The notes under the pieces are model-generated. The model was not told the DNA's origin. It was given only the letters and a program-made list of their open reading frames with translations, and did not search any database. Shown one piece after another: positions 1-38,092 of a stretch of 38,092 nucleotides of DNA. Source of the stretch: Candidatus Magasanikbacteria bacterium CG10_big_fil_rev_8_21_14_0_10_36_32. Lineage in GTDB: Bacteria; Patescibacteriota; Patescibacteriia; Magasanikbacterales; GWA2-37-8. The position numbers were made by a program, and so were the translations under genes. The stretch spans positions 1-38,092 of the forward strand of contig PFBV01000006.1 in NCBI GenBank assembly GCA_002778465.1, written 5' to 3'. Position 1 is the stretch's first letter. Every line of letters starts with the position of its first letter.

Positions 1-1431
1 GAACAAACTATCGGCCGTGGTTTGCGTTTGCCTTATGGCGTGCGGACCGGCGTTGAAAAGGTGGACAAGCTCACTATCATCGCTCACGATCGCTTCCAAT
101 CCATTATTGACGCCGCTAATGATCCAAACTCCATAATCCGGCAGGAAAATATTATTGAGATTGACCCAAGCGCTTTGCCTGAAGCACAGGAAGTTATTAC
201 TGCTTCCTCGGTAACGGACGAAGCCTTTGCTCTCAAGCGTCAGGAAGTAGCGACCATTACAAACGAAGTGGACCGACAAAAGGCCGGCTTAGTTTTAGAA
301 GCCGAACAACTAATCACGGAAGCCGTGAACGCTCTTGGTGCGAGCGTTAAAAATATCAATGACTTGAATAACGACGAGATTCGCAAACTGGCTTTTGAAA
401 AAATAGTCACAAGTATTGAAAGCAACCCGCAACAAAATTTGTTTAAGTCGGCCATTGTTGAAGCGGCTAAACAGGAATATGAGTCAGTCGTTTCCGAGTT
501 AATTGATAAGACAATCCCGATTCCACGCGTACTTATCCAACAAAAACACGATGTTAAGTCCGGCTTTAAAGATTTTGATCTTGATGTGGCTGGTCTTAAC
601 TATCAGCCAGTATCGGAGGAAATCATTCGTCGCACCCTTCGTACTAACGAAAGCGAAATCTTGCAAAGTGAAAGTTCCGGAGTAGAGCGTGATACCCCCG
701 AAAACATTTTAGTGAACGAATTGATTAACTACCCGGAGGTGGATTATGACCGTGAGTCCGAGTTGTTATATAAATTAGCTAAACAAGCTATCGCTAAACT
801 TGGTAACGCCCGAAGCGAAGAAGATTTGGAGAACATCGTGCTTTATCATAAACGAGAAATCGGCAAATATATTTATGCCCAATTGCAACAGCACTTTTAT
901 CTGGAAAGTTCCGGCTTTGAAGAACCACTTGTCTACCCGTTTGATCGGATAAAACCACATAACTTTTCCAAATACACCGCTGACAGCGTTCACCACTATA
1001 CTGAAACAATCACACCGACAAACACCATCCCCTCAAAAGTATTCAGTGGATTTAAAAAAGCTTGTCACAATCTGTACAAGTTTGATTCTAAATCCGAAAA
1101 GGATTTTTCCGCTATTTTGGAAAAAGATACAGATGTATTGAAGTGGCTTCGTCCAGCTGATTCGCAGTTTGAGCTTTATTGGAAATATAACTCAAAACGC
1201 TATCACCCAGACTTCGTGGTAGAAACTGCCGACACGATCTTTATGGTCGAGATTAAAGCCGAGAAAGACATTGACGATTCGGAAGTTCAGGAGAAAGCCG
1301 AAGCCGGCAAAAAGTATTGCGAATCCGCTACGGTATTTAATCTGGCTAACGGAGGCAAGAAGTGGACTTATGTTCTTATTCCGCATACAGCCGTCGCACC
1401 GAATATGAGTTTAAAGGGATTATGTAAATAA
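1..1431 (+). CDS. Type III restriction enzyme Res / DEAD-family helicase subunit, C-terminal part (5' truncated by window edge)
   Basis: Frame 1 is open from base 1: EQTIGRGLRLP resembles SF2 helicase motif VI; C-terminal DFVVETADTIFMVEIKAEKD fits a PD-(D/E)XK nuclease core. Confidence 0.85.
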   Translation, partial: EQTIGRGLRLPYGVRTGVEKVDKLTIIAHDRFQSIIDAANDPNSIIRQENIIEIDPSALPEAQEVITASSVTDEAFALKRQEVATITNEVDRQKAGLVLEAEQLITEAVNALGASVKNINDLNNDEIRKLAFEKIVTSIESNPQQNLFKSAIVEAAKQEYESVVSELIDKTIPIPRVLIQQKHDVKSGFKDFDLDVAGLNYQPVSEEIIRRTLRTNESEILQSESSGVERDTPENILVNELINYPEVDYDRESELLYKLAKQAIAKLGNARSEEDLENIVLYHKREIGKYIYAQLQQHFYLESSGFEEPLVYPFDRIKPHNFSKYTADSVHHYTETITPTNTIPSKVFSGFKKACHNLYKFDSKSEKDFSAILEKDTDVLKWLRPADSQFELYWKYNSKRYHPDFVVETADTIFMVEIKAEKDIDDSEVQEKAEAGKKYCESATVFNLANGGKKWTYVLIPHTAVAPNMSLKGLCK

Positions 1432-1432
1432 T

Positions 1433-2932
1433 ATGATAAAAAATGTACTGAGTTTAAATTCTATATACGCTAGAAAATTCTTCCTAAGCCAGGAGGCATA
1501 TTCAAATATGGAATTACCTCCGTACTTTGTGTTTAATAAGGTGCTCTCGGATATTGAAAAATCTTTTTCCGGTGAACTTGTCCCAAAAGATTTAAATGAG
1601 GCGAAGAAAAATGAGACAGTTAACCATATTCTTTATGGAAATAAAGACGGTAAGTATGCGTGGAGAAAATATGAGCTGATTAATCCATTGCTGTACATAT
1701 CATTGGTGAACATCATTACAGAAAAAAGCAATTGGAAAGTCTTGCAGGATCGTTTTAAGGAATTCAAAAAAGACAAAAATATTGAATGCGAGAGTATCCC
1801 AGTATTGCCCACAAGCAGGTCTAAACAAAAAGCTATTCAGATTTCACAATGGGTAAATAATATTGAGAAAAAGTCCATAGCTCTTTCACTGGAATATAAT
1901 TTTTTATACCAGACAGATATTACTGATTGTTACGGGTCGGTTTATACGCACTCTTTGTCGTGGGCAATCCATACTAAAGCAGTATCAAAAAATAAAAGAA
2001 ACTATGGTGATCTTTTTGGGAATAAAATCGATCACCATATTCAAGCCATGTCCTTTGGGCAAACAAATGGAATCCCTCAGGGTAGTATATTAATGGATTT
2101 TATAGCAGAGATTGTTCTTGGCTATGCAGACCATGAATTATCCAAAAAACTTGATTTAACTTTGAAAGGTAGAAAATTTCATATTTTAAGGTATCGGGAT
2201 GACTATAGAATTTTTGTAAATGATGTAAGTGACGGTGACACAATCTTGAAATGCCTAGGAGAGGTTTTATTAAATTTAGGGTTTCGATTAAATACCAACA
2301 AGACCTATTTTGACGAGGATGTCGTTTCCGGTTCAATTAAAAAAGATAAGATCGAAGCCTTGAAGTTTGAGTATGTCCCTAAAAAATTATCAAGAAAGGA
2401 ATTGCTGAGGCAGTTACTTATAGTCCAGCAAATTGGCAAACAATTTCCAAATTCCGGAACGCTTAAAAACCGGCTTTCAAAGATACTGGATGTAGTTAAA
2501 CCAAAAGATTTTTATGCTCAGGAAAGAATCATTTCTAGTCTGCTTACAGATATTGCACACAATAATCCCAACTCTTTTCCGGTTATCGCCGGTTTAATTT
2601 CAAACTGCATCGCTAAATTGCCAAATAAAAGACAAAAAGAGATGGTGTCACTGATCCAGTCAAAAATATGCACGCTAGCCAATATCGGCCTTTTAGAAAT
2701 ATGGACGCAAAGAATGTCTTTAGGCTTAAAATTTAAACTTAATTTGAATGAGAAATTGTGCAAGAGCGTTTACGGTGATACACAGCAGATATTTGAAACA
2801 GGTTGGATTAAAGATACGAAGATTAAAACTATCATTGATAGTAATGTTTGTATTGATAAGAAAATAATTGCTAAAACCAAAGCTAAAATTGAAAACAAAG
2901 AAGTGCAGATATTTAGTCCTTATAATTATTAA
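1433..2932 (+). CDS. RNA-directed DNA polymerase, UG/Abi-like (candidate defence-associated reverse transcriptase)
   Basis: RT motif A YQTDITDCYGSVY, motif B GQTNGIPQGS, catalytic RYRDD; helical C-terminal extension; no evident maturase or HNH domain. Confidence 0.85.
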   Translation: MIKNVLSLNSIYARKFFLSQEAYSNMELPPYFVFNKVLSDIEKSFSGELVPKDLNEAKKNETVNHILYGNKDGKYAWRKYELINPLLYISLVNIITEKSNWKVLQDRFKEFKKDKNIECESIPVLPTSRSKQKAIQISQWVNNIEKKSIALSLEYNFLYQTDITDCYGSVYTHSLSWAIHTKAVSKNKRNYGDLFGNKIDHHIQAMSFGQTNGIPQGSILMDFIAEIVLGYADHELSKKLDLTLKGRKFHILRYRDDYRIFVNDVSDGDTILKCLGEVLLNLGFRLNTNKTYFDEDVVSGSIKKDKIEALKFEYVPKKLSRKELLRQLLIVQQIGKQFPNSGTLKNRLSKILDVVKPKDFYAQERIISSLLTDIAHNNPNSFPVIAGLISNCIAKLPNKRQKEMVSLIQSKICTLANIGLLEIWTQRMSLGLKFKLNLNEKLCKSVYGDTQQIFETGWIKDTKIKTIIDSNVCIDKKIIAKTKAKIENKEVQIFSPYNY

Positions 2933-2937
2933 AAAAT

Positions 2938-3687
2938 ATGTCTGAATATTACAATCCACAACGAACGAGAAGTCTATACGATCCGGCATCGGCCGAGCCT
3001 TTTAAATTATCACGATCAAAGATCGATCTATTCTTGAATTGCCCAAGATGTTTTTATTATGACCGCAAACTTGGTGTCGGTCGTCCGCCCGGCTTTCCAT
3101 TTGCTTTAAACTCGGCCGTCGATCATCTTTTAAAACTCGAGTTTGATATTCATCGTGTCGCCGGTACAAAGCATCCCCTAATTGAAAAATACGGCGTTGA
3201 CGCTCGTCCGGTTGCTCACGAAGACTTGGATAAATGGCGACATAACTTTACTGGCATTCAGTATTTGCACCAGCCGACCAATTTTCTTGTATTCGGTGCT
3301 ATTGACGATCTCTGGCAAAACTCCCAAGGCGAATATATTGTCGTGGATTATAAATCCACTTCAAAAGATGAAGATATTACTGAACTTAATAAAGATTGGC
3401 AGATTGGATATAAGCGACAGATGGAAATCTATCAGTGGCTACTTCGCCAAAACGGTTACAATGTTTCAAACACTGGATATTTTGTTTATTGCAACGGCCA
3501 GACGGACCGAAAAGCTTTTGACGCCAAGCTCGAATTTGATATCACCTTAATCGCTTATAAAGGCGATGATTCTTGGGTTGAAAAAACTATCACGGAAGCC
3601 CACAAGTGTTTGAATGGCAATAAAATTCCCAACGCTGACCCTAATTGCGATTACTGCAATTATGTTCAGGCAATAAATAGCAAATAA
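2938..3687 (+). CDS. PD-(D/E)XK nuclease superfamily protein, Cas4/RecB-like
   Basis: LSRSKIDLFLNCPRCFYYDRKLG N-terminus, IVVDYKS core, QMEIYQWLL (QxxxY-like), C-terminal NCDYCNY cysteines. Confidence 0.8.
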   Translation: MSEYYNPQRTRSLYDPASAEPFKLSRSKIDLFLNCPRCFYYDRKLGVGRPPGFPFALNSAVDHLLKLEFDIHRVAGTKHPLIEKYGVDARPVAHEDLDKWRHNFTGIQYLHQPTNFLVFGAIDDLWQNSQGEYIVVDYKSTSKDEDITELNKDWQIGYKRQMEIYQWLLRQNGYNVSNTGYFVYCNGQTDRKAFDAKLEFDITLIAYKGDDSWVEKTITEAHKCLNGNKIPNADPNCDYCNYVQAINSK

Positions 3688-3692
3688 TTATT

Positions 3693-4991
3693 ATGTACAA
3701 CAGAGATCCGCATCAAGCATTAAAAAGTGAAGTTATAGGAAAAGTCCGGTCAGGGACAACTGATTTGGTCTTGGCAAAATTACAATGGAGTAAAGACGAT
3801 ATTGGTTATAGCTTACATGTGTCCCCAAACACATTCAGTATCTCGGGCGGTTATCAGATAACAGATTTTTTAAGCCATTTGGGGTTCCAACGAAGTGGAT
3901 GCTCGTTTATTGATAGTCGGCAGTGTTATGTCCGATGGGTAGATGCTAATTTTGACGTGAATGCTTTTGCTGGTTTTTTTGATAAGGCTTACCAAAACCT
4001 AACTGACGCACAAAAGGATTTAGAAAAATGCGGCTTCTTTTTTGATAAACCGGAGGGTTTGGGATATTTTCTTGGTGGCCAATCCCGTAGTAGACGGCAT
4101 GATTTTCAAATGTCTGGAGATGGGCATACCGCCATGTCAGTAAAGGCAATGAAGCAAAGCGAAGACGATGCCTTTCAGTACAAATTTACTTGGCTTGAAT
4201 CTAGCCAAGATAAAGGATGGGTAATACATTATCGCCCAAAGCATCTGCCATTATCATCTGAGCTTCGAAGCGTTTTTCAATTTTTAGGAATACACAATTT
4301 TGAACAATGTCCGGAATACGAATTTGAACCATGCTATTGGTATTCAATCGCTTTCGAAGAAAGAGGAGATAGAATGTTTGATAGTAATGCGAATACTGCA
4401 CACAGCTGGTTTGACTCTCACGCACAACATTTTTCCGCCGGTATTCAAAAGCTATTATCTGCCAACGCAGAGATAGAAAAATCAGGTCTTACTTTTTTGC
4501 CGTTTCAAAAACCATCAGAACGCTTAAATATCGATATTGAGAAAAGGGTTACTAGACCAAAGTCCTCTACCAAGCCAGAGGATACTACTAAATTCGATGT
4601 AGCAATTTCATTTGCCGGAACTGAACGAGAGCACGCAGAAAAATTAGCCACAACAATAAAGGATGCCGGCTTTTCTGTATTTTATGATGAATTTTATCCG
4701 GAGTATCTTTGGGGTAAAAATTTGGTGGATACATTTGATGAGATTTTTAGAAAACGTTCTCGCTATTGCGTAATCTTTATTTCAAAGGACTATAAGGAGA
4801 GGGTTTGGACTAATCACGAAAGACAAAGTGCCCAGGCACGTGCCTTAAATGAAAAAGGTAACGAATATATTTTGCCGATTAAAGTTGATGAGACAGAGCT
4901 TGACGGTATGCCACCTACGGTTGGTTATGTGCCTCTCAAAAAAGGAATTGAAAAAATCGGAGAGCTTCTGATTAAGAAATTAAAGACATAA
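3693..4991 (+). CDS. TIR domain-containing protein with uncharacterised N-terminal domain
   Basis: C-terminal FDVAISFAGTEREHAEKLATTIKDAGFSVFYDEF...CVIFISKDYKERVWTNHERQSA matches the TIR fold pattern. Confidence 0.85.
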   Translation: MYNRDPHQALKSEVIGKVRSGTTDLVLAKLQWSKDDIGYSLHVSPNTFSISGGYQITDFLSHLGFQRSGCSFIDSRQCYVRWVDANFDVNAFAGFFDKAYQNLTDAQKDLEKCGFFFDKPEGLGYFLGGQSRSRRHDFQMSGDGHTAMSVKAMKQSEDDAFQYKFTWLESSQDKGWVIHYRPKHLPLSSELRSVFQFLGIHNFEQCPEYEFEPCYWYSIAFEERGDRMFDSNANTAHSWFDSHAQHFSAGIQKLLSANAEIEKSGLTFLPFQKPSERLNIDIEKRVTRPKSSTKPEDTTKFDVAISFAGTEREHAEKLATTIKDAGFSVFYDEFYPEYLWGKNLVDTFDEIFRKRSRYCVIFISKDYKERVWTNHERQSAQARALNEKGNEYILPIKVDETELDGMPPTVGYVPLKKGIEKIGELLIKKLKT

Positions 4992-5001
4992 TTCGAATAC
5001 A

Positions 5002-5310
5002 ATGGAAATAGAATCAAAACAACAAATTTTAGAACGCCGGAAAGAGATTGAACAGGAGCTCGTGGAAATGCTCAAAGAAACTGAGAGCGATTTTACCTTG
5101 GATCATGTCCGAGACACTATTTATAACGAGGAAGATAGCGACGACATGATGAAAGTCGTGGCTATGTTTGATCGGGGCGGAGACGCTTCGGAATTAAGTA
5201 ATATTCTTGAAATAACAAATGACGCCTGGAATTATTTTCCGCACAAGGTGCTCGGTGGCATCTCGCCAGCTGAAAAGTTGTTTGAGTACAATCAAAATAA
5301 AAAGCAATAA
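5002..5310 (+). CDS. Small hypothetical acidic protein at the end of the defence operon
   Basis: 102-aa ORF starting 10 nt after the TIR gene; same strand. Confidence 0.7.
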   Translation: MEIESKQQILERRKEIEQELVEMLKETESDFTLDHVRDTIYNEEDSDDMMKVVAMFDRGGDASELSNILEITNDAWNYFPHKVLGGISPAEKLFEYNQNKKQ

Positions 5311-5313
5311 TTT

Positions 5314-5493
5314 ATGTCAGACGACAATGAGCCAATTAAAGACGAACCAGCCGAAGAAGCTCCGGACGAGGAAGTCGCCGAGCTTATGGAAAGTCACGAT
5401 CTTGATAAAGACACGGCTGAGCGTGTTCAAGAGATTATGGAAGATTTGGGTGTGGACGAGGATGATGCTGTAGAACTCGAGGAACTTTTGTAA
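5314..5493 (+). CDS. Very acidic 59-aa hypothetical protein (not in ORF track)
   Basis: ATG 5314 to TAA 5491-5493: MSDDNEPIKDEPAEEAPDEEVAELMESHDLDKDTAERVQEIMEDLGVDEDDAVELEELL; 3 nt after the upstream stop. Confidence 0.65.
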   Translation: MSDDNEPIKDEPAEEAPDEEVAELMESHDLDKDTAERVQEIMEDLGVDEDDAVELEELL

Positions 5494-5643
5494 GAGTCAT
5501 ATTTGCTTAACATTGCTTAAGTTAAGTAAATCGTTTTAAAGTCTCAAAACTCGTTCACAATCGTTTCCGGTTTCCAGATTGGTGCAAATCTCTTACTTCG
5601 GTCGAACCGCTCGCCACACGGGCAAACACGGGGTAAGAACGGG

Positions 5644-5757
5644 TTATACATTCTCGTACTTGGCCAGAATTTCTTTCATTTGGTCTAAAACTACCGTCGG
5701 ATATTTGTATTCACTTGCCCAGTCAAAAGTTCGGAAATCGTTGAGCAGGGCGAGCAA
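5644..5757 (-). pseudogene. Truncated C-terminal remnant of an unidentified gene
   Basis: Minus-strand reading LLALLNDFRTFDWASEYKYPTVVLDQMKEILAKYENV* is protein-like but has no plausible ATG start; it runs upstream into a terminator-like hairpin. Confidence 0.4.
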
Positions 5758-5761
5758 AAAT

Positions 5762-5797
5762 AAAACACCCTCTAATAAGGGCGTTTTATTTTATCTC
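5762..5797 (+). terminator. Rho-independent terminator-like hairpin
   Basis: AAAACACCCT/AGGGCGTTTT stem with one mismatch, followed by a T-rich tract. Confidence 0.5.
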
Positions 5798-5885
5798 TAT
5801 AGAATGATTGGAGCAAATCTTGACAATAACATAGTAATATACTATTTTATGTGTGGTCTTGAAAACTGGCAAAAGGAGAAAAACA

Positions 5886-6242
5886 ATGGCAACAGATGGA
5901 CCCACCCCGCCTCCCTGTGACCCTGAAATCTTCAAGAATGGCACGGGCCTGTGTGTCGTCGATGGCAGTTCCAACGCTGTAGAGTGTTGGGTACAATCGG
6001 TGGCAAAGAAGGCAAACACGAAGGTCGACTGGCATTATAGCGGTGGACGCGCGAATGTCCTACACCTAGGCGACGCCGACAGCTACCAGCGAGCGCTCAA
6101 CGCGGTCCATGAACTCACAGGCGAGCTCAAGGGACACATCCTCAGCGTCGGTGGCCCCGCTATCTATCGGGCTGGTGATACATTGCCCGAAGGGACAATC
6201 GCGATTGACCCAGACTTTGGTCCAATCGTTATGCGCCAATAA
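5886..6242 (+). CDS. Hypothetical protein, GC-rich orphan gene
   Basis: AGGAG Shine-Dalgarno upstream of ATG 5886 (preferred over the 5853 start); MATDGPTPPPCDPEIF...VDWHYSGGRANVLHLGDADSYQRALNAVHELTGELKGHIL; terminator follows. Confidence 0.75.
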   Translation: MATDGPTPPPCDPEIFKNGTGLCVVDGSSNAVECWVQSVAKKANTKVDWHYSGGRANVLHLGDADSYQRALNAVHELTGELKGHILSVGGPAIYRAGDTLPEGTIAIDPDFGPIVMRQ

Positions 6243-6261
6243 TATATTAGAACTCGCAACA

Positions 6262-6298
6262 AACCCCCAACGAGAATAAATAAGGGGGTTCTTTTTTT
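6262..6298 (+). terminator. Rho-independent terminator
   Basis: AACCCCC...GGGGGTTCTTTTTTT. Confidence 0.75.
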
Positions 6299-6542
6299 AT
6301 GTAAAATTTGGAATGTAAACTTTCTTGACGAAACACAACAAAAAAACATAATTGCTCAACCATATTTTAACTTGTTGATAAAACCATACAATGATAAAAT
6401 AAAGATACTTTTTCCATTTTGATTTCTTATTTAACCAAATGATTTTCCGTACCAAGCCTTTTAATCTATTTTGGATTTTTTTTAATACCAATTAGTTTCT
6501 ACTTAATTTTCATTGTGCCAAAAAATTAAAATAATAAATGAC

Positions 6543-7514
6543 ATGAATAATCTTTTTTATCCGATTAATTTGTTTTCCGATTGGTTTGTGTATAATTTGT
6601 TAAAAATAAATCCGAGTAACACTTTTTCCGGAGTGTTGCGTTTTTTTGTCTACGATTATCTTAAAATTATAATATTGCTAATTATAATTACACACCTAAT
6701 GAGTTTGATCCGTCATTATTTGCCAATTAAAAAATTTAGAAATTTTTTACTTAATCATAAACTGTATGGAATGGATTATTTTCTAGCTTCAGGATTTGGC
6801 GCCATAACACCATTTTGTTCCTGTTCATCTATACCATTGTTTATAGGATTAATACAGGCAAAAATTCCAATAGGCGTAACTTTTTCTTTTTTGATTACAT
6901 CTCCGTTAATTAACGAGGTAGCTATTGCTTTATTCATCGGCCTGTTCGGTTGGAAAATAACAATATTATATATTGCGGCTGGAATTTTAATCGGGGTTAT
7001 TGGCGGAATTATTTTGCAAAAATTAAAAATGGAAAAATATATTATTAACTTGGAAGAAACAAATCAATGCTCATGTTGTAATAAAAAAATTATTTTAACA
7101 CCTCAACAAGTAATAACAAAAATAGTAGCGGAAGCTTTCAATATTGTTAAAAAGGTTTTACCTTACATCACATTGGGTGTGGGCTTGGGAGCATTTATTC
7201 ACGGTTATGTGCCTCAAGGTTTTTTTGAACAATATTTGCAGCAGTGGGGTATTTGGGGTGTTCCCATCGCTGTAATTGTGGCTGTACCACTCTACTCAAA
7301 CGCCAGTGGAATTATTCCAATTATTCAATCTCTCATCACCAAGGGCGTGCCTATCGGCACAGGCTTAGCTTTTATGATGTCTACTGTCGGATTATCCCTA
7401 CCCGAAGCAATGATTCTTAAAAAAATATTAAAATGGCCGCTTTTGGCAACTTTCTTCGGAATAGTTACTGCTGGCATAATACTCATTGGGTATTTATTTA
7501 ATTGGATAATATAA
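6543..7514 (+). CDS. Permease, ArsP_1/UPF0718 (YraQ) type
   Basis: Multi-TM protein with GFGAITPFCSCSSIPLFIGLIQAKIPIGVTFSFLITSPLINE; ORF is open from 6513 but ATG 6543 is the likelier start. Confidence 0.85.
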   Translation: MNNLFYPINLFSDWFVYNLLKINPSNTFSGVLRFFVYDYLKIIILLIIITHLMSLIRHYLPIKKFRNFLLNHKLYGMDYFLASGFGAITPFCSCSSIPLFIGLIQAKIPIGVTFSFLITSPLINEVAIALFIGLFGWKITILYIAAGILIGVIGGIILQKLKMEKYIINLEETNQCSCCNKKIILTPQQVITKIVAEAFNIVKKVLPYITLGVGLGAFIHGYVPQGFFEQYLQQWGIWGVPIAVIVAVPLYSNASGIIPIIQSLITKGVPIGTGLAFMMSTVGLSLPEAMILKKILKWPLLATFFGIVTAGIILIGYLFNWII

Positions 7515-7540
7515 TCTGTTTTAGATATTTTATAAAACAA

Positions 7541-7566
7541 AAACCCGGAGAAAAATCTCCGGGTTT
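7541..7566. terminator. Bidirectional terminator-like hairpin
   Basis: AAACCCGGAGA AAAA TCTCCGGGTTT between convergent genes. Confidence 0.8.
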
Positions 7567-7583
7567 AAATTTTAATGTATCAT

Positions 7584-7841
7584 TTATTTTGAACTATCTT
7601 TTACTATATAAACAGACACTACAACCACCACAGTAGTTATAATTAAAGCATAAAATATTTTTGCCACCAAACCATCACTGACTACCGGAAAAAAATGGTC
7701 TATAGAAGCTTTAATCGCGTCATTCCAAGCCAAACTGGCAACTAATCCAAAACCTGCCAAAATATATCCGGCCACTTTTGATTTGATAGCTGTTTTAATT
7801 TTTACCGTCTCTCCTTTTATTTTTTCATTATAATTTTCCAT
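7584..7841 (-). CDS. DUF5654-like small membrane protein
   Basis: Two predicted TM segments; GLVASLAWNDAIKASIDHFFP resembles DUF5654 proteins. Confidence 0.7.
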   Translation of the reverse strand: MENYNEKIKGETVKIKTAIKSKVAGYILAGFGLVASLAWNDAIKASIDHFFPVVSDGLVAKIFYALIITTVVVVVSVYIVKDSSK

Positions 7842-7923
7842 ATTTAAAAATAATTTATTAACTTAACTATACTATCACTAAAAATTCACACGAGCAAGAT
7901 AATGTCTTGAGATCTTAAAACAA

Positions 7924-7949
7924 AAACCCGGAAAAAATTCTCCGGGTTT
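7924..7949 (-). terminator. Terminator hairpin downstream of L,D-transpeptidase gene
   Basis: AAACCCGGA...TCCGGGTTT; near copy of the 7541 hairpin. Confidence 0.7.
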
Positions 7950-7966
7950 AAAAAACTCACACAATT

Positions 7967-8791
7967 TTATTCAAAATCGCCGATAATTAAATACCTTCCG
8001 GAAAAAGAAACTATCTTCCTGTCTTTTCTGAAAATTCTTTTCCCCTGCTTCGGATGATCTTCGTAATCACTATCTATAATTCCATACAAATCCAAAAAAT
8101 TATTCATCTTAGCTGAAACGCGGATGCATCCTTTTGAATCTCTTTTGCCCAACCGCGGCTCACCGAAATTCGGATCAGTCGCGTGCATCATCATTCTTAT
8201 GTCAAAAGGAAAACCCTTTTTAATCGACTTTTGCCAGCCAAAATCCCACACTCTTGAATTCTTCACACCAAGTCCCATCCAACCCTTACTGTTTCTCGTT
8301 CCTTGAGCGCGATAACTCATGTGTTTGACTGAATTTTCGAAAATACCAGTCGGCGTAATATAATGTTTTGCCCTCATCGGATTACCGGTGGAAACTTTAT
8401 CCCATCCAATTACCGAAATTGTACCATCGGTTTTAAAAAATCCAACCATTATATTCTGCCTATTTTCATTTCTGTCTACGAATACGAAATATTGAAGTTC
8501 TTGTGCGCGAGAAGTTTCATTCATTTTATCGTTGATAAAATGAAACACTGCGGACAAATAATCCGGTTCATCAATTTTCAAAGAAGAAACATTTTGATTA
8601 AACTCCGCTTGCAAAACTGTAATTTCATCAACGATATTTTCCATCTTGAGTGACATTCTCCCTGAATTGGCAATCGCTTGAAATTGTTTAGTCTTTTTAA
8701 CAGTACTTTCTTCATTGAATGAAACTAAACATTCGGAACACGATAAAACCGTCAAAAAAATAAGAAAATTCGTCACCTTTTTCATGCTCAC
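7967..8791 (-). CDS. L,D-transpeptidase (YkuD) family protein
   Basis: Hydrophobic N-terminus; MMMHATDP...RDSKGCIRVS fits the YkuD catalytic HxxD/SxGCxR pattern. Start is GTG 8791 or ATG 8785. Confidence 0.8.
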   Translation of the reverse strand: MSMKKVTNFLIFLTVLSCSECLVSFNEESTVKKTKQFQAIANSGRMSLKMENIVDEITVLQAEFNQNVSSLKIDEPDYLSAVFHFINDKMNETSRAQELQYFVFVDRNENRQNIMVGFFKTDGTISVIGWDKVSTGNPMRAKHYITPTGIFENSVKHMSYRAQGTRNSKGWMGLGVKNSRVWDFGWQKSIKKGFPFDIRMMMHATDPNFGEPRLGKRDSKGCIRVSAKMNNFLDLYGIIDSDYEDHPKQGKRIFRKDRKIVSFSGRYLIIGDFE

Positions 8792-8969
8792 TACCGCCTT
8801 TCACGGCCATACCGGCACGATTATGAATCAATGTTTTTATTGTTAAAGAACAAATTGTTACCCCAAAATATACCATAAATAAACGTTTTTGTCAATATAC
8901 TTATTCAACTTGCTACAAATTGTTTTTTATGTGATATAATAAATATGCATAAATAACCAACAGAACTCT

Positions 8970-9629
8970 ATGACATTTACAGACATAACACCTATTCCCG
9001 AAAAGCAATCATCTCTTTTACGTAAATGGCCACACAAAGAATTGGCTCTGTCTATAATTTCAGCAGTCTTATTATTTATTGTGAGTCTGGTGATAAATCA
9101 TTTTGCTGGAAGTTATGCTACCGCTCGAGCCGGAAATCACGTCCGCGATATTATATTAGACAATATCCCCACTATTAATGTCAGCGGGATTTTTATTTAC
9201 GGTTTTGCAATATTTTTTATATTTGTAGTGGTCTTAATGTTTTGGAAACCACGTTTAACACCATTCATTCTTAAAAGTCTAAGTCTATTCATTATTATCC
9301 GTTCATTTTTTATTTGTCTGACTCACATCGGACCTCAACCACAAATGACTTTTATTCCTTCCGGGAGCATCGCCAATCTTTTTACTTTCACTGGTGATTT
9401 ATTTTTCTCAGCGCACACAGGACTCCCATTCCTGATGGCGCTTATTTTTTTAAAAAATAAATATCTACGTTCTGTCTTTTTAATTTTTTCGTTATTATTT
9501 GGCACGGTCGTGCTTTTAGGACATTATCATTACTCAATTGACGTCTTCTCCGCATTTTTCATCACTTATGGCATATACCACATTGCCAAATGGTTGTTTA
9601 AAAAAGATTACAACTATACAAAAATTTAA
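8970..9629 (+). CDS. PAP2-like / sphingomyelin synthase-type membrane phosphatase
   Basis: Multi-TM; FTGDLFFSAHTGLPFLMAL and GHYHYSIDVFSAFFITY resemble the conserved SGH/HxxxD elements of PAP2_C. Confidence 0.75.
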   Translation: MTFTDITPIPEKQSSLLRKWPHKELALSIISAVLLFIVSLVINHFAGSYATARAGNHVRDIILDNIPTINVSGIFIYGFAIFFIFVVVLMFWKPRLTPFILKSLSLFIIIRSFFICLTHIGPQPQMTFIPSGSIANLFTFTGDLFFSAHTGLPFLMALIFLKNKYLRSVFLIFSLLFGTVVLLGHYHYSIDVFSAFFITYGIYHIAKWLFKKDYNYTKI

Positions 9630-9694
9630 CTGCTTTTTTTACGGACAATGTAAAATATGATATAATATAAAACATAATTTATTAATTATTAAAT

Positions 9695-10168
9695 ATGAAG
9701 AAAAAAATCATCGTAACCTTAATTTTATTGGTTGTGATCGTCGCCAGCGCGATAGCTTATCGTTTTTGGTCTACTTCACAGGAAGAAAACTCCATAATAA
9801 TCGGGGGCGACAAAGATGAAGGAGGATGTTTGATTGCCGCCGGATATTCATGGTGCGAAGCCAAACAAAAATGTCTGCGTATTTTTGAAGAAGATTGTCT
9901 GTCTATAGAAGGAATTACTTCTGTTTTGGCAACGAAACACCGCAAATTAACTTCTGAAGTATTTATTGAAATCATCAAAGAAAATACGGAGTATGCCGCC
10001 GGACAGGTTTGGTACGATCAAAGAGGTGGCGAAGGCGGAGTTTTCTTGGCTACAAAAACAGAAGCCGGATGGGAAATTGTTTTTGATGGAAATGGCAGTA
10101 TTGATTGTGAAAGAATTAAACAGGAGTATACTTTTCCAGAAGATATGTTAATCGGCTTTTGTGACTAA
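9695..10168 (+). CDS. Membrane-anchored hypothetical protein with cysteine motif
   Basis: N-terminal TM helix; GGCLIAAGYSWCEAKQKCLRIFEEDC. Confidence 0.65.
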   Translation: MKKKIIVTLILLVVIVASAIAYRFWSTSQEENSIIIGGDKDEGGCLIAAGYSWCEAKQKCLRIFEEDCLSIEGITSVLATKHRKLTSEVFIEIIKENTEYAAGQVWYDQRGGEGGVFLATKTEAGWEIVFDGNGSIDCERIKQEYTFPEDMLIGFCD

Positions 10169-10199
10169 ACATATAGTAAATATTTAAATAAAAAAATAT

Positions 10200-11255
10200 A
10201 TGCAATTTTTAAATAACTTAAATTTAAAACCGACAAATATTTTAAAAATTGCTGGTTTGGTATTAGTGTCTGCTGTTGTAATTACTTTGGCTTTCCGATT
10301 AATCGGGTCTTCGCTTAAAACTCAAACTCAAAAAATTAGTATCGGCAACGCGATGTATCAAACTGCACCAAGTTATGATGCCGGCGGAATGGCATACGAA
10401 AAAAGCGCCAATATGACCTATGGACAAGATAGTATTACAATCGGCTTGTCTTCTCGCAATGCGGTTTCTGTTTCCACACCAATTACTCACTCTGAATCAA
10501 CAACCGGTGATAATGCCGAAGAATTTGAAGTAACCGAATACAACGCTAATATTGAAACTCGCCATTTACAAGACACCTGCGGACAAATTGCCTCTTTGAA
10601 ATCACGCGCTGATGTAATATTTGAAAATGCCAACGAATACGAACGAAGCTGTAATTATGGTTTTAAAGTTAAACGCGAAAATGTAGACGAAATACTGGCA
10701 ATTATTGAGGCGTTAAATCCGAAAGAATTAAATGAAAATACATATACCATTAAACGTCTGGTTGATGACTATACCAGTGAGGTGGACATTCTAAACAAAA
10801 AAATAAAATCCATTGAAGAAACATTAACTAGCGCGGTGAAGGCCCATGACAATGTTACCGCTTTGGCCGCCCAAACTCAAAATGTAGAAAGTTTAGCAAA
10901 AATTATTGACAGTAAAATCAATATTATTGAAAGATTAACTCAAGAGCGCATCAATATAAACGCTCAATTAGAGCGATTAGACCGCGCCAAAGCCGACCAA
11001 CTTGATAGATTAAATTATACGTATTTCAATGTTTATGCCGCAGAAGATAAGTTTGTTGATATACGAAACCTAAAAGATTCCTGGAAAGAAGCTATTAAAT
11101 CGTTTGTTCGCGACATTAATAAAGTTTTACAGGATATTACCATTAATCTGATTGCCTTAATGTTTATTGTTCTTCAATATATCATTTACTTCTTCATTGT
11201 TCTAATCGTAGTAAAATATGGTTGGAAATTAATCAGATACATCTGGAAAAAATAA
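10200..11255 (+). CDS. DUF4349-like membrane protein
   Basis: N-terminal TM, two-Cys extracellular region, long coiled-coil and C-terminal TM, in the layout of DUF4349 proteins. Confidence 0.7.
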   Translation: MQFLNNLNLKPTNILKIAGLVLVSAVVITLAFRLIGSSLKTQTQKISIGNAMYQTAPSYDAGGMAYEKSANMTYGQDSITIGLSSRNAVSVSTPITHSESTTGDNAEEFEVTEYNANIETRHLQDTCGQIASLKSRADVIFENANEYERSCNYGFKVKRENVDEILAIIEALNPKELNENTYTIKRLVDDYTSEVDILNKKIKSIEETLTSAVKAHDNVTALAAQTQNVESLAKIIDSKINIIERLTQERININAQLERLDRAKADQLDRLNYTYFNVYAAEDKFVDIRNLKDSWKEAIKSFVRDINKVLQDITINLIALMFIVLQYIIYFFIVLIVVKYGWKLIRYIWKK

Positions 11256-11269
11256 TATAATATTTTTCC

Positions 11270-12040
11270 ATGACTAAAAAACTGTTGATCGTAATTCCAA
11301 TTCTAACATTGACTATTTTGTTGTCAGCATCTTTAATTTTTTACGGACCGATTATTTTTCAGGAAGGCAATCCCCTTCCCCAACTAAACGGAATAATCCG
11401 GTTAAATTTTGGATCGGAAAAAATAATTAAGTTAGACACAAAGGAAAACAAATACATAACTAAAAACAAAACCGGACGCGATGAGATAATAAAATTAATG
11501 GAAAATAAAAATTATCAATTTGTTGAACAACTGGGTTCCGGATATTTATTTCAAACTCCAACTAATAAAAGTTTCGTTATCACCCGTCGTCAATATACGC
11601 AATACTACAGCATTTGGAAATTCCCAAGTACTGAATTAGAAACAAAAACAAACGATAATTTGGCTGAGCAACTTAAAGAATGTCTCCCAAAAAGCGACAT
11701 GGGCAGCTGGGAACAATGCAAACAACTGATGGATCAAATAAAAAATTTTGACGATTGTGTAAACGCCGGTTTTTCTATAATGAAATCAAATCCGCCTCAA
11801 TGTTTAACACCTGACGGAAAAAATTTCACCGACGAAACTAATAGTACTTGGGAAATGGCCATACAAGCCGTTACCAATTGTGAGGTAGAAAAAATTTTTC
11901 AATCACATAATCGGCTTGTAACTTTAAAATTAAGAAATGAAAACCAACTAACAGTCGTTGAACCAAAAATTGATGATATTATCACAATCGCAGAGATGTC
12001 GGAAGACAAATGCGGTCACATATTAATAGGAACCGAATAA
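11270..12040 (+). CDS. Membrane-anchored hypothetical protein with CxxAG...PPQCxTPDGxxF motif
   Basis: N-terminal TM; DDCVNAGFSIMKSNPPQCLTPDGKNFTDE. Confidence 0.65.
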   Translation: MTKKLLIVIPILTLTILLSASLIFYGPIIFQEGNPLPQLNGIIRLNFGSEKIIKLDTKENKYITKNKTGRDEIIKLMENKNYQFVEQLGSGYLFQTPTNKSFVITRRQYTQYYSIWKFPSTELETKTNDNLAEQLKECLPKSDMGSWEQCKQLMDQIKNFDDCVNAGFSIMKSNPPQCLTPDGKNFTDETNSTWEMAIQAVTNCEVEKIFQSHNRLVTLKLRNENQLTVVEPKIDDIITIAEMSEDKCGHILIGTE

Positions 12041-12061
12041 GTATAAAAAATTAAGCAAATT

Positions 12062-12089
12062 AAAAAACAGACCGCCCTGTCTGTTTTTT
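12062..12089. terminator. Bidirectional terminator between convergent genes
   Basis: AAAAAACAGAC...GTCTGTTTTTT. Confidence 0.8.
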
Positions 12090-12092
12090 AAT

Positions 12093-12593
12093 TTACATTA
12101 TTTTAATAATCTTGTACTTTAATTCATTGTCAGCAATTTTAATTTTAACAATATCACCTTCTCTCCGCCCAATTAATGCAGCGCCAATTGGAGAGTTGTG
12201 AGAAATAACACCTTGTTGCGGACGAGTTTCTTCAGAACCAAGTATCTGGTAAGTTTTTTGCCCCTTATTATTTTCAACTGTCACTTTGTGACCAAGTTGA
12301 ACCGTGCTAATTTGTTTTTGCGGTTTTATAATAACCGCCCGAATTAACTGGTTTTCCAAAATAAGAATATTATTATTTATTCCGCGCAATCTTCCTTTGG
12401 CCAGTTGATATTCAACATTTTCCGAAAAATCTCCCAATTCTGCCAATCTTCCAACTTCCGCCGCTGCTCTCGGACGGCTTATTTTTTTTAGTTTCTCTAA
12501 TTTTTTTTCCAGTTCGCAAAATTTATCCTCAGTCAAATGCGGATCAAGTTCCAGATGGGTGTACTTTCCAGGTTTTCTTTTTGGTATTTGCAT
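12093..12593 (-). CDS. greA: Transcription elongation factor GreA/GreB family
   Basis: AEVGRLAELGDFSENVEYQLAKGRLRGINNNILILENQL and the C-terminal domain SHNSPIGAALIGRREGDIVKIK. Confidence 0.9.
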   Translation of the reverse strand: MQIPKRKPGKYTHLELDPHLTEDKFCELEKKLEKLKKISRPRAAAEVGRLAELGDFSENVEYQLAKGRLRGINNNILILENQLIRAVIIKPQKQISTVQLGHKVTVENNKGQKTYQILGSEETRPQQGVISHNSPIGAALIGRREGDIVKIKIADNELKYKIIKIM

Positions 12594-12644
12594 CTACGCA
12601 TTATACAAACAATTAGCCATTTTGACAAACAAAAAGCCGAACTA

Positions 12645-12673
12645 TTGACTTTTATATGAAAATGGTGTAGAAT
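12645..12673 (+). promoter_or_regulatory. Sigma70-type promoter
   Basis: TTGACT - 17 nt - TAGAAT upstream of the ORF at 12705. Confidence 0.65.
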
Positions 12674-12704
12674 CCCGATTAACTTAATAGTTAACCTAAA
12701 TCAC

Positions 12705-13307
12705 ATGGGAAATTTTAATCGAGACAATCGATCCGGTGGCGGACGAAGTTTTGGCGGTGGCGGTGGCGGCGGACGAAGTTTTGGCGGTGGCAGAAATATG
12801 GGCAGACCCCAAATGCACAAAGCCACATGTAACCAATGCGGCAATGAATGTGAAATTCCATTCAAACCGACAGGTAGTCGCCCAGTTTTTTGTAGCACAT
12901 GTTTTGAAACTCAAGGTGGCGGAAAAAGCTTTGACCGTCCACGTTTCAACGACAGAAAACCAAATTTTAATGATCGCCGATCTAATTCTGACGACAAACA
13001 AATGCACGAAGCAGTTTGTGCTAAATGCGGAGAAACCTGCGAAGTTCCTTTTAAACCAATGATTGGGAAACCGGTTTATTGCACTCAGTGTTTTGAAAAA
13101 GGCGGAAAAAATACTTTGCAATTTAAAGAACAATTTGATGAGATAAACGCCAAATTGGATAAAATTATGAAGGCACTGAAAATTTCAGTTTCTACTGAAA
13201 AAGTCCAAGAACTTGTCAAAGAAGAAAAACCGAAAAAAACCGCCAAAAAAACTCCGGCACAAACAAAAACCCCGGCTAAAAAAATATTAAAGAAAAAGAA
13301 AAAATAA
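12705..13307 (+). CDS. CxxC-x17-CxxC zinc-ribbon protein with Gly/Arg-rich N-terminus
   Basis: GGGRSFGGGGGGGRSFGGG followed by two units of MHxAxCxxCGxxCExPFKPxxxxPVxCxxCFE; Lys-rich C-terminus. Confidence 0.8.
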   Translation: MGNFNRDNRSGGGRSFGGGGGGGRSFGGGRNMGRPQMHKATCNQCGNECEIPFKPTGSRPVFCSTCFETQGGGKSFDRPRFNDRKPNFNDRRSNSDDKQMHEAVCAKCGETCEVPFKPMIGKPVYCTQCFEKGGKNTLQFKEQFDEINAKLDKIMKALKISVSTEKVQELVKEEKPKKTAKKTPAQTKTPAKKILKKKKK

Positions 13308-13315
13308 ACATCTTC

Positions 13316-13349
13316 AAAAAAACACCTCTTAAGTTAAGGGGTGTTTTTT
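13316..13349 (+). terminator. Rho-independent terminator
   Basis: CACCTCTTAAGTTAAGGGGTG stem-loop flanked by A and T runs. Confidence 0.75.
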
Positions 13350-13422
13350 ATTATTTATATTCTTAATCGTGATTTTTAAATTGACTTTCCTCCCCTCTTT
13401 ACATATAATATATACTATAAAT

Positions 13423-13695
13423 ATGTATTATCTATATATCCTAAAATGTGCGGACGAAACTTTATATACCGGCATTACCGTTGATTTGTTTCGCCGGATA
13501 AAAGAACATAATTCAACTAAACTTGGAGCGAAATACACAAAAACTCGGCGGCCAGTTAAACTGGTCTATTCAAAAAAATTCCGCAATCGCTCAACAGCGT
13601 CAAAAGCTGAAAATCTCATTAAAAAATTACCTAAATTAAAAAAAATAAAATTAATAAAAAATTATTTAACTTTAAAACAAGTATATGAATTATAA
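13423..13695 (+). CDS. GIY-YIG nuclease family protein
   Basis: MYYLYILKCADETLYTGITVDLFRRIKEHN...KYTKTRRPVKLVY; ATG 13423 preferred over 13369. Confidence 0.9.
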   Translation: MYYLYILKCADETLYTGITVDLFRRIKEHNSTKLGAKYTKTRRPVKLVYSKKFRNRSTASKAENLIKKLPKLKKIKLIKNYLTLKQVYEL

Positions 13696-14329
13696 ATATT
13701 TATTCTTAATTTTTATAATATTAATTTTTGCCGGCGCGGGATGTGACAGGATTAAGTGGAAACAAGCTCCGATTGAAGGGGTCAGTACCAGCACGCCACT
13801 GACTATTGATTTACTAAACCCCATCACTTCTGAATATGTCAATATTATAATGGATCAGATTTCCACGGAAACTAAATGGCCATTGTATCAAGGAAAAACA
13901 ACTGATGGTGGTTCTTATTGGACAATCAGTCCACTAATACTAGAAAATCCACAATTTTGGTTTGGAGAAAAACAGGGTAAGGAATCGCCACAGATAAAAG
14001 CTGAACAAATAACAGATCAAGCTAGATTTGATATGTACAGAGAAACTCACTCAAAACCATTAACCAAAAAAACGGTTGACAAAAAAAATACAAAAATAAC
14101 AGAAACGATTGAAATGAGTAAACTCAAAACAACAACCTTGCCTTTGGGCACCGTGTTGTGTCATGAATTCAATGAGAATTCACTATTTGATCCCAATTTA
14201 AAAATGGCTGTACTCTACACTTCAGACGGATGGCGATTTGGAGCTTTCACTACAGAAAATTGCAACGAAGCAGTAAAATATATTAAAATGATAACCGAAA
14301 AATTTATTACGATTAATAATAAAAAATAA
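13685..14329 (+). CDS. Putative lipoprotein, hypothetical
   Basis: MNYKYLFLIFIILIFAGAGC lipobox-like signal; overlaps the upstream gene by 11 nt. Confidence 0.65.
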   Translation: MNYKYLFLIFIILIFAGAGCDRIKWKQAPIEGVSTSTPLTIDLLNPITSEYVNIIMDQISTETKWPLYQGKTTDGGSYWTISPLILENPQFWFGEKQGKESPQIKAEQITDQARFDMYRETHSKPLTKKTVDKKNTKITETIEMSKLKTTTLPLGTVLCHEFNENSLFDPNLKMAVLYTSDGWRFGAFTTENCNEAVKYIKMITEKFITINNKK

Positions 14330-15442
14330 ATGACAATCGCTTGGGTTAGTATTTTAATTTTTCTATCTTTGGCGATTATACTGAGCGCTAATTATTTTGT
14401 TTATTTTTCCATAATTCATTTTTTCTCAATTAATAAAAAAACGCACCGAATAATTTTATTGGCGTTGATTTTATTATCATTAAGTTTTATCGCGGCAATG
14501 GCAATGTCACGTTTAGACGGAAATCTTTTTTATCGAACATTTTACCTTCTCTCAGGCATTTGGCTTGGTATCCTATTTAATTTACTACTAGTATCAATAA
14601 TAATTTGGATCATTATTGGATTATTTAGATTAACTAAACAACATCTTAATAAAACAATGCTGGCCAGCATACTATTTTCATTAACCATAATTATATCTAT
14701 ATGCGGGGTTTGGAATGCTTTTCATTTAAAAATCACATATGTTACGGTAAAAATTCCAAATTTACCGCAATCGTGGACAAACAAACAAATCGTTCAAATA
14801 TCGGATACGCATTTCGGCATTGTTCACCGAATCGGTTTGATGAATAAAATAATTAAAGAGGTTAATAACATAAAACCAGCCGCCATGGTTATCACTGGAG
14901 ATTTATTAGACGGCTTAGACGGACAATTCTCTTTTTTAACTGACGCGTTAAACCGTTTACAAACAGAAAAAGGTGTTTATTTTGTCACTGGCAATCACGA
15001 AACATATGCTGGTGTTAAAGAAGTTTTTTCTAATTTGGCAAATACTCAAATCAATGTTTTAAAAAATGAAGTTGTGGATGTTGATGGTTTAAAATTTATT
15101 GGCATCAGTTATCCGGAAAAAGATGAAAAAAATACAGCGGTGGCAATAGCACAATCTTTACAAAAAGAATTTGCTGATAATCCCAACATTCTGCTCTACC
15201 ATTCACCAACTAATATTGATGAATTTAAAAATTTAGGTGTTAATTTACAATTATCCGGTCACACACATGAGGGTCAATTATTTCCTTTTAACTATATAGT
15301 CCGCTTAATCTACAAGAGAAGTGCTATCGGTTTGTGGCATTCGGATGATTATACTCTATATACCACCAGCGGCGCGGGCACTTGGGGTCCGGCCATGCGA
15401 ACCAATTCTCACTCTGAAATTGTAGTAATTACTCTACAATAA
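14330..15442 (+). CDS. Metallophosphoesterase, membrane-anchored
   Basis: N-terminal TM helices; ISDTHFG, VITGDLLDG, GNHETY, LSGHTHEGQ. Confidence 0.9.
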   Translation: MTIAWVSILIFLSLAIILSANYFVYFSIIHFFSINKKTHRIILLALILLSLSFIAAMAMSRLDGNLFYRTFYLLSGIWLGILFNLLLVSIIIWIIIGLFRLTKQHLNKTMLASILFSLTIIISICGVWNAFHLKITYVTVKIPNLPQSWTNKQIVQISDTHFGIVHRIGLMNKIIKEVNNIKPAAMVITGDLLDGLDGQFSFLTDALNRLQTEKGVYFVTGNHETYAGVKEVFSNLANTQINVLKNEVVDVDGLKFIGISYPEKDEKNTAVAIAQSLQKEFADNPNILLYHSPTNIDEFKNLGVNLQLSGHTHEGQLFPFNYIVRLIYKRSAIGLWHSDDYTLYTTSGAGTWGPAMRTNSHSEIVVITLQ

Positions 15443-15467
15443 TTTTTTAAATAACAAAATTAATCAT

Positions 15468-15490
15468 CTTGCTATTCAGCAAGTTTTTTA
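15468..15490 (+). terminator. Terminator of metallophosphoesterase gene
   Basis: CTTGCT ATTC AGCAAG TTTTTT. Confidence 0.65.
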
Positions 15491-15493
15491 TTT

Positions 15494-15517
15494 AAAAACC
15501 CCCGATAAAATCGGGGG
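15494..15517 (-). terminator. Terminator on the minus strand
   Basis: CCCCCGAT AAA ATCGGGGG with T run on the minus strand. Confidence 0.75.
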
Positions 15518-15529
15518 TGGACACAATCA

Positions 15530-15868
15530 TTAATCGCCTTTTAAAATCGACCGAGCTTTTTTCCGCCAGTCTTCTCCTGGTTTTACGTCATAAACATACA
15601 AATCCACTGAACGATCATGCGTATAAATTGCCCGTCCGGCAATTACCACCGGGATATAATGTTCGGATGAAGAAATGAAAAAATGAGGAGAAGGTAGCAT
15701 GGCCAAGTCACCAATATTTGGAATGGGTATGGCTTTAGGCCAACGTATTAACCAAGGTTCTCCCACAGCCACAGTAGCTCCGTTTGAACATCGTCTCCAT
15801 ACAATTGCTCGAACTTTAATAAACCTTCGTCCAAACAAATTTTTCAGCCAAGCCTTAATTCTTTTCAT
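15530..15868 (-). CDS. Hypothetical protein
   Basis: 112-aa ORF; ATG overlaps the end of the upstream zinc-ribbon ORF. Confidence 0.6.
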   Translation of the reverse strand: MKRIKAWLKNLFGRRFIKVRAIVWRRCSNGATVAVGEPWLIRWPKAIPIPNIGDLAMLPSPHFFISSSEHYIPVVIAGRAIYTHDRSVDLYVYDVKPGEDWRKKARSILKGD

Positions 15869-16094
15869 TGTGCAACCCTAACGCTTTTTCACTCTCGTAT
15901 TTGTTCTTCATATCAGACCATTTGCGAGCGGTCATTCTCCAGTGCAACAAACGACCACAATATTCACAGTTAATAAAAACTAACAACAAACTTCCTTCAA
16001 TCAAGGGTTCTCTACAAAAATCTACCGAAAAAAAACTACTCTTACGGCATCAGGGACACACGTGGTCCATTCCGAAACTTCTTTTCTGTTTCAT
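15855..16094 (-). CDS. Small zinc-ribbon protein with in-frame UGA (nonsense mutation, recoding or sequence error unresolved)
   Basis: AAGGAGGG Shine-Dalgarno then ATG 16094: MKQKRSFGMDHVCP(UGA)CRKSSFFSVDFCREPLIEGSLLLVFINCEYCGRLLHWRMTARKWSDMKNKYESEKALGLHNEKN. TGA at 16050-16052; not in ORF track. Confidence 0.6.
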
Positions 16095-16213
16095 GGTCCC
16101 TCCTTGTTGGGTTATTTATGATTTTATATTTGGCGATTATTAAAGAACAATTCTAATTAATAAATTAGGTGATTTTTTAAGGTTAACAAAAAAAATTGTA
16201 CCTGTCAAACAAA

Positions 16214-17545
16214 TTATAACAACAAATTATTACTAGTTGGTTCGGTCACGCCTTTAAAAACAACATCCATTATATTTGAAACTCCAAATTGCCGCCCATC
16301 TAAAAACCCAGACATGGCCGCCTCAGCCAACCAACCACTGTTTATCCAATCACATAACCATTCACAAGCGGCTTTCGGATCATCCTGTCCGATTCCCGCA
16401 CCAATTGTTTTTAACCATAGTTTATTATAAATTTCTTGCGATCCTATCGGTGGAGCTGTAATAACTGGCAAACCTAGAGCGGCATAAAAAACAAGCTCAC
16501 TCGGCTTAGTCCATAACACATCGGTGGTACGCAACGCTTCACTAAAAGACTTGAAATAATCTTCTTTATGAATATCAAAAATAATTTTTAAATTTTTACC
16601 GAGTATTTTTTCCAAACCGGCTTTTTTAATTTGACGACGAAAATAAAGATAAACATCATTGCGACTACCTGCAACTAAATTAAAATTAATTTCTTCATTT
16701 ATTAATGATTTCTTTAAACTCCATAGAATATTTTTAGCAAGATCTTTTTGTGCTCCAGCACCGCCCACTGCGAAAGTAAGTGTTGGGGGATGATCATGTC
16801 TCTCATCAATCTTAATATTTTTTAAAAACTGTTTGACGGTTTCTGAATATTTTTTGCGATAATGTTTTTCCGGATCCAAATTAATAATTCTATCAGCTAG
16901 GTCAGCTTTTAATCGTTCCAACTTATTTCCACCAAGATTTTCTTCAGGCAATGGAAAACCGGTTAAAAAAATTCTATTAGAAAGTACACCGTATAATTTC
17001 AAGCGTTCCACTACACGACGACATGGCGCCAGATACTTAATTCTGCTTTTTGCTGGATTTAATGCTACCCAAGTACGACTAATATCAGCATCGCACAACA
17101 CGCAATAAATATCATTTTTAAAATCATGTTCTTCGGCAAAAAAAGCAACAGCGAAAAAAGTGGTAATTAAAGGAATATCCTTTTGATTTAGATAATCTAT
17201 TAAATCTTTACCCCAACCAGAATGAATCAGCGCATACATTTGTTTCAATTGAAAATTTGGCTTCGATAAATTTCTGCGCGGATAAAATTTGGGTATAGCC
17301 TGAAATTTATCATAGGTATTGAAAATAAACTGTCCTACCAACGGAATTCTAGTTAAGCGAGAAATAAATTCATATATTCTACGAGAACTTTTCCAAATGG
17401 TTAAATCATTTTTTGGAATACCCGGATAATTATTGGCATTGATGACATGTCCAGTTGGAGAAAGGTGTTTTAACGGATAGGCCGCCCGCTGATGTCCATA
17501 ACCCATATCAACAGAGACTACCCAAGCTTTTTTTTCCATATTCAA
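16214..17545 (-). CDS. Putative glycosyltransferase (MGDG synthase/GT28-like)
   Basis: N-terminal VDMGYGHQRAAYPL, C-terminal TTDVLWTKPSELVFYAALGLPVITAPPIGSQE resembling a GT-B donor site. Confidence 0.55.
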   Translation of the reverse strand: MNMEKKAWVVSVDMGYGHQRAAYPLKHLSPTGHVINANNYPGIPKNDLTIWKSSRRIYEFISRLTRIPLVGQFIFNTYDKFQAIPKFYPRRNLSKPNFQLKQMYALIHSGWGKDLIDYLNQKDIPLITTFFAVAFFAEEHDFKNDIYCVLCDADISRTWVALNPAKSRIKYLAPCRRVVERLKLYGVLSNRIFLTGFPLPEENLGGNKLERLKADLADRIINLDPEKHYRKKYSETVKQFLKNIKIDERHDHPPTLTFAVGGAGAQKDLAKNILWSLKKSLINEEINFNLVAGSRNDVYLYFRRQIKKAGLEKILGKNLKIIFDIHKEDYFKSFSEALRTTDVLWTKPSELVFYAALGLPVITAPPIGSQEIYNKLWLKTIGAGIGQDDPKAACEWLCDWINSGWLAEAAMSGFLDGRQFGVSNIMDVVFKGVTEPTSNNLLL

Positions 17546-17577
17546 AACAGATAAATGAATTAATTAAATTTATTTGA

Positions 17578-18282
17578 TTAAATAATTTTGTTCTTACCTC
17601 GCTTCGCCGCATACATAAAGCCTAATTTTTTATCAAATCGCGAAGGAAAATTTTGAACACCATAACCACGTTGCCGCAAAATATTTTCAATCTTTTTACA
17701 ATCATCTTTTTTAATATTATGATATTCCATAATTATGGCTCCGACGCATTTAAAATCTTCGTCGCTCCAGTTTGGTAACAATTCATTTTCTTCGCCTTCA
17801 ATATCCATTTTAAGTAAAGAAATTTTCTTAATTTTGAATTTTATTAATAAATCGGATAAGCTGATTGTTTTTACTTTTTGTGAATTTTTTTGTATTTTTT
17901 CAGAATGTGACAAACAATGACGGTGATTATCAGTTGAAATAATCATGTTTCCCTCCCCGCTCGTTACACTCAAAGCCGCGAGAACTGTTTCAATATTACT
18001 AAAATTATTTTCCAAAATATTTTTTTTTAATAAATATTCATTTTCTTTCACCGGTTCCAACGCATAAATTGGCACTTTTTCATTCAACAAACGACAATAT
18101 AATGTAAACAAACCAATATGCGCCCCAACATCTACGATTGGATCTATGGCCTTAATTATAACATCTTCGGCTGACCGATATTCCCGCCATCTAAAAATTT
18201 CCGCCGCCACACTTTGATCCACATCATCACGCGTCAAAACTGATAATATTTTATTGTGTAATTTTAATTCCAGCCTATTCAT
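17578..18282 (-). CDS. FkbM family methyltransferase
   Basis: PIVDVGAHIGLFTLYC, YALEPVKENEYLLKKNI, LLKMDIEGEENELL. Confidence 0.85.
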   Translation of the reverse strand: MNRLELKLHNKILSVLTRDDVDQSVAAEIFRWREYRSAEDVIIKAIDPIVDVGAHIGLFTLYCRLLNEKVPIYALEPVKENEYLLKKNILENNFSNIETVLAALSVTSGEGNMIISTDNHRHCLSHSEKIQKNSQKVKTISLSDLLIKFKIKKISLLKMDIEGEENELLPNWSDEDFKCVGAIIMEYHNIKKDDCKKIENILRQRGYGVQNFPSRFDKKLGFMYAAKRGKNKII

Positions 18283-18285
18283 ATA

Positions 18286-18966
18286 TTAAATCAAATATTT
18301 TTCTGAACTGGGTGGAATTTTTTTTCTTTGTAACATTATAAATTTAACCACAATCATCCCGACTATCAACCACAGGATACCCAAAGCATACCCTGCTATT
18401 ACATCACTCAGATAATGCACTCCTAAATATAAACGGCTGAAACCAACGGCTAAAATTAAAATTATAGCTAATGAATAGAGTAATATTTTATGAACTATTT
18501 TTTTAAAACGTAGAGTTAATAAATAAGCTAAAAAACCATAAAGTGCTAAAGAAATTGCCGCATGTCCGCTAGGAAAAGATGCTGAGGTTTCCAAATAAAC
18601 GGCAATATCCGGTCTAGTTCGCATTAAAGAAATTTTACCCAAAAACACACACGCCTCCGTTCCGACCAAAACAATCCAAAATGGCACAATAAAATGAGAA
18701 CGTTTCCACAAACTCAAACACACAGTTAAAACTGCTGCCAACGCCACAACAAATTTAGCTGCACCCAAAAAAGTCGCTCCCATAAAAATTTTTATCAATT
18801 CTGAAGTCCTCCACAACGACATTGTTTCCATCACCCGTTCATCTAAATCTATTAAAAAAATAGGAGTTGAAACATACCCGCTTACCTTTAAAAATAATAA
18901 AATTAAATATAACAAAATCACCCCCAATAATAGCAGTAACGAAATCCTTAATTTAAAAAAATTCAT
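18286..18966 (-). CDS. PAP2 superfamily phosphatase
   Basis: KISLMRTRPD, ASFPSGHAAISLALYG, SRLYLGVHYLSDVIAGYALG. Confidence 0.9.
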   Translation of the reverse strand: MNFFKLRISLLLLLGVILLYLILLFLKVSGYVSTPIFLIDLDERVMETMSLWRTSELIKIFMGATFLGAAKFVVALAAVLTVCLSLWKRSHFIVPFWIVLVGTEACVFLGKISLMRTRPDIAVYLETSASFPSGHAAISLALYGFLAYLLTLRFKKIVHKILLYSLAIILILAVGFSRLYLGVHYLSDVIAGYALGILWLIVGMIVVKFIMLQRKKIPPSSEKYLI

Positions 18967-18975
18967 AATAAATTA

Positions 18976-19671
18976 TTATTCAATACCACATTCGCCGCGA
19001 AACAATGCCCACTCTTCACATTCCTTTCCATTTTCAAAAATACAAATACCGTACTCACCGCCGCTATTTTTTCGAATATCTAATCTGCCGCCTAAATTTA
19101 TACAGTTGGCTGATGCGGGATTTGCCATTTGCGCGCTGTTCTCATTAAATTTTTTATCTTGCAATTCACCGGCTTTTAATAAATCTGCCTCAGCCTCCAC
19201 TATTCTACCCAACACCCGATAAGCCTCAGCACGATTTATATACGCTTCCGCTAAAAATTCATCCAAAGCAATGGCCCTGGTTGTGTCCATAATCGCCAAT
19301 TCGTAATCGCCCTTATTTAAATAAAGTCGGGCGCGATTTACGTAAGCTTGAACAAATTGCGGATTAATTTCAATGGCTTTATTATAACAAACCATTGCTT
19401 TATTTAAATCAAAATCTTCTTGATTTTCCAATAAAAAAGCAGTGGCAAAATAACCAACATCTGAATTGGGCGCAATTTTAGAAATTGTTGTTCTGTATTT
19501 ATTCTTTAAATCAACATTATCCGTATTGATTGAAAGTTCAAACAACAATTTTGCCTGCTCATAATTTTTTAAACTTTTATCTGTTTGGTATTTACGGTAA
19601 ACAAACACGCTCAAACAAGATACGAAAACAAAAACTACGAGACTAATGAAAAATATTGATCTTTTTAGCAT
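18976..19671 (-). CDS. TPR-repeat protein with C-terminal DUF333-like domain
   Basis: Tandem TPRs; ANPASANCINLGGRLDIRKNSGGEYGICIFENGKECEEWALFRGEC. Confidence 0.8.
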   Translation of the reverse strand: MLKRSIFFISLVVFVFVSCLSVFVYRKYQTDKSLKNYEQAKLLFELSINTDNVDLKNKYRTTISKIAPNSDVGYFATAFLLENQEDFDLNKAMVCYNKAIEINPQFVQAYVNRARLYLNKGDYELAIMDTTRAIALDEFLAEAYINRAEAYRVLGRIVEAEADLLKAGELQDKKFNENSAQMANPASANCINLGGRLDIRKNSGGEYGICIFENGKECEEWALFRGECGIE

Positions 19672-19718
19672 ACAAAAAAATTAAAATCTACTAATATTAT
19701 AACATATTTAGCTAAATA

Positions 19719-19747
19719 TTGACAAAATATTGCAACAATGGTACAAA
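19719..19747 (+). promoter_or_regulatory. Sigma70-type promoter for the small CxxC ORF
   Basis: TTGACA - 17 nt - TACAAA. Confidence 0.5.
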
Positions 19748-19808
19748 TAAATTACGCTCTTTTAATTAACAATTAATTTTTTACACAACAAACTACCGGG
19801 GACTTAAA

Positions 19809-19985
19809 ATGATAATAATTTGCACAGTTTGCGGTAAAATAGTACGCTACATTAAACCCTTAAACAATCGTAGCATTGTCAATGGTAAGTGCGACAAATG
19901 TTATTGTGAGGATGAAGTGCTGGTAGAATATTTAAACAAACAAATTCGCGATTCTGGTAAAAATTTACCGGCGAATAAAAAATAG
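19809..19985 (+). CDS. 58-aa small CxxC zinc-binding-like protein (not in ORF track)
   Basis: MIIICTVCGKIVRYIKPLNNRSIVNGKCDKCYCEDEVLVEYLNKQIRDSGKNLPANKK; promoter-like sequence upstream and terminator downstream. Confidence 0.6.
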   Translation: MIIICTVCGKIVRYIKPLNNRSIVNGKCDKCYCEDEVLVEYLNKQIRDSGKNLPANKK

Positions 19986-20002
19986 TTCTTTTTTACAAAA
20001 AT

Positions 20003-20037
20003 ACCCCCGATTTTACATCGGGGGGTTATTTTTTTAA
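20003..20037 (+). terminator. Rho-independent terminator
   Basis: ACCCCCGAT TTTAC ATCGGGGGGTTATTTTTTT. Confidence 0.75.
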
Positions 20038-20045
20038 TTAAACTT

Positions 20046-20480
20046 CTAAACCATTAATGCTCGCCCACCAATTTCAACCACCAAGTCAGACAATTCACTT
20101 ATTTTGTCGAGCTGATTCGGCATTATTATTTCCTCGGATAACAACTCCATCCTTTCCAAAGCCTCAAATAATCTTTGTTTTCCGCCAGAAGCCAATAGTA
20201 CACAACGTACTCTAGCATCTTGTTCGTTCGGACCGCTCTTAATCAAATGCACTTTTTCCATCGGCAAAAGCAACCTTGTTACTCCGGAAGCGGTCATACC
20301 TATTTTGTCAGCAATATCCACTCTACGCATAGTCTGATTGTCAGCTTGACTTAAACTATGTAAAATTAAAAATTCATTAAAACCCAAACCGCCCAACCCC
20401 CTATCAAACCTACTATTTAAAATCGTTTGCGTTTTAGCTAAATTTATTAAAAATTTTACCAAAGGACTTGTTTTAGACAT
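20046..20480 (-). CDS. MarR family transcriptional regulator
   Basis: LGFNEFLILHSLSQADNQTMRRVDIADKIGMTASGVTRLLLPMEKVHLI winged-helix pattern. Confidence 0.85.
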   Translation of the reverse strand: MSKTSPLVKFLINLAKTQTILNSRFDRGLGGLGFNEFLILHSLSQADNQTMRRVDIADKIGMTASGVTRLLLPMEKVHLIKSGPNEQDARVRCVLLASGGKQRLFEALERMELLSEEIIMPNQLDKISELSDLVVEIGGRALMV

Positions 20481-20509
20481 AATTTAATTGATTAATACTG
20501 AACAAATCA

Positions 20510-20538
20510 ATTATATAACAACTAAATATCATTGTCAA
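20510..20538 (-). promoter_or_regulatory. Consensus sigma70 promoter upstream of marR-like gene
   Basis: Minus strand TTGACA - 17 nt - TATAAT. Confidence 0.75.
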
Positions 20539-20569
20539 TAACGCCTTCTAAAAAAACATTTTATTTTGC

Positions 20570-20640
20570 TCTGGGGGTAGGAATCGAACCTACACTAACC
20601 TCGTTAACAGCGAGGCGTTTTACCATTAAACTACCCCAGA
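20570..20640 (-). tRNA. tRNA-Asn (GTT)
   Basis: TCTGGGG acceptor; anticodon arm CCTCG CTGTTAA CGAGG; T-arm GGTTCGATTCC; no encoded CCA. Confidence 0.9.
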
Positions 20641-20799
20641 ATTTAAAAACCCGCTTTTACGCGAGTTCAATTTGTTTAATCTATAACAAACTCACCCGCT
20701 TAAAAGGGATTATTATTGTTATTATCATTGTAGCGGTTGATTACCTTCATAGATACACATCTTAACATATAACTTATCACGAGTCAAAATTTTTATTTT

Positions 20800-22590
20800 T
20801 TATTCCTTTTTGCGAGATGCTTGGACTCGTCCCGTTTCGGTCAAAATATGTTTACGCAAACGAATGCTTTTTGGAGTGATTTCTAAAAATTCATCCTCAG
20901 CCATAATTTCCAATCCCCTTTCCAATGTTAACTCCATTGGCGGAATAAGTTGAATGGACATATCTGAATTAGATGAACGCATATTAGTTAAATGTTTTCC
21001 TTTAATAGGATTAACCACCATATCTTTTTCCTTAGGCGTAGCCCCGATAACTTGTCCTTCATATACCTCAACATTCGGACCAACAAACAAAATACCGCGT
21101 TCTTGTATGTTAGACAAAGAATATGATAATACTTTTCCTGTTTCACCAGACACAATTGAACCAAACTCACCTTTGTCAATTAAACCGACATGTGGTTTAA
21201 AACCAATCAATTCACTACATAAAATTCCTTCGCCACGCGTATCTACTACAAATTCATTACGATAACCCAACAAACCACGGGTCGGAATTTCATAAATTAA
21301 TCGAGTATGATTTTGTTCTGGTCTCATTTCCAGCATAGTACCCTTTCGCTTGGCTAATTTTTCAATAACATTACCGCAACCTGTGGAAGGAATATCAATA
21401 GTTACTTCTTCAAACGGTTCACACATTATCCCATCAATATCTTTAATAATGACTTGTGGTTGAGAAACTTGCAATTCAAAGCCTTCTCGCCGCATATTTT
21501 CCAATAAAATAGCAATATGCAATTCGCCACGTCCATACACCTTAAAATAATCAACCGGTGAAAAATCAATCTTCAAACCAACATTAACTTCCAATTCTTT
21601 TTCCAAACGCTCTTTAATTTGCCGACTGGTGACATATCTTCCGTCTTGTCCGGCAAAAGGTGAATTATTAACCAAAAAATTAAGTGAGATTGTCGGTTCG
21701 TCAATTTTAATCGCCGGCAATAAATCCTGATTTTCCAAAACACATATTGTGTCTCCAATATAAATATCCGGCAATCCAGCAATCATCACAATATCCCCGG
21801 CGACGGCTTCTGGTGTTTCTTTTCTGAAAATCCCTTCAAAAGTAAACAATTTAGTAATATTACCAGGAATAATTTCACCGGTTTGTTTTTTAATAAAAAC
21901 TTTAGCGCCTGTTTTGATTACACCTTGATATACACGTCCAATACCCAACCGACCCAAATAATTATCATAAGCTAAATTAAACGGCTGAAAAGCAAAAGGC
22001 AAATCGGCATCAACTTTAACCGGAGGAATTTTTTCTAAAATCAAATCTAATAGTGGCATTAGATCATTTGATTCATCTTGTAGATTAATCTTAGCGATTC
22101 CATTTTTAGCAATAGCAAAAACCGTGCTGAAACCAAGTTGTTCGTCATTGGCGCCCAAATCCATAAAAAGTTCTAAAACTTTTTCTTGGGTCCATTCAGG
22201 TCGAGCGGCCGGCTTATCAATTTTATTAATAACCACAATCGGTTTTAAGCCAAGTTCTAGAGATTTTTTTAAAACAAATTTAGTTTGTGGCATTGGACCT
22301 TCTTGAGCATCCACTACCAATAATACTGAATCAATAGAACGCAAAACCCGTTCCACTTCAGAACCAAAATCGGCATGTCCGGGAGTGTCCACAATATTAA
22401 TTTTTGTACCCTTATAAAAAACCGAGGTATTTTTTGAATAAATAGTAATTCCACGCTCTTGTTCAAGCGCGTTAGAATCCATACTCACGGAATCATCTTT
22501 CACCATACCGGTTTGACGCATCAAAGCATCGGTCAACTTTGTTTTCCCGTGATCTACATGAGCGATAATTGCAATATTTCGTATTTCCAT
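20800..22590 (-). CDS. typA: Translational GTPase TypA/BipA
   Basis: [54 protein letters not shown]-terminal BipA-type domain. Confidence 0.95.
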
Positions 22591-22610
22591 ATGTTAATTA
22601 GAGTTTTTCG

Positions 22611-22639
22611 ATTATACACTAAAATTAGGGTTTTGTCAA
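22611..22639 (-). promoter_or_regulatory. Consensus sigma70 promoter upstream of typA
   Basis: Minus strand TTGACA - 17 nt - TATAAT. Confidence 0.75.
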
Positions 22640-22642
22640 CAT

Positions 22643-22670
22643 AAAAATCCCGTTTTCGTCGGGATTTTTT
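22643..22670. terminator. Terminator-like hairpin
   Basis: AAAAATCCCG...CGGGATTTTTT. Confidence 0.7.
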
Positions 22671-22688
22671 GAATTATTCCGCACTGTG

Positions 22689-22759
22689 CTCGGGGACTTG
22701 GATTCGAACCAAGATAAGCAGCTTCAAAGGCTGCTGTCCTGCCTTTAGACGATCCCCGA
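22689..22759 (-). tRNA. tRNA-Gln (TTG)
   Basis: TCGGGGA/TCCCCGA acceptor; anticodon arm GCAGC CTTTGAA GCTGC; T-arm CTTGG TTCGAAT CCAAG. Confidence 0.9.
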
Positions 22760-22778
22760 GCGCAATGTAGAATTATTT

Positions 22779-22807
22779 ATTATAAAGTCCCTCCTGACGT
22801 CAGGCAA
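22779..22807 (-). promoter_or_regulatory. Probable tRNA-Gln promoter overlapping a 12-bp palindrome
   Basis: Minus strand TTGCCT - 17 nt - TATAAT; CCTGACGTCAGG lies at 22793-22804. Confidence 0.6.
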
Positions 22808-22832
22808 ACAAATAACCCCCCCGATATAACAC

Positions 22833-23741
22833 TTATATCTTTAATTGACGGCGCATGGCCAATAAACTGGATAAAGAGGTTAATAAAAGTACAGCCAACG
22901 CTTGCAAACCGAATATCAAGAATATATGCGAATTATAATAATTTGTCAAGGAGAAACCATTCGGAAAGACCAATAACAAATACGGATCAAGCCAATGTAG
23001 TGCTAAATATATTAAACCAGCGGTAATGGCAATACTAAGCACAGTGAACAAAAAAGACTCTACCAAATAAGGTCCTCGTATAAACCAATTACTGGCGCCA
23101 ACTAAACGTTTAATGCTAATTTCAATCCTATGAGTATAAATAGCCACCCGGACCGTATTAAAAATAATTAAAAAAGCTATAATTAAAAATATTAATGACA
23201 ACCAAAAACCAAGTCGCTCAATTCGATTAGTAATATTCTGAATTTTCTCGATACCCTCCTCATTGCCCTCGTAACTTTTTGCTTCGACTAAATTATCATA
23301 TTCTGGAACATCCATCGCTTGTAAAATTTTCTTATAATCCTCCGGCTCTCTAGTTTTTATAACTAATGTCGGACCAAACGGATTGTCACCTAATTCATTT
23401 AACGCTTCTAATACTTCTGGACTAAGCTGATGCCTACTTTGAAAACTTTCCAACACTTCTTCGCGTGATTGAGTTTTGATTTCTAATACCTCCGGAAAAG
23501 AATTGAGTGTTCTTTTAACTTCGGATACTTCTTGATCAGAAGCTTCGGCTTTAAAATACAAACTGACATTTATTTGTTCCTTTACTAAACCGACCGCCTC
23601 TTTGGTAACCACATCAACCGTCCATAACACATTTACCGACAACAACATCAAAACTAAAATAACAACTGTCATAAAAGACAACCCGGCATTTCTTCCTATT
23701 TCCTGAAAAGCAAATTTTATAACCCGAATAAAAGAAATCAT
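22833..23741 (-). CDS. ftsX: Cell division protein FtsX
   Basis: Four-TM permease with periplasmic domain, adjacent to ftsE; IFNTVRVAIYTHRIEISIKRLVGASNWFIRGPYLVES. Confidence 0.9.
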   Translation of the reverse strand: MISFIRVIKFAFQEIGRNAGLSFMTVVILVLMLLSVNVLWTVDVVTKEAVGLVKEQINVSLYFKAEASDQEVSEVKRTLNSFPEVLEIKTQSREEVLESFQSRHQLSPEVLEALNELGDNPFGPTLVIKTREPEDYKKILQAMDVPEYDNLVEAKSYEGNEEGIEKIQNITNRIERLGFWLSLIFLIIAFLIIFNTVRVAIYTHRIEISIKRLVGASNWFIRGPYLVESFLFTVLSIAITAGLIYLALHWLDPYLLLVFPNGFSLTNYYNSHIFLIFGLQALAVLLLTSLSSLLAMRRQLKI

Positions 23742-23750
23742 ATAAAAAAA

Positions 23751-24431
23751 TTATAAACGGTATTTACCTTCACGTTCGTCACTGACAATTTCACCGCCAC
23801 GCAAAGTGATAACCCGTCGACGTAAACTGTTTACAATTTCACGATTGTGCGTCGCTAACAATACGGTGGTGCCAAATTCATTTATTTTTTTCAATATCTC
23901 AATAATTTCTACAGTATTCAATGAGTCCAAATTACCAGTCGGTTCGTCGCCAATAATAATTTTTGGACGATGAACCAAAGAGCGAGCAATGGCCACTCTC
24001 TGTTGTTCTCCACCAGACAGTTGCTGTGGATAACGATGCATTTTATCTTTTAAACCCACAATTTCTAAAACTTGAGGTACAACTTTGCGAATGCGAGAAC
24101 TGTTTTCTCCAGCCACTTCTAAAGCAAAAGAAATATTTTCGTAAACTGTTTTCTTTGGTAAAAGTTTAAAATCTTGAAAAATTACACCGATCTGACGGCG
24201 TAAAAAAGGAATATTACTTGAATCAATATTTGTAATATCCCAATCGCCTATTGTTATTTTACCTTTGGTCGGATGTTCCTCGGCTATGAGCAGGCGAACT
24301 AAAGTTGTTTTGCCGGTTCCACTTTGTCCTACAATAGACACAAATTCTCCCGCTTCTATATGCAGATTAAGATTTCTCACGCCAATGGACTCGGGATTGT
24401 AAACTTTTGTAACCCCGTGAAGTTTAATCAT
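23751..24431 (-). CDS. ftsE: Cell division ATP-binding protein FtsE
   Basis: Walker A GQSGTGKTT, signature LSGGEQQRVAIARSL, Walker B IIIGDEPTGNLD. Confidence 0.92.
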   Translation of the reverse strand: MIKLHGVTKVYNPESIGVRNLNLHIEAGEFVSIVGQSGTGKTTLVRLLIAEEHPTKGKITIGDWDITNIDSSNIPFLRRQIGVIFQDFKLLPKKTVYENISFALEVAGENSSRIRKVVPQVLEIVGLKDKMHRYPQQLSGGEQQRVAIARSLVHRPKIIIGDEPTGNLDSLNTVEIIEILKKINEFGTTVLLATHNREIVNSLRRRVITLRGGEIVSDEREGKYRL

Positions 24432-24563
24432 ATTCTAAAAAAAATTTCCAATAAAAATCAATAAATAACAATAATTTTACCATATATATTATAACACAAA
24501 ATAATAAAAATCCCAATATGCAAATCACAGGTATATCTGGCATCTTAAATTTAAGTCAACAAT

Positions 24564-24592
24564 TTGACATTTCGCTTAAAAAACATTATAAT
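24564..24592 (+). promoter_or_regulatory. Perfect consensus promoter for tRNA-Thr
   Basis: TTGACA - 17 nt - TATAAT, 12 nt before the tRNA. Confidence 0.8.
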
Positions 24593-24604
24593 TTTGCTTA
24601 AATT

Positions 24605-24677
24605 GCCACCTTAGCTCAGTTGGCAGAGCGACACATTCGTAACGTGTAGGTCCGGGGTTCGATCCCCCGAGGTGGCT
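24605..24677 (+). tRNA. tRNA-Thr (CGT)
   Basis: GCCACCT/AGGTGGC acceptor; anticodon arm ACACA TTCGTAA CGTGT. Confidence 0.92.
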
Positions 24678-24682
24678 CTAAG

Positions 24683-24708
24683 AAATCCCGAATTCCATCG
24701 GGATTTTT
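24683..24708 (+). terminator. Terminator after tRNA-Thr
   Basis: AAATCCCGA...TCGGGATTTTT. Confidence 0.7.
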
Positions 24709-24717
24709 AAATTAAAA

Positions 24718-24741
24718 AACCCACTCTAAATTGAGCGGGTT
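24718..24741 (-). terminator. Terminator of the 24764 gene
   Basis: AACCCACTC...GAGCGGGTT, one mismatch. Confidence 0.55.
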
Positions 24742-24763
24742 AAATATATAAAAATGTAAATTT

Positions 24764-25177
24764 TTAATTAAAACAACGTCTCACATACACTCTCCTATAA
24801 TTCACTCCTTCGGCGTTTTGCCAAAGTCGTCCTCTGGCGGACCATGAAAATTCAAATCGACCATTTATGTCAGCGCACAGATTATGCTCGGTGTTGGAAA
24901 AAATGGTAATAAACAACTTACCCCTGTCTCCCTCGGTTGCAAACTGACAGCGTACGTGTAAACGCGAACCTTTTTGAGTTGAAATTTCCATATAAACTTC
25001 TCGGCCATTGCTAATAATCATATTATAGCAAACTCCATTAAGAGAAAACTTCGGCCTGGCTTTAATTTTTTTCAAGGCAGAATAAACTGCTCGCAAAGCT
25101 AAATTAATAATGGGAATTTCAGAAAATGTCTGGGTGTCACTAATTTTTTTCATTCTTACACTCCTATATGTTGGCAA
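24764..25177 (-). CDS. Hypothetical protein
   Basis: 137-aa ORF with Met at 25153 as alternative start; flanked by a minus-strand terminator. Confidence 0.5.
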   Translation of the reverse strand: MPTYRSVRMKKISDTQTFSEIPIINLALRAVYSALKKIKARPKFSLNGVCYNMIISNGREVYMEISTQKGSRLHVRCQFATEGDRGKLFITIFSNTEHNLCADINGRFEFSWSARGRLWQNAEGVNYRRVYVRRCFN

Positions 25178-25224
25178 AGAACTTTTTGGAATTATTTTAT
25201 ATCACCATTTTAAAATTTAGTCAA

Positions 25225-25557
25225 CTAGTCCAGTGGACATTGACACAGTTTGGCCTTTAAAATTTTTCTCTGCTGACGCATTGAATGTAGAAAAACATCT
25301 TGTACTTTTTTTCCTCTGGCAAATTTTTTATCTAAAGGCGACAAATGTTTATAGTCGCGTCTGATTAATTCCGCCACCAACGCTTCATGTCGCGCGAAAA
25401 GCGCTTTAGTTTTTCCCTGCCAACGCAGAGTTTCAGGATGACGACTATAACCTTTTTTATTCTGACTCAAAATAATCCAAATTGCATGCAATTCTCTATG
25501 TTCGCCTAATAAGTGTTTCCGACACAAGCATTTTGGTGAAATATCCCAAATACGCAT
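25225..25557 (-). CDS. Pyrimidine dimer DNA glycosylase-like (Pyr_excise / T4 endonuclease V-like)
   Basis: MRIWDISPKCLCRKHLLGEHRELHAIWIILSQNKKGYSRHPETLRW resembles the family N-terminus. Confidence 0.55.
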   Translation of the reverse strand: MRIWDISPKCLCRKHLLGEHRELHAIWIILSQNKKGYSRHPETLRWQGKTKALFARHEALVAELIRRDYKHLSPLDKKFARGKKVQDVFLHSMRQQRKILKAKLCQCPLD

Positions 25558-25571
25558 AAAATTTTATTACG

Positions 25572-25642
25572 AGCGGGATACGAGAATCGAACTCGCATCT
25601 CTTGCTTGGGAAGCAAGCATACTACCACTGTACTAATCCCGC
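25572..25642 (-). tRNA. tRNA-Gly (CCC)
   Basis: GCGGGAT/ATCCCGC acceptor; anticodon arm CTTGC TTCCCAA GCAAG. Confidence 0.9.
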
Positions 25643-25651
25643 ATTTAAAAT

Positions 25652-25681
25652 CGCCCCGCCTCGCTTTTGCGGGACGGGGCG
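25652..25681 (-). terminator. GC-rich hairpin downstream of PPIase gene
   Basis: CGCCCCG...CGGGGCG imperfect stem with TTTT loop. Confidence 0.5.
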
Positions 25682-25712
25682 TAATTTCTTAAACTATTAT
25701 TATTCTTTCTGT

Positions 25713-26723
25713 CTATTGTTCCACAACTAAAGCATCAAACGGATTATGCGCTTTTATATATAAATGTATCTGCGCTTTTTTAGTCGTATTTTCTAAATAG
25801 GTTTCTAATGATGGCAAACGGAAAAAAATATGTCTAGCCTTGATTTGCTCCGCTTTGTCTTCCACTTTTTTATCATCAACTCTAACTATGTGAAAACCGT
25901 AAGGAGACTCTATTACCTCCGGACCCAATTCACCTTTTTCCAAAGTAAATACCGCTGCTTCAAATTGAGGAACCATATCTCCTTGACCAAACCAACCCAA
26001 ATCCCCTCCACTGTCAGCAGTCCCGTCTTGGCTATACTGTTTAGCCATATCTTCAAAATTAGCCCCGGCTTGTATTTTTTTCAACACTTCATCCGCCTGC
26101 ATAAACACTTCGTCACGAGATTTTTTATCAGTTGAAATCACATCAGATAATTTCTGTTGCAAAATATAATATTTTATAACTTTATTTTCATATTCTGACA
26201 TGGTCCAACCATATCTTTCTTTTAGCGCGACAGATGCTTCTTCTTCGTTTTTAAATTGCTTCATAATTTGAGCTTTGATTTCATCAGCATCAACCTGTTC
26301 CGCTTTAATATCAAAATTTTTGGCCGCGTCTGAAATTAAAATATTATTCAACAATCTCCACAACACCTGATCAGACATTTGTTCAGCAGTCAAATTTGCA
26401 CTGGCTCCACTATTGGCAATATCGTAAGCTCGCAAAATATTGATTGCTTTTAAATCATCCACAAAATCTGAATACATAATCGTTGTGCCATTAATTTTGG
26501 CTGCCGGCAAACGTAAAATTTTGGCCACCGTATAAGTAAAAGTATCGGTTGATACTTTGGCATAAACTCGATAAATGCCAATTCCGGCAGAAATCAAGAT
26601 TGCTAAAACTATAATTCCGATAATTCCCAAAGCAAACATTTTTACATTGATCATTTCGGCTTTGGTAACACTTTGACTGACCGGTTCTTGCACCGGTGTA
26701 ATGTTGGATTCCTGTTTTTCCAT
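25713..26723 (-). CDS. Parvulin-type peptidyl-prolyl isomerase with SurA-like N-terminal region
   Basis: N-terminal TM; FEDMAKQYSQDGTADSGGDLGWFGQGDMVPQFEAAVFTLEKGELGPEVIESPYGFHIVRV. Confidence 0.9.
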   Translation of the reverse strand: MEKQESNITPVQEPVSQSVTKAEMINVKMFALGIIGIIVLAILISAGIGIYRVYAKVSTDTFTYTVAKILRLPAAKINGTTIMYSDFVDDLKAINILRAYDIANSGASANLTAEQMSDQVLWRLLNNILISDAAKNFDIKAEQVDADEIKAQIMKQFKNEEEASVALKERYGWTMSEYENKVIKYYILQQKLSDVISTDKKSRDEVFMQADEVLKKIQAGANFEDMAKQYSQDGTADSGGDLGWFGQGDMVPQFEAAVFTLEKGELGPEVIESPYGFHIVRVDDKKVEDKAEQIKARHIFFRLPSLETYLENTTKKAQIHLYIKAHNPFDALVVEQ

Positions 26724-26744
26724 ACTTAAAAAATTAAATTTTAT

Positions 26745-27143
26745 TTATTTGTTAAAAAATAATTTCCACCATTTTATAGGATTAGAAATACCTTTCCATT
26801 CTAACACTTTATTTTCTGCCTGTCCATCTTTTTCTACTGCTTGTTGTGGAGAAGTAATGATCGCTTCTTGTTCACCTAATTTTGCCATATTAAAATCAGT
26901 GCGAGCTTTATCTTCTACAAAATTTTTGGACTGAACATATTTTAAAATTTCCAATGATTGAATTTTTTTTGCTTCTAAGCGTTCCGCTTCGTCTTTAAGA
27001 TATTGTATCTCCTGCCGCACCTGATAATCCTGATAATAGGAGCGTAAAAATGCAAAAATAACTAAAATTATCAAAATAATAATTATAATAAAAAACCATT
27101 TGGAATAAAAAAATTTTGCCCATTGACTTTTTTCCGATGCCAT
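26745..27143 (-). CDS. FtsB/DivIC-like septum formation initiator
   Basis: TM followed by coiled-coil and KTDFNMAKLGEQE-like segment (ARTDFNMAKLGEQEAII). Confidence 0.7.
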   Translation of the reverse strand: MASEKSQWAKFFYSKWFFIIIIILIILVIFAFLRSYYQDYQVRQEIQYLKDEAERLEAKKIQSLEILKYVQSKNFVEDKARTDFNMAKLGEQEAIITSPQQAVEKDGQAENKVLEWKGISNPIKWWKLFFNK

Positions 27144-27145
27144 AT

Positions 27146-27781
27146 TTATTCTGATTCTTGATTATTATTTTTTTTAATTTGTTCTGCAACTTTCAAATAA
27201 ACAGTCTGCAAATCTTCCGGAGACAATTTCGGCATAATCTGTAAAAAATCATTCATTACCGCTTGCCGATCGGTTAATTTCTGCTTTTTATAATAGTTAT
27301 CCTTAACTTCCAACAACCAATTAGCCAACCGTTGCGGTAATCGAACTTTTTTAATTTCTAGAATAAATTGTTGTTTTTTTGTTTCCACCATGACGGAACC
27401 ATAATTCAAAACATTTTGCAGAAAACCTTTTTTAATAACATAAATATCTTGAATGTCTAAATAATTAACCGTGGATATCGTTTCTTCAAAAATTTTAGGT
27501 CGGTCTATGTCTACAATTTTCTCCGTAGTCACCACCAAACAATTAAAATGGTAAAAAAACCATGTTCTGAAAATAATCACCAAACCAATCATGTAACTCA
27601 AACCTATCGCGACATAACCCCAAATTTCTTTAGTCAATAACCAAAATAAAAAAAATGAAGTAACTCCTAAAATCAAAAGTCCAAAAAAATATTTACACCA
27701 AATAAACAATGGGGTAGAGCGAATAATATCTACAATTTCCTCACCAACTCCTAAATTAAATTTTTTATTTATTAAACTCAT
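27146..27781 (-). CDS. PH domain-containing membrane protein (bPH2/YdbT-like)
   Basis: Two TMs then VVTTEKIVDIDRPKIFEETISTVNYLDIQDIYV. Confidence 0.65.
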   Translation of the reverse strand: MSLINKKFNLGVGEEIVDIIRSTPLFIWCKYFFGLLILGVTSFFLFWLLTKEIWGYVAIGLSYMIGLVIIFRTWFFYHFNCLVVTTEKIVDIDRPKIFEETISTVNYLDIQDIYVIKKGFLQNVLNYGSVMVETKKQQFILEIKKVRLPQRLANWLLEVKDNYYKKQKLTDRQAVMNDFLQIMPKLSPEDLQTVYLKVAEQIKKNNNQESE

Positions 27782-27783
27782 AA

Positions 27784-29103
27784 TTATGCGGTTAATAATT
27801 TGTCTAATTCCTCACGAGCTACCTTTCTGTCGTCCCAAGATATTTTTTGTCCGCCAGAAATAACGATACACGGCTCAGTGCCTTTGGCTGTAATAGCTAC
27901 CACATCACCGTTTCCGGCCAAATTAAAAGCTTTAGTAATCGCCTTACGGCGATCTATCTCAACAAATAAATCTTCGTTATCTTTTTTTCCAGCTTGTCGA
28001 ACTCCATCAGCAATCATTTGAGCAATGTCCCAAGGATCTTCGTCAAAACAATTAACATCGGTTACAACCACAATATCTGCTTCACGACCGGACAATTCAC
28101 CCATTTTAAAACGTTTTTGTTTATCTCGTCCTCCGCCATCAGATCCAATAATAGCTACTATTTTCTTCCCGGACAAAATTATCTGCCGTAAAGTTTTAAA
28201 CAAAGCGGATAAGCTTACCGGTTCGTGAGCATAATCAACCACCACTTTAAATTTTTGTCCTTGATCAATAAATTCCATCCTACCTTCAACGGTCTGTATA
28301 TTTTCCAAACCCGCAGCAATAGCTTCGTTGTTCACTTTTTGCGATTGTCCAACCGCAACAGCTGCCAATGCATTATAAACATTAAAATGTCCAACAAGAT
28401 TTATCTTGTTATTTTCTCCGTTAGCTAAAAATTCCGTACCAAATTCATCTGATTTAACAATTTTTCCTTCAACATTATTTTGTATATCTGTTTTGGTATT
28501 TTTCATCGTGTACACCCATTTTTCATCCGCCGAAAAATTCAAATAAAAATCCGAACTTGGATCATCAATATTGGCTATAATAATTTTATTAATATATTTT
28601 CCATTAATAATTTTATTCGGATATTTTTTTAAACCGGCAAAAATTTTACTCTTATCGTTTTTTAAATTTACAAACCCACCGTGCGCTTCCACATGTTCCG
28701 GAGACAAATTGGTAAATACCGCAATATCATACAATAAACCATAATGACGGTATTGCAATATTCCTTCAGACGAAGTTTCTACTACTGCATATTGACACCC
28801 GGCTTTAACCATTTGTTTTAGCATTTTTTGAATTTCGCCGCGTCCCAACATAGTCATTTTTCTTTCATTCAACCAGCGCTGTTCGCCAATTTGAAATTCA
28901 ACCGTACTTAATAAACCGACTTTGTGTCCGGCCGATTCTAAAACCGAAGCAATTAACCGACAAGTGGTGGACTTTCCCTTAGTACCCGTGACTCCAACAA
29001 CAATTAAACGTCGGGCTGGTCGTCCATAAAACCAATAAAAAAACCATGCCAACAACAGGTGCCCTAATTTTTTTATTTTTTTTATTAAACCGAGCATAAT
29101 CAT
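27784..29103 (-). CDS. murE: Mur ligase family protein, MurE-like
   Basis: GVTGTKGKSTTCRLIASVLESAGHKVG, FTNLSPEHVEAHG, VVDYAHEPVSLSALFKTLR, ITAKGTEPCIV. Confidence 0.85.
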   Translation of the reverse strand: MIMLGLIKKIKKLGHLLLAWFFYWFYGRPARRLIVVGVTGTKGKSTTCRLIASVLESAGHKVGLLSTVEFQIGEQRWLNERKMTMLGRGEIQKMLKQMVKAGCQYAVVETSSEGILQYRHYGLLYDIAVFTNLSPEHVEAHGGFVNLKNDKSKIFAGLKKYPNKIINGKYINKIIIANIDDPSSDFYLNFSADEKWVYTMKNTKTDIQNNVEGKIVKSDEFGTEFLANGENNKINLVGHFNVYNALAAVAVGQSQKVNNEAIAAGLENIQTVEGRMEFIDQGQKFKVVVDYAHEPVSLSALFKTLRQIILSGKKIVAIIGSDGGGRDKQKRFKMGELSGREADIVVVTDVNCFDEDPWDIAQMIADGVRQAGKKDNEDLFVEIDRRKAITKAFNLAGNGDVVAITAKGTEPCIVISGGQKISWDDRKVAREELDKLLTA

Positions 29104-29672
29104 TTTCTAATGCTTATCTCGTAATAAATCTGTTGAATTTTTCCCAAGGATTGTTTAGCCTGATCAAATTTCTGTCGATTATAGCCAGTCAGATTCATTT
29201 TAATCATTACACCAATAATTTCTTCCGCTTGCATCAAACACTGTTTAACGATATCAAATTTTCTTTCAGTCGCCGACTTAACAGCGTACCGAGCCAGCTC
29301 TCCCGGAACATCAGCTATGCCGCCAATATAAATATTTGGTTCAACATTTAAATCACCAATAGCACTTAATTTTTTATTTTTTAAACATTGTCTAAATAAA
29401 TAAGCTTCAACAAACTCTTCCAAACCGGCACGATAGGAGCCCTCATCAAACAAACTTTCATCTTTTTGATATTTTTTTTCTAATTTGCTAATAATATTTT
29501 CGGCTTCAGACAACAGCTTATCAGCTTCACCCTCAGAATCGCGCTGAAGGGCAAAAATCGCCTGTTTAGAGAGATGTTGAGCGTCACTCGCAAGTTTTAT
29601 CACATCACGCCTTTTTTCCGCATAATCAAGCAAAATTTGTTTTATTTTGGCAAAAAACTTTCTGTCTAACAT
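29100..29672 (-). CDS. Translin/TRAX family protein
   Basis: GLEEFVEAYLFRQCLKNKKL, IGGIADVPGELARYAVKSATERKFD, C-terminal YEISIRK resemble translin/TRAX; stop overlaps the murE start as ATGA. Confidence 0.8.
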   Translation of the reverse strand: MLDRKFFAKIKQILLDYAEKRRDVIKLASDAQHLSKQAIFALQRDSEGEADKLLSEAENIISKLEKKYQKDESLFDEGSYRAGLEEFVEAYLFRQCLKNKKLSAIGDLNVEPNIYIGGIADVPGELARYAVKSATERKFDIVKQCLMQAEEIIGVMIKMNLTGYNRQKFDQAKQSLGKIQQIYYEISIRK

Positions 29673-29712
29673 AAAAATTGAGTGATTTATCCACTTTTTT
29701 AAGAGTTAAGCC

Positions 29713-29741
29713 TTGATTTTTTTCTAAATATAGTGTATCAT
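29713..29741 (+). promoter_or_regulatory. Promoter of tRNA-Lys
   Basis: TTGATT - 17 nt - TATCAT. Confidence 0.6.
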
Positions 29742-29765
29742 TCAGCAAGTAAATTGTCTATTGCC

Positions 29766-29838
<73 letters not shown>

Positions 29839-29842
29839 CAAA

Positions 29843-29871
29843 ATAAAACTACCCTTTCTGGGTAGTTTTAT
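29843..29871. terminator. Terminator after tRNA-Lys
   Basis: ATAAAACTACCC TTTCT GGGTAGTTTTAT. Confidence 0.8.
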
Positions 29872-29964
29872 TGTTTATCAACAACAAACAAACTGTGATT
29901 TAATTTTGAATTTGGTTTGATTTTTTCAGTAATTTTTGATAGGATGAAAACCGTATTTCATAAT

Positions 29965-31146
29965 ATGAAAATATCTTTCTATACAATCGGCTGTAAACTT
30001 AATCAAGCCGAAACAGAAGAATTAAAAAAAACTTTGCAACAACAAGGTTTTTCAACCGTGCCATTTGGAAAAGAAGATGTTTGTGTAATCCGCGCCTGTG
30101 CGGTGACGTGTAACGCCAGTCAAACAACACGGGAAATCATACGCCAAGTTAAACGCCGCGGAACTTATACGATTACTGTAGGTTGTTTGGAAAATAAAAA
30201 TTTGCCAGAAATAAATTTTATTGCAAAAAATAACAATGAAATTATTCAACATCTGCAACAATTAAACAAAAAGTATTTATGTAAACCCAATAAAACTTTA
30301 GTGACAAAAAATACTTTATCAAAAAAAACAAGGGCTCTGATAAAAATCCAAACCGGCTGTAATTTTAATTGCGCTTACTGTGCCATACCCTCGTTTCGCG
30401 GACGCTCATCCAGTATTCCAAATGATGAAATTATAAACAAAATAAAAGAACTAGAAAAAGGAAAATACAAAGAAATTGTTTTAACAGGTGTTAATATATG
30501 TCAATATAATAACAACGGACTAAAACTACATACCTTGTTGAAAAAAATATTATTAAAAACTAACATTCCGCGTCTTCGTCTTGGTTCATTAGATCCACGG
30601 TTAATTTCTGACCAACTAATAAAAACATTAAAAAATGAACGGTTAATGCCTCATTGGCATTTATCTTTACAGTCCGGCTCAGATTCAACATTAAAAAGAA
30701 TGAATCGCGGATACAACACCAAACAATATTCAAAAATAATTGAAAAAATTAGAAAAATTAATCCTTTATTTTCTTTTACCACCGATATTATTGTTGGTTT
30801 TCCTGGTGAAACCGACAAAGAATTTAATGAAACTTGCGCTTTTGTCAAAAAAATCGGCTTCACTAAAATACATATCTTTCCTTATTCAATTCGTCCTAAC
30901 ACATTGGCAGAAACAATGAAAAATCATTTGCAAGACAAAATAAAAACTGAGCGTGTAAAAATTTTAACCGATTTAGCTCAAAAAACAGCCGACGAATACA
31001 GAAAAAAAATCATAGGATTAAAACGTCCAATATTATTTGAACAAAAAATAGCCAACCGATGGTATGGCTATTCTCCAGAATATTTACGCGTTGGTTATTG
31101 CTCTGTAAAAAATCTAAAAAACCAAATTAAAATAATAAAAATTTAA
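29965..31146 (+). CDS. mtaB: tRNA t6A37 methylthiotransferase MtaB-like (radical SAM)
   Basis: N-terminal FYTIGCKLNQAETE, radical SAM CNFNCAYCAIPSFRGRSSS; ORF open from 29917, ATG 29965 preferred. Confidence 0.87.
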   Translation: MKISFYTIGCKLNQAETEELKKTLQQQGFSTVPFGKEDVCVIRACAVTCNASQTTREIIRQVKRRGTYTITVGCLENKNLPEINFIAKNNNEIIQHLQQLNKKYLCKPNKTLVTKNTLSKKTRALIKIQTGCNFNCAYCAIPSFRGRSSSIPNDEIINKIKELEKGKYKEIVLTGVNICQYNNNGLKLHTLLKKILLKTNIPRLRLGSLDPRLISDQLIKTLKNERLMPHWHLSLQSGSDSTLKRMNRGYNTKQYSKIIEKIRKINPLFSFTTDIIVGFPGETDKEFNETCAFVKKIGFTKIHIFPYSIRPNTLAETMKNHLQDKIKTERVKILTDLAQKTADEYRKKIIGLKRPILFEQKIANRWYGYSPEYLRVGYCSVKNLKNQIKIIKI

Positions 31147-32219
31147 TACATTGCCAAGCGGTCAACCATTCTAACCATATCTTCCTCTGTGGCCGGAGGT
31201 AAAACCTCGCGCAACTTTTGCCCGAGTTTTTTTCTTTGTTCAGAATCAGCCATTAAATCTTTAGCTACTTGAGCCAATTTCAATCCCGTGTCCGCAACTT
31301 CTTCCAAAATAACTGCCGCATCACGATCAACTAAATATTTAACATTATCTTCCTGGTGTGAATCACTGATTGGTAACAAAACAGCGGCTTTTGATAATGA
31401 AGCCAACTCAGTAATAGTACCAAAACCGGCGCGGGCAATAACAATATCCGCTACAGCATAAGCATCTTTCATTTCTTCAGTAAAAAATTTATAAACCTGA
31501 TAGTTTTTAAATAATCCGGCGGCATACTCAGGTAATTTACTTGAACGCTCTCGCCCAACTAAATGTATGACATGCCAACTGTCCGGCCAGACAGACAAAG
31601 CTTCTAAAACCATCTTATTAATGTGAGCTGAACCAGTGCCACCACCTAAAGCAAAAATTACCGGCTCATCATCTTCAATTCCAAAACGTTTTTTAGACGC
31701 TTGAATATCAGCAACTTTTAAATTGCGGGTCGGATTACCTATCCACTCTGTTTTGTTTTTATCAAAAAAATTAACAGAATCTTGAATAGCTGTGGTAATT
31801 TGATTAGCTCCTCTCGCCATTAATTTATTAGCCAACCCGGGACGGATATCCTGCTGGTGAACCCACGACGGAATTCTCATTAACCAACCGGCCCAATGCA
31901 ACGGCACACTTACGAATCCACCGGCTGAAATCAATAAATCAGGCTTTTCATGATACAAAAAAACTACCGACTGCACAAAGGCGGCTAATATTCTAAAAAA
32001 ATCAACTATATTCCAAAAAGACAAATATCGACGAAATTTCCCAGCCGTAATTGTATAAAAAGGAATTTGCATCTTTTCCACCAATTCTTTTTCCGGACCA
32101 TCCTTAGTTCCAACCCAAACAAATTGCGCGTCTGGATTAACTTTTTGATAAGCGCCGGCTATTGCCAACAATGGCACTACCGGCCCCAAAGTTCCACCAC
32201 CGGATAAAACAATTTTCAT
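31143..32219 (-). CDS. murG: UDP-N-acetylglucosamine transferase MurG
   Basis: LSGGGTLGPVVPLLAIAGAY; FALGGGTGSAHINKMVLEAL; DIVIARAGFGTITELASLSKAAVLLPIS. Confidence 0.92.
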   Translation of the reverse strand: MKIVLSGGGTLGPVVPLLAIAGAYQKVNPDAQFVWVGTKDGPEKELVEKMQIPFYTITAGKFRRYLSFWNIVDFFRILAAFVQSVVFLYHEKPDLLISAGGFVSVPLHWAGWLMRIPSWVHQQDIRPGLANKLMARGANQITTAIQDSVNFFDKNKTEWIGNPTRNLKVADIQASKKRFGIEDDEPVIFALGGGTGSAHINKMVLEALSVWPDSWHVIHLVGRERSSKLPEYAAGLFKNYQVYKFFTEEMKDAYAVADIVIARAGFGTITELASLSKAAVLLPISDSHQEDNVKYLVDRDAAVILEEVADTGLKLAQVAKDLMADSEQRKKLGQKLREVLPPATEEDMVRMVDRLAMY

Positions 32220-32230
32220 AAGGATTTTTT

Positions 32231-33562
32231 TTAATAATCTTTAAGTTTGTCCACAATATTCATTTCTTTAATTTTTTCTAAAGCTTTTGCTTCAATTTGC
32301 CTAATGCGTTCGCGGGTAACCCCAAATTCTTGCCCTACTTCTTCTAAAGTATGCGTCACGCCATCGTTTAAACCAAAACGCATTTCAACGATTTTCTGTT
32401 CACGAGCAGCCAAATCTTTAATGGCCAACTTAACATAATCACGCAAAATTTGCAGACCAGCCACACGATCCGGTGAAAGATTTTTGACATCCTCAATAAA
32501 ATCTTGCAAAGAAGAATCGTCATCATCGTCTCCAACCGAAACCTCCAACGAAACTGTATCCTGAGAAATTTTAATAATATGATTAATTTTATCAACTTCT
32601 TCTCCCATTTCTGACGATAATTCTTCCGGAGTCGGATCGCGACCTAAATCTTGCAATAACCGACGCTGAACCTGTTGAAAACGATTAATTGTTTCAACCA
32701 TATGTACGGGAATACGAATAGTGCGCGATTGGTCGGCTAACGCCCTAGTTATTGCTTGTCTTATCCACCAAGTGGCATAGGTAGAAAATTTATAACCTTT
32801 TCTATAATCAAATTTTTTAACAGCTCTAAACAAACCGATATTTCCTTCCTGAATTAAATCAAGTAAAGTTAAACTTTTACCAACAAATTTTTTAGCAATA
32901 GATACTACCAAACGTAAATTAGCTTCAATAATCTTTTTTTCCGCCGCCTTGTCACCACGCTCTTTTCGTTTAGCCAAAGAAACCTCATCATCGGCAGATA
33001 ACAAAGGAATCTTGCCAATTTCACGCAAATACATCTGAATTGAATCGGAAGAAATTTGTCCCAAATCAAAAGGAATATCCATATCCGGCTGCGTACCTTG
33101 AAAATCTTTCATTACACCTTTTCTTTCGTCGCGATTGCCAAGCAAACCGGTTTGTCCTTCCAAAACAGACACCCCGTTTTTCTCCAACAAGTCAAGCAAT
33201 CCCTCATATAAATCCATATAACGTTCGGGGCGAGACATTAAACCAATCATTTCTACTTCTGTAATAAAACCGCGACTTCGTCCTTTGTTGACCAAATGGT
33301 AAATTTGTTCCTCGGTCGGTTCCGCAACATCTTCCAATTCCCATTGTGGCACTACTACTTGTTTTTTTGGCTTGATTGATTTTTTGACAACTGAAAAACG
33401 TTTTGCCGATTTTGGTTTAGCAACTTTTTTATTTTTTACAACTTTATTTTTCACCGGTTTTTTCTTTTTCAAAACTTTCACCGGTTTTTTCTTTTTCAAA
33501 ACTTTCACCGGTTTTTTTGCCGGACTAATTTTTTTCTTCTTAATTTTTGTTTTTTTAACCAT
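32231..33562 (-). CDS. sigA: Primary RNA polymerase sigma factor (RpoD/SigA)
   Basis: Regions 2-4: [86 protein letters not shown]; Lys-rich N-terminus. Confidence 0.95.
33451..33515 (-). repeat. 27-bp in-phase tandem repeat in the sigA N-terminal tail
   Basis: TCACCGGTTTTTTCTTTTTCAAAACTT recurs at 33451, 33478 and 33505 (partial), encoding repeated KPVKVLKKK. Confidence 0.85.
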
Positions 33563-33581
33563 ATCCCGTATATAAATAAAA

Positions 33582-35351
33582 TTAACTCAATTCCATTATT
33601 TTTTTTAAAATTGCATTTTGTTTATCTTTGTCTTGTTCCTTTTTTAATTGTTGATTTAATTCCTCTCTCTGATTTTTTATCCAATTTTTCTTAATATCCA
33701 ACAAAATCTTTCTTGCTTCCTTCTCCGCTTCCACCCGATTATAATCCGGATAATCACATTCAGCCTGCATCTGCAATATATCACGCCAATTTTCATTTTT
33801 GTCAGTCTTCAAAACAGGCAATTCCGCCGGATTGACCTTATCATTACTATTATATTGCTTTTGACAACTTTCGTAAAGCTCAAAAAACGGCGCCGACAAA
33901 AAATATTCTTTTTGTAATTCATGATTAATAGTATTAAAAATTTCTGGAAATTTAAGAATTAATGCCCAAAGCTTATTTAAATCCATGAATAATCTTCCCG
34001 TTGGCATTTCCACTGCCGTTTCCACTGCCGGTTTTTTAATTACAATTCCTTTAAAATTATTCTTTTTAATTTTAGCACTTGTCTCGCGCAAAGCTATCTC
34101 CTCAACTCCTAACCTGTCAGCTAATTTTTTAATCCATTCATCACGTTCAACAGAATGTGGAATTTTATTAATTTCAACCAATAAAATTTCAGCAACCGAT
34201 TGTTTTTTCTTGGGATTGGTCAAATCAGAACCAATCAAAGTTATCTCAAAATACCAATCCATAATTCCTTTAGCGTTTTCTACTGCATCAAACCAAACTT
34301 TCGGATTCTGTTTTAAACATTCGTCAGCGTCTTTGCCTTTATCTTTTGGGATTTGAATAACTTTTATATTCATTCCTTCTGTTAAAGCTACATCAATACC
34401 TCTTTTAGCTGCGGTTTGCCCAGCCATGTCGGCATCAAACGCCATTGCTACATTGGTGGTATATCTTTTTAATAAACGAATTTGACCCTCGGTTAAAGCC
34501 GTACCTGAAGCAGCTACCACATTAGTCATTCCAGCCTCATGACAAGCTATTACATCCATCTGACCCTCAACCACTATCGCTAAATCTTTGGCTTTTATCT
34601 CCGCTTTGGCTTTATTTAAACCATAAATCACTCGCGATTTATCGTAAACCATAGTTTGTGGAGTGTTAACATATTTTCCGCCGGAATTTTCTTTTTCCAC
34701 AAGAATCCGTCCGGTAAAACCAACTATGTTACCATACACATCGGCAATCGGAAACATTATCCGACCACGAAATCTATCATAATTGCTTTTTCTTTCAGCA
34801 TTTTTGATTACTAAACCTGATGCAATCAAATCATCAATACCAAAACCTTTTTTTATTAAATATTGTGTCAACAAATCCCATTGTTCAGGAATAAAACCGA
34901 TCTGCCAATCCTTAATTGTTTGCTCTTGTAATTTTCTTTTGTCCACAAGATATTCCCGCGCCATTTTCGCAGCTGGCATATCCATCAAAAAATTATGAAA
35001 AAAATATGCCGCCTTAGCATTAACTTCCAATAAGCGATTTTTTTGACTTTTACTAATTTCACTTTGATGACTGGTTTCAAGTTTTACTCCGGCTCGTTCG
35101 GCCAATATTTTCAACGCCTCAGCAAAATCTATTCCCTCCGTTTCCTGAATAAACGTAAAAATATCTCCACCCTTGCCACAACCGAAACAATGCCAAATCT
35201 GCTTTTCTTTATGAACCATGAATGATGGTGTTTTTTCGTGATGAAACGGACAATTTGCCCGCCAATTAGCACCGGCTTTTTTTAAAGGCAAATATTCCTG
35301 TAAAAGCTGGACAATATCAATCTTATCTTTAATTGTCTGAATATCGGACAT
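33582..35351 (-). CDS. dnaG: DNA primase DnaG
   Basis: [35 protein letters not shown] zinc domain; [34 protein letters not shown] and [15 protein letters not shown]. Confidence 0.95.
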
Positions 35352-35461
35352 AAATTAAAATCAAAATTAAGGGATTTGACACAAATTCCCAATGTCAATA
35401 TTTTAACATCCTGCGCACGAAAAAGCAACCTGCTGCGTAGAAGTCAATTTTTTTATTTTTA

Positions 35462-36709
35462 CTACTCTCTTCTCAGCGCCTCAATTGGGTCTAAAGCAGC
35501 CGCCTTTTTGGCAGGATACACTCCAAATAACAAACCAATAAAAGCGGAAAAACCAACCGCTAAAATTATAGAAGCGATTGATATTGAATAAACCCACATA
35601 AACCCATAAGAAATTGCAATAAAATAAACCGCCAAAGCAAGAATTGCGCCCAATACGATACCTAACAATCCCCCGCCCAAAGTAAGCATTACAGCTTCAG
35701 TTAAAAATCCAAAAAGAATATCCTGTTTTTTTGCGCCAATAGCTTTTCGTAAACCAATTTCAAAAGTCCTCTCAGTTACCGAGACATACATTATGTTCAT
35801 AATACCAACTCCACCAACAATTAAAGAAATACAAACCAGCGCCACCAACAAAAAAGTAATCCCATCAACTACTGTACGCAACATAGCTATCGCTTCGTCC
35901 ATAGTATTAACAGCAAAATCATCCTTATTGGGATCGGTAATATTATGATTATCGCGGATAATCGCTTCCAAATCCGCCACTGTCTCTTTCAGTTTAGATC
36001 TATCTTTAACTTTCGCCACAATCTCCTGTAAATAATCAACACCTAAAATTCTTTTTTGCATTGTTTTTGTCGGTAATAAAACTATATTATCAAAATCCAT
36101 CCCCATCACCGCGCCTCGTTTAGCAATCACCCCTACCACCCGAAACGGTTTACTCTTGATATAAACAATCTTATCTATCGCATCATTTTCACCAAATAAT
36201 TTATCTTTAGCTACCGAACCCAAAACTGCCACCTGAGCCAAAGACTCTTCTTCTGATTTTGTAAATAACCGGCCGGTGGAAATTACTAATTTTTCCACTT
36301 CCTGCACATTATATCCTTCGCCCAAAAGTAAAGTGGTGTTTTTTTCACTTTGATATTTCACTACTGCCTGTCCAACAACCATGCCATAGGCGGCGGCAAT
36401 GTTTGGATGTTTCATAACTGATTTTAAATCTTTATCCCGCAGTGTTGTGATTTTTATGCCAGTTGCCTGTCCCATAGCATTTTCAGTACTTGTTTTCTTA
36501 ACAGAAGGAACTTTAACTTCCACAGTAACGGTATCCGCCGAAAAAATTTCTAATTGTCCTAAAATCATTCTATCTAATCCGCGACCAGCGGCCATAATAG
36601 TAATCACGATAGCAATGCCGATACTAATTCCAAGAATTGTCAAAATTGTGCGAGTTTTTTGAGCGCACAAAGATTTAAACGCAATTTTTAAACTTGTTTT
36701 AATTAACAT
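35462..36709 (-). CDS. ABC transporter permease, MacB/FtsX-like
   Basis: MacB-type core; GGVGIMNIMYVSVTERTFEIGLRKAIGAKKQDIL; C-terminal PAKKAAALDPIEALRRE. Confidence 0.88.
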   Translation of the reverse strand: MLIKTSLKIAFKSLCAQKTRTILTILGISIGIAIVITIMAAGRGLDRMILGQLEIFSADTVTVEVKVPSVKKTSTENAMGQATGIKITTLRDKDLKSVMKHPNIAAAYGMVVGQAVVKYQSEKNTTLLLGEGYNVQEVEKLVISTGRLFTKSEEESLAQVAVLGSVAKDKLFGENDAIDKIVYIKSKPFRVVGVIAKRGAVMGMDFDNIVLLPTKTMQKRILGVDYLQEIVAKVKDRSKLKETVADLEAIIRDNHNITDPNKDDFAVNTMDEAIAMLRTVVDGITFLLVALVCISLIVGGVGIMNIMYVSVTERTFEIGLRKAIGAKKQDILFGFLTEAVMLTLGGGLLGIVLGAILALAVYFIAISYGFMWVYSISIASIILAVGFSAFIGLLFGVYPAKKAAALDPIEALRRE

Positions 36710-36710
36710 A

Positions 36711-37949
36711 TTATTCGTATCTTAATGCTTCTATCGGATTCAGCCGACTAGCACGACGCGCCGGAACAATACCAAAAATTAAACCAATTCCAACTGAAAC
36801 AACACAGGATAATAAAATTGAAGATAAAGAAATTATTAATTTCCAATCATAACCTAAACCTTTGGCCACCTGCGCAACAAGGGTAGAAATAATAATTCCC
36901 AATAGTATTCCAATGATACCTCCAATGAGAGTTATCATTACTGTTTCTAATAAAAAATGAATTACAATATGATGATTTTTAGCACCAACAGCTTTACGCA
37001 AACCAATCTCACGAGTTCTTTCCTGTACAGCGGCTAACATAATATTCATAATGCCAATTCCGCCCACTACCAAAGCAATGGCAGCCACCGCGGCTAAAAA
37101 TAATTTTAAAGCGTCAGTAATTGAGGTGATAGCTTCAACACTTTGCGCCATTGAACGGACACTAAAATCATCATCTTCGGGATTGTCAATACCGTGTCTT
37201 TCCCGTAAAATCATTCTGATATATTCCATACCTACATCAATATTTTTTGCATCATCAACTTTCACGCGGGCTTGGCTTATATAATTAATGCCTAACAAAA
37301 GTTTTTGAGCCGTACTGATGGGTACAAAAATTTGATTGTCTTGATTTTGAAAACCAACCGTGCCACGTTCACGCATCACACCAATAATATTAAAATTTGT
37401 TTTCTTGATTTTAATTTGTTTGCCAATTGGATCAATATCCTGAAATAAATTTTTTACAACTTCACTGCCCAAAACTGCCACCCGCGCCATACTGCGTTCT
37501 TCTTCGGCGGTAAAAAATCGGCCAGCGGAAACTTGTGTATCTTCCACTGTTAATAAATCAGCGCTGGTACCAACAAAAGTAGTATCTGTTTTTTGGTCAC
37601 TCCAATTAACCGTATCTGTTCCTTTGACATAAACAGCGGCACCAACCAAATGAGGAAATTGTCCTCTCATTATTTCTCTGATATCATCATATTTTAATGA
37701 TGTAATTTCCACTCCCATAACTGAAGCCGGCGGTCCTTTATCATCTGATTGTCCTGGTAATACACCAATTAAATTTGAACCCATGCTTTTGACTTGATTT
37801 AAAATCAAACTTTGTGCACCAGCTCCGGCAGACATTATAATAATCACCGACATCACGCCAATAATAATTCCGAGCATAGTCAAAAACGACCGGATTTTAT
37901 TTCGGCCAATAATATGCCAAACGTTATGAATACTTTTAAAAATATTCAT
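36711..37949 (-). CDS. ABC transporter permease, MacB/FtsX-like (paralog of 35462 gene)
   Basis: GGIGIMNIMLAAVQERTREIGLRKAVGAKNHHIV; C-terminal PARRASRLNPIEALRYE. Confidence 0.88.
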   Translation of the reverse strand: MNIFKSIHNVWHIIGRNKIRSFLTMLGIIIGVMSVIIIMSAGAGAQSLILNQVKSMGSNLIGVLPGQSDDKGPPASVMGVEITSLKYDDIREIMRGQFPHLVGAAVYVKGTDTVNWSDQKTDTTFVGTSADLLTVEDTQVSAGRFFTAEEERSMARVAVLGSEVVKNLFQDIDPIGKQIKIKKTNFNIIGVMRERGTVGFQNQDNQIFVPISTAQKLLLGINYISQARVKVDDAKNIDVGMEYIRMILRERHGIDNPEDDDFSVRSMAQSVEAITSITDALKLFLAAVAAIALVVGGIGIMNIMLAAVQERTREIGLRKAVGAKNHHIVIHFLLETVMITLIGGIIGILLGIIISTLVAQVAKGLGYDWKLIISLSSILLSCVVSVGIGLIFGIVPARRASRLNPIEALRYE

Positions 37950-37958
37950 GATTTGATT

Positions 37959-38092
37959 TTACTTTATTAATTCATCTACGCCATCGGCGATTATTCTATT
38001 TGAAACTTTTTCATCACCAACCACTTCACCATCTCTAATGCGCAGGATTCTCTGAGCATGTTCAGCAGTATAACGCTCATGAGTAACTAAAA
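37959..38092 (-). CDS. ABC transporter ATP-binding protein, C-terminal fragment (truncated by window edge)
   Basis: Reverse-strand reading LVTHERYTAEHAQRILRIRDGEVVGDEKVSNRIIADGVDELIK* fits an ABC ATPase H-loop and C-terminus next to its permeases. Confidence 0.75.
   Translation of the reverse strand, partial: LVTHERYTAEHAQRILRIRDGEVVGDEKVSNRIIADGVDELIK

Follow-up and report, generated by a model that had tools for sequence, protein, structure and literature searches.

Does the closely spaced gene series at the start of this contig encode one integrated defence system, or a restriction operon that carries separate defence genes? The window, i.e., the whole stretch of 38,092 nucleotides analyzed here, opens with six consecutive ORFs on the + strand within positions 1–5493, separated by gaps of 1, 5, 5, 10 and 3 nt. 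An earlier note on this DNA had described exactly this series, which the ORF coordinates reproduce. Its assignments to type III Res, UG/Abi-class reverse transcriptase (RT), Cas4-like nuclease and TIR protein are borne out by HMM matches, and the two small proteins at the end are acidic, as it had stated. Contig C5 (48,371 bp), which belongs to a genome of 880 kb that is 97% complete, also begins at base 1; therefore, the N-terminus of Res is missing, and Mod as well as the operon start lie outside the view. A chance series of ORFs was ruled out, because homologues exist for all but one of the six genes, the motifs PD...EIK (Res), YRDD (RT) and DxK (Cas4-like) are intact and a conserved hairpin tail follows at the 3′ end. 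An Rfam scan of the window returned tRNAs only.

The first ORF (1–1431, +, open at its 5′ end) encodes the C-terminal 476 aa of a type III Res including the PD-EXK nuclease, the 5′ part being lost at the contig end. It scored 257 bits against the PADLOC profile REase_III, with the best stretch corresponding to profile positions 519–858 of 871, and 30.7 bits against PF08722; the nuclease motif HPDF...EIK is intact in this part. A close relative, locus L117, encodes an intact Res of 883 aa (96% identical to that of the window, REase_III 634 bits, ResIII helicase present) directly downstream of a type III Mod (MTase_III 566 bits), and Mod also lies upstream in loci L099 and L118. Searches with Mod and Res of L117 as queries gave no match in the examined contig-end stretches of the window’s genome. 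Given the arrangement in these three relatives, a Mod gene very probably precedes the window’s Res beyond the contig end.

The second ORF (1433–2932, +) encodes an RT-like DNA polymerase of 499 aa that matched the PADLOC AbiP2 profile with 574 bits over positions 4–485 of 489, as compared to 183 bits for the next UG/Abi group. Its best PDB match was 7r08 (E 3.8e-73). Residues Y31, D162 and D256–D257 are invariant in all 81 aligned AbiP2 members, and Y31 aligns with the priming Tyr61 (chain numbering) of 7r08. Judged by its profile scores, the enzyme is clearly an Abi-P2 polymerase, and this RT thus belongs to a named family. A retron was rejected as an interpretation of this gene in view of the wide AbiP2 margin and the absence of space for an ncRNA in the gaps. 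The structure and chemistry of Abi-P2 polymerases have been solved.

The third ORF (2938–3687, +) encodes a solo-Cas4-like PD-(D/E)XK nuclease of 249 aa with four invariant cysteines (PF12705, 58.7 bits, cut-off 22). Since its scores against Cas_Cas4 (20.3 bits, cut-off 22.7) and TIGR00372 (38.4, cut-off 65) are below the curated thresholds, it is termed ‘Cas4-like’ (PDDEXK_1) rather than Cas4. The Fe-S cysteines C35, C38, C237 and C240 and the RecB-type motif residues D124, D137xK139 and Q161xxxY165 are invariant in 61 of 61 Cas4-like sequences, and the predicted structure (pLDDT 67) resembles lambda exonuclease, Cas4 (4ic1), MGME1 and AdnAB. Homologues are present in 129 of 380 CPR genomes. 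No cas1 gene was found in 58 carrier genomes (G000 and 57 others), while 9 of 14 controls were positive; a role as Cas4 of CRISPR adaptation was thus rejected.

The fourth ORF (3693–4991, +) encodes a TIR-domain protein, with the TIR domain at approximately residues 299–425 (PF13676, TIR_2, 56 bits). This domain matches the AbTIR-type structures 7uwg and 8g83, and E376 in the motif WTNHE aligns with the Glu of WTNYE in AbTIR, which we take to be the catalytic TIR residue. The protein thus carries a putative catalytic Glu, and NADase activity is predicted for it. The N-terminal region of approximately 290 aa has no detectable relatives, and full-length relatives were found neither in 379 other CPR genomes nor among plasmids and viral contigs. 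AlphaFold modelling of the protein alone (pLDDT 38.5) yielded no usable model. The two last genes encode small acidic proteins, namely sm1 (5002–5310, +; 102 aa, pI 4.46), which occurs in 19 of 380 CPR genomes and belongs to no Pfam family, and sm2 (5314–5493, +; 59 aa, pI 4.05), which has no family match. The sm1 domain with its C-terminal motif AWNYFPHK-L-G-SPAE also occurs within larger CPR proteins; a Pfam scan of these fusion proteins gave nothing informative except SEC-C in one of them. At locus L207, an acidic ORF of 51 aa resembling sm2 adjoins an sm1 homologue.

L117 has the order Mod-Res-AbiP2-Cas4-terminator, with gaps of 1–2 nt between Mod, Res and RT, and is approximately 91% identical to the window across Res and RT. 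Identity drops to 54–70% at the RT stop codon and recovers at position 5495 after the last stop codon; positions 2933–5494 (+) therefore represent an exchanged cassette, whose counterpart in L117 consists of just one gene, a Cas4 from a different lineage (the two Cas4-like genes fall into separate clades, SH-aLRT 99 each). The cassette is followed by a conserved non-coding tail (5495–5758, +) with an 11-bp hairpin immediately after the last stop codon. The tail is 82% identical over 265 bp to positions 7216–7480 of L117, a 48-bp piece of it recurs in L099, and the hairpin was predicted in the window (z −1.6) as well as in L117 (z −3.3). From these sequence features, it is probably the operon terminator, travelling with the restriction-modification (RM) block. 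A genomic repeat or att site was rejected, as the tail is single-copy in the genome.

Based on these results, a mobile type III RM operon of a CPR bacterium, with a 3′ slot for interchangeable accessory defence genes that serve as a back-up (abortive) payload, is proposed with slightly better than even confidence. In the window, this slot would hold Abi-P2, the solo-Cas4-like nuclease, TIR and the two small acidic proteins, followed by the terminator-like tail. Restriction would be the first line of defence and the co-expressed cargo the back-up line. PrrC offers the analogy: its gene lies within a type I RM operon, and the protein is sequestered by this RM system until T4 infection frees it (PMC3874165, PMC2610378). 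By this analogy, AbiP2 may guard the RM system, and failure or inhibition of restriction would release its protein-primed, template-independent DNA synthesis from Tyr31. The Cas4-like enzyme may trim ends arising from Res cutting or from the polymerase product, and TIR, once activated, would deplete NAD.

RM loci are generally hotspots of defence genes. The placement of RM-linked AbiP2 could be due to such clustering alone, and AbiP2, solo-Cas4 and TIR would then be passive cargo gathered behind a restriction operon, sharing its transcript with no coupling to RM. This alternative is rather unlikely, even though the payload genes are freely exchanged and AbiP2 is a stand-alone gene in P2 prophages (PMC9508834). 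In a neighbourhood survey based on a search that kept 80 of 395 candidates, type I RM genes were located near 36 of 82 AbiP2 genes and type III genes near 4; RM genes of these two types were not seen at the remaining 42 loci, though many contigs are short. Abi-P2 of P2 prophages and AbiP2 on several plasmids lack RM neighbours; RM is therefore not obligatory. At 15 of 74 loci, AbiP2 and the end of hsdS share 1 or 4 nt, and at least 12 loci show the order hsdS-RT-hsdR, i.e., the prrC-like position within the operon. The gene upstream of AbiP2 matches Methylase_S in 20 of 58 cases, and the downstream gene matches HsdR in 10 of 48. This location in type I RM operons is recurrent in many phyla outside CPR, which argues against passive gathering. 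Within CPR, AbiP2 forms a clade of seven members (support 100) whose neighbours are RM genes of type III, of type I or of the EcoRI-like kind.

A second alternative, in which a DNA-synthesizing RT and the Cas4-like nuclease cooperate as a two-gene module moving with RM operons, is considered improbable. Three RT classes were found directly 5′ of a Cas4-like gene, with gaps of 0–9 nt. These are AbiP2 (the window and L117; L119 and L120 with type I RM; L017 with EcoRI-like type II RM), UG14 (L091, where the RT abuts the Cas4-like gene) and a retron type VI-like RT (L099). L099 has the order Mod-Res-retron RT-Cas4-sm1, an HTH gene and the retron-type RT (RT_VI 212 bits) occupying the AbiP2 slot; Rfam gave no match near this RT. 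Moreover, two Cas4 lineages lie downstream of near-identical RTs in the window and L117. However, an RT stands beside Cas4 in only 2 of approximately 60 loci obtained by the Cas4 search, the window aside, and the close AbiP2 relatives L118 and L122 lack Cas4.

The earlier note had read the six genes as one composite or new system. A defence operon indeed stands; as a single unit, the set is not supported, and this reading was abandoned as the leading one since the full set recurred at no second locus among the relatives searched. Instead of the co-occurrence in relatives that had been named beforehand as the yardstick, sub-blocks recur separately: Mod-Res-AbiP2 in L117 and L118, and Cas4-sm1 in L058 and L099. 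In the latter two, the pair is contiguous, whereas TIR splits it in the window, the only locus found with TIR between them. Despite the close gaps on a single strand, it is thus very improbable that Res, RT, Cas4-like, TIR and the small proteins are all required together, L117 having Mod-Res-RT-Cas4 only. Finally, a CPR housekeeping (repair) nuclease located here by accident is scarcely credible: many CPR copies occur in ordinary contexts, e.g., beside truB, but the window’s Cas4-like protein groups with the L057 and L058 copies, both adjoining restriction genes, and has defence genes on either side.

Beyond this locus, it is tentatively suggested that AbiP2-type polymerases are widespread RM-guarding effectors in type I, II and III operons of at least a dozen phyla, silent until a phage blocks restriction. 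The recurrence of AbiP2 in restriction operons at the position of PrrC provides a hypothesis for the trigger, namely failure or inhibition of restriction. If AbiP2 is silenced by RM and triggered by blocked restriction, a two-stage restriction defence follows, the second stage being replaceable (AbiP2, UG14 RT or retron). Cassette exchange and the retron in place of AbiP2 depict RM operons as platforms on which the second line of defence can be exchanged. The link between AbiP2 and RM is not mentioned in the literature searched, but may have been noticed earlier.

Among known systems, Abi-P2 (PDB 7r08, PMC9508834) agrees with the window’s RT in the full-length match, the YRDD active site and the invariant priming-Tyr position, and gaps of 1–2 nt leave no room for an adjacent ncRNA; the described P2-prophage genes are solitary, whereas those of the window and many relatives lie within RM operons. 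Retron type XII, an RT-TIR fusion, resembles the window in that a single defence locus contains both RT and TIR, and the window’s TIR scored 44 bits against the retron-TIR model. This assignment was rejected, since TIR is a separate ORF with its own N-terminal region and the RT belongs to AbiP2 rather than to the retron RTs. Type VI retrons (HTH and RT) correspond to the equivalent slot of L099, with its HTH gene and RT_VI-like RT, but the window has AbiP2 with neither HTH nor ncRNA space. The solo-Cas4 of CPR/DPANN (Hudaiberdiev 2017, PMC5704561) shares the CPR distribution and the lack of cas1 in the genomes searched. Its proximity to RM genes had already been noted for DPANN (PMC5704561) and is now extended to CPR, where the copies lie downstream of RM operons of types I, II and III and of three RT classes and show a cysteine spacing of 2+2. 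In EcoprrI/PrrC (PMC3874165, PMC2610378), an abortive-infection effector gene, here for an anticodon nuclease, likewise lies within a type I RM operon, as in the window (1-nt gap to Res), in L117 and in the 12 hsdS-RT-hsdR relatives, the latter with AbiP2 in the hsdS-X-hsdR position. In the window, the effector is a DNA polymerase instead of a tRNase and the RM system is of type III; silencing by RM, known for PrrC, would by analogy apply to AbiP2.

The earlier note had described six consecutive ORFs separated by gaps of 1, 5, 5, 10 and 3 nt, and mechanical ORF calling confirmed this layout precisely, with all genes on the forward strand. Because contig C5 (48 kb; genome size 880 kb, 97% complete) begins where the window does, the first ORF (1-1431) represents an assembly-cut Res gene whose promoter side is out of view. 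In PADLOC and Pfam profile searches it was assigned to REase_III (257 bits), and its PD...EIK motif is retained. The following ORFs matched AbiP2 (1433-2932; 574 bits), PDDEXK_1 (2938-3687; 58.7 bits, with Cas4 models scoring lower) and TIR_2 (3693-4991; 56 bits); for the small acidic proteins sm1 (5002-5310) and sm2 (5314-5493), no convincing family match was obtained in these searches. Between the operon tail and a permease gene, a 129-aa ORF (5853-6242) of apparently higher G+C content than its surroundings was observed.

The closest solved structure to the reverse transcriptase-like protein (RT) is the Abi-P2 polymerase 7r08 (E 3.8e-73). Abi-P2 synthesizes DNA template-free with its own tyrosine as primer, Tyr61 being the priming residue and Tyr46 the other residue tested (PMC9508834). 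Chain positions 61 and 46 of 7r08 are tyrosines, matching the published residues by number, and correspond in the alignment to Y31 and F17, respectively, of the window RT. No variation is seen at Y31, D162, D256 or D257 across the 81 aligned AbiP2 sequences. Gaps of only 1-2 nt upstream of the RT gene, in the window and in its close relative L117, leave no space for an adjacent ncRNA. Diversity-generating retroelements are common in CPR, and a second RT of the same genome (L001, G000:C4:164573-168184; 380 aa), located beside a small Avd-like ORF, resembles such an element.

L117 (RT 97%, Res 96% identical) supplies the half missing from the window, in the order RhuM-like gene, type III Mod, Res, AbiP2 and Cas4. 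Base by base, identity amounts to approximately 91% up to the RT stop, decreases to 54-70% across the Cas4 gene and returns at window position 5495, directly past the last stop codon in each (82% over 265 bp). Hence, Cas4-TIR-sm1-sm2 of the window and the lone Cas4 of L117 fill the same slot, which is flanked by a common Mod-Res-AbiP2 block and a common terminator-like tail containing a hairpin in both loci (z -1.6 in the window, z -3.3 in L117). In agreement with this picture, the Cas4 tree places the window copy with L057 and L058 (support 99) and the L117 copy with L099, L119 and L120 (99). The RhuM-like gene of L117 (1-756; PADLOC PDC-S05, 398 bits) lies immediately 5' of Mod; in L118 (2425-2981), two small additional ORFs are located between Mod and Res.

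Homologues of the Cas4-like nuclease were detected in 129 of 380 CPR genomes. No cas1 gene was found in any of 58 carrier genomes, and the enzyme is therefore regarded as solo-Cas4-like. All 61 aligned sequences retain four cysteines and the RecB motifs unchanged, and the predicted model, of modest confidence (pLDDT 67), is similar to lambda exonuclease, MGME1, Cas4 and AdnAB. The occurrence of solo-Cas4 in CPR, and its location next to RM genes in DPANN, were reported previously (Hudaiberdiev et al. 2017, PMC5704561). Many copies reside among ordinary genes, but those nearest the window's copy lie mostly at the ends of type I, II and III restriction operons. In another CPR genome (L066, 6345-7774), a Fic-like gene is located 2 nt upstream of a Cas4-like gene.

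The RT varies as well. L099 harbors a Mod-Res operon of the same kind (Res 86%), with an HTH gene and a retron-type RT (RT_VI, 212 bits) in place of AbiP2, followed by Cas4 and sm1, and in L091 a UG14 RT directly abuts the Cas4 gene (zero gap). The seven members of the CPR AbiP2 clade (support 100) are associated with type III (3/7), type I (3/7) or EcoRI-like type II (1/7) systems. In genome G009 (L017 = L121, 2595-3240), the Cas4 gene 3' of an intact AbiP2 gene is frameshifted into two overlapping ORFs, by decay or assembly error. On an IMG/VR contig (L022, 969-11479), AbiP2 is flanked on one side by an SNF2 helicase-262 aa gene pair and on the other by Mod-RhuM-Res; here the RT precedes Mod, giving a second type III layout.

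A search of 379 other CPR genomes yielded a single weak relative of the TIR protein, matching in the TIR domain only, and no relatives of the N-terminal 290 residues; a single-sequence fold of the protein was uninformative. The TIR gene sits between Cas4 and sm1, which adjoin without it in L058 and L099. sm1 occurs in 19 of 380 CPR genomes in other contexts, also inside larger proteins. It represents a domain that is stand-alone in some CPR and elsewhere makes up the C- or N-terminal portion of 240-546 aa proteins (L207 1076-1529, L206, L209, L210-L212); in L207, an acidic 51-aa ORF precedes it.

AbiP2 neighborhoods were surveyed in the best 80 of 395 loci by similarity (single GTDB genome scan), with the window, G009 and one viral contig added. 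Type I RM genes were located near AbiP2 in 36 of 82 loci and type III genes in 4, as labelled by clustering of mechanically called ORFs, by which divergent HsdS are missed and for which short contigs conceal neighbors; the survey covered a single RT class, AbiP2. Within this set, Methylase_S matched 20 of 58 same-strand genes upstream of AbiP2, HsdR domains were matched by 10 of 48 genes downstream, and carriers belong to a dozen or more phyla, with the RM association dispersed across the tree. Of 74 loci (L122-L196), 20 have the RT overlapping the preceding gene by 1 or 4 nt, this gene being HsdS in 15 cases, and the order HsdS-RT-HsdR occurs in 12 of the 74. No mention of the AbiP2-RM link was found in the AbiP2 papers examined, one UG/Abi survey lying outside this set.

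Considering the gene content, the intact catalytic residues, the exchange of modules and the repeated association of RM with AbiP2, we somewhat favor an RM operon equipped with a back-up payload; passive cargo is a less likely reading, an RT-Cas4 module a rather unlikely one, and a single integrated system is highly improbable. The payload would be expressed jointly with the RM genes and may serve a back-up or abortive role once restriction is lost, the Cas4-like enzyme presumably acting on DNA ends. A comparable layout is known from the type I RM operon EcoprrI, in which the effector gene prrC holds the same position as AbiP2 in the HsdS-RT-HsdR loci; the RM complex keeps its product sequestered, and T4 infection sets it free (PMC3874165; PMC2610378).
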